Positions 1-51,208 of a stretch of DNA of 51,208 nt are shown here, in pieces. The first letter of the stretch is position 1, and every line of letters starts with the position of its first letter. The translations under genes were made by a program, and so were the position numbers. The notes under the pieces were generated by a model that did no database searches, was not told the DNA's origin, and worked only from the letters and a program-made list of their open reading frames with translations. This DNA comes from Gemmatimonadota bacterium (lineage in GTDB: Bacteria > JBHIER01 > G020348925), in contig CP070758.1 in NCBI GenBank assembly GCA_020348925.1, positions 1,550,109 to 1,601,316 on the forward strand, written 5' to 3'.

Positions 1-59
1 AAATTTCTCATGACACATGAAATTACAGAAGGACGGATTCCGTTTCCTGAACCTCTGTT

Positions 60-125
60 GGAGTTATCCCCTTAGAGGTTCATTACCGATAAACTGCCTA
101 ATTAAGCCGGTGAACGGATACCTCC
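60..125. repeat. Dispersed inverted-repeat element, copy 1
   Basis: The element begins GGAGTTATCC and ends GGATACCTCC, an imperfect terminal inverted repeat. A second copy lies at 47631-47710, with matching left end (GGAGTTAyC followed by TTAGAGGTT) and matching right end (AACGGrTAmCTCC). The middle differs and the lengths are 66 and 80 bp. It contains no convincing gene. It looks like a small MITE-like or intergenic hairpin repeat of this genome. Confidence 0.55.
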
Positions 126-137
126 TGCGTACTCTCC

Positions 138-240
138 TGTCATTTCGACAAAATGGAGGAATCCAGGGAAGGTATCACAGACAGATTTTTCGACACACCC
201 CGTGGAATACATCATTCAACGGGGCAAGCTCGAAATGACA
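138..240. repeat. Inverted-repeat element with TGTCATTTCGA ends
   Basis: A 103-bp segment is bounded by TGTCATTTCGA (138-148) and its exact reverse complement TCGAAATGACA (230-240). The inside contains GGAGGAATC and other parts reminiscent of the TGTCATTTCGA elements that are common between genes in Bacteroidota and related genomes. That resemblance is from general knowledge. No transposase is near. It sits 12 bp after another repeat, so positions 1-338 look like a repeat-accumulating intergenic region with no gene. Confidence 0.55.
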
Positions 241-338
241 AAAGGATTCAGCTCGGGAGAAAGTTGTATTCACTTCCCCCCACTGCCCAAAAGATTTAAC
301 CGCAAGTTTTTCCCGCTTTTCTCGTTTATATTCATAGC

Positions 339-932
339 ATGAGTGAACATCAGATCACATCAGACTGGGAGTTGATGCGACTCACGTCGGAGGGCGATAG
401 GGCTGCCTTCAAACGGCTCGTGGAGAAATATCACAAGGCGGTGCTGAACCTTGCCTACCGTTTTCTCGGTAACCGTGAGGAAGCCGAGGATGCTGCCCAG
501 GAGGTCTTTCTCCGGGTCTATAACTCTGCCAAAAGATACGAGCCCCAAGCCCAGTTTACGACGTGGCTCTTTCGCATCGCCACAAATTTCTGTCTGAACA
601 AACTGAGACACCGCCAGCGTCTTCAGGAAGTTCCTCTTGAATCATCCTCGAATAGGACAGAACAGGTTTCTGACTTAAATCTTCCTGCCCCTGAGCAAAC
701 ACGACCGGATGACCATTTGGAGCAGAAAGAGAGAAATCGAATCATCGCTGAGAGCATCGCTTCTCTCCCTCCCAACCAGAGAATGGCCGTCATCCTCAAA
801 CGGTTTGAAGGTTTGTCCTATCAGGAGATAGCCAAGGTACTCAACGTTTCCGTCTCAGCCGTGGAATCGCTGCTCTTTCGGGCGAAACAGACGCTGAAGA
901 AAAAACTGGAGCCGTATGTTCAAAATGTATAA
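339..932 (+). CDS. ECF-type RNA polymerase sigma factor (RpoE-like)
   Basis: A 197-aa sigma-70 family protein of the extracytoplasmic-function type, expected to direct RNA polymerase to stress or envelope promoters. Region 2 spans about residues 20-95, with the DAAQEVFLRVY core-binding helix and the TTWLFRIATNFCLNKLRH segment that contacts the -10 element. Region 4 spans about 138-190, with LSYQEIAKVLNVSVSAVES as the helix-turn-helix. Region 3 is absent, as usual for ECF factors. No strong ribosome-binding site precedes the ATG, and a TATATT-like sequence lies about 10 nt upstream, so a leaderless message is possible but unproven. It is followed by its probable anti-sigma factor and periplasmic sensor-like genes, which suggests autoregulated control of the operon to 6618. 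Confidence 0.93.
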   Translation: MSEHQITSDWELMRLTSEGDRAAFKRLVEKYHKAVLNLAYRFLGNREEAEDAAQEVFLRVYNSAKRYEPQAQFTTWLFRIATNFCLNKLRHRQRLQEVPLESSSNRTEQVSDLNLPAPEQTRPDDHLEQKERNRIIAESIASLPPNQRMAVILKRFEGLSYQEIAKVLNVSVSAVESLLFRAKQTLKKKLEPYVQNV

Positions 933-1035
933 CTCATTTAAAAAATGATAGTAGGTATAACAAATGTTTTCAATATACACCGCAAGATTTCAGAAGAAAT
1001 GGTGTTTATTACAATAGAAAAGGAGTGAATCGACT

Positions 1036-1509
1036 ATGAAGTGTGAAGAGATACAGAGAAAGTTGTCGGCTTTTATTGACAAAGAACTGAAGCAAAAGGA
1101 TGCCAAACTCATCAGAGAGCATCTCAATAAATGCACAGGGTGCGCCGAAGAGCTTCGGGCCATCAGCTCCGCGTGGGATTTTGTGGAGACGGCCGAAGGG
1201 ATCGAACCTTCACCGTACTTCTGGACGAAGCTTTCCGCGAGGATCGATGAACAGACGACACAAAGAGCAGAAAGGTGGAGCTTTGTGAAGAGGCTGTTCC
1301 CCAAACCCATTCCGATTTTTGCAGCCGCAGCTCTTGTTCTGGGTGTGCTCCTGGGAAATTTTGTCGGCCGGATGCTGTATCCAAACGGGTCTTATATGAA
1401 CACGAACGGAACGGCAGAAGCCCTTGCTTTAAACACCTTTGATGATTTGCCCTCCGGCTCCCTCGGGGAAGCCTATTACTCACTCCTGACCGAAGGAGGC
1501 GAGCAATGA
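1036..1509 (+). CDS. Zinc-finger anti-sigma factor, membrane-anchored
   Basis: A 157-aa protein with an N-terminal anti-sigma zinc-binding (ZAS) domain. Cys3 is followed by the HxxxCxxC motif HLNKCTGC at about residues 29-36. A single membrane segment lies at about 92-112 (IFAAAALVLGVLLGNFVG), followed by a short periplasmic tail. The family binds and silences the cognate ECF sigma factor, here almost certainly the product of 339-932. An AAGGAG ribosome-binding site lies about 10 nt before the ATG. The gene ends in a 4-bp ATGA overlap with the next gene, so the two are translationally coupled. Confidence 0.88.
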   Translation: MKCEEIQRKLSAFIDKELKQKDAKLIREHLNKCTGCAEELRAISSAWDFVETAEGIEPSPYFWTKLSARIDEQTTQRAERWSFVKRLFPKPIPIFAAAALVLGVLLGNFVGRMLYPNGSYMNTNGTAEALALNTFDDLPSGSLGEAYYSLLTEGGEQ

Positions 1510-2060
1510 GAAATAGATGGCTCATTGTAGTACTTATTTTTTCAGTAGCTGTGAACGTCGCGGCTTTAGTCACTATAGGCATCCAATGGTCGAGACATTT
1601 TACCAGACATCATCCACTGCTGTCGGAACCGCCCTTTTCAGAACGACACCGGGAGTTACTCAGGCGAAAGCTAAATCTGACTGAGGTCCAATATCAACAG
1701 GTGAAAGAGGCCCACGACAAATTCAATGTAGAGATGGAGACGATGCACAGTTCATTGAGAGCTAAGCGCAAAGCACTTTTTCACCAATTACGAGCGCCTG
1801 ATCCTGATCGTGCACAGATCGATACCCTTCTGGTGGAGATAGCGACACTGCAAGCTGATATCGAACGCAAGGTTGTAGACAACCTTCTGAGCATGAAGAA
1901 TGTCCTCACGCCTGAGCAGCGGGAGAGATTCCTCTCCCTCATCGATCGCCGATTCAGCGAACATCGAAGGCATTTCGGACCCGGACAGCGGGAAAGACGC
2001 GGGCCTTCTCGTTCGAAAAAAGAGATATTTCCACCTGAAGACAATTCGCAGGAAAGATGA
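1506..2060 (+). CDS. Membrane-anchored periplasmic heavy-metal-sensor-like protein (Spy/CpxP/CnrX type)
   Basis: A 184-aa protein with an N-terminal signal anchor (about residues 5-27) and a helical periplasmic part rich in charged residues. It carries an LTEVQ motif near residue 57 and an LTPEQRERF motif near 135, the LTXXQ signatures of the Spy/CpxP/ZraP/CnrX superfamily. His residues cluster just after the membrane anchor (RHFTRHHP). Members act as periplasmic chaperones or metal sensors that signal through ECF or two-component systems. It overlaps the anti-sigma gene by 4 bp, as expected if it modulates sigma release. The ligand cannot be told from sequence. Confidence 0.82.
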   Translation: MRNRWLIVVLIFSVAVNVAALVTIGIQWSRHFTRHHPLLSEPPFSERHRELLRRKLNLTEVQYQQVKEAHDKFNVEMETMHSSLRAKRKALFHQLRAPDPDRAQIDTLLVEIATLQADIERKVVDNLLSMKNVLTPEQRERFLSLIDRRFSEHRRHFGPGQRERRGPSRSKKEIFPPEDNSQER

Positions 2061-2124
2061 AAACAACTACACGTGTAGCATAAAAAAATATTGAAACCTT
2101 AACTATAAGAAGGAGGTGAAAACA

Positions 2125-2658
2125 ATGGTAACGAAGTGGTTTTTTTACACGGTAACCGTTATGCTCATCCTCGGAGTAACTCAGCTTGGCTTGGCCCAAC
2201 CCGAATGCAAAACCGATCCTGGTTTCGGCGACGGTCCAGGTTTTGGCCACAGACGCGGACTTTGCCAGGACCGGGAATTCGGGCGCGGTGACGGCCCCAA
2301 TATCCTGACAAAAGCCGAAGCTCTTGAGTTAACATCTGAGCAGATCAAAAAGATCAAAGCCATGCGTCTCGATATGGCCAAGGAGAAAATACGGCTTCGA
2401 AGCGAGCTCGATCTCAAGGAACTGGAGCTGAGAGAGTTGATGTCCGCCGACGAGCCCGATATCAGACGGATCGAAGCCAAGATCGACGAGATGGCACCGC
2501 TGCGCACTGAACTTCAGAAGAAACGCATCGGACATCGGCTGGCTGTGAGAGACGTCCTGACACTGGAACAGAGGGAAAAACTTGAACTGATGCGCGGACC
2601 CGGTATGCGCCATCACAGCGGGTCCAGGGACGGACATCGAGGTTCGCTTCGATGGTAG
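2125..2658 (+). CDS. Secreted Spy/CpxP-like LTXXQ protein
   Basis: A protein of about 177 aa. The ATG at 2125 is chosen because AAGGAGGTG (2110-2118) lies at ideal spacing; an in-frame GTG at 2116 falls inside that site. A signal peptide runs to LGLAQ, then comes a Gly/Asp-rich Cys-containing linker, then a helical region with LTSEQIKKIKAMR and LTLEQREKLELM. These are two LTXXQ motifs about 80 residues apart. The C-terminus is rich in His, Arg and Gly (MRHHSGSRDGHRG) and could bind metal. It is a second family member next to the anchored one, perhaps a soluble chaperone or metal buffer. Confidence 0.82.
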   Translation: MVTKWFFYTVTVMLILGVTQLGLAQPECKTDPGFGDGPGFGHRRGLCQDREFGRGDGPNILTKAEALELTSEQIKKIKAMRLDMAKEKIRLRSELDLKELELRELMSADEPDIRRIEAKIDEMAPLRTELQKKRIGHRLAVRDVLTLEQREKLELMRGPGMRHHSGSRDGHRGSLRW

Positions 2659-2676
2659 ATATTTCTAAACTATTCT

Positions 2677-2698
2677 GGGGCGGGAATACTCCCGCCCC
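2677..2698. terminator. GC-rich hairpin downstream of the LTXXQ genes
   Basis: A perfect inverted repeat GGGGCGGGA-ATAC-TCCCGCCCC (9-bp stem, 4-nt loop) lies 19 bp after the stop of the second Spy-like gene. It lacks a U-tract on either strand, so it may be an attenuator, an RNA-stabilising hairpin or a dispersed repeat rather than a true intrinsic terminator. The rest of the gap to 2920 shows nothing recognisable. Confidence 0.55.
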
Positions 2699-2920
2699 TA
2701 CAGCGAGCCCTATTACTACTATGCCTACTTTCTTCTCAATCCTGTGAGTATTGATATCACATTGGCATTCGAAACTCCACTCCTAATTCCATAATGAACA
2801 GCATGATGCTGCTGAAGTAACTTTAATTTAGAAACAGTTCATTCTTTCGAAGGTGGGGGTGAACCAAAACCGGATATTCTCCCCAGCGTGACTATGTATT
2901 CGTTATGAAGGAACCATGAA

Positions 2921-3814
2921 ATGTGGATTAATAATCTTTTATCGTCGAGTCCAAAAGTATTTCTCCTTTTAACGATGACTCTTCCAGCTCTGATTGTGGG
3001 CTGTAAAGGCCAGCAAGAAGTGGAGATGCACTGGTCAGCACATTCGATTCAAGTGGACGGCCGGATGACGGATTGGACGGCTATCCCCACCATGTTCTTT
3101 GAGGAACGTGCTGTGCAGCTGGGTTTAGCCAACGACAGCGAAAAACTCCACATCCTGTTCCGATTCGGCAACGAGATGTGGGCGCGGTTCATCCGCATGG
3201 GCGGTCTGACATTGTGGGTGGACAATTCAGGAGAAAAGAAAAAAGCGTTCGGCCTCCGTTACACCGGGGGACCACCTCTTCCAGAAGGACAGGGCCAAGG
3301 CATGGGAGGCGAAGGTGGCTTCCTGGACCGGTTGACCGAGGAGCAGAAAGAACGCCTCAGGCAGCGTGAGATCAAAACCGATCAAATCACAGTCGTGACG
3401 AAGGACAGCGATTCAATCGATACTCTCCCGATTGATGGCTCCAGAGGTCCGGCTGTCTCTTTTGCCGATCTCCAGGGAATTTACACCTACGAATTCAGCA
3501 TTCCATTGCAGAAGAGCGATCCCACAACCTACGGCATCGATGCCCAACCGGGACAAGCCCTTGGTCTCGGACTGGAATGGGGCCTCAGTGATGAGGATCG
3601 TAAACGCATGATGGAGGAAATGCGAGGTGGAGGGATGAGAGGTGGGATGGGTGGAGGTCGGCCAGGAGGAGTCAGGGGCGGAATGGGTGGAGGTTGGGGC
3701 GGTATGGGAAACATGCCACGCCCGCAAATGCCCGGAAAGCATGAAATCTGGGTGAAAACGGTTCTTGCATCACCTTCAAACGGGCAGGGAGAACGTGATG
3801 CCAAGGATCTTTAA
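2921..3814 (+). CDS. Lipoprotein with DOMON/CBM9-like beta domain and Gly/Met-rich tail region
   Basis: A 297-aa putative lipoprotein: signal peptide with lipobox ALIVGC (Cys at about 28). The segment around IQVDGRMTDWTAIP, with LGLANDSEKLHILFRFG further on, has the pattern of CBM9/DOMON-type beta-sandwich domains that bind haem, sugars or other ligands in exported proteins. Residues about 240-275 are a low-complexity Gly/Met/Arg repeat (GGGMRGGMGGG and similar). The stop overlaps the next gene by 17 bp, placing it in the operon. Function is unknown; the domain guess is by pattern only. Confidence 0.65.
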   Translation: MWINNLLSSSPKVFLLLTMTLPALIVGCKGQQEVEMHWSAHSIQVDGRMTDWTAIPTMFFEERAVQLGLANDSEKLHILFRFGNEMWARFIRMGGLTLWVDNSGEKKKAFGLRYTGGPPLPEGQGQGMGGEGGFLDRLTEEQKERLRQREIKTDQITVVTKDSDSIDTLPIDGSRGPAVSFADLQGIYTYEFSIPLQKSDPTTYGIDAQPGQALGLGLEWGLSDEDRKRMMEEMRGGGMRGGMGGGRPGGVRGGMGGGWGGMGNMPRPQMPGKHEIWVKTVLASPSNGQGERDAKDL

Positions 3815-4598
3815 GCTCGAAGCGCGGTGGACGGCGGGCTTTGCCATTCTGACCTTTCTTCATCTTGTCCTGACTTCCTGCGCCACCGCGCCTTCTTCCA
3901 AAACATACGTCGGTCCCACCACCGAGTCATCAACTCACGTCACAGAAGATGCATCCTTCCAAGACCTCTGGCAGAAACGAACCATACAAATAGGTCCAGC
4001 ACTAAAGAAAAGAAGCCGGAGTTTTCTGAGCACTCCTTTTTCTGGATCTGGGGGACAGGGTGCCGGAGGCGGAGACAACGAATTCCCCCTGTCCGTGACC
4101 GCCACGTTGATGGACTCTTCGCTTATTGAGGCTGGCCTGCGGTATTTCGCCGACCGGATAGAAATGACCCAGGACGAGGAAGCGACCTTCCGCAGCAGGT
4201 ACTTCGACCGCTACGACCCGACAAACTATCTCCTCATCTGGTGCGAGCTTCGCACCGGGTTCGCCCAGAACTATTTGAACCTCGACCGCTGGATCATCTC
4301 TATCGAAGACGACGCCGGAAACCAGTATGAACCGGCACGCATAATCGGGGAACCGCCGTCATACCGCCATATGGTCATGGAAAAGCCGCTGGCGTTCCAC
4401 CCTGAAAGGGGATACGGGGAGTGGGAAATCCACCACAAGAGGGTGATGTTATGTTTCCCGAACCGTGATTTTTACGGGAACCTCATACCGTCCAAAGGAG
4501 TTCAATCCTTAAAACTGGTTTTTCAACAAATAGATGACAGAAAGATAAGAGAGGGTGGAATATGGGTATTCACGCATGAAACCCGTTCTGAACCATAA
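3798..4598 (+). CDS. Putative outer-membrane lipoprotein, unknown function
   Basis: A 266-aa protein. The ATG at 3798 is preferred because GGCAGGGAGA precedes it and because the signal peptide then ends in a lipobox, LVLTSC. The mature part has no recognised catalytic motif. It reads as a beta-rich domain (for example YLLIWCELRTGFAQNYLNLD, then ISIEDDAGNQYEPARI), resembling small domains that describe ligand or assembly surfaces. It overlaps the preceding lipoprotein gene and is followed 5 bp later by tonB, so both lipoproteins may be accessory parts of the TonB-ExbBD machine or its sensory input. Confidence 0.6.
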   Translation: MPRIFKLEARWTAGFAILTFLHLVLTSCATAPSSKTYVGPTTESSTHVTEDASFQDLWQKRTIQIGPALKKRSRSFLSTPFSGSGGQGAGGGDNEFPLSVTATLMDSSLIEAGLRYFADRIEMTQDEEATFRSRYFDRYDPTNYLLIWCELRTGFAQNYLNLDRWIISIEDDAGNQYEPARIIGEPPSYRHMVMEKPLAFHPERGYGEWEIHHKRVMLCFPNRDFYGNLIPSKGVQSLKLVFQQIDDRKIREGGIWVFTHETRSEP

Positions 4599-4603
4599 CA
4601 TAT

Positions 4604-5491
4604 ATGATACGAAGACATGTAACGCAAATATCGTTTGTCCTTTCCATTCTATTACATCTTCTCATACTTTTATTGTATACTCCCGTGAGCAGATTACGGT
4701 TTATTCCTTTGGAGGCTGAAAATCTGACGGAGGAACGTCAAGCTGATGAGAAACGAATCACTTTCGAGCTGGTTGAAACGCCGGAGGAATCCCGATCGGA
4801 AAAAGCGCCTGATCACGCTGATCTCATATCCGATAAAAATTCTATTGCCCGGGATCAGAATCAAAATGAGGACAGGCCGTCGGAAGACCCCTATTCGAAA
4901 GGTGATCTGGATGTGAAGGAGATTATCACGTCACAGCCGGAGACCCCTTCATCGTCCTCTCCCTCTTCGATCCCGGGTTCTGAAACCGAGGCGGCCCAAG
5001 CTGGGAAAAATGCAGGGAGCTCCCCCACCCCAACGGGACTTGGACAGAGCCCTCTCTCTATCAGACAGTTTCTGGCGCGGATCACACCATCGCAAAATAC
5101 GCAGCACAAGAATCAGTCGCCCGATCGACCCCTGTATGACCATGAGATATCTCAGGCTGAGGATTATGGAGGATTGACATTCAACACCTACAATTGGGAC
5201 TTCGCTCCTTATCTCATCGAAATGAAACGAAAGATAGAGAACAATATGTATCCGCCTCCGGCTTTTACGCGCTTCGGTTTCATTCAAGGTGAAACGCTGA
5301 TCCGCTTCAGAGTCATGCCGAGTGGAGAAGTCACGGATCTGGTTGTTTTAAATCATAATGGGCATGAATCCCTCAAAACAACCAGTCAACAGGCTATCTT
5401 ACTATCGTCAGCTTTCACCCCGCTGCCGAAGGACTTTCCTGAGGACTACTTAGAAGTGACGTGCTCTTTTAAATACGTCGTTCTGCGCTAA
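4604..5491 (+). CDS. tonB: TonB-family energy transducer
   Basis: A 295-aa protein with a short cytoplasmic N-terminus, one membrane helix (about residues 8-26, ISFVLSILLHLLILLLY) and a long Glu/Ser/Pro-rich periplasmic linker. The C-terminal TonB domain (about 205-295) includes YPPPAFTRFGFIQGETLIRF and ends SFKYVVLR. TonB spans the periplasm and passes proton-motive energy from ExbB/ExbD to outer-membrane receptors. ExbB and ExbD follow directly, which supports the call. The linker is acidic and serine-rich rather than the classic Pro-Lys/Pro-Glu repeat. Confidence 0.85.
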   Translation: MIRRHVTQISFVLSILLHLLILLLYTPVSRLRFIPLEAENLTEERQADEKRITFELVETPEESRSEKAPDHADLISDKNSIARDQNQNEDRPSEDPYSKGDLDVKEIITSQPETPSSSSPSSIPGSETEAAQAGKNAGSSPTPTGLGQSPLSIRQFLARITPSQNTQHKNQSPDRPLYDHEISQAEDYGGLTFNTYNWDFAPYLIEMKRKIENNMYPPPAFTRFGFIQGETLIRFRVMPSGEVTDLVVLNHNGHESLKTTSQQAILLSSAFTPLPKDFPEDYLEVTCSFKYVVLR

Positions 5492-5539
5492 AAGCCACCG
5501 TCTCTGATTGGCAAAACTCATTACGAAAGGAGAAGACAT

Positions 5540-6196
5540 ATGAACGAAGCTTTGATTCTATTGCAACGCGGTGGAATTGTCATGGTACCGCTGTTGATAT
5601 GTTCCGTCACCGTGCTCGCTGTTGTCATCGAGAGGTCAATATCTTTAAGAAGGAAAAGGGTTCTCAGACCTGAAATCATCAATCTCATCGACACCATCAA
5701 GAAACCGGAAGATATTCCATTGGCCATATCAATTTGCCATAAAAATGACGGTCCCTTCGTGAACATCGTTCAATTCAGCCTGGAAAACGTGGACGTACCT
5801 AACGGAGAATTGACAGGACTTGTGTCCGAACAAGGGCGTCAGGAAGTTCGCTCTCTCGAGAAGGGCTTGGTTATTCTTGAAACAATTGCCGGCATTGCCC
5901 CTTTACTCGGGCTCTTGGGAACAGTCCTGGGAATGATCAAAGTCTTTACCGTCGTCTCGCAGCAGGGAGTCGGACAGGCACAAGCTCTTTCAGGAGGAAT
6001 ATCGGAAGCACTACTGACCACCGTCGTCGGCTTATCAATTGGTATACCAGCTCTGGTGGTTTTCAATCTTTTCACGAACAAAGCCGGAAGCATGGCCATG
6101 GATATTGAGAAATTTGTCTCACGTCTCCTTCGAAAATTGACTCGCTTTCAATCGAATGCCTTTGAGTGCAACACCCTTTCGACGGAGAATGTTTGA
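5540..6196 (+). CDS. exbB: ExbB/TolQ/MotA-type proton channel subunit
   Basis: A 218-aa MotA/TolQ/ExbB-family protein with three membrane segments: about 10-30, 113-135 (APLLGLLGTVLGMIKVF) and 152-178 (LLTTVVGLSIGIPALVVFNL). The GLLGTVLGM and GLSIGIPAL stretches are the family signatures. It forms the proton-conducting stator with ExbD. AAAGGAG lies just before the ATG, and the stop overlaps the exbD start as TGATG, showing coupling. Its presence after tonB suggests ExbB rather than TolQ, although no pal/tolB genes are in view to decide fully. Confidence 0.9.
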   Translation: MNEALILLQRGGIVMVPLLICSVTVLAVVIERSISLRRKRVLRPEIINLIDTIKKPEDIPLAISICHKNDGPFVNIVQFSLENVDVPNGELTGLVSEQGRQEVRSLEKGLVILETIAGIAPLLGLLGTVLGMIKVFTVVSQQGVGQAQALSGGISEALLTTVVGLSIGIPALVVFNLFTNKAGSMAMDIEKFVSRLLRKLTRFQSNAFECNTLSTENV

Positions 6197-6618
6197 TGCA
6201 ATTTGTCGAAAAAAAGCGGCGCAGAGTCATCATCAATATCACTTCACTTATTGACGTTCTCTTTCTTTTGTTGATCTTTTTTATCATGTCTTCAACGTTC
6301 ACTGAACAACCGGGCATGAAATTGGAACTGCCTGAATCGCAATCGGCAACGTCCGAAAAAATGAAAGAGCTTATCCTTGAAATGAAGGGGGACGGACGGA
6401 TAACGCTGAATCAGGAACCTGCGAACCTTGAAAATTTGGAGGAATTGTTCAAGCGGGCAGTGCCCTCCCTTGAGGAGAAGACCCTCGTCATCAAGGCCGA
6501 CAAGCACGTTCCGCATGGAGATGTCGTAGCCGTTATGGATATGGCAAAACTTAGCGGTTTAGAAAAATTGGTTATTGCCACGAAGGTCAAATCAAATGAG
6601 ACGGATCCTTCGCTGTAA
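6196..6618 (+). CDS. exbD: ExbD/TolR-family biopolymer transport protein
   Basis: A 140-aa protein. The ATG at 6196 overlaps the exbB stop and has GGAGAA upstream; an earlier in-frame ATG at 6166 lies inside exbB and is unlikely. One membrane helix near residues 15-33 contains the conserved protonatable Asp20 (TSLIDVLFLLLIFF), followed by a periplasmic domain ending in the family pattern (LVIKADKHVPHGDVVAVMD). It partners ExbB and TonB. It is the last clear gene of the operon starting at 339. The 150 bp after it hold nothing recognisable before the cspA terminator. Confidence 0.9.
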   Translation: MQFVEKKRRRVIINITSLIDVLFLLLIFFIMSSTFTEQPGMKLELPESQSATSEKMKELILEMKGDGRITLNQEPANLENLEELFKRAVPSLEEKTLVIKADKHVPHGDVVAVMDMAKLSGLEKLVIATKVKSNETDPSL

Positions 6619-6771
6619 AGGAGCGCATTCGGTATAGCAAATCCAAATACAGAAAACGAAGGTCGAGGCCAAGGTTCAGGAAGAGAGCAAGACCATAACG
6701 CTGAAGGGAAGCAGGTTGTGATCTCGAGCTGACGAAAGTCTCGGAGCGAAGCACAGCCTATCATTATCCTC

Positions 6772-6803
6772 AAAAAAAAGGCCGCCTCTCGAAAGAGGAG
6801 GCC
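6772..6803 (-). terminator. Intrinsic terminator of the cold-shock gene
   Basis: Read on the minus strand after the cspA stop: GGCCtCCTCT, loop TTCG, AGAGGcGGCC, then TTTTTTTT. The stem has one mismatch and a stable UUCG tetraloop, and the eight-U tract makes a textbook Rho-independent terminator. It may also face the convergent exbD transcript. Confidence 0.88.
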
Positions 6804-6825
6804 TCTACTGGCCCGAAAAGTGGAG

Positions 6826-7026
6826 TTATACCTTCACCACTTTATCTGCCTTCAAGCCCTTAGAGTCTTCAATGATCTCGAACTCAACTTCCTGACCTTC
6901 CTTGAGAGTTTTGAAGCCCTCATCCTGGATGGCAGAAAAGTGGACGAAAACATCATCGCCAGACTCCTGTCCAATGAAGCCATATCCTTTCCGCTCATTG
7001 AACCACTTTACGCGTCCAACCGGCAT
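6826..7026 (-). CDS. Cold-shock protein, CspA family
   Basis: A 66-aa single cold-shock domain that binds single-stranded nucleic acid and acts as an RNA chaperone. RNP1 is KGYGFI (residues 13-18), RNP2 is VFVHF (26-30), and the N-terminus shows the usual VKWFN. The length is typical. GGGAGGTG precedes the ATG by about 8 nt. It has its own promoter (7154-7182), a roughly 120-nt leader beginning in a hairpin, and a strong terminator, so it is a monocistronic unit. The long leader is the usual place for temperature-responsive control in this family. Confidence 0.95.
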
Positions 7027-7125
7027 CTAACTCTTCACCTCCCTTCAAACGGTGACAAACAAACAACAAAACGGCCGACCATCGAACTTTGAACCCGTCG
7101 ACCGTCTCTTCATTTAGTCGATGCC

Positions 7126-7147
7126 ACGGTTTTCCTTCGAAAACCGT
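7126..7147 (-). promoter_or_regulatory. 5'-end hairpin in the cspA leader
   Basis: ACGGTTTTC-CTTC-GAAAACCGT is a perfect 9-bp stem with a 4-nt loop. Given the promoter, transcription should start at about 7147, so this hairpin would form the very 5' end of the message. Such an end can protect mRNA from decay or take part in a cold-responsive switch; the role here is inferred. Confidence 0.6.
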
Positions 7148-7153
7148 TCTGCA

Positions 7154-7182
7154 AATGTACATTTCACCCTAATAAATGTCAA
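7154..7182 (-). promoter_or_regulatory. Sigma70-type promoter of the cold-shock gene
   Basis: On the minus strand TTGACA (7182-7177) is followed after 17 nt by TACATT (7159-7154). This is a consensus -35 with ideal spacing. It points at the cold-shock gene with a leader of about 120 nt. Confidence 0.8.
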
Positions 7183-7256
7183 GGAAATTTTTTGATTTTT
7201 TATCATATCAATAAGGATTCACCCCTTTGAAATACAGCGTTCCTGGTGTCCGACTA

Positions 7257-7781
7257 TTAATCTTCGACAGCGACAGCATCCATACTTTTCCCCATCCGCA
7301 CCGCCGGTATCTCTCCATCAGGATATCTGCAAACACTCTCCTTCATCTTCGAATACCCTACCTTCTCCCAGAACCTCTGGTTGTATTTGGGTACGGCGGT
7401 ATCAAGAATCAGCCTCGAGATGTTCGGATAATGTCCTGCAACCCACTTCTCCACGTACCTTACCAATCCCGTTCCAATTCCACACTTGACAGAACCCAGT
7501 TTGACATAGAGAAAAAGGATCTCAGCCGTCGACTCACCCAGTAGTCTTAAAGTACAGAACGCAACCGGTTGGTCATCCACCACTGCAACAAAGGAATCCA
7601 TAGCTCCTATCATACGACCGAATTCAGCGGAATTGTAAGCTTTGGCGCCCAGCTCCACCGCATGCGGTGACAATTCCTGACGAAACATCCGCGTGAAAGC
7701 CTCGTAACGCATGGCGAAACAGGCTTGCGCATCACTGGATTCGAAGGGACGAAAAACGATTACTGGTTGACTGTCATCCAT
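7257..7781 (-). CDS. GNAT-family N-acetyltransferase
   Basis: A 174-aa protein with a GNAT fold. The N-terminus (VIVFRPFESSDAQACFAMRYEAF) follows the family pattern. The core shows VAFCTLRLLG (beta 4) and EILFLYVKLGSVKCGIGTGLVRYVE, where the usual acetyl-CoA loop (Q/RxxGxG/A) is read as KCGIGTG. RFWEKVGYSK matches the C-terminal helix-beta hallmark (Y...GF). The substrate is unknown. It is the first of a run of short minus-strand genes of mixed type. Confidence 0.8.
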   Translation of the reverse strand: MDDSQPVIVFRPFESSDAQACFAMRYEAFTRMFRQELSPHAVELGAKAYNSAEFGRMIGAMDSFVAVVDDQPVAFCTLRLLGESTAEILFLYVKLGSVKCGIGTGLVRYVEKWVAGHYPNISRLILDTAVPKYNQRFWEKVGYSKMKESVCRYPDGEIPAVRMGKSMDAVAVED

Positions 7782-7838
7782 AACTTGTATTCACCAAACC
7801 TTTTCTTTCTTGGAACAGGCGATTGTTTCGGATTTCTC

Positions 7839-8684
7839 TCACCTTGATTTCTTACCGATGGCAAGAAGATGGGAAGAGGCGCCAATGATGCTTGCATCCC
7901 CCTCAATCATTCGCATGAAATCCATCGCAGCACTCCAGGCACTTTCATCCTCTCTCAATGCATCTGTATTTTTTGTGAACCACAAGACCCCTTCCACGGC
8001 AAGCACTCGCACATCGAGAAATCCCGCTGATGCGATCTCATCGTTCAATTCGCTGGGATGTTGAAAATAGGCCTCGGTGAAATATTCAGGCTTCTCGGTC
8101 GGATTACGGTGACAGCTATCTCGCAAATCACCGGCGATGATATTTCGAAACGCAGGATCGTGTATATATCCACTGTACAATCCATCGATGAACGAAGCAA
8201 AACGGGAAATGGCAGCACATACTACAGCGCCTCCTGGACGAAGTACGCGAGAAGCCTCACCCAACACCCCCAGACGCTCGTTCTTTTCCTGGAGATGATA
8301 GAGTGGTCCCATGAGCAAAACGACGTCGGCGTTGTCCGTTTGAAACGGTAAATTGCTCCCATCACCGACACTCGCGCTCCACCATCGGTCTCCCGCGACC
8401 CGTTCCATCGCATCCCTTGCCTTCTCTACGTGATGGAGAACCAGATCTATGAGATGGACTTCATAGCCACGCTCCATGAGCCAACAGGCATAGGTGCCGG
8501 TCGCACCGCCCACATCAATGATCACTGCCGGTGGTTCTGGGAGATGTCTGTCCAGGATGTCGATGGTCCGCGTCCGCTCCAAGGACCCGATGTTCCGATC
8601 CAACCTGTCAGTTTCTGAAAATATTCTGGTGTAAAAGTCAATTATTCGTTGCGGAGCGTTCGTCACGTTCTTTTCCTTGCCCAT
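7839..8684 (-). CDS. Class I SAM-dependent methyltransferase
   Basis: A 281-aa protein with motif I DVGGATG (residues 57-63), an acidic end of beta 2 (VHLIDLV) and the later signatures DGSNLPFQTDNADVVLLMGPLYHL and ASRVLRPGGAVVCA. These fit the Methyltransf_11/25 group of Rossmann-fold methyltransferases. The acceptor cannot be predicted. There is a 57-bp gap to the next gene, on the same strand. Confidence 0.88.
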   Translation of the reverse strand: MGKEKNVTNAPQRIIDFYTRIFSETDRLDRNIGSLERTRTIDILDRHLPEPPAVIIDVGGATGTYACWLMERGYEVHLIDLVLHHVEKARDAMERVAGDRWWSASVGDGSNLPFQTDNADVVLLMGPLYHLQEKNERLGVLGEASRVLRPGGAVVCAAISRFASFIDGLYSGYIHDPAFRNIIAGDLRDSCHRNPTEKPEYFTEAYFQHPSELNDEIASAGFLDVRVLAVEGVLWFTKNTDALREDESAWSAAMDFMRMIEGDASIIGASSHLLAIGKKSR

Positions 8685-8741
8685 ATTATTCTTTTGAATG
8701 ATGTGATTGTCCCGCGCTACCCTTCGAGATGAAAGACGAAT

Positions 8742-9239
8742 TTATGTATCACGTCTTAATTTTTCCCCGGTACTGAGATAATGATTGATTGCCTCTTCCC
8801 AGTCCTCCAGATCACGGCAGAATATCATATCCAAATCTCTTTGATTCAAGAGATGCCCCGTGTCGGTCAATCCGGTATAGGTATACGTAATCTCCGCTCT
8901 TGTCCTCTGAGTATGGGTCTCTTCGCTGCATTGGATGGCTATCGTCCAAAGCCGCTCTGTTGTGAAAACCGTATACCCCATAAACGACTTCTTCGGTTCA
9001 TAGTTGGATACGATCCACGTATAGTTTGTTTCCCCATGGCCGTGATGCGTTTTTGTTGTGAAAACCATGTGTTCCTCAACGGCATTTGTTTCAGAATACA
9101 CGATCTCCGGGTTCCACCCATAAGCCCAGTTCATCTCTTTGATCGGACCAAACAATGGGAACACATTTTTCAGGGATCCATTCAATGTTATTGTTCTCGT
9201 TTTTGAAATACGTTTCGATGGAAACTTCGGCACTTTCAT
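8742..9239 (-). CDS. SRPBCC/START-like ligand-binding protein
   Basis: A 165-aa protein whose N-terminal part (SKTRTITLNGSLKNVFPLFGPIKEMNWAYGW, in pieces) follows the polyketide-cyclase/SRPBCC pattern: a beta strand, then a helix with PLFGP and W. The later strands include YTWIVSNYEP and AEITYTYTGLT. These proteins form a helix-grip cavity for hydrophobic ligands. An AAGGAGGAGA site lies directly before the ATG. No partner gene points to a ligand. Confidence 0.6.
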   Translation of the reverse strand: MKVPKFPSKRISKTRTITLNGSLKNVFPLFGPIKEMNWAYGWNPEIVYSETNAVEEHMVFTTKTHHGHGETNYTWIVSNYEPKKSFMGYTVFTTERLWTIAIQCSEETHTQRTRAEITYTYTGLTDTGHLLNQRDLDMIFCRDLEDWEEAINHYLSTGEKLRRDT

Positions 9240-9321
9240 CTTCTCCTCCTTGAGCAGTCTTCAAAAGAGAATGATCTTCGCTCCCAATTACAATCCTGTT
9301 CCCAACAGGAATAGCTCGACA

Positions 9322-9684
9322 CTAAAAAGAAAAACTGACCACCTCTCCGGTTGCCGTGAAGAACCGGCTCGTAAAGTCCACGGCGGCCCGCTCATCAAAT
9401 CCTTTGCATGTGTACAGCACAATTGAGAAAAACGCCTCCCCGGTCCAGACATACGCGGAAATGCCCGAATCGACGAGCGGAACGAAGGCGTCGAACCCGG
9501 CATTCTCCCCCCTGCCCATCCCTGATACTGGAGAGTAAATTACCGGTTCCCCATAGGTGTTTAAATCGAGATGCTTCGCGACTCCACGAAGATAATGCTC
9601 AATGACCTCTTTCGTCATTTCGATCGAGTAGAATCCCTCGATCAGAAGTCGCTGCCTGAAAATGTTGGGGGCAATATTTTTCAT
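9322..9684 (-). CDS. S-adenosylmethionine decarboxylase (SpeD)-like protein
   Basis: A 120-aa protein; the ATG at 9684 is preferred over 9741 because GGAGAG lies just upstream. It has the length and pattern of bacterial class 1b AdoMetDC: RQRLLIEGFY matches the RHLVAEFY start, and DSGISAYVW is followed by YTCKGFD. Counting from the cleavage/pyruvoyl Ser (Ser73 here), the catalytic Cys falls exactly +20 (Cys93), as in the known enzymes (Ser63/Cys83). The processing His at +5 is replaced by Tyr78, and the ESH motif reads DSG. No spermidine synthase is nearby, so it may be a diverged homologue with another substrate or no self-processing. Confidence 0.6.
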   Translation of the reverse strand: MKNIAPNIFRQRLLIEGFYSIEMTKEVIEHYLRGVAKHLDLNTYGEPVIYSPVSGMGRGENAGFDAFVPLVDSGISAYVWTGEAFFSIVLYTCKGFDERAAVDFTSRFFTATGEVVSFSF

Positions 9685-9737
9685 CCGCTCTCCATTTCGA
9701 ATGCAACAAAAATCCACAGCGGCGAAGCCGAAATCTA

Positions 9738-9980
9738 TCATCTACCATTGCCAGCGATAGCGCAGCAAAAACTCTTTTTATAGAGCAAATCTTGAGAAGG
9801 CTTCGGAACAAAACATTTCGCACCGACAGGGCAGAAAAACGTTTTATCACAATACATTTGGAATTCCGGGTTTGCGAAGAATTCGTGAGTCTGTGGCCTC
9901 GGCTTGAACGGATTCCAGAAGAATGCCTCAAAGAGCTTCTGTTCGAGGAATGGTACATCGTCTCCAGGGCGAATATTCAT
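9738..9980 (-). pseudogene. Truncated GNAT acetyltransferase fragment
   Basis: An 80-codon reading frame whose first half (IRPGDDVPFLEQKLFEAFFW, then NPFKPRP and ANPEF) matches the N-terminal strand-helix of a common GNAT subgroup. It then departs into a Cys-rich sequence and stops, lacking the acetyl-CoA-binding core. It is best read as a decayed remnant. It overlaps the upstream end of the SpeD-like region and sits among other broken genes. Confidence 0.45.
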
Positions 9981-10017
9981 CGGACACTCAATTTCTTTTT
10001 TTCGGTCGATAGCTCGT

Positions 10018-10263
10018 TCAATCGATACGCCGGAGCTCGAGCGCTATTCCATTCGGGTCAGGACAGTGTATGACTGCATACCCCGGCTTACGCTCCCAAG
10101 AGAAATTCCCGTCGCACAGCAGCGTCATAACATAAGGTGCGATAGCATCCCACGCACCGATACAGAGTCCGGCTGGCGTCTCCCAATCCACAACGAACCG
10201 GTCACCGGCTTTGTGGTGCCCGCCCTGACACTTACCCGACACTACGACAATTTCAACGGACAT
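10018..10263 (-). CDS. TIGR04076-family small protein
   Basis: An 81-aa protein with features of the TIGR04076 family: a VEIVVVSGKC start, an internal GDRFVVD, a TPAGLCIGAWDAIAPYVM segment and a CPDPNGIALELRRI end. The family is widespread, Cys-containing and of unknown function. It lies among small unrelated genes and gives no operon clue. Confidence 0.72.
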   Translation of the reverse strand: MSVEIVVVSGKCQGGHHKAGDRFVVDWETPAGLCIGAWDAIAPYVMTLLCDGNFSWERKPGYAVIHCPDPNGIALELRRID

Positions 10264-10601
10264 TTCTCGATTCGCTTTTCTTTCGTTCGCAAAGTGTCAC
10301 AGACTTCATCCAGCGACTAAATGATCCCCCCAAACTCGCCAATGAATTTCCATTTATCTCAATGACCCCAGCACAATCTTTGAACGTGATGACCGCTTGC
10401 TGCAGGTCGCAATCGAACCTGCGGCATTCCATATTTTTGCCCGAAATGGGAGTAATCGCCTTTTGTGCGGCGGATGATGATACCACATCCTATCACTTGA
10501 CAATAAGCTTCAATTCGAGCGAGCCTCGGATCAGATTCTTTCAATCCCGCAGGATGAGAAATTTTGAAAATTGGAGGTTCTCCAATATCGTATTCGATCA
10601 C
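10253..10601 (-). pseudogene. Possible frameshifted small gene, unknown
   Basis: A GTG-initiated frame from 10601 (VIEYDIGEPPIFKISHPAGL, then SDPRLARIEAYCQ), preceded by GTGAGGAATTC, looks protein-like for about 40 codons. The similar quality then seems to move to another frame from about 10486 (CRRFDCDLQQAVITFKDCAG), ending at 10253 with an 11-bp overlap of the TIGR04076 start. A single indel near 10490 would join them into a protein of about 110 aa. I do not recognise the family. Confidence 0.3.
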
Positions 10602-10659
10602 GAATTCCTCACAACGATATTCCTGTTCTCATCCAAAAAACAAAAATTCTCTCGATCCT

Positions 10660-11049
10660 TTACTTTGTCCAGTCTCCGCGTCTCCAACTCTTTGCTGTCA
10701 GACGCTCAAGATCCTGGTAATATGTTGGATTATTATTGCCGCTATCCGCATTTTCTTTCAAAAGGTTGTACATATGTTTTGACAGAATCGCTCCAACAGC
10801 ATGTACCGCATCGTGCCTGTCAAGCCCTTCCTCCATCAGTCTTGTCAGCGTTCGCTGCACAGGAGTTTCGTCACCCAAAGCCGTTTGATTTTCCACAACA
10901 ACGTGAAAAACAGAGTGAAGCCGTACGTTGGGAAGTTTAATACCAGCTTTTTGATGATACTCCTCCACAAGCAAGGATCTCAGTTCTTCGTCGATTGACA
11001 GCCACTCTTTTGGATCCGGAGCCTCGTCCGGATCGTAGGATGATTTCAT
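10660..11049 (-). CDS. DUF1841-like protein
   Basis: About 129 aa. The ATG at 11049 follows GAGGTG; an in-frame GTG at 11055 is the alternative. The pattern DPDEAPDPKEWLSIDE, then LPNVRLHSVFHVVVENQTAL, then EEGLDRHDAVHAVGAIL and LERLTAKSWRRGDW fits the DUF1841 family, whose conserved His and Glu residues hint at metal binding but whose role is unknown. A sigma70-like promoter at 11409-11437 points toward it over a leader of about 350 nt. Confidence 0.72.
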   Translation of the reverse strand: MKSSYDPDEAPDPKEWLSIDEELRSLLVEEYHQKAGIKLPNVRLHSVFHVVVENQTALGDETPVQRTLTRLMEEGLDRHDAVHAVGAILSKHMYNLLKENADSGNNNPTYYQDLERLTAKSWRRGDWTK

Positions 11050-11536
11050 GTTCACCTCGCCTTAAACGATGCTTCTAAAAAATAAGAATGATCCTCATTA
11101 TCCGAAGAATCACTTGATTTAGCATTTTGATTGCTCATGTCGTTACTTCAGGAGCTCCGGCTTTCTGTTCAACGGATGTGAGCGGATCCTACATCTTCTC
11201 TTCCTCAAAAAAATCTTTCCCGTGTGTACGCATACCACCCCGGAATACTCTCCGGCATCAGGCGGCAACTTTTCGATCGAAGCGGAAAGGCGCTGTGTCT
11301 CTTTTCATAGTAGCTTCGCAGTGAATATATGTAATCGATAAAGCAACGTGCGCCCCAATGTCAGAGCTCAATTATATCAAAGCAACCATACATAGCGAAA
11401 TTATGTTAAAATTAGACATGTTGATCCAAAATGTCAAGTGAAATGCGATTCGTATCCGAATGGACAAAAAAGAGCCGGTTCATTTCGGACAGTCTGTTGT
11501 CATGAAGTAACTGTAATTGGCAACGGCGGACACATG
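11050..11536. other. Gene-poor interval with a promoter
   Basis: No frame of convincing quality was found here. A short minus-strand frame (about 42 codons, LPPDAGEYSGVVCVHTGKIF then a basic end, stop near 11150) is weakly protein-like and could be a decayed gene. The only clear element is the minus-strand promoter at 11409-11437. Confidence 0.4.
11409..11437 (-). promoter_or_regulatory. Sigma70-type promoter upstream of the DUF1841 gene
   Basis: On the minus strand TTGACA (11437-11432), a 17-nt spacer, then TAATTT (11414-11409). The first good gene downstream is DUF1841, about 350 nt away, so a long leader or a small RNA is possible. Confidence 0.6.
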
Positions 11537-12382
11537 TCAAGCATACGTCTCATGTAGGAACACGTCGAAATTGAACCGCGGCGTATAGCCCAAGAGCATA
11601 ATGGCCTTTTCAATAACATAGACCCGGTCTATTCTCTGAGGGATTGGCCAACCCTGCTTCTCGAAGCGTGCCTTCGCTGTCGGAAAACGACGATGAATGA
11701 GCATCCAAGGATCCCGCCATAAGAGGTTACAGTCGTCCTCCTCGAATGGCGATTGCGCCGAGAGATTGATAATCTCAAAACCGTTGAGCGGTGTCACCAG
11801 CGACAAGTAGTGTCCTTCGGCGACATCGCGGATATCCACTCCCCGGTAGAGGCGGTAGAAGGCCAGCAAATGCTCCGGCTCCGGAAAGCAGCGGGACATT
11901 CTTATGACGATGGTCGTCATGCCCTTTGCGGCAGCTCCCAGGCACAGTGATTCAGCTTTTAACTTCGTCGCATCATAGAGATCCTCCGGATTCGGTTCGA
12001 GCTCCTCGGTCACCCAGACGGCTGAATCCTGTGCACGGGTAGTACAGCCATAGACGGAGGTCGTGCTGGTCAGAACGAAGCGTTGCACCTCCGCCCTGAG
12101 CGAATGTTCGATAAGGAGACGAGTAGCCTCGACATTCACCTGCTCAAATTCCCTTGCTGAGCGGATCCCGACGTGAGGGGCGTGAAGAGCCGCCAAGTGA
12201 ACAACGGCATCGACACCCACAAGCGCCCGAGCGAGCAGTTTTTCATTACGAATATCTCCGACGTGAGTGGTACGAGGTCCTGGAGTGAGATCGAGACCGA
12301 AAACTTCTGCTTCCTCGGCAATCCGTTTTGCCACTGCATCTCCAATGCGACCGGAAGTGCCTGTTACCAAAACTTTCACCAC
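11537..12382 (-). CDS. NAD(P)-dependent epimerase/dehydratase (extended SDR)
   Basis: A 281-aa Rossmann-fold protein. The dinucleotide motif GTSGRIG occupies residues 8-14, followed by the acidic VGDIRN pattern, VVHLAALHAP, the LTSTTSVYG strand and the catalytic YDATK (YxxxK) near residue 140. Such enzymes modify nucleotide sugars or reduce small carbonyls. The initiation codon is GTG (two in tandem), with only a weak GGA upstream. Nothing nearby shows a sugar pathway, so the substrate is open. Confidence 0.85.
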   Translation of the reverse strand: MVKVLVTGTSGRIGDAVAKRIAEEAEVFGLDLTPGPRTTHVGDIRNEKLLARALVGVDAVVHLAALHAPHVGIRSAREFEQVNVEATRLLIEHSLRAEVQRFVLTSTTSVYGCTTRAQDSAVWVTEELEPNPEDLYDATKLKAESLCLGAAAKGMTTIVIRMSRCFPEPEHLLAFYRLYRGVDIRDVAEGHYLSLVTPLNGFEIINLSAQSPFEEDDCNLLWRDPWMLIHRRFPTAKARFEKQGWPIPQRIDRVYVIEKAIMLLGYTPRFNFDVFLHETYA

Positions 12383-12391
12383 AATATTCCG

Positions 12392-12612
12392 TCAGCGATT
12401 AAAGCCTTTTAGCGATAAAATCACAATACATATCAGAGCAGCTACACCATTCACAACCAAAGTCCAGGCAATGAGTACGCCCCTTGAACCTGTTTGCGAC
12501 GGCGGCCGAAAACTGCAATGGAAACTGCATCAATACATCCCGCAATTGGAATAAAAATCACCATAAAAGGACCGACTCTAAATTTTCGGCTCAAACCGGT
12601 TTCATTTTTCAC
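12392..12612 (-). pseudogene. Frameshifted small two-helix membrane protein
   Basis: A GTG start at 12612 overlaps the end of the preceding gene (GTGAAAAATGA contains its stop). The first frame gives KFRVGPFMVIFIPIAGCIDA and FGRRRKQVQ, one membrane helix followed by a basic turn. The matching second helix, GVLIAWTLVVNGVAALICIV then SLKGFNR, continues in a different frame from about 12485 to a TGA at 12392. One indel would restore a protein of about 73 aa. The family is unknown. Confidence 0.5.
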
Positions 12613-13309
12613 TCTGGATGTCTTCAATTTTGATTCGGCGAAAGGCCACATCTGTGGCCGTTCCTACAAATAGGCCGGGGCGCCCATATTTCAAGTAATA
12701 CGCCATTTTTTTCTCAAATACAAACCGGTCATCGATAAAGATCGAAAATCCATCTCCAATCACTTCAACACGTGCCGAAAACCAATCATCTTGAGGAATA
12801 AAAACATCTCCTTTTTCTTGTTTCGAGTATGCTTCGGTCCACCAGGGAACGACTCCATGAGCAACGGGAACGTAAGCTACTGTGTTCCTTTCTTCAGCTC
12901 CTCCTGGCATGAACCAGACCACTTCATAGTTATCACAATCCTGCGCCCGAAGTGCAAATCCGAACCAACCCGCTCATTCCAAATTAATGTGAGTTGCCAG
13001 AAATTTCATCTCAACCGCCATTGCATAATCACGTTTTACCCCTCCAAGCAGAAGAACCTTGCCACGCACGTCATCAACCACTTTCCCAGTAAAAGGGTCT
13101 ATCTCCTGGTTATACACATTATTCTTGAGTACTAAAACTTGCTCATTATCCAGAGTATCGACTCGAAACAGATCAGAATTTTTCTCTAAAGGTATTTTAT
13201 TCAAGTCCACATACCGGCTCGTATCCATCCGGGTTTCGCCCTTTTCGACCTGAGCAGCAGGAATTGAAAACAAGGTCACTATGCAAAGAACAATGATAGC
13301 GCGCTTCAT
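12602..13309 (-). pseudogene. Secreted concanavalin-like (DUF1080/LamG-type) protein interrupted by an in-frame TGA
   Basis: The start at 13309 has AAGAGGAG just upstream and a signal peptide (MKRAIIVLCIVTLFSIPAAQ). The N-terminal part runs to INLE and a TGA at 12976-12974. Reading on in the same frame gives AGWFGFALRAQDCDNYEVVW, then VAYVPVAHGVVPWWTEAY and DWFSARVEVIGDGFSIFIDD, ending RPGLFVGTATDVAFRRIKIE. This is a coherent jelly-roll domain of the type seen in glycan-binding or DUF1080 proteins. A single nonsense change therefore splits a 235-codon gene. Internal ATG at 12922 could start a C-terminal fragment, but it lacks a signal peptide. Confidence 0.7.
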
Positions 13310-13351
13310 TTTTGGTCTCCTCTTGGTAACAGACATGCGCTCCATGATGAT

Positions 13352-13380
13352 GGATACAGGGGGACTATCCCCATGTATCC
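13352..13380 (-). terminator. Strong hairpin after the GNAT gene
   Basis: GGATACA-g-GGGGA, loop CTA, TCCCC-a-TGTATCC forms a 13-bp hairpin with one mismatch, 4 bp after the stop of the minus-strand GNAT gene. There is no U-tract, so it may be a terminator needing help, a decay barrier or a small repeat. Confidence 0.5.
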
Positions 13381-13383
13381 CCG

Positions 13384-13896
13384 TCACGCTTCATCACGAA
13401 ACTCAGGTCGATATTTGGCCACCCCGGAGACTCCCCGCATTCGCAACGTATCGAGCACCAAGATCATGAATGCATCATCAGGAACATCCCACTCGCACCG
13501 GATCCCGCACCGACTCGCCACTTCAAAACCGAATCGAGGATAATACTCAGGATGCCCTAAGACGATCACAAAAGGACAGCCTCTGTTTCTCAACTTCTCA
13601 ACACCGGTTCTCACAAGCTCCGAGCCAACACCTTTTTTTTGGAACTCCGGCATCACGGCCATGGGTGCCAGACCCATTCCCAGGACAGTCCTCTCATTGG
13701 CCTCAACAGTAACAGGACTGAAGAGGATGTGACCGACGATGCTATCCTCCTTCAATGCCACCAGGGACAGCAGATCGTTACAGCTCCGGCGTAACGTGTC
13801 CACGATTTCCGCCTCCTGTGATTGACCGAAGGCCCGTACATGGATCTCTCTGATGGCATCTCTGTCCTGCGGTTGTTCCTCACGAATTCGAATCAT
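13384..13896 (-). CDS. GNAT-family N-acetyltransferase (YhbS-like)
   Basis: A 170-aa protein; the ATG at 13896 follows GGAGAAAG, while an in-frame ATG at 13920 lacks a site. The N-terminus IRIREEQPQDRDAIREIHVR and the core LAPMAVMPEFQKKGVGSELV (the acetyl-CoA motif QKKGVGS) are typical. VLGHPEYYPRFGFE matches the YhbS group, COG3153. The substrate is unknown. Confidence 0.85.
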   Translation of the reverse strand: MIRIREEQPQDRDAIREIHVRAFGQSQEAEIVDTLRRSCNDLLSLVALKEDSIVGHILFSPVTVEANERTVLGMGLAPMAVMPEFQKKGVGSELVRTGVEKLRNRGCPFVIVLGHPEYYPRFGFEVASRCGIRCEWDVPDDAFMILVLDTLRMRGVSGVAKYRPEFRDEA

Positions 13897-13930
13897 CTTC
13901 TTTCTCCAAAATCGCATCAAGGAACTATCA

Positions 13931-14113
13931 TCACCCTCTCAAGCACTGTACACCTCTTTTGAACATAGGCACCATATTCATGGCTAAATTCCGCACAGTC
14001 TCCAATCCCCGGGGACCACACCGGCTTCCGGTCCGACGGTCCCGCTTCCGTTCTTTCCGAAGAGTTTCCAAATGAAATTCCACTGCCATCAAGTTTACGA
14101 TTGCAGAGGGCAT
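13931..14113 (-). CDS. Small hypothetical protein, possibly a transposase remnant
   Basis: A 60-aa frame starting at an ATG preceded by GAAGGGAGA at good spacing. It is rich in Arg and Lys (LETLRKERKRDRRTG then RGLETVRNLAMNMV). The RNLAMN pattern recalls the C-terminal end of some DDE transposases, but the match is too short to rely on. It starts 17 bp after the lipoprotein gene at 14130. Confidence 0.3.
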   Translation of the reverse strand: MPSAIVNLMAVEFHLETLRKERKRDRRTGSRCGPRGLETVRNLAMNMVPMFKRGVQCLRG

Positions 14114-14129
14114 TTGTCTCCCTTCAAGA

Positions 14130-14768
14130 TTACGACTGTAAAGAGTAATCGAAATAACAGGAATCATCCCCTCTCATCAAGCACGTGTTCCGAGTTAAGA
14201 CTATCTTTGGATTGAAGGTTCTGGCCACAGTGTAGTCCGCATGACATATGGCTGAATACCCAATGTCCGCCGCCTCAGCCTCTCGAAATGTCTTCGCCAC
14301 AAGGCACTCCGTCATTGCAACGATCCCCGAAGCACCTGCTTTTTGAACGATTTCGATTGTCATGGCGCTGCTCCAGAATTGGCTCTTCGTCATGGGTATC
14401 CAAAAATGAGTGATAAGCGCATCGACATCTCTGTTTTGAACATCCTGGAACTGCGATCGAACACTGTCAGAGTATATTTTTGACCCAACCTCCCTCAGCA
14501 TTTCAAGGAACCGATCTTTTCCAATCTCCCCCTCCAATCCTTTCATATACCGTATATACCAACTTTTAAAGGCAAAGTTGAAGACCCGTTCGTACGACAT
14601 ACCCGAATCCTTTTGAAACTTGTGCTCCTCCTCTGGTTTTGAATCTTGATGAAAGAGAGTTTCAGCGACCGCTCCTTTGCAGCCCGCATACAATAGTGGA
14701 AGAGCCGACACTGATTTGAAAAGAAAATTTCTTCGAGTGTGACGATACGATGTTTCCCCTGTTCTCAT
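14130..14768 (-). CDS. TAT-type lipoprotein with ATC-hydrolase-like domain
   Basis: A 212-aa protein. The N-terminus has a twin-arginine motif (TRRNFLFKS) followed by a hydrophobic stretch and a lipobox (LLYAGC), so it is probably exported folded and lipidated. The C-terminal part, with ICHADYTVARTFNPKIVLTR and MRGDDSCYFDY, fits the L-2-amino-thiazoline-4-carboxylate hydrolase family (PF14196), whose members mostly have unknown roles. The Cys and Asp residues near the end are the family-type conserved positions. There is no pathway context. Confidence 0.65.
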   Translation of the reverse strand: MRTGETSYRHTRRNFLFKSVSALPLLYAGCKGAVAETLFHQDSKPEEEHKFQKDSGMSYERVFNFAFKSWYIRYMKGLEGEIGKDRFLEMLREVGSKIYSDSVRSQFQDVQNRDVDALITHFWIPMTKSQFWSSAMTIEIVQKAGASGIVAMTECLVAKTFREAEAADIGYSAICHADYTVARTFNPKIVLTRNTCLMRGDDSCYFDYSLQS

Positions 14769-14861
14769 GACTGTTTCTCTCCTCTCGCTTTCAATAATTT
14801 AAAGATTCCCATCATCTCCGGATGCCTTCACTTCCCTTCTCCATACGACGATCTCTCTTCA

Positions 14862-16955
14862 TTATTCTCTGATCACAAATCGATCCTTCCTCACAGCCTC
14901 ATCATCCCCGTTCAGATCCCGAACCGTCAGAGTGAGAACAGTGGTTTCGGGCGGGACATCGCGGATGTCGATGCGGAGAAAGTTGCATTCGGTGGACGTC
15001 ATCCCTTTATTTTCCGATGTCGCCGAAATCAGCCCTTTCCTGCGCTGTGCTCCAAAGAGACGACCGATATCTCCGATCAGTTTTGCCAGGCCTCCTCTGT
15101 CTTCACCCTCAGGGCCCACGGTGTATTCAATCTCATAATGCGTCTGTCCGAACTCGTCCTGTCGGAGATTGTAAATCTCGTAGTAGATGTAGACCGGCTG
15201 TGATGTGGTATATCTTTTTCGCGGATTGGGGGTGATCCGGAAATCATGCCTGCTGCATACCCTTTGGTTCGCGACAGGTGCTATGGCAGAAGCAAAGAGA
15301 ATGTCGCTGATCTGAAGGCTCTCAAAACCGTAATCTCTCACATTCACTGTGTCACGAAGAAGGCCAATATTTTCCGAGCCCCGGTCTCTCACCTCAAGGG
15401 CAAAATGGTACTTTCCCGGTTTCAGCTGAACCGTCCGCTGCGCAACGACATCATATTCCTTGGTTGGGTCAATCCGATCGGTGACCAGTTCCTGGTCCGC
15501 GATCTCTTTCACGACACTCTTCCAGGTACGGTCAAAAAAGAACGTCCCCACCTCTGTAGAAATACGCGACGCATCGCTCTCCACAGTGTAATCAAGGTAT
15601 TGAGCTGGCAGTGCATAGCACACATCCACGGTCGTTCTCCCCCCATCCCCTCTGAAATTGGCCAGAAAGCAGGGCATTGTGAAACGCTCTCCACCATAAT
15701 CGTACTCGAAGGTTTGGGGAACTTCCTTAATGAGAGCAGTGTATTGGTACAGACCATCGCTTCCCGGCCGCTCCCCCCATTTGAACTGATACTGACCTGT
15801 CAACATCATGTCCTCGAAGTAATGGTCAAATTTTTCATAACTCCATATTTCAATAGATGTTTGCACTGGATCCTTCGCCCCAGGTTCAATGGACGGTCTT
15901 GTCCTGACGCGGCCTTTGGGCGGCCCATACCGGATATACACTTTCCCCTGATCCGTCTGCCACCCCGGTATTCCCCGCCCCGGGAGACCGTAGCGAAGAT
16001 TGGCGTAAGCAACCCGGCTATAATGCTCGAGAGTCCGCTCGTTATAATCGGTTAAATAGATCGGATCCCGTTCGAGCCAAAATCGATCCTCCAGACTGTT
16101 CTTCTCTGCAACAGAGGCGGTCGCATATCGTTTCTCCTCATCCGGTGAAAGAAGCAACTGTTTCGATTCAAAGACAACCCTCTCCTCCCCCGGCATCAAC
16201 CGCTTGGCCTCCTCGAAGGCATCCCATGCTTCGGTCTCACGGCGCTGTCTGTAGTAAGCCAAGCCGAGAAAGAGCCGGGCATCCTTGTCCTTGGGATTGT
16301 CCCTCAGAATTTTCTGATAGAGTTCGGCCATCTCGTCATAACTCCCGCGTTCACAGTAAGCCAGTCCCAGATGAAAAAGAGCGTCCCTGTGATTCGGATC
16401 GATCTCCAAGGTCTTCTCGAAGTAACCGATCGATCTCCTCTCATCCTCCTGGGCGAAGTTTTCGAATCGAATGGGTCCGTCAATCATGTCCCTATAATGC
16501 CACACCTCACCTTCAGAGATCTTGCCCAAAAGGAAATAGGCCTCAGCGCAGAGTGGATCCAATTCAATGGCTTTCTTGAACTCGGCCTGAGCTCCATGGT
16601 TGAATCCCTGTTTCAGTTTAAGCATCCCGTACGTCACGCGATAGTCCGCATTTCGACGATCCAATTTCAGGGCTTGGCGTATATGTCGCTCCGACTTTAT
16701 GCGACCCATCAAGGTCCCCTTATTCATATAGAGTTCGGCAAGCTTCGCATGCGCTTCGGCACACTTCGAATCAAGGGTCAGCGCATTATGAAATTCCCCA
16801 ATCGCTTCCTCCTCGTGCTCCTGTATCATGAGGTCAAGAGCCTTCGTCAAATGAAAAAGAGCGCTGTCTGAGTTGGACGCCTGCAACGCCTGGCACTCCA
16901 CAGAGGCAACAATGAGGAGGATCATCAAAGCGAATATATAAAAACGATGAAGCAT
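14862..16955 (-). CDS. GWxTD-domain protein with tetratricopeptide repeats
   Basis: A 697-aa exported protein. A signal peptide (residues 1-23) is followed by about six TPRs over residues 30-270 (for example ALFHLGLAYCERGSYDEMAE and DARLFLGLAYYRQRRETEAW). The GWxTD domain follows at about 280-400, with RFWLERDP, IPGWQTDQGKVYIRYGPP and an EIWSYEKFD end. Further beta-rich sequence completes the C-terminus. GWxTD proteins are typical of FCB-group and acidobacterial lineages; their function is not known, though TPRs suggest a protein-binding role in the periplasm. It is divergent from nrdJ across a 450-bp region. Confidence 0.85.
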   Translation of the reverse strand: MLHRFYIFALMILLIVASVECQALQASNSDSALFHLTKALDLMIQEHEEEAIGEFHNALTLDSKCAEAHAKLAELYMNKGTLMGRIKSERHIRQALKLDRRNADYRVTYGMLKLKQGFNHGAQAEFKKAIELDPLCAEAYFLLGKISEGEVWHYRDMIDGPIRFENFAQEDERRSIGYFEKTLEIDPNHRDALFHLGLAYCERGSYDEMAELYQKILRDNPKDKDARLFLGLAYYRQRRETEAWDAFEEAKRLMPGEERVVFESKQLLLSPDEEKRYATASVAEKNSLEDRFWLERDPIYLTDYNERTLEHYSRVAYANLRYGLPGRGIPGWQTDQGKVYIRYGPPKGRVRTRPSIEPGAKDPVQTSIEIWSYEKFDHYFEDMMLTGQYQFKWGERPGSDGLYQYTALIKEVPQTFEYDYGGERFTMPCFLANFRGDGGRTTVDVCYALPAQYLDYTVESDASRISTEVGTFFFDRTWKSVVKEIADQELVTDRIDPTKEYDVVAQRTVQLKPGKYHFALEVRDRGSENIGLLRDTVNVRDYGFESLQISDILFASAIAPVANQRVCSRHDFRITPNPRKRYTTSQPVYIYYEIYNLRQDEFGQTHYEIEYTVGPEGEDRGGLAKLIGDIGRLFGAQRRKGLISATSENKGMTSTECNFLRIDIRDVPPETTVLTLTVRDLNGDDEAVRKDRFVIRE

Positions 16956-17214
16956 GTTACGTGTGCAAAGATTGAGACCTTCAGGCCTGAGCTTTAAAAA
17001 ATTAAACAGGACCGAGAATATACCCGATTTCGCATGAAAAAACCACGCATCCTTTCAGACACCCCACATGTCCTCGAAGTTTCCTAATTTCGCCGGGACC
17101 TTTTGCTGCAGAACAGTACCTGAGAATCCGTTTTTCAACTCCAATTCTGGTCCTTTTTTTTTCATAAGGTCCACTTTTTCATAGCCTTCGGCTAATCCTC
17201 TGGAGTCCGCTTAA

Positions 17215-17265
17215 AACACTAAGTGTTGGTGTTTGAAAATATTAAACATACAAAATATAGTGTAT
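17215..17265 (+). promoter_or_regulatory. Candidate NrdR box pair upstream of nrdJ
   Basis: Two palindromes precede the nrdJ promoter: AACACT-A-AGTGTT (17215-17227) and ATACA-AAATATAG-TGTAT (17248-17265). Both resemble the NrdR box consensus (ACACwATATATwGTGT). Their centres are about 35 bp apart, a little more than the roughly 31 bp usual for paired boxes. The 16956-17413 interval otherwise holds only the promoter; I found no B12 riboswitch signature in it. Confidence 0.4.
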
Positions 17266-17281
17266 TTTTTTAAATTTTCAC

Positions 17282-17310
17282 TTGACATTTGGGATGAAAA
17301 TTGATATACT
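17282..17310 (+). promoter_or_regulatory. Sigma70-type promoter of nrdJ
   Basis: TTGACA (17282-17287), a 17-nt spacer, then TATACT (17305-17310). The start would fall in GGTCACCTTTTC (17314-17325), a 12-mer repeated exactly at the secD promoter. The leader to the ATG at 17414 is about 100 nt. Confidence 0.8.
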
Positions 17311-17413
17311 ACAGGTCACCTTTTCACTGCCCAGACTGGACGTGGTATTCCAGTTGTAATCTCAATAAAAAAGCAGTATTCTCAGAAAATTATTTATGAT
17401 GAAGGAGCCTACA

Positions 17414-19681
17414 ATGGCTGTTGCTACAGGTATTCAACTCTCTCTCTCTGAAAATGCCACGAAAGTCTTAGAAAGAAGATACTTACGAAAAGACGAACGG
17501 GGTGAGCTCATTGAAACGCCTGAGGAGATGTTCCGGCGAGTGGCAAAAAATATCGCCTCAGCCGAAAGGAAATACAATCCCAATGCAGACGTTCTGAGAG
17601 TTGAGGAGGAGTTTTACCGGACAATGAGTGATCTTGAATTCATGCCCAACTCCCCCACCCTCATGAACGCCGGCACACCGCTCCAGATGTTGTCCGCCTG
17701 TTTCGTCCTTCCGGTTGAGGACTCCATGGAACGCATCTTTGACTCCGTAAAACACGCCGCACTGGTCAACAAGGCCGGTGGTGGAACCGGTTTTTCTTTC
17801 TCGCGGATCCGACCGAAGAACGACATCGTTCAGTCGACGAAGGGTGTGGCCAGTGGTCCTGTCTCTTTCATGCACGTCTTCGATGCGGCCACGGAAACCA
17901 TCAAACAGGGGGGACGCCGCCGCGGTGCCAACATGGGCATTCTCCGCATCGACCACCCTGATATCCTCGACTTTATCAGGGCCAAGAAGAATCCCAACGT
18001 CCTCAATACCTTCAACCTCTCCGTGGGGCTGACGGAAGCGTTCATGGAGGCAGTGCAGAAGAACTCAGAATACGATTTACTCCATCCCAATACGAAGGAG
18101 CCTGTTGGTCGCTTGAAGGCCAAAGAAGTCTTTGATCTCATCACCGATCTGGCCTGGCGCAACGGAGATCCCGGTATCATCTTCTTGGATCGGATCAACA
18201 AGGACAATCCCACACCAAAATTGGGAGAGATCGAAAGCACAAACCCCTGCGGGGAACAGCCCCTTCTGCCCTATGAATCGTGCAATCTGGGATCGATCAA
18301 TCTGGCCAAGATGATTACGGCCACCGGCGGGCAACCCTCCATCGATTACCCTCGCCTGGCCAGAACCGTGCGAACAGCGGTGCGGTTTCTCGATAACGTC
18401 ATCGATATGAACAGGTATCCCCTGCAGGAGATCGAAGAACGGACCTTCGGCAACCGAAAGATCGGTCTCGGAATCATGGGTTTTGCCGACATGCTCATCT
18501 GGCTGGGTGTTCCCTACAATTCGAAAGCGGCCCTCGAAACAGCCGAGGAGGTGATGCGCTTCGTCTCCGACAAGGCCAAAGAAGCCTCCCAGGAGCTGGC
18601 CGAGGAACGCGGCCCCTTTCCCAATTTTGCGGGGTCAACCTACGATGTTTCGGGACTAAAGAAGACTCGAAATGCCACGCTGACGACGATCGCGCCCACG
18701 GGGTCCATCAGCATCATCTCCAACTGCTCGAGCGGTATCGAACCACTCTTCGCTATTTCTTACGTGCGTAATGTCATGGACAACACAAAGCTGCTTGAGG
18801 TCCACTCCCTTTTCAAGGAAGTTGCTCGGCGGAAAGGTTTTTTCAGCCAGGAGCTGATGGAAAAAATTGCCTCGAAAGGAACGATTCAACACCTGGACGA
18901 GATCCCCCTCAAGGTGCGCAAGCTCTTTGTCACGGCCCACGACATTTCTCCCGAATGGCATATTCGCATCCAGAGTGCCTTTCAGAAGTACACGGACAAT
19001 GCCGTTTCGAAAACAGTCAACTTCCCCACCGAAGCCACGGTGGAGAATGTGGCGGAAGTCTACATGTTGGCCTTCGACCTCGGCTGCAAGGGGGTGACGA
19101 TCTATCGGGATCGAAGCAGGGACGTCCAAGTCTTGAACATCGATTCATCGGAACCTGAGATGGCTGATGAACGACCGCCTGATGAAATAACCAGACCCCG
19201 CAAAGCGCTCACACCCAGGAAGCGACCGACCGTCACCGTCGGCACCACGCAACGGGTCACGACCGGCTGCGGAAACCTCTACGTCACCATCAACGAGGAT
19301 GAGAAAGGGCTGTGCGAGCTCTTCTCCAGACTGGGCAAATCCGGCGGGTGCATCGCCTCCCATACGGAGGCGATCAGTCGGCTTGTTTCTTTAGCTTTAC
19401 GATCAGGTGTTGATGTTGAGTCAATTCTGAGTCAGATCAAAGGCATACGGTGTCCGTCGCCCTCATGGTACAACGGCGGCTCCGTCCTCTCCTGCGCCGA
19501 CGGTATCGGGCTGTCCCTGGAAGAGTACCTGAAGGAGAAAAAGAAAAGTACGGGCTCGGCCAAAAAGATCGGCAGTGACCTGCGGGACATCTGTCCGGAG
19601 TGCCCCGACTGCGGCAGTCTGGTCGAATACATGGAAGGCTGCGTCGTCTGCCGCGCCTGCGGCTATTCGAAGTGTGATTAA
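17414..19681 (+). CDS. nrdJ: Adenosylcobalamin-dependent (class II) ribonucleotide reductase
   Basis: A 755-aa enzyme reducing ribonucleotides to deoxyribonucleotides with B12. The ATG at 17414 is chosen because GAAGGAG (17400-17406) lies at ideal spacing; the in-frame ATG at 17396 overlaps that site. There is no N-terminal ATP-cone. Signatures: PNSPTLMNAGTPLQMLSACF, GGTGFSFSRI, the active-site NPCGEQPLLPYESCNLGSIN near residue 277, and APTGSISIISNCSSGIEP. A TSCPD domain follows (about 610-705). The C-terminus is a Cys cluster (CPECPDCG, CVVCRACG) that serves redox or zinc functions. It leads a gene run with dCMP deaminase and MutM. Confidence 0.97.
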   Translation: MAVATGIQLSLSENATKVLERRYLRKDERGELIETPEEMFRRVAKNIASAERKYNPNADVLRVEEEFYRTMSDLEFMPNSPTLMNAGTPLQMLSACFVLPVEDSMERIFDSVKHAALVNKAGGGTGFSFSRIRPKNDIVQSTKGVASGPVSFMHVFDAATETIKQGGRRRGANMGILRIDHPDILDFIRAKKNPNVLNTFNLSVGLTEAFMEAVQKNSEYDLLHPNTKEPVGRLKAKEVFDLITDLAWRNGDPGIIFLDRINKDNPTPKLGEIESTNPCGEQPLLPYESCNLGSINLAKMITATGGQPSIDYPRLARTVRTAVRFLDNVIDMNRYPLQEIEERTFGNRKIGLGIMGFADMLIWLGVPYNSKAALETAEEVMRFVSDKAKEASQELAEERGPFPNFAGSTYDVSGLKKTRNATLTTIAPTGSISIISNCSSGIEPLFAISYVRNVMDNTKLLEVHSLFKEVARRKGFFSQELMEKIASKGTIQHLDEIPLKVRKLFVTAHDISPEWHIRIQSAFQKYTDNAVSKTVNFPTEATVENVAEVYMLAFDLGCKGVTIYRDRSRDVQVLNIDSSEPEMADERPPDEITRPRKALTPRKRPTVTVGTTQRVTTGCGNLYVTINEDEKGLCELFSRLGKSGGCIASHTEAISRLVSLALRSGVDVESILSQIKGIRCPSPSWYNGGSVLSCADGIGLSLEEYLKEKKKSTGSAKKIGSDLRDICPECPDCGSLVEYMEGCVVCRACGYSKCD

Positions 19682-19792
19682 GCCACAGAGACAATCAAAT
19701 GTGAAGCGGTCTCTCATCGATATTTATGGTTCTTACTCCTTCAAAGGAATACCTTGGAGGAGTTTCTTGTCTTCACTCCGGTGGAAGAAACC

Positions 19793-20236
19793 ATGGCACG
19801 ATTGACCTGGGACGAATACTTTATGCGAATTGCCACACTGGTCGCCGAACGCGCAACCTGTCTTCGCAACCACGTCGGGGCCATCATCGTCAAGGACAGA
19901 CACATTTTGGCCACAGGGTACAACGGTGCCCCGCGAGGCGTCCCGCACTGCGATGAGGCCGGCTGTCTGCGGAAGAAGCTGAATGTGCCTTCAGGAGAGC
20001 GGCACGAATTGTGTCGGGGCATCCACGCCGAGCAGAACGCCATCATTCAGGCCGCCGCCTTCGGTGTCAGCATCGCCGGCAGCACCATCTATTCCACCCA
20101 CCACCCCTGCGTCGTCTGCAGCAAGATGATCATCAACGCCCGCATCGACCGCATCGTCATCAAGGGCGATTACCCCGATCCCCTGGCCAGAGAGATGTTG
20201 AAAGAAGCCAAGGTTGAAGTGGTCAGAATATCATGA
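19793..20236 (+). CDS. Deoxycytidylate (dCMP) deaminase
   Basis: A 147-aa zinc-dependent deaminase making dUMP for thymidylate synthesis. The start at 19793 follows GGTGGAAG; a TTG-initiated extension to 19754 is less likely. Zinc ligands are visible: His78 in HAE (catalytic Glu80) and Cys106/Cys109 in PCVVC. An insertion with Cys and His residues ([11 protein letters not shown]) is typical of the dCMP deaminase group and binds a second zinc in some members. It lies 111 bp after nrdJ and supplies the same dNTP pathway. Confidence 0.92.
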
Positions 20237-20423
20237 GCCACTGGTAAAATTTTCAATGTTTCTTACTCTCCTGAAACTCGCTCCACCCCATGCTATTACG
20301 TCGTTCGCGCAGGGTTGCGAAACCCGTTTCGTTGAAGGATTACGGTTACGTATTTTGTATCATATTGGAGATCCCTCCATTCGTAGGGAAAAGTTTTTGT
20401 GGCTTTAAATAATAAGAACCACT

Positions 20424-21251
20424 ATGCCCGAGCTCCCCGAAGTAGAGACTATCGTACGCGGATTGCGACGGAAGGCCGTCGGCAAAAGGATTAACCGGGT
20501 CACTCTTCTCATGTCGCAGATATTGCGGTGTTCCGACGATGACTTCGTTCGGACGATTCTGGGGAAGACGATCAAAGGTATCGACCGGAGGGGAAAATTC
20601 ATCCTGATTGCCCTCTCCGGGGGATGGAGTCTCCTTATTCATCTGAAAATGACCGGCCAACTGAAATGGATCCCACAGGCTCAAAATCATCAGAAACACA
20701 CGCACGTCGTCTTCCATCTGGCGCAGTGCCCCTTTCAGCTCCACTATTGTGACATTCGACGGTTCGGCTACCTTCTCTTGCTCAAGACGGACTGTATGCA
20801 TGATGTTCCACCTCTGCGGGATCTTGGACCGGAACCTCTGGAAATGAAAGAACCTGAATTTGTTGAACTGCTTCGAAATCGTAAAGGCAGGATGAAGTCC
20901 CTTCTCTTGAACCAGAGTTTCCTGGCCGGTTTGGGCAACATCTACGCCGACGAATCCCTATGGCGGGCCCGGATTCACCCTCTGACACAGGCCCATCGAA
21001 TCAGCCCTCGCAAAGCGCGGCGGCTCCTCGGGGCAATCCAGGCTGTCCTCGAGGAGGCCATTGAGAACAAAGGGTCATCTGTGGACGACTACCGGGACGT
21101 CGAAGGTCGTAAGGGCAAGCACCAATTCTGCTTGCGCGCCTACGGCCGCCAGGGCCAAGCCTGCTATTACTGCGGAGCCCTAATCCGCCGCATCGTCATC
21201 AACAGCCGCAGCTCCCACTTCTGCCCCCGCTGTCAGCGAAAACCGGGATGA
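20424..21251 (+). CDS. mutM: Formamidopyrimidine-DNA glycosylase (Fpg/MutM)
   Basis: A 275-aa base-excision repair enzyme that removes 8-oxoguanine and formamidopyrimidines and cuts the abasic site. After Met comes PELPEVETI, with catalytic Pro2 and Glu3. The GRRGKFILI-like segment (here DRRGKFILI) holds the conserved Lys. The H2TH region includes QSFLAGLGNIYADESLW. The C-terminal zinc finger has CYYCG followed by CPRC. The length is typical. The 187-bp gap before it holds nothing clear. Confidence 0.96.
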   Translation: MPELPEVETIVRGLRRKAVGKRINRVTLLMSQILRCSDDDFVRTILGKTIKGIDRRGKFILIALSGGWSLLIHLKMTGQLKWIPQAQNHQKHTHVVFHLAQCPFQLHYCDIRRFGYLLLLKTDCMHDVPPLRDLGPEPLEMKEPEFVELLRNRKGRMKSLLLNQSFLAGLGNIYADESLWRARIHPLTQAHRISPRKARRLLGAIQAVLEEAIENKGSSVDDYRDVEGRKGKHQFCLRAYGRQGQACYYCGALIRRIVINSRSSHFCPRCQRKPG

Positions 21252-21310
21252 TCACAAAAATTCATTTTCAGAATACTAGCTGACGACCCATTCGCCGACG
21301 CCGCATTATT

Positions 21311-21697
21311 TCACCGAGCGGCCCGGTTTTCGGCACTGGGCCGAATCGGCCGGAAGGGAGAGCCGGTTTCTGTTCCCAGCTCTGGGGTGATGAGGGAGTT
21401 GTCGGTTCGTGGGAATACAATCCGCGTGGCACGGTAGGACGCACCTACCGAAATGTCGCGTCCGATAGAACCGTGATCCGCATCCTCCGAAAAAGGTGTC
21501 TCAATGGACTCGAGGGTTCCGGCAAAACCCATGGCCGGAGCCCGGTCGGCCGTCATATTCGTCATCTGAAGTGAGGATGCCTCTCCATCCGGACCGAGCA
21601 ATGAGACCGATCCGGAGTATGAATTCAAACTCCGGCAGGCGGTCCAGAAGGGGATCGAAGCGAAGGCCTCTTCAAGTCGTATGAGCCCTGAGTCCAT
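21311..21697 (-). CDS. Hypothetical protein, uncertain
   Basis: A 128-aa frame lying opposite to its neighbours, between mutM and the secD promoter. Codon choice looks natural (many GCC, CTC, GAG and ATC codons) and the composition is balanced, which argues for coding. However, there is no clear ribosome-binding site, signal or family motif. Sequence runs such as SGSVSLLGPDGEASSLQM and RDISVGASYRATRIVFPR are unrecognised. It may be a real lineage-specific gene or a truncated remnant. Confidence 0.35.
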   Translation of the reverse strand: MDSGLIRLEEAFASIPFWTACRSLNSYSGSVSLLGPDGEASSLQMTNMTADRAPAMGFAGTLESIETPFSEDADHGSIGRDISVGASYRATRIVFPRTDNSLITPELGTETGSPFRPIRPSAENRAAR

Positions 21698-21788
21698 TCT
21701 TTTAAAGGTGAGGATTCCGGTACTTCACCGACACGTTTCACCTGGAAATTTCCACCCGGTAAGCCGCAGAAAAACGCCTATATTTTCA

Positions 21789-21817
21789 TTGACAATGGGA
21801 TACGAAGGGGTTATATT
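21789..21817 (+). promoter_or_regulatory. Sigma70-type promoter of secD-secF
   Basis: TTGACA (21789-21794), a 17-nt spacer, then TATATT (21812-21817). The start region is GGTCACCTTTTC (21822-21833), identical to that of nrdJ. TCTCAG (21832-21837) could pair with CTGAGA (21872-21877), which overlaps the end of the ribosome-binding region. Confidence 0.78.
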
Positions 21818-21879
21818 TGACGGTCACCTTTTCTCAGGTGTTAGTGAATATAACGATTTGAAGTAAAGGAACTGAGAGT

Positions 21880-23667
21880 ATGTTTCGAGGTAATTGGAGA
21901 ATTGTCCTTATCGTTGTAGCCATTATATCCGCGGCGTATTACCTGTACCCGACGTATCGCTGGTACCGACTTTCACCGCAGGACCTGGAGACGGCCCGGC
22001 TTGTCTCCCTTCCCAGGGAAAGTCTGACCGAGGAGCAGGTTCGGACGGTGGACGAATTGAGCGACTCCGACCGGGAGCATTACGCCGGGCTCTATGAACA
22101 GAAGAAGAAAGCCCTGAACCTGGGATTGGACCTGCAGGGGGGCATGCATCTGGTTCTTGAGGTGGACAGAACCGGACTTTCGGCCGACGAGGCCGAAGAC
22201 GCCACCGACCGGGCCTTGGAGATCATCCGAAACCGAATCGATCAGTTCGGAGTGGCCGAGCCGGTCGTTCAGCGCCAAGGCGACAACCGTATCGTTGTTC
22301 AGCTTCCCGGAATGAAGGATGAGGCGCGAGCCAGAAATCTCATCGGCCGCACAGCACTCCTGGAGTTTACGCTGCTCAAGAGCGGGGAACTCGTCCAAAC
22401 GGTTTTAGAGGGTATCGATAACACGCTCACCGAAAAATTGTCCGAAAAAAAGGAAGAAGAGACCTCACAGGATATCGAACCAAGCCCGGAAGAGGAAGTC
22501 GCACAAGCGGAAACAGACACCGGGGAGGCAGGAGATGAGTTCGATCTGAGTGAGCTCTTCGAGGAAACGGAGGTCGAATCGGGAGCTGTAGAAGGTGAGG
22601 AGGATGTGCTTGTTGAAAAACCCTTTACTTCCTTCTTAGTCAACATCGGGGGGGATATAGGGGTCGCGGCGTTGAATCGATTGAAAGTGGAACGTCTCCT
22701 GGGCGATTCGACGGTCCAAAACACCATTCCCCCGGACGCACAATTTCTGTGGTCGAACGAAACGGTCACTGTTCGAGATCAGGACTATTATCGGCTCTAC
22801 CTCCTGAACAAGGAGCCCGGCCTGACCGGAAAATACATCGCCGACGCCAGACCCACTCTGGGCAGCGGCATGGATCCCGACGTCGCCAACAGACCCATCG
22901 TCCAGTTCAGTACGACCCACGAGGGGGCGAAAATCTTCTCCCGCCTGACCGGGGCCAACATCAAAGAACGTCTGGCAATAGTCCTCGACAAAAAGGTCTT
23001 CTCCGCTCCTGTCATCGAGTCCAAACTGAGCAAGGATTCCATCATCAAGGGCGACTTCACCATGGAACAAGCCAGAGATTTGGCCATCGTCCTCAGGGCC
23101 GGAGCACTTCCAGCCCCCATCGAGTACATTGAGGAGCGGACCGTCGGCCCATCCTTAGGCAGGGATTCCATCCGTTTGGCCAAGATATCTGCGGTTATCG
23201 GAACGGCCCTCATCATCATCTTTATGATCGTCTATTACGGAATGTCCGGAGCCATCGCCGATTTCGCTCTGGGATTGAATATTTTTTTCATCCTGTCCGT
23301 GCTGGCCGGGTTTCACGCCACACTGACACTCCCCGGCATTGCCGGAATCATCCTGACCATCGGAATGGCGGTGGATGCCAACGTACTTATCTATGAGCGT
23401 ATCCGGGAGGAGCTGCGCACGGGCAAGACCATCCGCAGCGCCATCGACAGCGGCTACGCCCGGGCTTTTCGGACAATTCTGGACGCCAACGTGACAACAG
23501 TCATGACCGCCCTTGTCCTGTATTGGAAAGGAACCGGACCCATCAAAGGCTTCGCCTTAACGTTGATCATCGGCCTTTTGGCCAACATGTTCACGGCCAT
23601 TCTGGTGACAAGGGTCATCTTCGATTTTGTGACGACCCGCTGGGAAATCAAAAAACTGAGCATTTAA
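21880..23667 (+). CDS. secD: Protein translocase subunit SecD
   Basis: A 595-aa RND-type membrane protein that uses the proton gradient to pull Sec substrates into the periplasm. One N-terminal helix (about 6-24) precedes the P1 domain with LGLDLQGGMHLVLEVD. Five C-terminal helices follow, with GMAVDANVLIYERIREEL as the family signature. Residues about 184-244 are a very acidic, low-complexity insertion in the periplasmic domain, not usual for SecD. secF starts 26 bp later. YajC is not in view. The export load of the 22-kb secreted cluster makes this system relevant here. Confidence 0.95.
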   Translation: MFRGNWRIVLIVVAIISAAYYLYPTYRWYRLSPQDLETARLVSLPRESLTEEQVRTVDELSDSDREHYAGLYEQKKKALNLGLDLQGGMHLVLEVDRTGLSADEAEDATDRALEIIRNRIDQFGVAEPVVQRQGDNRIVVQLPGMKDEARARNLIGRTALLEFTLLKSGELVQTVLEGIDNTLTEKLSEKKEEETSQDIEPSPEEEVAQAETDTGEAGDEFDLSELFEETEVESGAVEGEEDVLVEKPFTSFLVNIGGDIGVAALNRLKVERLLGDSTVQNTIPPDAQFLWSNETVTVRDQDYYRLYLLNKEPGLTGKYIADARPTLGSGMDPDVANRPIVQFSTTHEGAKIFSRLTGANIKERLAIVLDKKVFSAPVIESKLSKDSIIKGDFTMEQARDLAIVLRAGALPAPIEYIEERTVGPSLGRDSIRLAKISAVIGTALIIIFMIVYYGMSGAIADFALGLNIFFILSVLAGFHATLTLPGIAGIILTIGMAVDANVLIYERIREELRTGKTIRSAIDSGYARAFRTILDANVTTVMTALVLYWKGTGPIKGFALTLIIGLLANMFTAILVTRVIFDFVTTRWEIKKLSI

Positions 23668-23693
23668 AAACAAAGGGATAATACAAACAGACG

Positions 23694-24647
23694 ATGAGAT
23701 TTTTCAAAGAGACACATATTGACTTTATCGGTAAGAGAAGGCAAGCATTTGTACTTTCATCAGTGCTCATCCTCATTGGACTGATCTCCCTGGCAATTCA
23801 CGGGGGTCCGAAATTTGGAATCGACTTTATAGAGGGAACCCTTTTGGAACTCCATTTCGAGCCACCGGTCACAACGGCAGAACTGCGGGCTGCCCTTAAC
23901 AACGTCGAGGTGGAGGGGCGACAGCTGGATTTCAGCTCCTCCGAGATCCAGGTCTTCAGCGATCACCGGGATGTTCTCCTGAAGGTCGAGGAGCGGGAAA
24001 AAGGCACCTCCGTAGCGGAAGCCATCAAGACGAAACTGCGGCAAACGTTTCCCGATCGCATTCCTCCTAACGAGGAGGACTGGCTTCGTCGCCAGGAGAA
24101 GGTCGGCCCGAAGATTGGGGGTGAGCTGAAGCAAGCGGCAGTCGTCGCCATTCTCGTATCATTACTCCTCATCCTCATATACATCAGCTGGCGTTTTCAG
24201 TTCCGGTTTGCCGTGGCGGCGATTGTGGCCCTGTTCCACGACGTGCTCATTACTGTGGGCGCTTTCTCCGTCCTGGGAAAGGAGATTTCCCTGGTAGTCG
24301 TGGCAGCCCTTTTAACCATCGTCGGTTACTCATTGAACGATACCATCGTCGTCTCCGATCGCATCCGCGAAAACATCAAGACCCTCCGTCGGGAGAAGTT
24401 TCCTGTTCTCGTCAACACGAGCATCAATCAAACCCTGAGCAGAACCGTTCTCACCGCAGGAACGACATTCCTCGTCGTGCTGGTGTTGTTCATCAAGGGT
24501 GGAGAAGTGATTCATAATTTCGCCTTCGCTCTTCTGGTAGGCATTCTCATTGGAACGTACTCTTCGATCTTTGTCGTGAGTCCTATTCTGGTCGAATGGC
24601 ACAATTATTCTGAAAAGAAGAAGCGCACAGCGCTCAAGCGAAGATAG
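23694..24647 (+). CDS. secF: Protein translocase subunit SecF
   Basis: A 317-aa partner of SecD with six membrane helices. FGIDFIEGTLLELHF (the FGIDFxGG pattern, with EG in place of GG) lies near the N-terminus, and LTIVGYSLNDTIVVSDRIRE is the signature of helix 4. The basic C-terminal tail (EKKKRTALKRR) is typical. It forms an operon with secD. Confidence 0.95.
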   Translation: MRFFKETHIDFIGKRRQAFVLSSVLILIGLISLAIHGGPKFGIDFIEGTLLELHFEPPVTTAELRAALNNVEVEGRQLDFSSSEIQVFSDHRDVLLKVEEREKGTSVAEAIKTKLRQTFPDRIPPNEEDWLRRQEKVGPKIGGELKQAAVVAILVSLLLILIYISWRFQFRFAVAAIVALFHDVLITVGAFSVLGKEISLVVVAALLTIVGYSLNDTIVVSDRIRENIKTLRREKFPVLVNTSINQTLSRTVLTAGTTFLVVLVLFIKGGEVIHNFAFALLVGILIGTYSSIFVVSPILVEWHNYSEKKKRTALKRR

Positions 24648-24749
24648 GCAGAGACACGAGAGCGAGCCCTTTCTTCGCAAAAAACGTTAATCACTTTCCG
24701 TCGGCTTTGTAATCCATCACACAAGATCTTTTTTCATTCGGAACAAACC

Positions 24750-25247
24750 ATGGCCATTATCGGTCAGATTTTCTTCTGGTTCTTTGTTGCAATTGGCGTC
24801 ATCATACTCCCTTTCAATCTGCCCGGGACCTTTCTCATGGTGGCCGTCGCTTTCATCTACGCTCTCTTCACTCATTTTGAAACATTTACGCCCACTGTCC
24901 TCGTCACCCTCCTGGGATTGGCCGCTCTGGCCGAGCTGATCGAATACATCATCGGGACCTTCATCACTGTCAAGTACGGCGCATCGAAGTGGGGCGTCAT
25001 AGGAGCCATCGGAGGAGGTATTCTCGGTGCAATATGGGGCACACCCCTCGTGCCTGTCCTGGGGACCGTCCTTGGAGGGTTTCTCGGGGCATATCTGGGG
25101 GCTTTCCTCCTCGAATATCTTTATCTTAAAAGAACGGATAAAGCGGTCCAGGCTGGCTACGGCGCCTTTATCGGGAAAATCGGTGGTACATTGTCGAAAT
25201 TGATCGTAGCTTTTGCCATGATTATTATCATGATTCAGAGGATGTGA
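24750..25247 (+). CDS. DUF456-family membrane protein
   Basis: A 165-aa protein made of about four hydrophobic helices rich in Gly and Ala. NLPGTFLMVAVAFIYALF, AELIEYIIGT and the glycine zipper-like GAIGGGILGAIWGTPLVPVL followed by GTVLGGFLGAYLG are hallmarks of DUF456 (COG2839). The role is unknown. It lies 102 bp after secF, probably in the same transcription direction. Confidence 0.85.
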   Translation: MAIIGQIFFWFFVAIGVIILPFNLPGTFLMVAVAFIYALFTHFETFTPTVLVTLLGLAALAELIEYIIGTFITVKYGASKWGVIGAIGGGILGAIWGTPLVPVLGTVLGGFLGAYLGAFLLEYLYLKRTDKAVQAGYGAFIGKIGGTLSKLIVAFAMIIIMIQRM

Positions 25248-25289
25248 CACTCAGAGATGTGCGCAATGTTCATAAAAAGGATGGCTGTC

Positions 25290-27704
25290 ATGAAGATCCC
25301 TTCGAAGGACACCATACAATTTTGCTGTGTCTTTCTTATTTCGATACTTATGATGGCCAATCTCAGTCTAGGTACTACTGAGAACACCATACTGGCGAGA
25401 TTGTTTATTCAGACGGAAGAACAATGGCAAAAGGTGCAGGCAATGAAATTGGAATCCGTCTCAGAAATAATATCGCCGGAGATTATGGATGTTCTCATAA
25501 CGACCTCTCAAATGCACGAAATAGAATCAATGAGCATACGGATCGAAGTTCTTATGAGTGGACAGGAGTTCAACCGTGCTCTGAAAAAATCAAACGCAAA
25601 CCTCGATCCCGAGTTTCACACGTATGAGGAGATGACTACAGAGCTTGATTCCTTGGCACAGGTGTATCCGGATATAGCGAAATGCGACAGCATCGGTCAT
25701 TCCACCCAGAAGAGGAGAGCCATACGGGCTTTTAAGATTTCGGATAATGTCCAGGTCGAGGAGGACGAGCCGGCCGTCCTTTATGACGGCGTACACCACG
25801 CCTGCGAGGTGATGGGCCTGGAGATCTGTATGTACATGATCAATCATCTCTTGAAGAACTACGGAACCGATCTTTTGGTCACCTATTGGGTGGACAATAC
25901 GGAGATCTGGTTCGTGCCATTGATGAATCCCGACGGCCATTCGGCCGTCACCTCGGGGATCAGTCTCAATTGGCGGAAAAACGGCCGCGACACAAATGAA
26001 AATTCCATCTTGTACGAATACGAATGCAACGACTGGTACACATGCAGGACGGAAGGTGTGGATATCAACCGGAACTACGATTTCAACTGGGCCACGGGTG
26101 GAAGCGGCGATCCCTGGGGGTACCTATACCGGGGTCCGGCACCCTTCTCGGAGTCTGAAAATCAGGCGTTACGAAATCTCGCGGCAGAGCAGCGATTCAT
26201 TTTCTCAATTTCGTATCACAGTTACGGAGAGATCGTCTTCTATCCCTGGAACCGTGGGGGTGGTACACCGGCACCGGACGATGCTCTCATATCATCGGTA
26301 GCCGCCCACATAGCTTCTCTTATTCCAAGAGAATACGGAGGAACCTATGATTACGGCAAGAACGGGGGGATGGTGGGATACAGTGCGAATTGGCTTTACG
26401 GAATATTGGGCACTATCGATTTCATGATCGAGGTAAACCCCTCCCCCATCTTTATTCCCTCCGGGAGTCGAATCGAAGAAATCGCTCAGCGCAATATGAC
26501 CGGAGCCGTCTCTCTCCTGGATCGCATTCGAGGTCCGGGTCTCACCGGACACATTACGGAGGTCGAAACCGAAAGACCTCTTTCGGCCACGATCAAGATA
26601 CTCGAAATATATGCTCCTGAAATACAGCCCCGAACCAGTGAGCCACAATACGGTCGATTCTACCGCATGCTTCTCCCCGGACAGTACACCGTAGAAGTAT
26701 CCAGGGGTGGATACGTCAGCCAAGTTCACAATGTCACTGTAGCCAATAACGGGCTCACGACGCTGGACGTGACCCTGTCACCCGACATCCACATCGCCAT
26801 TTCAAACTTCACCATTGACGATGACAATGCAGGAAACAGCCACGGCAATAGCGACGGCGTGATCAATTATGGGGAACAGATAGAACTAACGATTGAACTT
26901 ATCAATACAGGTACTCTTTCAGCTTCGGGCATGACAGGAATTCTCTCTTCCGATGATGAACATGTGACCATCATCGACAGCCTTAGTGATTTTGGAGATA
27001 TATCAGAAGGAGATGGGGTTGTTGCTGAGGACGCATTCGAGTTCGTGGTTTCGACCGAAATACCGCATGGCCATGTTATAACTTTCCACCTATCCATCAC
27101 AGACAATCTCGATAGGTCGTGGACTGATACCTGCGCCTTGCAGGCCACGGCACCTGAATTGGAATATTTCTCGTACACGATCAATGATCGTTCGGGCGAC
27201 GGTGATGGCCTCACCGATCCTGGAGAGCATGTTGAACTGTTCGTTGCCCTCAGAAACTCAGGTGGTCAAGAGGCCGAAACTGTGTCGGCCGTGTTAAACT
27301 CCAACGATCTTTATGTGATTATTGAGACTCAGAGCACGGTCTATGGGAACATGCCTCCAGACTCTTTAACAACTTCGGTCACACCATTTGAATTCAGTGT
27401 GGTCCCGGAATGTCTGGTACCATACAGCATACAATTTCAGCTCGAGATTGCTGGGGCCAGAAACTATGCTCGCTCCAGAACCTTTACCATTGCCGTGGGT
27501 GAAGTGGCCGCAGGGGATGTAAATCTTGATGGTTCAATTAATATCCTTGATGTTATTCTGACAGTCAATGCAATCCTGCGATTTGTTGAATTGAATGCGT
27601 TACAGTTTTCCACTGCCGACCTAAACAATGACGGTGTTATCAATGTTTTAGACGTAGTTCAGATCGTAAATGTCATCTTAGGCTCGAGTCCTCAATTTGA
27701 ATAG
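25290..27704 (+). CDS. Secreted M14-family metallocarboxypeptidase with Ig-like repeats and dockerin
   Basis: About 804 aa from the ATG at 25290 (AAAAGGATG upstream); an earlier in-frame ATG at 25257 is possible. After a signal peptide comes an M14 zinc carboxypeptidase domain (about 95-405). Zinc ligands are His170 and Glu173 in HHACE and His310 in SYHSYGE, the catalytic base is Glu381 in MIEVNP, and GVDINRNYDFNW contributes the substrate-binding Asn/Arg. A CarboxypepD-regulatory-like domain, two Ig-like repeats (each with DGxxxxGE) and a C-terminal type I dockerin (GDVNLDGSINILDV, then DLNNDGVINVLDVV) follow. It probably degrades peptides outside the cell while anchored via dockerin. Confidence 0.9.
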   Translation: MKIPSKDTIQFCCVFLISILMMANLSLGTTENTILARLFIQTEEQWQKVQAMKLESVSEIISPEIMDVLITTSQMHEIESMSIRIEVLMSGQEFNRALKKSNANLDPEFHTYEEMTTELDSLAQVYPDIAKCDSIGHSTQKRRAIRAFKISDNVQVEEDEPAVLYDGVHHACEVMGLEICMYMINHLLKNYGTDLLVTYWVDNTEIWFVPLMNPDGHSAVTSGISLNWRKNGRDTNENSILYEYECNDWYTCRTEGVDINRNYDFNWATGGSGDPWGYLYRGPAPFSESENQALRNLAAEQRFIFSISYHSYGEIVFYPWNRGGGTPAPDDALISSVAAHIASLIPREYGGTYDYGKNGGMVGYSANWLYGILGTIDFMIEVNPSPIFIPSGSRIEEIAQRNMTGAVSLLDRIRGPGLTGHITEVETERPLSATIKILEIYAPEIQPRTSEPQYGRFYRMLLPGQYTVEVSRGGYVSQVHNVTVANNGLTTLDVTLSPDIHIAISNFTIDDDNAGNSHGNSDGVINYGEQIELTIELINTGTLSASGMTGILSSDDEHVTIIDSLSDFGDISEGDGVVAEDAFEFVVSTEIPHGHVITFHLSITDNLDRSWTDTCALQATAPELEYFSYTINDRSGDGDGLTDPGEHVELFVALRNSGGQEAETVSAVLNSNDLYVIIETQSTVYGNMPPDSLTTSVTPFEFSVVPECLVPYSIQFQLEIAGARNYARSRTFTIAVGEVAAGDVNLDGSINILDVILTVNAILRFVELNALQFSTADLNNDGVINVLDVVQIVNVILGSSPQFE

Positions 27705-27759
27705 TTATTAAGAGCTTAATGGGAATTGGAATGCTCAGAAGAAAACAAGGAGGTACATC

Positions 27760-28224
27760 ATGGAAGTATATTTGGTCCAACATGGGGAGGCGCAGAGAAA
27801 GGAGGAAGATCCGGAACGTCCCCTCACTGAAAAGGGGAAAGACGATGTGAGAAAGGTAGCCGCTTTTTTATCAAAATCCAATGTGAGAGTATACCAGATT
27901 CGTCACAGTGGAAAAAAGAGGGCAGAAGAGACGGCTCTCATTCTGGGAGATCACCTCTCACCGCCATCAGGCGTAAAGGTTCACCAGGGTCTTGCTCCAA
28001 ACGACGATGTCACACCTGTGGCAGAAATCTTGCAGCTTGAGAACGAGCCGGTTATGATCGTAAGCCACTTGCCCTTTCTCATTCGACTGGCAAGCCTGCT
28101 CATAACCGACAATGAGGAGAAAACGGTCGTTCAATTCAGAATGGGCGGCTGTGTGTGCCTCGTCACGGAAAATGGGAATTGGACCGTCGAGTGGGTCGTC
28201 ACCCCGGATCTGCTTTCAGATTGA
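27760..28224 (+). CDS. sixA: SixA-type phosphohistidine phosphatase
   Basis: A 154-aa histidine phosphatase superfamily member. The N-terminal motif reads VQHGEA, with Gln7 where most members have Arg and His8 as the phosphate acceptor. ERPLTEKGKDDV and RHSGKKRAEETAL are typical of SixA, and the second catalytic His lies in IVSHLP. SixA removes phosphate from phosphohistidine on phosphotransfer proteins. AAGGAGG lies before the ATG. No phosphorelay gene is adjacent. Confidence 0.88.
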   Translation: MEVYLVQHGEAQRKEEDPERPLTEKGKDDVRKVAAFLSKSNVRVYQIRHSGKKRAEETALILGDHLSPPSGVKVHQGLAPNDDVTPVAEILQLENEPVMIVSHLPFLIRLASLLITDNEEKTVVQFRMGGCVCLVTENGNWTVEWVVTPDLLSD

Positions 28225-28287
28225 GCGGGAGAGCATGGGAAAACGAGACGGCGCTTCCAGAAAACGCAACAAAAAAGCCCGTCTCCC

Positions 28288-28392
28288 TTAAGCCTTTGCT
28301 TTCTTTTTCTCCTTCTTTAATTTTCGACGCTCCTTAAGACTGAGCTTGGCTTTCTTTTTCGATTCGTGCGGGGCTTTATCTTTCGTACCCAT
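28288..28392 (-). CDS. Tiny lysine-rich protein
   Basis: A 34-aa, very basic protein (starts MGTKDKAPHESKKK, then LSLKERRKLKKEKKKAKA). The ATG is preceded by GAGGTGAG at good spacing, and a sigma70-type promoter at 28463-28491 points at it with a leader of about 65 nt. The full set of signals makes it likely to be expressed. Its charge suggests binding to nucleic acid or ribosomes, but this is inferred. Confidence 0.6.
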   Translation of the reverse strand: MGTKDKAPHESKKKAKLSLKERRKLKKEKKKAKA

Positions 28393-28462
28393 GACGTCTC
28401 ACCTCTTTCTTGTAGTTTCATGTCAGAGAATATTAAAGCAATTTCCTTTTCAACGCAATGCA

Positions 28463-28491
28463 AAAATAACCGAGATGGTAAAAGGTGTCAA
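28463..28491 (-). promoter_or_regulatory. Sigma70-type promoter of the lysine-rich gene
   Basis: On the minus strand TTGACA (28491-28486), a 17-nt spacer, then TATTTT (28468-28463). It faces the small gene at 28288-28392, divergent from the nitroreductase gene. Confidence 0.65.
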
Positions 28492-28528
28492 GATAAAAAT
28501 GATAGCATAATGGAATTGGAGGTGCATT

Positions 28529-29053
28529 ATGTCTGAAAAAAATCTAGGTTTCATATTAAATCGCAGATCCTGTCGCGACTTCCAGCCAGATCCTTTGAAG
28601 GAAGGCGATCTTGAAAATCTCATGGAGTCGTTGCGATGGGCTCCCTCAGCCGGCAACTGCCAGCCATGGCATTTCTATGTTGTCACACATCAAGAAAAAA
28701 AAGTTGAGTTAAGCCGGGCGGCTTACGGCCAATCGTTCATTGCCGATGCACCGGTCGTCTTTGTTATCTGTGCCAATGCAGAGGAGTCGGCTCGGGGATA
28801 CGGGAACCGTGGACGCACCCTTTACTGTCTTCAGGACACGGCCGCTGCCACAGAAAATCTACTTTTAGCTGCAACAGCTTTGGGTTACGGAAGCTGTTGG
28901 ATAGGTGCTTTCGATGAGGGAGCGGCCAGCGAAGTGCTCGACATTCCTCAGCACTTGAGGCCGGTGGCCATAGTACCGGTAGGATACCCTCGGTCCGTTG
29001 AACCAAGAACCAGCAGGAAAACTGTGAAAGAGATTTTCGAATTTATCGATTGA
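28529..29053 (+). CDS. Nitroreductase-family flavoprotein
   Basis: A 174-aa FMN-dependent oxidoreductase. The N-terminus RRSCRDFQPDPL is the phosphate-binding signature; RWAPSAGNCQPWHFYVV contributes the FMN-binding loop, and LGYGSCWIGAFDE with VPVGYP is the C-terminal motif. Family members reduce nitro groups, quinones or other electrophiles with NAD(P)H. GGAGGTG precedes the ATG. The length is that of the small nitroreductase subgroup. Confidence 0.9.
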   Translation: MSEKNLGFILNRRSCRDFQPDPLKEGDLENLMESLRWAPSAGNCQPWHFYVVTHQEKKVELSRAAYGQSFIADAPVVFVICANAEESARGYGNRGRTLYCLQDTAAATENLLLAATALGYGSCWIGAFDEGAASEVLDIPQHLRPVAIVPVGYPRSVEPRTSRKTVKEIFEFID

Positions 29054-29168
29054 AATAATGGGGCAGATGACTTTTCTTTGACATGTGAAAAAAAGGAGAC
29101 AGGCAATTTTCCTTCAATAACGATGAACCCTTCTATCTTTTGCATTTGCTCCGTTCTCAGCATGAGGA

Positions 29169-32100
29169 TCACGGACTACACACACCAAGACCCAGGATGA
29201 CACGAACGATTCCCACCACATCCAAAACGTTGATTCGATCATCACTATTACAGTCGGCTCTCCTGAGGCCATCTCCTCGCAAAGGCTTGGAACCTACAAT
29301 GTGATTGATCGCAGCCATCACGTCCAGAACGTTCATTATGCCATCCCCGTTGACATCGCCTCTGGATATACTTGCAGTTTCAACGTGCCAATGGGTATCG
29401 GAATCGAAATCCGAAGGGCGATACGGATCGCTGTATATGCAACCCTGGTAATACAAACGCAGGGCATTATCAAGATTCTCGCGCAGTCCTTGCAGCCCTC
29501 GCCCGACACCCACAGCGTAGACGAACTTCAACGTGTCACCTGCGGGAAAATCAAACGGCCCGGTAGACTGAAGCCATCGATAATCGAAGACCGTAGCATT
29601 GAAATCAGGATGGCACGGGTTGACCATGTACCTCTTACCCTGCATGAAAACATGTCCCCCATCCATGAACCCTAACTTCTCCGCATCGCTACCTGGATCG
29701 GCCTCCCAGTTCCACCAACTGTGACAATAGGGCATCATCAGACTATCGGAAAGAGCATCATCGGTACCTGAGAAGTTATAATACGCCTCAGGGGCGTAAA
29801 GCCGATTCGGCGCGTAGATGAGCCGTCCGCCGATGTACCCTTCGCAGGGATAGGGTCTCTGATCCCGCTCCTGAAAATCGTTCTCAGGTGAACTCGGGTG
29901 ATCGCCATCGTACATATAGGACATATTCCTCGGAACCGCAAACCCATATACAACTGTAGTATCCATAACATCCGGATGCTTGAACGCGATCCGCTGCCCT
30001 CTCATCTCATCAATCAAGAGAGTATACTCGTCAGGAAACCCGTCCGGTTCGATGAGCGCTTCATTGTAACTTGGATTGTCGGGATCACCATAAGGTACAC
30101 CCCACTCGTCGTAACCGGTATTCCCATCGCCGTCCCAGTCAAAAGGATCGACGACATCACCTCTATCATAGGGTAAACCGGGATAGACTTGCGGTAACTC
30201 ATCCGTCCTGGAATCCGAACCGTCCCATCCGTCATAATCGACCAGATCATCGATATGAGGATCTGAAATGTCACCGTGACAGACATCGGCATCAAAAATC
30301 CAGGCGACAAAGAAATTTTCGTAATTCCTGATACTTGAATTGACGACAGAGATCTCAAGGGCCAAAAAATCATCGTACTCCGGATAGCTTTCCGGCCACA
30401 TGAGCGCTTTCTGAAACACATTCAAGTTTAACGGGAAAACACCCAAGAGATTAGAACTATCATTAAATGTGACACTCACCTCAAAATTTTCTATTCCAAT
30501 CTCATAGTACTGTTCAGTTCCAATACCGCTGGGAGGATGAAATTCATAATTACCGTAATCGGCATGACTGACGCGTTCTTCGCCATCGACAATAGCTCCG
30601 GCCCAGAATCGCCCCTCCCAGTTGTAGTGATTTTCCGTCCCCCCAGGCCATTCGAAGTTATGGTATGCAAAATCGGCGTTTCCGTACACACCGTGATCTG
30701 AGACTGCGGTCCACAACGTGGCAGTTTCTCCCAAGGTTCTGGGTGTTGCGAAGACTTCGTTGGAGTACTCACTCTCTCCCTCGGGATCCTCATAGACAGC
30801 CGTTACCACGTAGTAATACGTCTGGGTTGCTATAACACTGGCGTCCTCGTACCCTAAGGTATTGGAGGAAGCGATCATCTCGTAAGGACCACCGGAGACA
30901 TCGCCCCTGTAAACACGGTACTCCATAAGCCCTGTTTCTCGAAAGGTATTGCCTACACTGTCTGTGCGTTTTTCATAGAACAGCATTTTCCTTTTACCGA
31001 TACTCCTTTTTAAAACTCCTTCGGTAAATGAACCTTCTGGATCTTTTTCTGATGAAAGAAACGGAGGCACCCAGAACAGAGGGACTTTCTCAAGAGCCCG
31101 ATCCTGTGCCGCAAGATTCCGTGGAGGAGGAAACACAGGATATTCATTGTGTACAAGGTAGCGGCTCTTGGACTGTGTGCCATCTTTGGCCCCCTTGTGT
31201 ATGACTCCCAGAAACAGCGTCTCATACGCTTCGCCGAAATCGGAAACATCGATAGAGGTTTGATTCCGATCGTCCAATGTCAGAAATTCGAGGGGCAAAT
31301 CGGGCTCCGACTCGAAGGGCATGAGATAAGGAGACCTTGTCTTTATTCCGATCAATCGGAAATTGTAGTCAAGATCTCCGTAGAAGTAAATGAAGGGATT
31401 ATAGCAAGATAGAAAAGGATTTGTAAGGCACGGTGCAGGAGGTAGTACGATGATATAATCAGCAGACCACTGATGGCTTGAAAAAAAATACGGTGAAGTA
31501 TCCAAAGTACCCCAGTATGTGAAGGTTTTTGCGTCGAGCACATATCCGGAGTCATAATATTTAAATGAATATTTTCCTCCGTAAAACCAGTTCTCCGGTG
31601 CATCCAGAAACCAGGCCAACTGTTCATCGACAAACACGCTGTCAAAATCCACCTTAACGTAACCATTCGCTGCCAGAGCAGCGGTTACGACCTCAGTACC
31701 AGAATGTTCCGTATCGGCGGCCAAGGTCCGGATGACATCGATGCCGTAATGCTCGAAGAGATACTGCATAAACATGACCGTTTTGACCTGATCCTGTATT
31801 TCAGGTTGTTCCCGACAATCATCGTTGGAGAGATGAGATTGGAGGTACCAGAGCAAAGGCTGTCTTGAGAAGATCCCCGGATTGGCCACGCCGTAACCGC
31901 AGAGAAACTGGGAGAGATATGTCAACCCCTCATGAAGCCAGCACTCCTCATCCGGATCATTGCCATACAGAAGCAGATGGGTGAATTGTTGGGCCATACT
32001 CCAAAGCCCGTCTGTTCCAGGATCGAAGGGATTGCAGTCGATGTATATCATCTCGCGAGCGTTGCTGTGTGAGTTTTCGGCCCTGTTGAGCTGGTTGACC

Positions 32101-32564
32101 GGATCGAAATAACCTGGCATAGCGGCTGCTCCCATACCCTCCGTACAATCCAGTATGAGAATATAGATTCGGGGATCCCCATCAACATCCGGCGGTAATC
32201 CGTACATATCGGTAAGTTCGTCGTAGACACCTCGCGTATCGCTTAATATTCCACTCGCTGTGTCATCGGCGGCCGGTGTCACTTCCTCAAATGCCTCCAG
32301 AATGGCAACCACGTCATTCGAGTCAATGTTTCCTTTGTTCCAGCTCGAATCCTGAACCCAGACATAACAATGATCCCCTATTGCCCTGAGGGTCATACGG
32401 GTCCTGTAATATTCCCTGAAAAAGTGAAAGTCATAGGCCCAGAAGCTGGCCGTATCGCCGACTTCCCATGGCTGGGTCACTCCCGGTTCAACAAGAACTG
32501 CTATCATTATGATACTAACGGCCACTATAGTCCAGAGTTCTCCCCTTTCGCTATGAAAAAACAT
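29169..32564 (-). CDS. Large secreted protein with degenerate M30-like peptidase domain and dockerin
   Basis: About 1131 aa. ATG 32564 (or GTG 32567) follows AAGGGGATG. A signal peptide (to about residue 30) is followed by a domain resembling M30/hyicolysin-type peptidases: RIYILILDC, EMIYIDCNPF and the zinc region, here AQQFTHLLLYGNDPDEECWLHE in sections. The usual HExxH reads QQFTH (192-196), so the zinc site is probably lost. A fibronectin-III-like segment (about 480-620) and long beta-rich stretches follow. The C-terminus is a type I dockerin (GDVNGDGIMNVLDVMA, then DCNSDDRINVLDVVG). It may now act in binding rather than cleavage. Confidence 0.75.
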   Translation of the reverse strand: MFFHSERGELWTIVAVSIIMIAVLVEPGVTQPWEVGDTASFWAYDFHFFREYYRTRMTLRAIGDHCYVWVQDSSWNKGNIDSNDVVAILEAFEEVTPAADDTASGILSDTRGVYDELTDMYGLPPDVDGDPRIYILILDCTEGMGAAAMPGYFDPVNQLNRAENSHSNAREMIYIDCNPFDPGTDGLWSMAQQFTHLLLYGNDPDEECWLHEGLTYLSQFLCGYGVANPGIFSRQPLLWYLQSHLSNDDCREQPEIQDQVKTVMFMQYLFEHYGIDVIRTLAADTEHSGTEVVTAALAANGYVKVDFDSVFVDEQLAWFLDAPENWFYGGKYSFKYYDSGYVLDAKTFTYWGTLDTSPYFFSSHQWSADYIIVLPPAPCLTNPFLSCYNPFIYFYGDLDYNFRLIGIKTRSPYLMPFESEPDLPLEFLTLDDRNQTSIDVSDFGEAYETLFLGVIHKGAKDGTQSKSRYLVHNEYPVFPPPRNLAAQDRALEKVPLFWVPPFLSSEKDPEGSFTEGVLKRSIGKRKMLFYEKRTDSVGNTFRETGLMEYRVYRGDVSGGPYEMIASSNTLGYEDASVIATQTYYYVVTAVYEDPEGESEYSNEVFATPRTLGETATLWTAVSDHGVYGNADFAYHNFEWPGGTENHYNWEGRFWAGAIVDGEERVSHADYGNYEFHPPSGIGTEQYYEIGIENFEVSVTFNDSSNLLGVFPLNLNVFQKALMWPESYPEYDDFLALEISVVNSSIRNYENFFVAWIFDADVCHGDISDPHIDDLVDYDGWDGSDSRTDELPQVYPGLPYDRGDVVDPFDWDGDGNTGYDEWGVPYGDPDNPSYNEALIEPDGFPDEYTLLIDEMRGQRIAFKHPDVMDTTVVYGFAVPRNMSYMYDGDHPSSPENDFQERDQRPYPCEGYIGGRLIYAPNRLYAPEAYYNFSGTDDALSDSLMMPYCHSWWNWEADPGSDAEKLGFMDGGHVFMQGKRYMVNPCHPDFNATVFDYRWLQSTGPFDFPAGDTLKFVYAVGVGRGLQGLRENLDNALRLYYQGCIYSDPYRPSDFDSDTHWHVETASISRGDVNGDGIMNVLDVMAAINHIVGSKPLRGDGLRRADCNSDDRINVLDVVGIVRVILGLGVCSP

Positions 32565-32659
32565 CACTCATCATCCCCCTTGATACATTGAGTAAGATGT
32601 AACACGCAACGGACTTGTTCTTGCAGATTAGTACCATCTTCGAACAAAAACTTCTACTC

Positions 32660-32745
32660 CTACTTGAGCAGCATCATACTTCTCGTCTCCAACCATTGCC
32701 CATTGTTCACTACTACTCTACAGACATACACCTCGCTGTGAGAAA
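32660..32745 (-). pseudogene. Orphan T9SS C-terminal sorting-domain remnant
   Basis: On the minus strand an in-frame stretch reads SEVYVCRVVVNNGQWLETRS, then MMLLK and stop. This matches the last strands of T9SS type A sorting domains (compare SGIYFYRFQTGEYFQTKRML in this window). There is no start, signal peptide or YPNPFN region. It lies between two complete genes, so it is probably what remains of a deleted or recombined gene. Confidence 0.6.
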
Positions 32746-32805
32746 AATAGGAACAGGCTACCCTTCTATAAATGCAATAAAACAGTAAACATGTGACTCT
32801 AATCT

Positions 32806-32880
32806 TACTTCCTGCTTCTTATTTCTTGCCTCTTGTCTCCTGCTTGCTGCTTCTTGTTTCTTATTTCTTGCATTTTTCTT
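32806..32880. repeat. Purine/pyrimidine-rich tract after the LVIVD gene
   Basis: A 75-bp pyrimidine-rich tract (purine-rich on the coding strand) in which TTCTTATTTCTTGC occurs twice (32816-32829 and 32858-32871). TATTTCTTGCCTCTTG (32820-32835) recurs exactly at 47732-47747, after another secreted-protein gene. The interval 32568-32918 holds this tract and the sorting-domain remnant and no intact gene. Confidence 0.6.
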
Positions 32881-32918
32881 TATGCCTCAGATGCTTTTCT
32901 CTGTTCTCAGCGTAAAGA

Positions 32919-35030
32919 TCAAGGACTACACTCCTCAATACCCAGAATCGCACGAACGATTCCCACGACATCCAATACGGTGATCTGCCCGTCACTATTA
33001 CAATCTGCCCGGATGAACATTTCGCCTTTTAGGAGTTGCAGACCAATGATATGATGTACTACTTTTATCACATCCAAGGCATCGACCACTCCGTCACTGT
33101 TGACATCACCTTTAAAGGGAAGTTCGACCGGCTCATAAATACTAAAACCTTCATTCCCTTCAGCAATGTAAATATTTTCGTCTTTCATTTTTAGGCTATA
33201 CGGAGTCCCTCTTGTTTGGAATTTTCCCACAAAAACGGGATTCGTTTTCTCAGTAACATCAAATATTTGCACTCCCTCTCTCTCGGACATATAGACTATA
33301 CTGTCTTCCACAACTAAATCGAGATCATACGAGTCGCATCCAACCTCAAGGGTCATCTCATAAATAATAAACGGATAAACTCGATTAGAAATATCAATAA
33401 TCATAAGCCACGCAAGATCTCCAAATCCAACGCTGTGAGCTAAGTATGCAAAGTTGCCCTCAATTGCCAGGGAAATACCACCGCCTTCAATAGGTATCGG
33501 AAGATCTATTGTACCAAGCACAGTTGGTTGGTGGATATCAGTGACATCAATGATATTGAATCCGTCTCCAAAGACTGCATAATACAAAATGTTTCCATCA
33601 GCAATAAGATTTCTTGCGAACCGATTTCTTATATTTGTCAAAAGGTATGGCTCCAATGGATCGGAAATATCGACCACCCAAATCCCGCTGCTTGAAATAC
33701 TACTTGAAAAATACGTCACGTAGGCCCTACTTCTGTTTATGGCAATCTCATCAGGACTTTCGTCTAATGACAAGCTACTTACTAGGAAGATTTCTTGAGG
33801 ATCAGAAATATCGAAAATCAGCAATCCAATCTCATTATCCACAACGTAGGCATAATGATCCTTTATTTCAACATCGGAGAACGCACCCTGTGATTCAATG
33901 ATGTCTGAGAGTTTCAGATTGGCGGGATCTGACATGTCCACAACATACAATCCCATTCTCTCGTTTGCAATAAAGGCAAAATTATCTTTAAGATCGAAAT
34001 TCTTGGCCGAGCCATATGTTTCAATTTCCCCCAATTCAGTAATTGAAGAAGCAGTTGAAACATCGATCACTTTAACGCCAAAACTTCCCTTTGCTAAAAA
34101 ACAGGTATTGTCAAGCAACTCAATATCATTATACCAGCCAGAACCAAAATTGCCGATCATTTCTGGACTCAAAGGATCGGAAGCATCAAGTATGACGAAT
34201 CCATTTCTACAATAGGCCAGATATGCAACTGCATCGTTCGCTTCTATATCGTTTATGCAATCATCAAAATCGAACTTACTCTTGTATGTTGGTCTTTCTT
34301 TATTCGAAACATCGATAATTTGAACACCTTCCAAATCAGCCCAGAGAAATGCAAGATCACCCGATACTCTTATTCGGCTGCCTGAACCCTCAGTGTGCAT
34401 GAAACTGCTGATTAGATTAAAATGGTCAAGATCGTAGATATGAAGGCTTTCAGTGTATCTTCTGTTATCTGCCACATACAGGTAATCTCCCTCCACGTCG
34501 AGGTCGTAAAAATATCCATTGCTGTGAGCAGGAATTTCGTACTCCAGAATCGGTGATATTGGATTGGAAATATCCAGTATTCCAATTCCGTCAAATCTTC
34601 TGGCAACATAGATACGGTCGCCTTCTATCTCAACGTCCGCTGCATCTCCTCCCACTTGAACCGGATCGTATCGCAGAGGATGTGTTGGATCCGAATAGTC
34701 GACAGCGAATAACTCTCCCGTGATGTAATATGAGGCGTACAGGATACCATTCTTTACCTCAATGTCGTCCACCTCCATGTCCAATCCTGACAGAAACATC
34801 GGATTCGAAACGTCTGAAATGTCGTACACTCGGACACCACTACTGGTGAGAACATACATGAAATTATTATCAAGTTCGATATCTCTCGCTCCCCCAGTAG
34901 CAATATTGAAATCAAGATTTGACTTGAGAGTGTATAAACTATCACTGTTTTTTGCAGATACAAAATTCAGCGGTAGGAACAAGAAAAATAGCCATATTCC
35001 GACTATTTCTTTAAATCCGTTATAAAACAT
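32919..35030 (-). CDS. Secreted LVIVD-repeat beta-propeller protein with dockerin
   Basis: About 703 aa. The ATG at 35030 is preferred: it follows GAGGGGTGAG and begins a signal peptide (FYNGFKEIVGIWLFFLFLPL). The earlier in-frame start at 35090 would lie inside a sorting-domain remnant. The mature part consists of LVIVD repeats of about 40 residues, each with a pattern like GIGILDISNPISPILE or GVQIIDVSNKERPTY, which form beta-propellers on the cell surface. The C-terminus is a type I dockerin (GDVNSDGVVDALDVIK, then DCNSDGQITVLDVVG). It probably binds partners, and the dockerin would dock it to a cohesin. Confidence 0.88.
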   Translation of the reverse strand: MFYNGFKEIVGIWLFFLFLPLNFVSAKNSDSLYTLKSNLDFNIATGGARDIELDNNFMYVLTSSGVRVYDISDVSNPMFLSGLDMEVDDIEVKNGILYASYYITGELFAVDYSDPTHPLRYDPVQVGGDAADVEIEGDRIYVARRFDGIGILDISNPISPILEYEIPAHSNGYFYDLDVEGDYLYVADNRRYTESLHIYDLDHFNLISSFMHTEGSGSRIRVSGDLAFLWADLEGVQIIDVSNKERPTYKSKFDFDDCINDIEANDAVAYLAYCRNGFVILDASDPLSPEMIGNFGSGWYNDIELLDNTCFLAKGSFGVKVIDVSTASSITELGEIETYGSAKNFDLKDNFAFIANERMGLYVVDMSDPANLKLSDIIESQGAFSDVEIKDHYAYVVDNEIGLLIFDISDPQEIFLVSSLSLDESPDEIAINRSRAYVTYFSSSISSSGIWVVDISDPLEPYLLTNIRNRFARNLIADGNILYYAVFGDGFNIIDVTDIHQPTVLGTIDLPIPIEGGGISLAIEGNFAYLAHSVGFGDLAWLMIIDISNRVYPFIIYEMTLEVGCDSYDLDLVVEDSIVYMSEREGVQIFDVTEKTNPVFVGKFQTRGTPYSLKMKDENIYIAEGNEGFSIYEPVELPFKGDVNSDGVVDALDVIKVVHHIIGLQLLKGEMFIRADCNSDGQITVLDVVGIVRAILGIEECSP

Positions 35031-35053
35031 CAAACTCACCCCTCTCGAGTGGA

Positions 35054-35155
35054 TTATCTGAGTAATACCATTCTCTTCGTCTCCGACCACTGTCCACTGC
35101 CTACTGTCAACCGATTAAAATAGATCCCTCTTGGAACTTCTATTTCTGAAATATC
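35054..35155 (-). pseudogene. Second orphan T9SS sorting-domain remnant
   Basis: On the minus strand SEIEVPRGIYFNRLTVGSGQ, then WSETKRMVLLR and stop (TAA at 35056-35054), closed upstream by a TGA. It matches the end of a T9SS sorting domain (PSGVYFYRLQAGDYSQTKKM in this window). It starts 77 bp after the stop of the Ig-like lipoprotein gene, in another frame, and its 3' end is 24 bp before the LVIVD gene start. Confidence 0.65.
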
Positions 35156-35231
35156 TCATCTATCTCGTGAAACACGATGATATCCAGTCCCACTCTGCTT
35201 ATTTGCCCTAAAAGAATTATTTACTTTAACC

Positions 35232-36620
35232 TCAATCCGGCCGTGTGACAAAGGAGAACTCGTACGGTTCTTTTAAGGGAGTCCCGAAGTAATCCGTAAC
35301 GGCGGCATCTATAGATATCGTGTATTTCGTCAAGGGTTGGAGTATTATAGGATAGTATCGGACCTGTTGATTGTAATCCTTCCACTCAAATCTACCGCCT
35401 ACGTCCGGGCTGATCGAGAAGGCACCCGAGAAGGTGGAGACGACCACGTACGTATTGAAATTGATATAGATCGTTGGCGTGCGCTCGATGAACACATCGC
35501 CGTTATCGGGAAACGTCCCCGTTATCACAAAGGGCTCGGTGGTAAAAGAGAATTGAAAAGGCTCTTCAAGAGAAACACCATCCAAGTCCTTGGCCGTGGC
35601 ATCGATCGTAAGGACATAGAGAGTATCGGCCATCAACGGGCCACCGGTATATATCTTCAGCTTATTGTCCTCAGGCCAAAGATAGATGACGTCCGTCACC
35701 GGCGTCATTGTGATAGCGTTCTCCACAGAAACCTGGTCCATTCTCTTGGGAAATGTTACATAAATACTTTCGTAATTCCTGAGACCCACATTCTCGGCAC
35801 CGTCGCCCGGATCCGAAAGAATCGCCGTCTGAGTCTGAGTAGACTCAATGGTTCGAAACCTGTATTCCAGAGCAAAGAGGAGATGATTTCCCGCCGTATC
35901 ATGTGCGGCTGTGGATAAGATGATCCGATATTCAGTATTTGGATCCACATACCTGGATTCCATTCTGTACTGGAGGCATCGAATATGAGTGAAGGTCGTG
36001 ATATCAGCCGGTTCACTGCCAGGTATGTCTGGCCATGGTACCAAATTACCCCAGCCCTCATCCCAGTAATAGTAATAATAGTATGGATTCCAAATACTCT
36101 GGCTCCAGTAGAAGGTTCCCTCCGTGGGTGGTTCCGTGGAGAAAGCTTCTTCAACACTTTCGCGATCCATGGCGTCTGTGAAGTTAATGATCACAGAAAT
36201 TCCATAATACGAGGAAACCACAATTTCGGCGTTGTCGTCCGGATAATAGGAGTATATGAGATCCGGCAGTTTCGAGAGACTTATCTCACCGACATAGGTG
36301 ATGCTCTCGTCGAAAACCATAACATCCTCCTGATACGTCCCATAGCTTTCGGCCATAATGAGCATGTCGTAATTTCCTGCCGTGAGACTGTCGAATTCGA
36401 AGGCCCCGGTCTCCGGGTCGATGACGGTCGAATCAACAATGACCACCTGCTTCACGTAGATCCTCGCCCCGCTTTCCTTCTGAACAACAACTCCGACAAT
36501 TTTTCCACATGGTGAGCCGGGATTATTCTCATAGACAATCCGCTCCGTCTCTTTGGTACAACTGACGACGAAGCACAACGCAACTGACAATACGATGGCA
36601 CATCTTATGAAGGTGCGCAT
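35232..36620 (-). CDS. Lipoprotein with carboxypeptidase-regulatory-like and Ig-like (Big_5) domains
   Basis: About 462 aa. The ATG at 36620 has AAGGAGGAG at ideal spacing; a longer frame to 36716 lacks one. Signal peptide and lipobox (CFVVSC) predict an outer-membrane lipoprotein. Residues about 30-100 resemble the CarboxypepD_reg beta-sandwich (GKIVGVVVQKESGARIYVKQ). Three Big_5-type Ig repeats follow, each with a phrase such as ATDLDGVSLEEPFQFSF or DNGDVFIERTPTIYINF. These domains are usual for surface adhesion or scaffolding. The C-terminus ends at FSFVTRPD without a sorting domain. Confidence 0.8.
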   Translation of the reverse strand: MRTFIRCAIVLSVALCFVVSCTKETERIVYENNPGSPCGKIVGVVVQKESGARIYVKQVVIVDSTVIDPETGAFEFDSLTAGNYDMLIMAESYGTYQEDVMVFDESITYVGEISLSKLPDLIYSYYPDDNAEIVVSSYYGISVIINFTDAMDRESVEEAFSTEPPTEGTFYWSQSIWNPYYYYYYWDEGWGNLVPWPDIPGSEPADITTFTHIRCLQYRMESRYVDPNTEYRIILSTAAHDTAGNHLLFALEYRFRTIESTQTQTAILSDPGDGAENVGLRNYESIYVTFPKRMDQVSVENAITMTPVTDVIYLWPEDNKLKIYTGGPLMADTLYVLTIDATAKDLDGVSLEEPFQFSFTTEPFVITGTFPDNGDVFIERTPTIYINFNTYVVVSTFSGAFSISPDVGGRFEWKDYNQQVRYYPIILQPLTKYTISIDAAVTDYFGTPLKEPYEFSFVTRPD

Positions 36621-36816
36621 GACAACTCCTCCTTGATATAATTGGTTTACCATTTTCGATATCTTCCTTTGTTCTCTTAATATTTTGGGTTCTCCAAAGA
36701 ATATGTAGGTTGTCATATGGTCTTATCCTGAAAAATATCAGACAGGTTATCGTATATTTCGGATTTCCATATATAACAAGAAACATACCATGGGGACGTT
36801 TTGAATCTTGAATGCA

Positions 36817-37059
36817 CTGAAGCCTGAGTCGTTCAGATCATCCGACGCCTGAAGCATTAGTCATCCTCTTGCCCTGAAACCTGAGCCGTTGGATCGACCG
36901 GTGAGCGAAGCGGATGTTTTTCCGGCTGTCTGAGTTCGACCATAGGGAAGGACGAGTTTCGGAAAAACAGCGAAGCGAACCGTAGACGATCCCGGCGAAG
37001 GTTTATTGGGCTGTCCTTTCTATTGCTTCATTTTCTTTGGACAGACAAAGAAAATGAAG
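36817..37059. repeat. Structured intergenic repeat region with strong hairpins
   Basis: The interval 36621-37313 has no gene. It contains a direct repeat CTGAAgCCTGAGtCGTT (36817-36833 and 36874-36890, two differences), a stem GTTTTTCCG/CGGAAAAAC (36916-36924 and 36960-36968) with GCGAAGCG twice, and a perfect 14-bp hairpin CTTCATTTTCTTTG-loop-CAAAGAAAATGAAG (37026-37059). The GCGAAGCG/GGAAAAACAGCGAAG pattern recalls dispersed non-coding repeats of Bacteroidota and relatives (general knowledge). The role is unknown; it may also end the transcript of the upstream genes. Confidence 0.55.
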
Positions 37060-37313
37060 AATGAAAAATGGATATGGTACTCTTTTCTTTTTCATTGTGA
37101 GTAAAGTTGTTCTTGGACAGCAAAGGAAAAGAAAACAATGTGTCATTTATCATCTACCTGACCTTTCATTCGCCTAAACGATCCAGAATTTAAAGCATCA
37201 CCGAAATGTATCAGGGTACGCACCCATACATTCTTGCGACGAGCCAATATTTAGTGTCAGATACTCAATACACGTTGACTTATGGATGATGTGTAGCCAC
37301 ACAGAAAACGGTG

Positions 37314-40300
37314 CTACTTTAAAAGAACCATGCACCTGCAGGCCGAGAAAGGACCGGTCTCAATTCGGTAGAAGTAGATTCCGCTGGATGCGCCGGACCC
37401 ATCCCACCTGACCGCATGAAAGCCCGCAGCCAGTTCTCCATCAAATAGCACATCCACCACCTGACCCAACGTATTGTATATTTCGACCTTGACCCGTGCA
37501 GCCTCCGGAAGCGTATACCCAATCGTCGTCACCGGATTAAAGGGATTCGGGTAATTCTGATGAAGAACATATTTCTCCGGGGTACGATCCGCACTCGACT
37601 CAATCTCAAAAGGCGGCCGGGGCGGGTGCGAACCGAACTTGTCTCGAAAAGCATCCATGTCCGTTTCCTCAATCCCTTGAACCGAACCGAACGAGGGACA
37701 ACACCCCACGGCTACGATGCACTCTTGCCCAACGGCTATCCAATACCCCTCAGTCGGCATCAACGTCTGTGCCTCATAATAATCAGATACTGGATCCCAT
37801 CCGAACCCTGCCAAAACAGAACCGTGCGGACTGTCGCACGGATCGCAGAAGTCGACCTCCTCCATCACAGAACCGATCAAATGCCAGCCCTCACCAAAAT
37901 GTTCGGCATAACAATATGTGGGATAACCACGGATCGCCGTCGTGCAGGCCGAAGCAATTGCCAGCCAATATCCCCTCCTCGGCTCCATGTGTGAAACCTG
38001 ATAATAGCCGAAACCAGGCTCCCAACCGTAAGCGTCTATGGCTGAGGGAAAGAGCGTACGCACATCGCGGGTTCCCATACACTCCACCGGGTCCACAGGA
38101 AGCGAGACGAGATACCATTCACCTCCAACAGCATCAAAATCAAACGTCACAGCCACACACCGACGAAACTCAATGACGATATCTCTGTTTTCTGAAAAAG
38201 AGTATGAGCTTTCCGAGCACATATCCACGCCGTCAAGAGTGAAATCTCCCTCATCGCAGGGAAGGCTATCAGCCTCCCACATGATTGTTGTCGTCGTACC
38301 CTCGGCATTGACCACCTTGAGCAGCCAACGCAGTATGGGCTGGGTAGCATCAGATGGTGGCCATTCCTTCGTGTCCCTGCAGAGCCAGTGGGGAAAGGCA
38401 TCGATCCAAAAGGAGGCGTAGTACTCGAAACCGGGCGGCGGGCAGATGGAATCGTATGTGGCGTCGTATCCAACTGTTCCGCCACCGTGCACCCCAAAGG
38501 TTCTAAGAAACTCTTTTGAATCTCCGGCTATGGTCAACGGAACAGACCAGCCCCCTCCAGGAAGATGTGCCGATTCAACGATAGTAAGATACTGATCGGC
38601 TGGGACATCGGTCAAGACCTGCACAATCCCACTCGGCCAGCGAATGACGATCGAATCAACTTGGGTGTGTTGTCCCAATCCAAACTCAACCGGGATGCTG
38701 TTCTGTCCGTAGTTCCCTGAACGTCCTCCGACTTCACGCGTCTGTCTCAGATCACCGGCAACAAGCGCAACCCTGGCTCCAATGCCGTCCCTGTTGCTGA
38801 TTGTCCCCACCGTCCTCACAACAAGCCAGTGATTCCCACTTGTATTGTTTTGATACAGGATATTTGTCCTGTCACTGTTGACGACATAGATGTCAAGATC
38901 TCCATCATTATCATAGTCACCCCACCCTGTCCCGAGCCCGTACCCCTGATCATCGACCCCGGTTTCACGGGCGACATCTGTAAACGTACCATCACCGTTA
39001 TTTTGATACAACACATTCGCTTGCCCTCTATTCGCCAGATAGATATCCAGATCGCCATCGTTATCGCAATCACCAAAACGGGCATCGGCACCTTTATTTA
39101 TGTCGCCTACTCCTGCATTTTCCGTAACGTCGGTAAACGTCCCATCACCGTTGTTCCGATAGAGGATATTGGGATCAGTATAGTTATACCCGTAGTTGCA
39201 CAGGTACAGATCGAGATCGCCATCATTGTCAAAATCCCCGAACTCAGGACAGGAGGAATGTCCGGGATGGCCGAGCATGGCCATCGACGTCACATCTGAA
39301 AATGTGCCGTCCCCGTTATTACGGTATAAAATATCCGGATAACCTTGGTTCCCGACATAGAGATCCGCATCTCCATCGTTATCGTAGTCCGCGAAGGCAA
39401 CACCTGTGCCGTATCCGGTATCGCCGACCCCTGCTCTCGGTGTCACATCTGTGAAGGTTCCATCTCCGTTATTTTTATATAAAACATTGGCTCCTGTATG
39501 GACAGAAATGTAAATATCAAGATAGCCGTCATTATTATAGTCCCCAATAGCGGTTCCCCCATTCCACCCGGTGTGGCCGAGACCAGCATCGTGGGTCACA
39601 TCTGTAAAAGTCCCATCGCCGTCATTGCGGTAAAGAATGTCCGCGGAATAATAATTTTCCACATAAATATCGAGATCACCATCGTTGTCATAATCGAAGA
39701 ACGCCGCCCCCGTACCTTCTGCAGGCTGATCGACTCCTGCCTGAATGGCAACATCCGTGAACGTGCCATGCCCGTTATTGCGATAGAGAATATTTGGACC
39801 GTCATTCGTGATGTACATATCCAAATATCCGTCTCCGTCATAATCCCCCCACGCCACGCCATAACCCTTCCCTCTGTAACCAACCCCGGCGAGAGATGCG
39901 ACATTTGTGAAAATAAAATCAGTCTCCTCGGTCACTTCAAGGTATTGATCGGCCGGAACATCGGTCAAGACTTGAACCGCCCCGCTCGGCCAGCGAATGA
40001 TGACCGAATCGGCCTGGGTGTAGTGACCCAGTCCGAATGCAACCTCGAGGCTGTTTTGACAACCCCATCCACCTTTCCCACTCACTTCCCGCACCTGGAA
40101 AAGCGAGCCGGCGTGCAGAGTAATCTGTGCACCATAACCATCTCTGTTACTGATCGTCCCTACTGTCTTGACGACAAGCCAGTGGTTCAAATTGCCCTTG
40201 TTCCTGAAGAGGTGGTTTCCAAGACCACTCCCATCCTTCAAAAAGAGATCGAGATCCCCGTCCCTGTCATAATCCCCCCATGCAAAACTCGTACCCCCTT

Positions 40301-42392
40301 TAAAGTATGATACTCCCGCAGAAGCAGTCACATCGGAGAAGGTTCCATTTCCATTGTTGTGATAGAGTATATTGGGTCCGGCCGAATTCGCCAGATAGAT
40401 ATCGAGATATCCGTCATTATCGTAATCCCCAAAGGCGACACCTCGTCCTTGATTCGAGTCATCCACTCCGGCCATAGCCGCGATGTTCGTGAAAGTTCCG
40501 TCTCCGTTGTTCCGGTAGAGGATGTTGGGTTGGAAATGATTGGATACGTACAGATCGTAATCACCGTCGTTGTCCAGGTCACCGGAAGCGATACCAAATG
40601 CATTCCCAGTCCCACCCACTCCGGCTCTCTGAGTCACATCCTTAAAGGTACCGTCCCCGTTGTTCCCATAGAGAATGTTATCACTGTATCTGTTCAAAAC
40701 GTAAAGATCAAGATCACCGTCGTCATCGTAATCCGTGAATAAAGCGGACCTCGATTCCCCGTCATGTTCTACCTTCGCCTGAGATGTAACATTCGTGAAC
40801 GTGCCATCTCCGTCGTTTCGATACAGCACATTGAGGCCGAAAACGGGTACAAAAACGTCCAAATATCCATCGTTATCAAAGTCCCCGAACACAGCGTCAA
40901 TATCGTCCCCGGTATTTCGCACGCCTGCAAAAGATGCAACATCGGTGAACGTTCCATCTCCTTCATTTCTGAAGAGAATATTCGGATATCCTTGCCTGTT
41001 GGGTTGATAGATATCCGTATCACCATCATTATCGTAATCCCCTGCAACCGGCCCCGTAGCCCACCCATCATCTCCCACGCCGGCCATATCCGTCACATCC
41101 CTGAACGTTCCGTCCTGATTGTTGAAGTGGAGAATATTTCTGGATTTGTTGTAGTTCCAACTCCCCATGTACAGATCGAGGTAATCATCATTGTTAAAAT
41201 CAGCAAAGATGACACCGCCGCCACCCACTGAATCGCCCACTCCGGCGAAGGCAGTCACATCCTCAAAAACCGACTTCACGTGTAATGTAATAGTCTCCGT
41301 GCTGGTATACTCCGGATCTGCAATGATTACGAAATAAAAATTGATAGTATGCCCTGCAGGACACTCGGGAAACACGGAAACGACGTAGTCATCCACACTG
41401 AATGCTGTCTCTCCTGAAGCCAGATCCCCAAAATTTTCAAATCCATCGTTAATTTCGACACACACATCCTCACTACTCAAAACACCGGTCACATCCACAG
41501 CCGGATTCTGCCCGAAATTCGCAAGCCTGACCGACAACTCAATGGTTTCACCGGGATCAATCTGTCCATCTCCGTTTCCCCGGCTCCTCCCCAGTGCATC
41601 GTCGTCAACATCGTACTCAAGCAAGGCAATATTCACTCCACCAACCGGTCCGTAGTATTTCACAATGGCTTCGAACCAGACCGATGGGCTGTGAATAAAC
41701 CAGCCGAAGTGGCCGTCAGGCCCGGGGTAACCATGACTGTGCTCGGCATAATAGTAGAAACTGGTATAGGGTACCGTCCCCACATCCTCCGCTGCCCATC
41801 CGTGGCCGGCCGTCTGGTAGACCGTCGCGGCAATGAAGAACGGGTTGTTGCCGAGGTCGACTTCCCCCTGTAAACCGTACTGTGCTGGTATCTCGAACCA
41901 TTTTCCCGTGAGACTCTCAGTGATAACAAAAGGAAACGGTCCCCAGTGGTGACGATCCGCATCAAGCATGTCCCATCCTATAGGTGAGTGACCCATGACA
42001 CTTCCTGGAATCCATTCACCATCCACAGCCTTTCCTATCCAGCCATTGGTATCAGTACTGTCGGTTGTGGTGATGTGGCCGTCATAGTGTGAGCCGTCCC
42101 ATACATCGACCAGACAATTACCCTCAAAATCAAAGGGATGAACTCTGACGGCTAACAGGCTGCAGGGGCCAGCGGGATTGAACCACACTGCAATGGAATC
42201 CCCAACACCGCTCGGTTCGTTCCAGAAATTGACCGTCGGCTCGCTCAGTCTTCGCCACGTGAGCGTATCCTGATAACTGTCATTCTGAATACCGGCGGGT
42301 TGAAGCACAGTCACTTGACTTCCCGCAACCGAAGAAAGTACACAAAGAACACATACACCCGATATCAACAAAATGGTTACACTGCGTTTCAT
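37314..42392 (-). CDS. Giant secreted FG-GAP/ASPIC protein with T9SS sorting domain
   Basis: A 1692-aa protein; ATG 42392 follows AAAGGAGGTG, so the longer frame is not used. Signal peptide, an N-terminal segment shared with the next upstream gene, an Ig-like repeat, then many FG-GAP/VCBS units of about 45 residues (FGDYDNDGYLDIYLAN and similar, with Ca-binding DxDNDGxxDxY loops) arranged in two blocks. Each block ends in an ASPIC/UnbV domain (NHWLVVKTVGTISNRDG then GQNS and IIRWPSGAVQVLTDVPADQY; and a close copy). After a Cys-rich part comes a T9SS domain with QNYPNPFNPVTTIGYTLPEA and GIYFYRIET. It is probably a surface adhesin or ligand binder. Confidence 0.88.
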   Translation of the reverse strand: MKRSVTILLISGVCVLCVLSSVAGSQVTVLQPAGIQNDSYQDTLTWRRLSEPTVNFWNEPSGVGDSIAVWFNPAGPCSLLAVRVHPFDFEGNCLVDVWDGSHYDGHITTTDSTDTNGWIGKAVDGEWIPGSVMGHSPIGWDMLDADRHHWGPFPFVITESLTGKWFEIPAQYGLQGEVDLGNNPFFIAATVYQTAGHGWAAEDVGTVPYTSFYYYAEHSHGYPGPDGHFGWFIHSPSVWFEAIVKYYGPVGGVNIALLEYDVDDDALGRSRGNGDGQIDPGETIELSVRLANFGQNPAVDVTGVLSSEDVCVEINDGFENFGDLASGETAFSVDDYVVSVFPECPAGHTINFYFVIIADPEYTSTETITLHVKSVFEDVTAFAGVGDSVGGGGVIFADFNNDDYLDLYMGSWNYNKSRNILHFNNQDGTFRDVTDMAGVGDDGWATGPVAGDYDNDGDTDIYQPNRQGYPNILFRNEGDGTFTDVASFAGVRNTGDDIDAVFGDFDNDGYLDVFVPVFGLNVLYRNDGDGTFTNVTSQAKVEHDGESRSALFTDYDDDGDLDLYVLNRYSDNILYGNNGDGTFKDVTQRAGVGGTGNAFGIASGDLDNDGDYDLYVSNHFQPNILYRNNGDGTFTNIAAMAGVDDSNQGRGVAFGDYDNDGYLDIYLANSAGPNILYHNNGNGTFSDVTASAGVSYFKGGTSFAWGDYDRDGDLDLFLKDGSGLGNHLFRNKGNLNHWLVVKTVGTISNRDGYGAQITLHAGSLFQVREVSGKGGWGCQNSLEVAFGLGHYTQADSVIIRWPSGAVQVLTDVPADQYLEVTEETDFIFTNVASLAGVGYRGKGYGVAWGDYDGDGYLDMYITNDGPNILYRNNGHGTFTDVAIQAGVDQPAEGTGAAFFDYDNDGDLDIYVENYYSADILYRNDGDGTFTDVTHDAGLGHTGWNGGTAIGDYNNDGYLDIYISVHTGANVLYKNNGDGTFTDVTPRAGVGDTGYGTGVAFADYDNDGDADLYVGNQGYPDILYRNNGDGTFSDVTSMAMLGHPGHSSCPEFGDFDNDGDLDLYLCNYGYNYTDPNILYRNNGDGTFTDVTENAGVGDINKGADARFGDCDNDGDLDIYLANRGQANVLYQNNGDGTFTDVARETGVDDQGYGLGTGWGDYDNDGDLDIYVVNSDRTNILYQNNTSGNHWLVVRTVGTISNRDGIGARVALVAGDLRQTREVGGRSGNYGQNSIPVEFGLGQHTQVDSIVIRWPSGIVQVLTDVPADQYLTIVESAHLPGGGWSVPLTIAGDSKEFLRTFGVHGGGTVGYDATYDSICPPPGFEYYASFWIDAFPHWLCRDTKEWPPSDATQPILRWLLKVVNAEGTTTTIMWEADSLPCDEGDFTLDGVDMCSESSYSFSENRDIVIEFRRCVAVTFDFDAVGGEWYLVSLPVDPVECMGTRDVRTLFPSAIDAYGWEPGFGYYQVSHMEPRRGYWLAIASACTTAIRGYPTYCYAEHFGEGWHLIGSVMEEVDFCDPCDSPHGSVLAGFGWDPVSDYYEAQTLMPTEGYWIAVGQECIVAVGCCPSFGSVQGIEETDMDAFRDKFGSHPPRPPFEIESSADRTPEKYVLHQNYPNPFNPVTTIGYTLPEAARVKVEIYNTLGQVVDVLFDGELAAGFHAVRWDGSGASSGIYFYRIETGPFSACRCMVLLK

Positions 42393-42458
42393 CTTCCCAC
42401 CTCCTTTAAGAAAAATATGCTTACACTTTACTCTTCCTCTCTCCATGTTCTCATACTC

Positions 42459-44693
42459 TCACTTCAAGAATAACATTCTCTTGGTCTGAAAATACTCTCC
42501 AGTTTGAAATCGATAGAAATAGATACCGGAGGGAACCTCTTGCTTTGTGCTATTTCGACCGTCCCAATAAAAAGTGTGGAATCCAACTTCCTTCGTCTCA
42601 TTTACTAAAGTTGTAATGTGTTGTCCAAGCACATTGTAAACATCCAACCGTACATGGCTTGCATTTGGTAATGCGTATTCGATACGCGTTCCTGTATTAA
42701 ATGGATTCGGATAATTTTGAGAGAGACTGTAATCAGTGGGAATATCCTCCACGATGAAGTCACCATGCTTGACGTATGCACCAACCAAATCATCCATGAA
42801 ACCGCACGGGATAAGCTCACCACTGCCTTTAGCACTTTGATTCACTTGGAAGTCTACCTCAACAAGGGTCATAAAAGCACCATATGATATTGCCTCAATA
42901 TGGAAACCTCCAATAATCAAGACGCCCGGCCTCACAATCCCTGCATCCAGTATTGTCCAATCCTCAGTGGCAGATGTGGTGGAGATTTTCTCAAACTCCA
43001 ACAGTTCTGCAGGATATAGTAATTGAAAGGCAAAGGCATCCAATCCTCGGGGATTCTCCACCATAACCGGAATCCTGATAATGCTGCCCGGAGTTCCTCT
43101 CATGGATTCAATGAAAAGACGATCAACAAGCTTGCTTCTACTCTTCACAACCGTCTCCAAACATTCACACTCCCCTGTCCAATCTCCAAGAATGGACCGC
43201 CAGAAAATACACAAGGCATCACCTGGAGTGATAAATCCATCACACGTGACCTCCGCAGACTCCTCTGAGCATTCACACCCACATTCAGGTTGAAAAGAAC
43301 CCAGAGCGAATCTCCAGTATGCACACAAAGCATCACTCATCGTGATAGCTCCATCACAATTAACATCGCCTCGTTCACAGATACCGCTGGTGAACTTTCC
43401 ACAGCAGGGCCAGGCCCAGTTCGCTAAATCATCAGTGAGACCTTGACAACACACTTGACTGGTATCCCGGGACTGGCACTGAACCACCTCAAAAGAGACA
43501 CGAGCAATGGATCCTGTTGTTCCAGGAGAGATGGGTACTGTGTTAAACCCCCCGATGGTGATCACACCAGGACCTGTCTCGTCTCCTGAAACTATAATCC
43601 AATTTGTCGTCAAATCACAGGCCTCAACTGTGTCAAAAGCAAACACGGTATTATCAAAAGTTACACGCAATCCAAAGGCATCGACAGGGTTTTGATTCTG
43701 ATACATAGTGATATCAGTAGAAACCCTTTGCCCCGTGTGACCTGTGAAGTCTCTAACTTTGATGAGATCAGGTGGTTCACATGTTTCATGAAAGTTTAGA
43801 AGCCAGATTACCGAATTACAGAACAACTTCTTCAGCTTTGCGAGCCCCTCTGAATCTGATACAATTCCATTGCATGCTCCATAGACTCCAGCGATCTGCA
43901 CAACGACCCTATTTTGTAATGGGCCCACGTATGTTAGAATAACAGGCTTGTTGGTCCACCTATTTATTGCAACAACGATTTCACCTTGATTTGTCGCCTG
44001 CGTCACGTCAATATCACGAGTATAGGAAAAGCTATTCACAAAACCATACGGACCACTCATTATGGGATGATCTGGAACTGTAATATCAATAATATCTACT
44101 CCAAAGGAACCATTATTTGTTGTACTTACTAAGTGTGTGACATAAGAAGCTCCGATTGTATATGCATCGGCACTCAACGCCATATCGTCCCCAATTAAGT
44201 AAAGAGGTTTGCCATGGTTCAATGCTTGTGTTAGAACATCAACGATATTCTGGCCGGTTCCATTCTTTTTATTGTACCAGTCCCATCCTCCATTATCGTA
44301 AATGATGACATCAAAACGTTCGATATCCGAATAGGCCAATGTTTCTTCCGGAGGATAAAACGCCTCGGCTTCAATAGCCAGTTCGCTCAAGTATGTATTG
44401 ATCTTCGTAACTTCGTCATCTGTACCTTGTGCATCACCCCTCGAAAATCCACAAATAATAGCTGCTTTTGGCAGACAGTCCCTCCATTCGGCTATAGACT
44501 CTCCCGATTGTTCAAATCTGTCAAGGATATTCACCGTCAGCTCGCTCAGTGTGCGCCGCGTAAGTGTATCGGATTCACTTTGACTGTGAAAATCTACAGG
44601 TTGAAGCATCTCCACCTGTCCAATCGCCACTGACCAAAACGCATAAAATACGAAAACGCTCGAAATCAGCAGGACGTTCATACCGAGTTTCAT
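42459..44693 (-). CDS. Secreted protein with amidotransferase-like, cohesin-like and dockerin-like modules and T9SS sorting domain
   Basis: A 744-aa protein preceded by AGGTGGAAAG. Signal peptide; then residues about 75-300 resemble a class I glutamine-amidotransferase-like domain (AIICGFSRGDAQ, VIIYDNGGWDWY, GKPLYLIGDD). Two cohesin-like beta domains follow (around FGLRVTFDNTVFAFDTVEAC and AFAFQLLYPAELLEFEKIST), separated by a Cys-rich dockerin-like pair (GDVNCDGAITMSDALCAYWR, then CDGFITPGDALCIFW). The C-terminal T9SS domain holds QNYPNPFNTGTRIEYALPN and GIYFYRF. Having both cohesin and dockerin elements suggests a scaffold role. Confidence 0.8.
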   Translation of the reverse strand: MKLGMNVLLISSVFVFYAFWSVAIGQVEMLQPVDFHSQSESDTLTRRTLSELTVNILDRFEQSGESIAEWRDCLPKAAIICGFSRGDAQGTDDEVTKINTYLSELAIEAEAFYPPEETLAYSDIERFDVIIYDNGGWDWYNKKNGTGQNIVDVLTQALNHGKPLYLIGDDMALSADAYTIGASYVTHLVSTTNNGSFGVDIIDITVPDHPIMSGPYGFVNSFSYTRDIDVTQATNQGEIVVAINRWTNKPVILTYVGPLQNRVVVQIAGVYGACNGIVSDSEGLAKLKKLFCNSVIWLLNFHETCEPPDLIKVRDFTGHTGQRVSTDITMYQNQNPVDAFGLRVTFDNTVFAFDTVEACDLTTNWIIVSGDETGPGVITIGGFNTVPISPGTTGSIARVSFEVVQCQSRDTSQVCCQGLTDDLANWAWPCCGKFTSGICERGDVNCDGAITMSDALCAYWRFALGSFQPECGCECSEESAEVTCDGFITPGDALCIFWRSILGDWTGECECLETVVKSRSKLVDRLFIESMRGTPGSIIRIPVMVENPRGLDAFAFQLLYPAELLEFEKISTTSATEDWTILDAGIVRPGVLIIGGFHIEAISYGAFMTLVEVDFQVNQSAKGSGELIPCGFMDDLVGAYVKHGDFIVEDIPTDYSLSQNYPNPFNTGTRIEYALPNASHVRLDVYNVLGQHITTLVNETKEVGFHTFYWDGRNSTKQEVPSGIYFYRFQTGEYFQTKRMLFLK

Positions 44694-44876
44694 CTTTCCA
44701 CCTCTTGAATGAGAGTTTGGACGTCTATGAAACTGTTCTTGTCGAATGGATCAGTTCAAGCCAGCGAAGACCGGATAAGCGGGGGAATTCATTACAGTAA
44801 GAAGTTCCTGACGAATCGGAGAATCACCACCTCCACATTCATTCAATACAATGAGAAAGCTACCCTCCGAATGGAA

Positions 44877-44905
44877 ATAATACTAATCTAAGATGTGGAT
44901 GTCAA
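44877..44905 (-). promoter_or_regulatory. Sigma70-type promoter of the cohesin/dockerin and FG-GAP genes
   Basis: On the minus strand TTGACA (44905-44900), a 17-nt spacer, then TATTAT (44882-44877). It faces the gene starting at 44693 with a leader of about 175 nt. The next gene (start 42392) follows after 66 bp, so both may share it. Confidence 0.75.
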
Positions 44906-44919
44906 CTGTTTTTTGTTGT

Positions 44920-47580
44920 TCACGGTGGGCAGTGTTTGAGGCCAAGAATAAGGTTTACGATTCCGAGAACATCCGTAACATTGATTACACCATCAATATT
45001 ACAGTCAGCAGCCCGAATTTCGTCCTCGGTTGGGTTGGGGTAACTGCCAATGGCAATTCTGATGGTAAGAACGACATCAAGAGCATTTACTGCACCATCA
45101 GAGTTTATATCCCCTTTGGGGCCTGAAAGAATGGCGACCGTTCCATCTTTGCAGAGAGGAGAGATTTCTCTTCCCAGGGGATCACCCAATACTGTATTGG
45201 TGATATTCCAAGGATAATAACCCTCCAAACAACTGCCGGTATCAAACAGGATCTCCACGACAGAACCTTCACCTACGTCAATGCATCCACTAATTGATGA
45301 CTGGATGATCTGTATTCCCCCCTCTATGACGCTGTGAAAAAACATGGAAGTAACCCTTGCTCGAGCCGTTTGCTCAACAGATGTAATTTGAAAGCAGGTG
45401 GTGTCATACAATATATCGGCTTGCAGATGGCAGATATCTGAGCAATTCTGAAGTTCGAGATAGATTCTGTTGTCTTTGCTATTTTGTAAAACGACTTGAT
45501 CATCCATCATCAATACAAAATTACTGTCAGCTCGTGTATATGTGACAATCGAATTCCCCTTAGTGGCTGCATATATTGTATTATGATTTTCTGGATCAAT
45601 CTTCAAATCGTAAACCACGTTGTCCACCATAAAATCGGTCCTTATCGAGGTCCAACTGTCACCACCATCAGTACTCATGTAAATTCCTGTAAACTCAGAC
45701 CCATTGCCACTATCAGAGCAATAGAGGACATTACTATCTTCAGGATCTATTATCAAAACATTCATTCTCCTGCGACCCCAGTTGTTTATATTCTCAAGAC
45801 CTTGATCCTTAAACAACCAACTCTCGCCTCCATCCGTGCTCTTGAAAACACCCCCGGCTGGGCCGTTATTGGAGTTGTTTACGTAAAGAACATTCGGATC
45901 GTGAGAATCCATAGTTATATGATAATTGTATCCAAACAATCCTGTCATTTTTTCCTCCCAATTCAGTCCACTATCAATTGACTTGTAGATTCCACGATCC
46001 CCAGCAACATACAAGACATTTGAGTCTTCAGGATGAAAGATGAGATCGTTCACTTTTTGATCCGTAAAATCATTCGGTGGACGGTCCCAGGTCTGCCCGC
46101 CATCACTACTCCGGAAAATTCCCTCCGACGTTCCTACATAAACCATATCGGGATTATGGGGTGAAATGACAATAGTATATATCCTACCAGGATCCTCCAG
46201 ACCATCACCACTGTTCATCCAACTTTGTCCCCCATCCTCAGAGAGAAACAATCCCTCATGCGAGCTACCTAAGTAAATCCGGTGAGAATCACGCGGATCA
46301 AAAGCCATGGATTTCGGATAAAAATACTTAGGAAGGCCCTCTTGAAGGCGAATCCACGTAATCCCTCTGTCAATAGTCTTTAACAAACCTACCGAAGCAC
46401 TGGCAAAGATAATTGAAGGATTCGACGGATCTATAGCAATATGCCTCACCAGGTTTGCCTTCATTGTGCCATCGGTAATGTCATCCCAGTTTTCTCCACC
46501 ATTCGTTGTCTTGAATATCCCGCCACACCAGGTGCCAAGATAGAGGATTTCAGGATCAACAGGTTTGATTGCTATCTCCTGTAAAACATGAGTTGTGAGA
46601 CCTTCCTCTATCGATGTCCAGCTTCCACCACCATCGGTGCTCTTGTACATACTTCCAAAGAGTATATTTGAGAGGGGTTCGTTCGCTGCATATAAGATAT
46701 TTGGGTTCGTAGGATTGAGAACTATTGACCGTGTAAAAATGGCGTTCATATTATTATTCGTATTTTGCCAACTCTCCCCTCCATCCGTACTTTTGTACAC
46801 ACTGTTATATCCACCACCTGAAGCGGCCGTGGCGATGTACAGTTTTTCAGGATTATGGGGATCTATGGCAATGTCGAGGATAGAAATAACCGATTGACCG
46901 GATATGCCTTCATTCATTTTTCTCCATGAATCTCCCCCATCAGTGCTTTTCAAAACTCCACAAAGCACAGTCCACTCATCCGAATAGTCCGTTCCCGAAT
47001 AAATGATGTTAGAATTCACTGGATCAACGGCTATATCCCTGACGTAAGCTTTTTGAACATCTGTTGGTTCCCAATGTCCCCCTCCGTCAATACTCCGGTA
47101 CAACCCAAAGAGATCGCGCCCGGCATACAGTCTTTCGGGATCCTTTGGATCCACGGCGAAACTCTGCACCATGTAATCACCTATTGCTCCCCGAGGTAAG
47201 CCCCAATTTGTGATCACCCAACTTTCCCCTCCATCCGTGCTCTTGTGTACACCTCCTCTACTTGTACCTGCATAGAGAACATCAGTATCAAGAGGATTTA
47301 TGACAATACACTTTACACCTCCGTATTTTATATTTATCTTTTGCCAATGAATGCCTCCATCAGTAGTCTTGTAGATTCCCTCTTGATTATAGGCCGATCC
47401 TACATAGACAATATCCGGATTTTGTGGATCAATAGCAATAGCGCTTGACCAAAGACCCGGAGGCCCAATGCTCGTCCATTCATTGATTCCTGCTATGGAG
47501 AGAGATAATGATAAGACAAGACAACCCAGAGTAATTGACACCAAGTAGGAGCTTTTTCTCAATGTTCTGCACCCTGACAT
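44920..47580 (-). CDS. Secreted BNR/sortilin-like beta-propeller protein with cohesin-like and dockerin domains
   Basis: An 886-aa protein. A signal peptide (about 1-30) precedes a propeller built of about fourteen BNR/Asp-box repeats such as STDGGESW and KTTDGGIHW, each followed by a phrase like IAIDPQNPDIVYVGS. The family includes sialidase-like and sortilin/VPS10-like propellers; without catalytic residues in view it is more likely a ligand binder. After about residue 690 a cohesin-like beta domain (LELQNCSDICHLQADILYDT) and a type I dockerin (GDINSDGAVNALDVVL, then DCNIDGVINVTDVLG) follow. The end is KHCPP with no T9SS domain. Confidence 0.88.
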   Translation of the reverse strand: MSGCRTLRKSSYLVSITLGCLVLSLSLSIAGINEWTSIGPPGLWSSAIAIDPQNPDIVYVGSAYNQEGIYKTTDGGIHWQKINIKYGGVKCIVINPLDTDVLYAGTSRGGVHKSTDGGESWVITNWGLPRGAIGDYMVQSFAVDPKDPERLYAGRDLFGLYRSIDGGGHWEPTDVQKAYVRDIAVDPVNSNIIYSGTDYSDEWTVLCGVLKSTDGGDSWRKMNEGISGQSVISILDIAIDPHNPEKLYIATAASGGGYNSVYKSTDGGESWQNTNNNMNAIFTRSIVLNPTNPNILYAANEPLSNILFGSMYKSTDGGGSWTSIEEGLTTHVLQEIAIKPVDPEILYLGTWCGGIFKTTNGGENWDDITDGTMKANLVRHIAIDPSNPSIIFASASVGLLKTIDRGITWIRLQEGLPKYFYPKSMAFDPRDSHRIYLGSSHEGLFLSEDGGQSWMNSGDGLEDPGRIYTIVISPHNPDMVYVGTSEGIFRSSDGGQTWDRPPNDFTDQKVNDLIFHPEDSNVLYVAGDRGIYKSIDSGLNWEEKMTGLFGYNYHITMDSHDPNVLYVNNSNNGPAGGVFKSTDGGESWLFKDQGLENINNWGRRRMNVLIIDPEDSNVLYCSDSGNGSEFTGIYMSTDGGDSWTSIRTDFMVDNVVYDLKIDPENHNTIYAATKGNSIVTYTRADSNFVLMMDDQVVLQNSKDNRIYLELQNCSDICHLQADILYDTTCFQITSVEQTARARVTSMFFHSVIEGGIQIIQSSISGCIDVGEGSVVEILFDTGSCLEGYYPWNITNTVLGDPLGREISPLCKDGTVAILSGPKGDINSDGAVNALDVVLTIRIAIGSYPNPTEDEIRAADCNIDGVINVTDVLGIVNLILGLKHCPP

Positions 47581-47630
47581 TCCCCAACCCCACTTTTAAA
47601 TCCGAAACTGAGATTCATTTTCTCACAACC

Positions 47631-47710
47631 GGAGTTACCTCTTTAGAGGTTTATGACCATTATGATGGTTTTGATCAAGCGGTTACATAAACCCGTAAAC
47701 GGGTAACTCC
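47631..47710. repeat. Dispersed inverted-repeat element, copy 2
   Basis: GGAGTTACC ... GGTAACTCC are perfect 9-bp terminal inverted repeats of an 80-bp element. It also pairs internally (AGGTTTATG with CATAAACCC-type sequence). It matches copy 1 at 60-125. It sits between two secreted-protein genes with no ORF of its own. Confidence 0.6.
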
Positions 47711-47711
47711 G

Positions 47712-47756
47712 ACATCTAGTTTCTTATTTCCTATTTCTTGCCTCTTGCCTCTGATT
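47712..47756. repeat. Purine/pyrimidine-rich tract after the anchor-D gene
   Basis: A tract of CT-rich units (TTTCTTATTTCCTATTTCTT and TGCCTCTTGCCTCTG) directly after the stop of the gene at 47757. It shares 16 exact bases (47732-47747) with the tract at 32806-32880. Confidence 0.55.
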
Positions 47757-50700
47757 TCATCTCAGCATCACCATCTTCTTCGTCTGAGAATAATCTCCAG
47801 CTTGAAGCCGATAGAAATAAACGCCGCTTGGGACAACTTCACCCTGACCGTTCTCGCCATCCCAGAAGACAGAGTAATACCCCGTCTCCTGAGACTCATC
47901 CAACAACATACGTACCTCCTGGCCCATTACGTTGTAAATCCTCAAGGTGGTGTGGACGGGGTATCCGTCATCTACTATCTGATATTTGATATCTGTGTTC
48001 ACATTGAAGGGATTGGGGTAATTCTGGAACAGGGCGAACTCGTTTGGCAATACATGAGTTCGATCACCTTCTGACGTCTCCGTAATGCCAACGACTCTGA
48101 CAAGTCCGTCTTGAAATGAACCCTGAGGCTGCCCCTCATTGAAGAGCAAGTGTTCAACTGAAATGATACTTGTATCATCAGAAGTCGCGGTGGGGTTAAC
48201 CTGGCACTGCAACCATAATAGTGGCGCATAGCTCTCCGAACACTGATCAATAGGCTCAGCGGAAACGACTGAAACGTGAACACTTCCACCCTCAGCATCG
48301 ATCCTATATACAAAAAGCCCGAATGGCTCATCGACTGGATTGGCCAGTGTTACCTCTGTAATGGTGAGTACAGTAGGATCGTAAGCAAACTCCAAATCTA
48401 TGGAGTAAATATCAAGAAATTTGAGACTGGTGTCGTTTAAAACATCAACGAGTACAGGAAACTCCAGGGTTCTACCTGGACTGCCTACCGTATCAGGCAG
48501 AACAAGAGCTACCTCAGGTGGGCCTATAGTATCTCTGAGCCCCGGCCAATTCCTGTTGACATCACCCCAGATAAAAGCTTGAAAATCCTGATCGGTTTGA
48601 TAGGCAGAAAAATTGGAATAACAAAGAGTATTAGGGACAAACGTCCATTGCCCAATGGAGTGAAAAACCTCATCCCCTACCATATATCTTGCGATCAAGT
48701 GGGCATCGAAGAACGTAACATTTCCACTGCCACTCACATCGGCCATCAGTGAATCAATGTAAAAATCGCGGTCACCACCACCATATTCACATACTATTAG
48801 ACGTAAAATAAGAGATGCATCAAAGGAGGTGATGACATGTTGAGGAATTTCCATATTTTGGGGTGTTATACAATAGTCCTTACCCTCAACCAGGGAAGGA
48901 AATGCGTAGAAACCCGTTTCATCCGTATACATTGTTTCGCTCAAAAAGCCACTGAGATGCAACTCAACATTTTCTAACTGAACATCGGTGTCAGTATACG
49001 TAACAGTTCCGGAGATAAAATTTTGGGACCCCACATAGAAATACCTGCTCTCAATTCCAGTCGGAAGTTGATTGCCCCTGATGTCAGCCACTTTCACGTC
49101 CATCAATGTGAGGGGATATGCACCGGTTGGAGCTTGACTATCAACATCAAAAAAGAAATCGCCCACCGAGCCCGTACCGCCGACAATAGACTGGCCAATA
49201 CCGGTGATTACCAGCTTTACCTGGTCCAGCGCATAATCCAAGTTGACACCAATGATGTCCATGTGCCCGGATCTGGATGTGCTTGAAAAATCGATTGCTG
49301 TCAATACAACCGGATAGAAATTCAGGATCAGCTGCAATCCTCCTACCTCGACCTCATTTTCTAAGAAGATAGAAACTCTCTCTCTTGATGACCCCGGGTC
49401 GCCGACCACATCGACAACGCGAACCCAAACATCAGGTAATACTCCCTCAGCTTGTACAGACACAATCGCTGCAATCGGAACATCGGGAGCGAGAGAATAT
49501 AAGACAATATTTCCCCAGGTGGGGCCTACATCTGCGGGAGAACACGTAACAAATACCTCTTCACTGCTATCCGGCTGAAGAGTGAAAGAAGTTTTATCCA
49601 CAGTGAAATCGCCACTACTCGAGGTTATTTCCTCGACAGTGTATTCCTCTGTCCCCACATTTGTGACAGTGAACACCTTTCGAGCCGATCCACCCACTGC
49701 TACCTCCCCAAAATCGTAGGTCTGCGGATACACTTCAAAAGCCTGATATGGAACAGCCCCAGAGCCATGCAGGGAAATCAACACCTCCCTCTCATCAGGG
49801 TCATTACTGATGACAGTCAACGTCCCCGAATAAAGACCTTCGATCATTGGGGTGAAAGTAACATGTACATCTTCGCTACAATCCGGAGGAACTCTGAAAG
49901 AGGCTCTATCGACTCCAAAAGCGGTGGTGTCCGTAAGAAGAGCAAAAACGATCAGATCCTCGATACCAACATTGGAGATAGTCAATATCCAATCCTTTGT
50001 ACTCCCGAAGATAGCTTGCCTGAAATCGTGAATCGTGTCGGATACAGCAATATCCGGAGCGGAGACGATGGTAATCATTCCATCCGTCGTCTCAGCCCAG
50101 GGATCTCCCTCATTGAACATGAAATATTCGAAGTTGAGCGGCCATGATTGTCCTATCTGGGCATCTGGTAAGGCCTGAAATACAATGTAAGCCAACATAC
50201 CGTTCTCCTCCGGAGGGGAATTTCCCGCCCAGGCCATTGTGACCTCCCCCCCGTCAACGCGATATGTGAGTACACCCAAATGTTCGTAAATCGTCTCTTC
50301 ATTTGATACCTCGGTAATTGACACATTGCTGTCATCGTATGTGATAGCAAACTGAGCGGAAAAAACGTTCAGGCCTTCCACGTTGCCAACGTTGATACAG
50401 ACCCTAAAGTTCTCTCCGGGGAGTACGAATTTATCCGTAAGCCAAACGGCCACTGTATCCGTGGTGACGACTGGTTGTCGCCAGTTCCCGCTAACGTCGC
50501 CAATGATGATCGCTTTCCAATCCTCGGTCACATGGCTCTGATCCATATTGGACCAGAATAGGCTATACATATGCCACTGAGTTGCGTCTTCACCGTGGTA
50601 CTCGAATATCCAATCCCCGATGCAGGACTCAACTTCATAACCGACAACATGACGAAGCAGAACGGCTGCATCGTAAGCAGTAATAGCGTAGTTGAAGGGC

Positions 50701-51122
50701 TCGGTACTATTGCAGGTTACATCGGCGGCGATGGAGTCATAGCGGTCAAAAGTTGTGAGATTGCATAACAGCTGGAGAATAAAAGCCGCATCATAGGCGG
50801 TTACAGATACATCATCCTTTTCTCCACTTGGGGTGAGGCTATAGTCAAGTCCAGCCTGTAATCCTGCGAATTGATAATAACCGTCAGCATCGGTAAAGGT
50901 GGTGTCGGAAGCTCCATCCGACAGAATCAACACGGTGCTGTCCACCGGCACATCGCTTTGAGCATACTTTACAGTGCCTGAAATCGACACCGTGGAGTCC
51001 TGGGCCGAAACAGTATCTCCGAAGGCACCCAAAAATGAGAAAATACACAACGTGATGATACTGACGGCGATGATATATGGGCTGAAACTCCAGCCTCTGC
51101 GAATACAATAAGGGATTCTCAT
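47757..51122 (-). CDS. Secreted multi-domain protein with cohesin-like and anchor-D domains and T9SS sorting domain
   Basis: About 1121 aa. The ATG at 51122 follows AAGGAGGGAG; the longer frame to 51164 lacks a site. Signal peptide; two similar N- and central blocks (SGTVKYAQSDVPVDST and SGTVTYTDTDVQLENVELH) with CarboxypepD_reg-like starts and DxDGxYxF loops, each followed by dockerin-like DVSGxxNxTxxDA segments. Cohesin-like domains follow each (FSAQFAITYDDSNVSITEVS; IDLEFAYDPTVLTITEVTLA). Between them are two anchor-D/HYDIN-type Ig repeats (YDFGEVAVGGSARKVFTVTN). The C-terminus carries QNYPNPFNVNTDIKYQI and PSGVYFYRLQAGDYSQTKKM. A surface scaffold or adhesin is likely. Confidence 0.85.
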   Translation of the reverse strand: MRIPYCIRRGWSFSPYIIAVSIITLCIFSFLGAFGDTVSAQDSTVSISGTVKYAQSDVPVDSTVLILSDGASDTTFTDADGYYQFAGLQAGLDYSLTPSGEKDDVSVTAYDAAFILQLLCNLTTFDRYDSIAADVTCNSTEPFNYAITAYDAAVLLRHVVGYEVESCIGDWIFEYHGEDATQWHMYSLFWSNMDQSHVTEDWKAIIIGDVSGNWRQPVVTTDTVAVWLTDKFVLPGENFRVCINVGNVEGLNVFSAQFAITYDDSNVSITEVSNEETIYEHLGVLTYRVDGGEVTMAWAGNSPPEENGMLAYIVFQALPDAQIGQSWPLNFEYFMFNEGDPWAETTDGMITIVSAPDIAVSDTIHDFRQAIFGSTKDWILTISNVGIEDLIVFALLTDTTAFGVDRASFRVPPDCSEDVHVTFTPMIEGLYSGTLTVISNDPDEREVLISLHGSGAVPYQAFEVYPQTYDFGEVAVGGSARKVFTVTNVGTEEYTVEEITSSSGDFTVDKTSFTLQPDSSEEVFVTCSPADVGPTWGNIVLYSLAPDVPIAAIVSVQAEGVLPDVWVRVVDVVGDPGSSRERVSIFLENEVEVGGLQLILNFYPVVLTAIDFSSTSRSGHMDIIGVNLDYALDQVKLVITGIGQSIVGGTGSVGDFFFDVDSQAPTGAYPLTLMDVKVADIRGNQLPTGIESRYFYVGSQNFISGTVTYTDTDVQLENVELHLSGFLSETMYTDETGFYAFPSLVEGKDYCITPQNMEIPQHVITSFDASLILRLIVCEYGGGDRDFYIDSLMADVSGSGNVTFFDAHLIARYMVGDEVFHSIGQWTFVPNTLCYSNFSAYQTDQDFQAFIWGDVNRNWPGLRDTIGPPEVALVLPDTVGSPGRTLEFPVLVDVLNDTSLKFLDIYSIDLEFAYDPTVLTITEVTLANPVDEPFGLFVYRIDAEGGSVHVSVVSAEPIDQCSESYAPLLWLQCQVNPTATSDDTSIISVEHLLFNEGQPQGSFQDGLVRVVGITETSEGDRTHVLPNEFALFQNYPNPFNVNTDIKYQIVDDGYPVHTTLRIYNVMGQEVRMLLDESQETGYYSVFWDGENGQGEVVPSGVYFYRLQAGDYSQTKKMVMLR

Positions 51123-51208
51123 GGCAAACTCCCTCCTTTCGGGATATGGCGCCCTATAGCTCACGGTACAGGGCTTGTTACTTTTTGGGAAAGCACTTCC
51201 TTTCCCCC

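Follow-up and report, generated by a model that had tools for sequence, protein, structure and literature searches.

One gene in the window (the whole stretch of 51,208 nucleotides analysed here) encodes a small protein with the predicted fold of SpeD, the AdoMet decarboxylase, in which both partners of the processing pair appear to have been exchanged: Tyr stands at the place of the processing His, and Asp stands at the place of a Ser eight residues before the Ser from which the pyruvoyl group would form. We favor, by a modest measure, the view that this protein is a self-processing, pyruvoyl-dependent amino-acid decarboxylase that keeps the SpeD fold, has a rearranged processing site, and probably acts on a substrate other than AdoMet; self-cleavage and decarboxylation would be its two reactions.

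The open reading frame at 9322-9684 on the minus strand translates to 120 residues followed by a TAG stop, with the sequence GGAGAG three bases upstream of its ATG. Pfam model PF02675 (AdoMet_dc) matches residues 25-113 with E=3.6e-5 and 24.5 bits, half a bit short of the curated gathering cut-off of 25 bits. Close relatives fall on either side of that line (L018 at 32.4 and L026 at 34.2 bits above it, L011 at 24.4 below), and the NCBIfam SpeD equivalog model gives the window protein 14 bits against a cut-off of 75.65. The gene is the only PF02675 match in the host genome, a single contig of 5.04 Mb whose assembly is 96.3% complete. An AlphaFold2 model of the protein (pLDDT 91.2) has as its best structural neighbors the Thermotoga maritima SpeD structures 1vr7, 1tmi and 1tlu (Z 14.3-14.4 over 104-105 residues, rmsd 1.9-2.1); for 1vr7 the alignment covers 105 residues at Z 14.4 and rmsd 2.1, which places the model within the SpeD fold. 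Foldseek likewise returns T. maritima and A. aeolicus SpeD as the closest structures (E 1e-6 to 4e-6; Z 13.4-14.4). A sequence search of solved structures with query A1 gave no match at E 1. The gene and the residues discussed below are as follows, with fractions counted over 40 non-identical intact members of the family, the window's own included, which come from cyanobacteria, proteobacteria and DPANN archaea.

9322..9684, minus strand: SpeD-like protein of the Tyr class, 120 residues (translation, Pfam, AlphaFold2 model, structure alignment)
9649..9657, minus strand: Arg10-Gln11-Arg12 (RQR), N-terminal mark of the Tyr class; Arg10 and Arg12 each 39/40
9637..9639, minus strand: Glu16, conserved in the Tyr class, 39/40
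9490..9492, minus strand: Asp65, at the place of Ser55 (human Ser229), probably facing Tyr78 across the hairpin; 39/40
9463..9471, minus strand: Asp72-Ser73-Gly74, DSG in place of ESH, Asp72 at the place of Glu62; Asp72 39/40, Ser73 and Gly74 40/40
9466..9468, minus strand: Ser73, predicted pyruvoyl-forming serine (T. maritima Ser63) by structural register; 40/40
9451..9453, minus strand: Tyr78, at the place of the processing His68; 39/40
9406..9408, minus strand: Cys93, at the place of Cys83; 40/40

The structure alignment ends with residue 120 paired to residue 110 of T. maritima SpeD, an offset of 10, which sets Ser73 on Ser63, Tyr78 on His68, Cys93 on Cys83 and Asp65 on Ser55. The preliminary description, made from the sequence alone, had noted Ser73 and Cys93 (+20) in their usual spacing, Tyr78 at +5 and DSG for ESH, and both the translation and this register bear it out: from the Ser63/His68/Cys83 triad of bona fide AdoMetDC the Ser and Cys are kept, and His68 has become Tyr78. 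Its reading of the protein as a diverged SpeD homolog with the processing His replaced is also supported. Another His in the same pocket would have undone that reading; we looked for one, and no substitute His is conserved among the 40 members, the commonest His column being residue 38 (12/40). Left out of the set were L066 (truncated), L029 and L099 (broken), whose fragment carries Tyr at the place of Cys93. L029:6001-6324, a woesearchaeotal member, has an in-frame stop (TGA) at residue 17.

Columns occupied identically in 40/40 members are S73, G74, C93, W80, N61, G63, A66, F67, P69, L70 and F85, and those at 39/40 are D65, D72, Y78, R10, R12, E16 and K94. The exception at both 65 and 72 is L032, with Glu at each, so that Asp or Glu precedes the Ser in all 40 members, a position held by Thr in SpeDC-type rows. 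The exception at Tyr78 is the archaeal L095, with Gly at +5, Tyr at +3 and Asp kept at -8. The RQR-type N-terminus also occurs in phage and archaeal rows of the Tyr class and in no His+5 row of the alignment table, and Glu16 is invariant too in A3 (10 rows) and A4 (23 rows). In the secondary structure of the AlphaFold2 model, strands 63-70 and 73-80 form a hairpin, and their register suggests that residues 65 and 78 lie opposite each other across it.

A table of 126 rows, the SpeD homologs gathered in this analysis, suggests that positions -8 and +5 changed together. Every row with His at +5 has Ser or Thr at -8 (39/39). Among the 84 rows with Tyr at +5, 47 carry an acid at -8 but no His at +3, 36 carry His at +3 but no such acid, none has both, and one, the phage row L222, has neither. 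Neither His nor Tyr occupies +5 in L066 (broken), L095 and L074. This last (G288:C3, minus strand) is a 240-residue, two-domain SpeD-like fusion from the sample of the Nostoc phylum, whose second half carries RQR and TSG.

A tree was built without the trait columns, after 8 long or partial rows had been dropped and L004 had been given its fuller sequence. In it a branch with support 91/97, not starred, separates the Tyr rows, 50 with L095 included, from 29 others; an earlier tree had put L004, then a partial, long-branched His row, on the Tyr side, and had starred the window branch (99/86, 41 rows). The Tyr rows thus stand apart from canonical AdoMetDC, with which clustering would have spoken against the preliminary description. 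Within the Tyr class the difference between acid and His+3 is one change on the tree (support 97/80), and many independent base swaps are rejected. Because there is a single switch, the complementarity seen in 83 of 84 rows reflects one event in evolution and cannot be tested statistically as if it were many. The split of 47, 36, 0 and 1 reads as if one proton acceptor had been retained in the pocket.

Pyruvoyl formation from an internal serine in AdoMetDC has been explained by a Ser/His pair. As reported in PMC3975893, human AdoMetDC requires Ser229 for activation, and its H243A variant stalls at an ester intermediate, for which a structure was obtained; in T. maritima, where Ser55 is the counterpart of human Ser229, S55A still activates, and Glu62 can serve as the base toward Ser63. 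In the window protein, Asp72 would correspondingly help Ser73 attack its own preceding carbonyl, and the chain would pass through an ester. Asp65, paired with Tyr78 and replacing Ser55/His68, would then take the alpha-proton of Ser73; most naturally, removal of this proton would fall to Asp65, hydrogen-bonded to Tyr78. The ester would split, turning residue 73 into a pyruvoyl group with which the substrate's amino group would form a Schiff base, CO2 would leave, and Cys93, which we take to be the acid of the decarboxylation step, would give a proton back. The coupled change of Ser to Asp at -8 fits a site that still works in altered form better than one that has been inactivated. Points against this explanation are the loss of any conserved His, set beside the stall of human H243A (PMC3975893), the single switch on the tree that reduces the 83-of-84 pattern to one event, and the two rows, phage L222 and archaeal L095, that break the pattern of acid or His+3.

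The preliminary description had left two outcomes, a changed reaction or no cleavage. The first is supported indirectly; the second appears less likely, because no intact copy lacks Ser73 or Cys93 and Ser has become Asp at -8 in step with the Tyr. The second would make the protein a pseudoenzyme of the SpeD fold that does not cleave and serves to bind a ligand or a partner, in the manner of the trypanosomatid prozyme or the AdoMetDC-like protein of Leishmania. Human AdoMetDC depends on its His for the second step (PMC3975893), and here that His is absent with no substitute His; the Leishmania protein is reported to lack autocatalytic cleavage (PMC3686867). Against this, the same invariant Ser73 and Cys93 and the altered -8 site would have to be explained, and a protein of the prozyme or Leishmania type would be expected to have an active SpeD partner, whereas the host (G000) has a single PF02675 match and no second that could serve. 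We regard a pseudoenzyme as unlikely.

The family is sparse and scattered. A scan of a genome collection in which the host phylum is represented by one genome found 19 relatives with 56-69% identity, in cyanobacteria, proteobacterial and alphaproteobacterial metagenome-assembled genomes (MAGs), Woesearchaeota, Micrarchaeota, and one record labeled Gracilibacteria; family genes occur also on plasmids of Nostoc, Acaryochloris and Halioglobus. A megablast search of L065 against plasmids gave no match. In three genome samples, strong profile matches (E 5.5e-35 or better) number 4 of 386 for the Nostoc phylum (one a fragment), 6 of 385 for an alphaproteobacterial class and 14 of 327 for a Woesearchaeota phylum (plus one broken copy), frequencies that are not unbiased, the centre genomes having been picked for carrying the gene. 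Weaker matches in these three samples are mostly other SpeD types. Of 11 pairs compared, 8 have a finite dS, with dN/dS of 0.05-0.34 (dS above 1 in four of the 8), and in the other 3 synonymous sites are saturated. The gene is under purifying selection, and the Tyr pattern is neither chance nor a sequencing slip, because it is kept across 40 intact members. Annotation of these genes varies: the Nostoc member is called 'hypothetical protein', and the Acaryochloris member S-adenosylmethionine decarboxylase, probably wrongly. The record labeled Candidatus Gracilibacteria (L014, a 6.0-Mb genome) has neighbors in common with cyanobacterial L013 and is probably a mislabeled cyanobacterial MAG; a second copy is present there as an N-terminal fragment (4841-4921).

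Gene neighborhoods give no indication of the substrate. Whether neighbors recur with homologs had been raised in the preliminary description; neither clustering of open reading frames nor a list of 34 same-strand genes within 120 bp (L019, L025 and L027 left out) revealed a partner across the family, although small groups of close relatives share some neighbors. Inspection by eye, with profile scans of only a few, suggests that most of the 34 are unrelated housekeeping genes. Four members (window 7257, L031, L127, L130) have a GNAT acetyltransferase gene nearby, but GNATs were discounted as partners, being too common. In the window itself, a minus-strand run at 7257-9684 comprises the SpeD-like gene, an SRPBCC-like gene (weak, E=0.022), a methyltransferase and a GNAT, separated by 82, 57 and 57 bp and possibly forming one transcript; the run was not seen again around other members. 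Elsewhere in the window, 14130-14768 (minus strand) encodes a protein with an ATC_hydrolase (PF14196) domain.

AdoMet is disfavored as the substrate, as judged from residues and gene content, because position 81 is never Pro, position 82 is Glu in only 1/40, and no stand-alone SpeE was found in the host genome. Position 81 follows H-x-W in SpeD, and the Pro said to mark AdoMetDC is taken here as the P of H-x-W-P; it is absent from all 40 members. Position 82 aligns with what we take to be the ribose-binding Glu of SpeD. The earlier remark that no SpeE homolog lies nearby is correct: PF01564 exceeds its cut-off in three long reading frames of the host genome, all outside the window. Two of the three were scanned; they score 105.2 and 86.2 against the speE equivalog cut-off of 249.55, and both exceed that of the NCBIfam model 'fused MFS/spermidine synthase'. 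The host may therefore have an aminopropyltransferase partner, a point against the favored explanation. Across 38 host genomes, PF01564 exceeds its cut-off in 20, PF02784 in 29 and PF00491 in 27; in the window's host no protein matches PF02784 at 1e-10.

The host already encodes a pyruvoyl arginine decarboxylase route from arginine to putrescine. At about 3.71 Mb of its contig C1, genes for PvlArgDC, a deoxyhypusine-synthase-family protein and agmatinase stand in a row (L147:4971-7553), and a second agmatinase-type gene occurs in the same genome. Because these genes are present, a further arginine decarboxylase is not needed, and the window protein was rejected as the host's only one. Two other genomes hold comparable arrangements: in G952 a PvlArgDC-like gene, below the NCBIfam cut-offs, lies beside agmatinase, and in G906 a His-type SpeD homolog does so.

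This bears on the proposal that the protein is a diverged pyruvoyl arginine or ornithine decarboxylase, similar to SpeDA or SpeDC, that tops up polyamines. SpeD-derived enzymes of this kind are described as common, spread by transfer and present in DPANN archaea (PMC10407285), and genes of the arginase/agmatinase family occur in 27 of the 38 host genomes. The window's host, however, already has PvlArgDC and agmatinase, and in G960 a PLP decarboxylase-family gene adjoins deoxyhypusine synthase. For three alphaproteobacterial arginase-family proteins that were scanned, arginase gave the highest score, though short of its cut-off; the single neighbor scanned is an ornithine aminotransferase. Published SpeDA and SpeDC are said to keep the His (PMC10407285), the assayed pelagiphage arginine decarboxylase has it, and no speB or speY was recognized among the 34 close same-strand neighbors. 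We think this proposal improbable. Still more doubtful is the idea that processing halts at the ester or ends by simple hydrolysis, giving an N-terminal Ser without a pyruvoyl group and a different, perhaps hydrolytic, activity: human AdoMetDC without His243 does give an ester intermediate (PMC3975893), but Cys93 would then be invariant in 40/40 members for no clear reason.

The other branch of the Tyr class includes phage proteins. A profile of its rows recovered 31 loci in viral contigs (L196-L226), nearly all with His at +3. One of these proteins, searched against phage records, gave no match at 1e-3; a model of a phage Tyr-class protein (pLDDT 96.8) is SpeD-like with Z 13.0. For the window branch itself there was no match in phage records and no confirmed match in viral contigs; a phage origin was rejected, all 31 viral matches falling in the other branch. 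With SpeDC-type queries, one found no match in phage records at 1e-3, a second matched only Sinorhizobium phages, and a DNA search gave only short matches, E about 6, among the matches listed. In L081, read directly from the sequence, a SpeDC-type domain is followed in the same frame by a spermidine-synthase-like domain.

A saccharopine-dehydrogenase-family gene lies downstream in 12 of the 31 viral loci, several at a gap of a few bases, and an aldehyde dehydrogenase upstream in 9, counts that rest on identification of each family from one example and include some loci too short to tell. Two of the former searched against solved structures had PH1688 (3abi) as best relative, and the Pyrococcus horikoshii structure 3ABI is called L-lysine-6-dehydrogenase in PMC10413350. 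These neighbors hint that the phage branch, and it alone, is tied to lysine chemistry. No saccharopine-dehydrogenase-family gene was found near the window family or the other loci, and a search of 98.6% of contig C1 from G960 gave none either (best E 0.009). A pyruvoyl carboxyspermidine decarboxylase was considered and is unsupported, given the likeness to PH1688, the absence of the HEE triad of carboxyspermidine dehydrogenase in all 11 examined, a count that omits L214 as a near copy of L213, and the lack of such a dehydrogenase gene at those other loci.

As a tentative and broader proposal, to which we give somewhat less than even credence, the Tyr class (mostly RxR...E ... SG...Y ... Y[TS]C) may be an undescribed lineage of pyruvoyl enzymes in bacteria, archaea and phages. 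Its members would form the cofactor without a His at +5, the window branch using an Asp or Glu at -8 with Tyr+5 and the other branch a His at +3, and would decarboxylate substrates outside AdoMet, arginine and ornithine. For phage members the substrate might be lysine or an amino acid derived from it, because of the lysine-6-dehydrogenase-like and aldehyde dehydrogenase genes beside part of the loci. A scattered, conserved family with both members of the processing pair exchanged serves as nature's own test of which groups are essential. Should its proteins mature, one fold would hold a second solution; should they not, this strongly conserved family with the SpeD fold would serve some different purpose.

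In the open-access literature consulted, no account was found of a SpeD class in which Tyr replaces His68. The closest characterized protein is the class 1b SpeD of T. maritima (TM0655; 1tlu, 1tmi, 1vr7), with which the window protein shares its predicted fold over nearly its full length and, in register, the Ser, the preceding acid and the Cys at +20; Trp at +7 is shared with several SpeD rows. It differs in having Tyr78 for His68, Asp65 for Ser55 and DSG for ESH, in lacking the Pro after H-x-W, in its RQR N-terminus, and in a host genome where no stand-alone SpeE was found. SpeDA and SpeDC are likewise small SpeD relatives of sporadic distribution, present in DPANN archaea, and both they and the window family have phage relatives (PMC10407285, PMC9992855). 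Conservation of Ser, His and Cys is expected across SpeD, SpeDA and SpeDC according to PMC10407285, and the arginine decarboxylase assayed from pelagiphage HTVC201P (P0003) has, by reading, His at +5 and Thr at -8, whereas the window family lacks the His. SpeDC is marked by four diagnostic residues (Gln, Thr, Phe and Tyr), and SpeDC-type rows have Thr before the Ser where the window family has Asp or Glu. No speB, speY or speE was recognized close to members of the window family. Also close are the His+3 cousins of phages and Woesearchaeota (L003, L100-L104, L140-L141 and most of L196-L225), which share the RQR or RKR N-terminus, Ser-Gly, Tyr+5 and the Cys, but which carry His at +3 and no acid at -8 and, in 12 of the 31 viral loci, the dehydrogenase neighbor described above.
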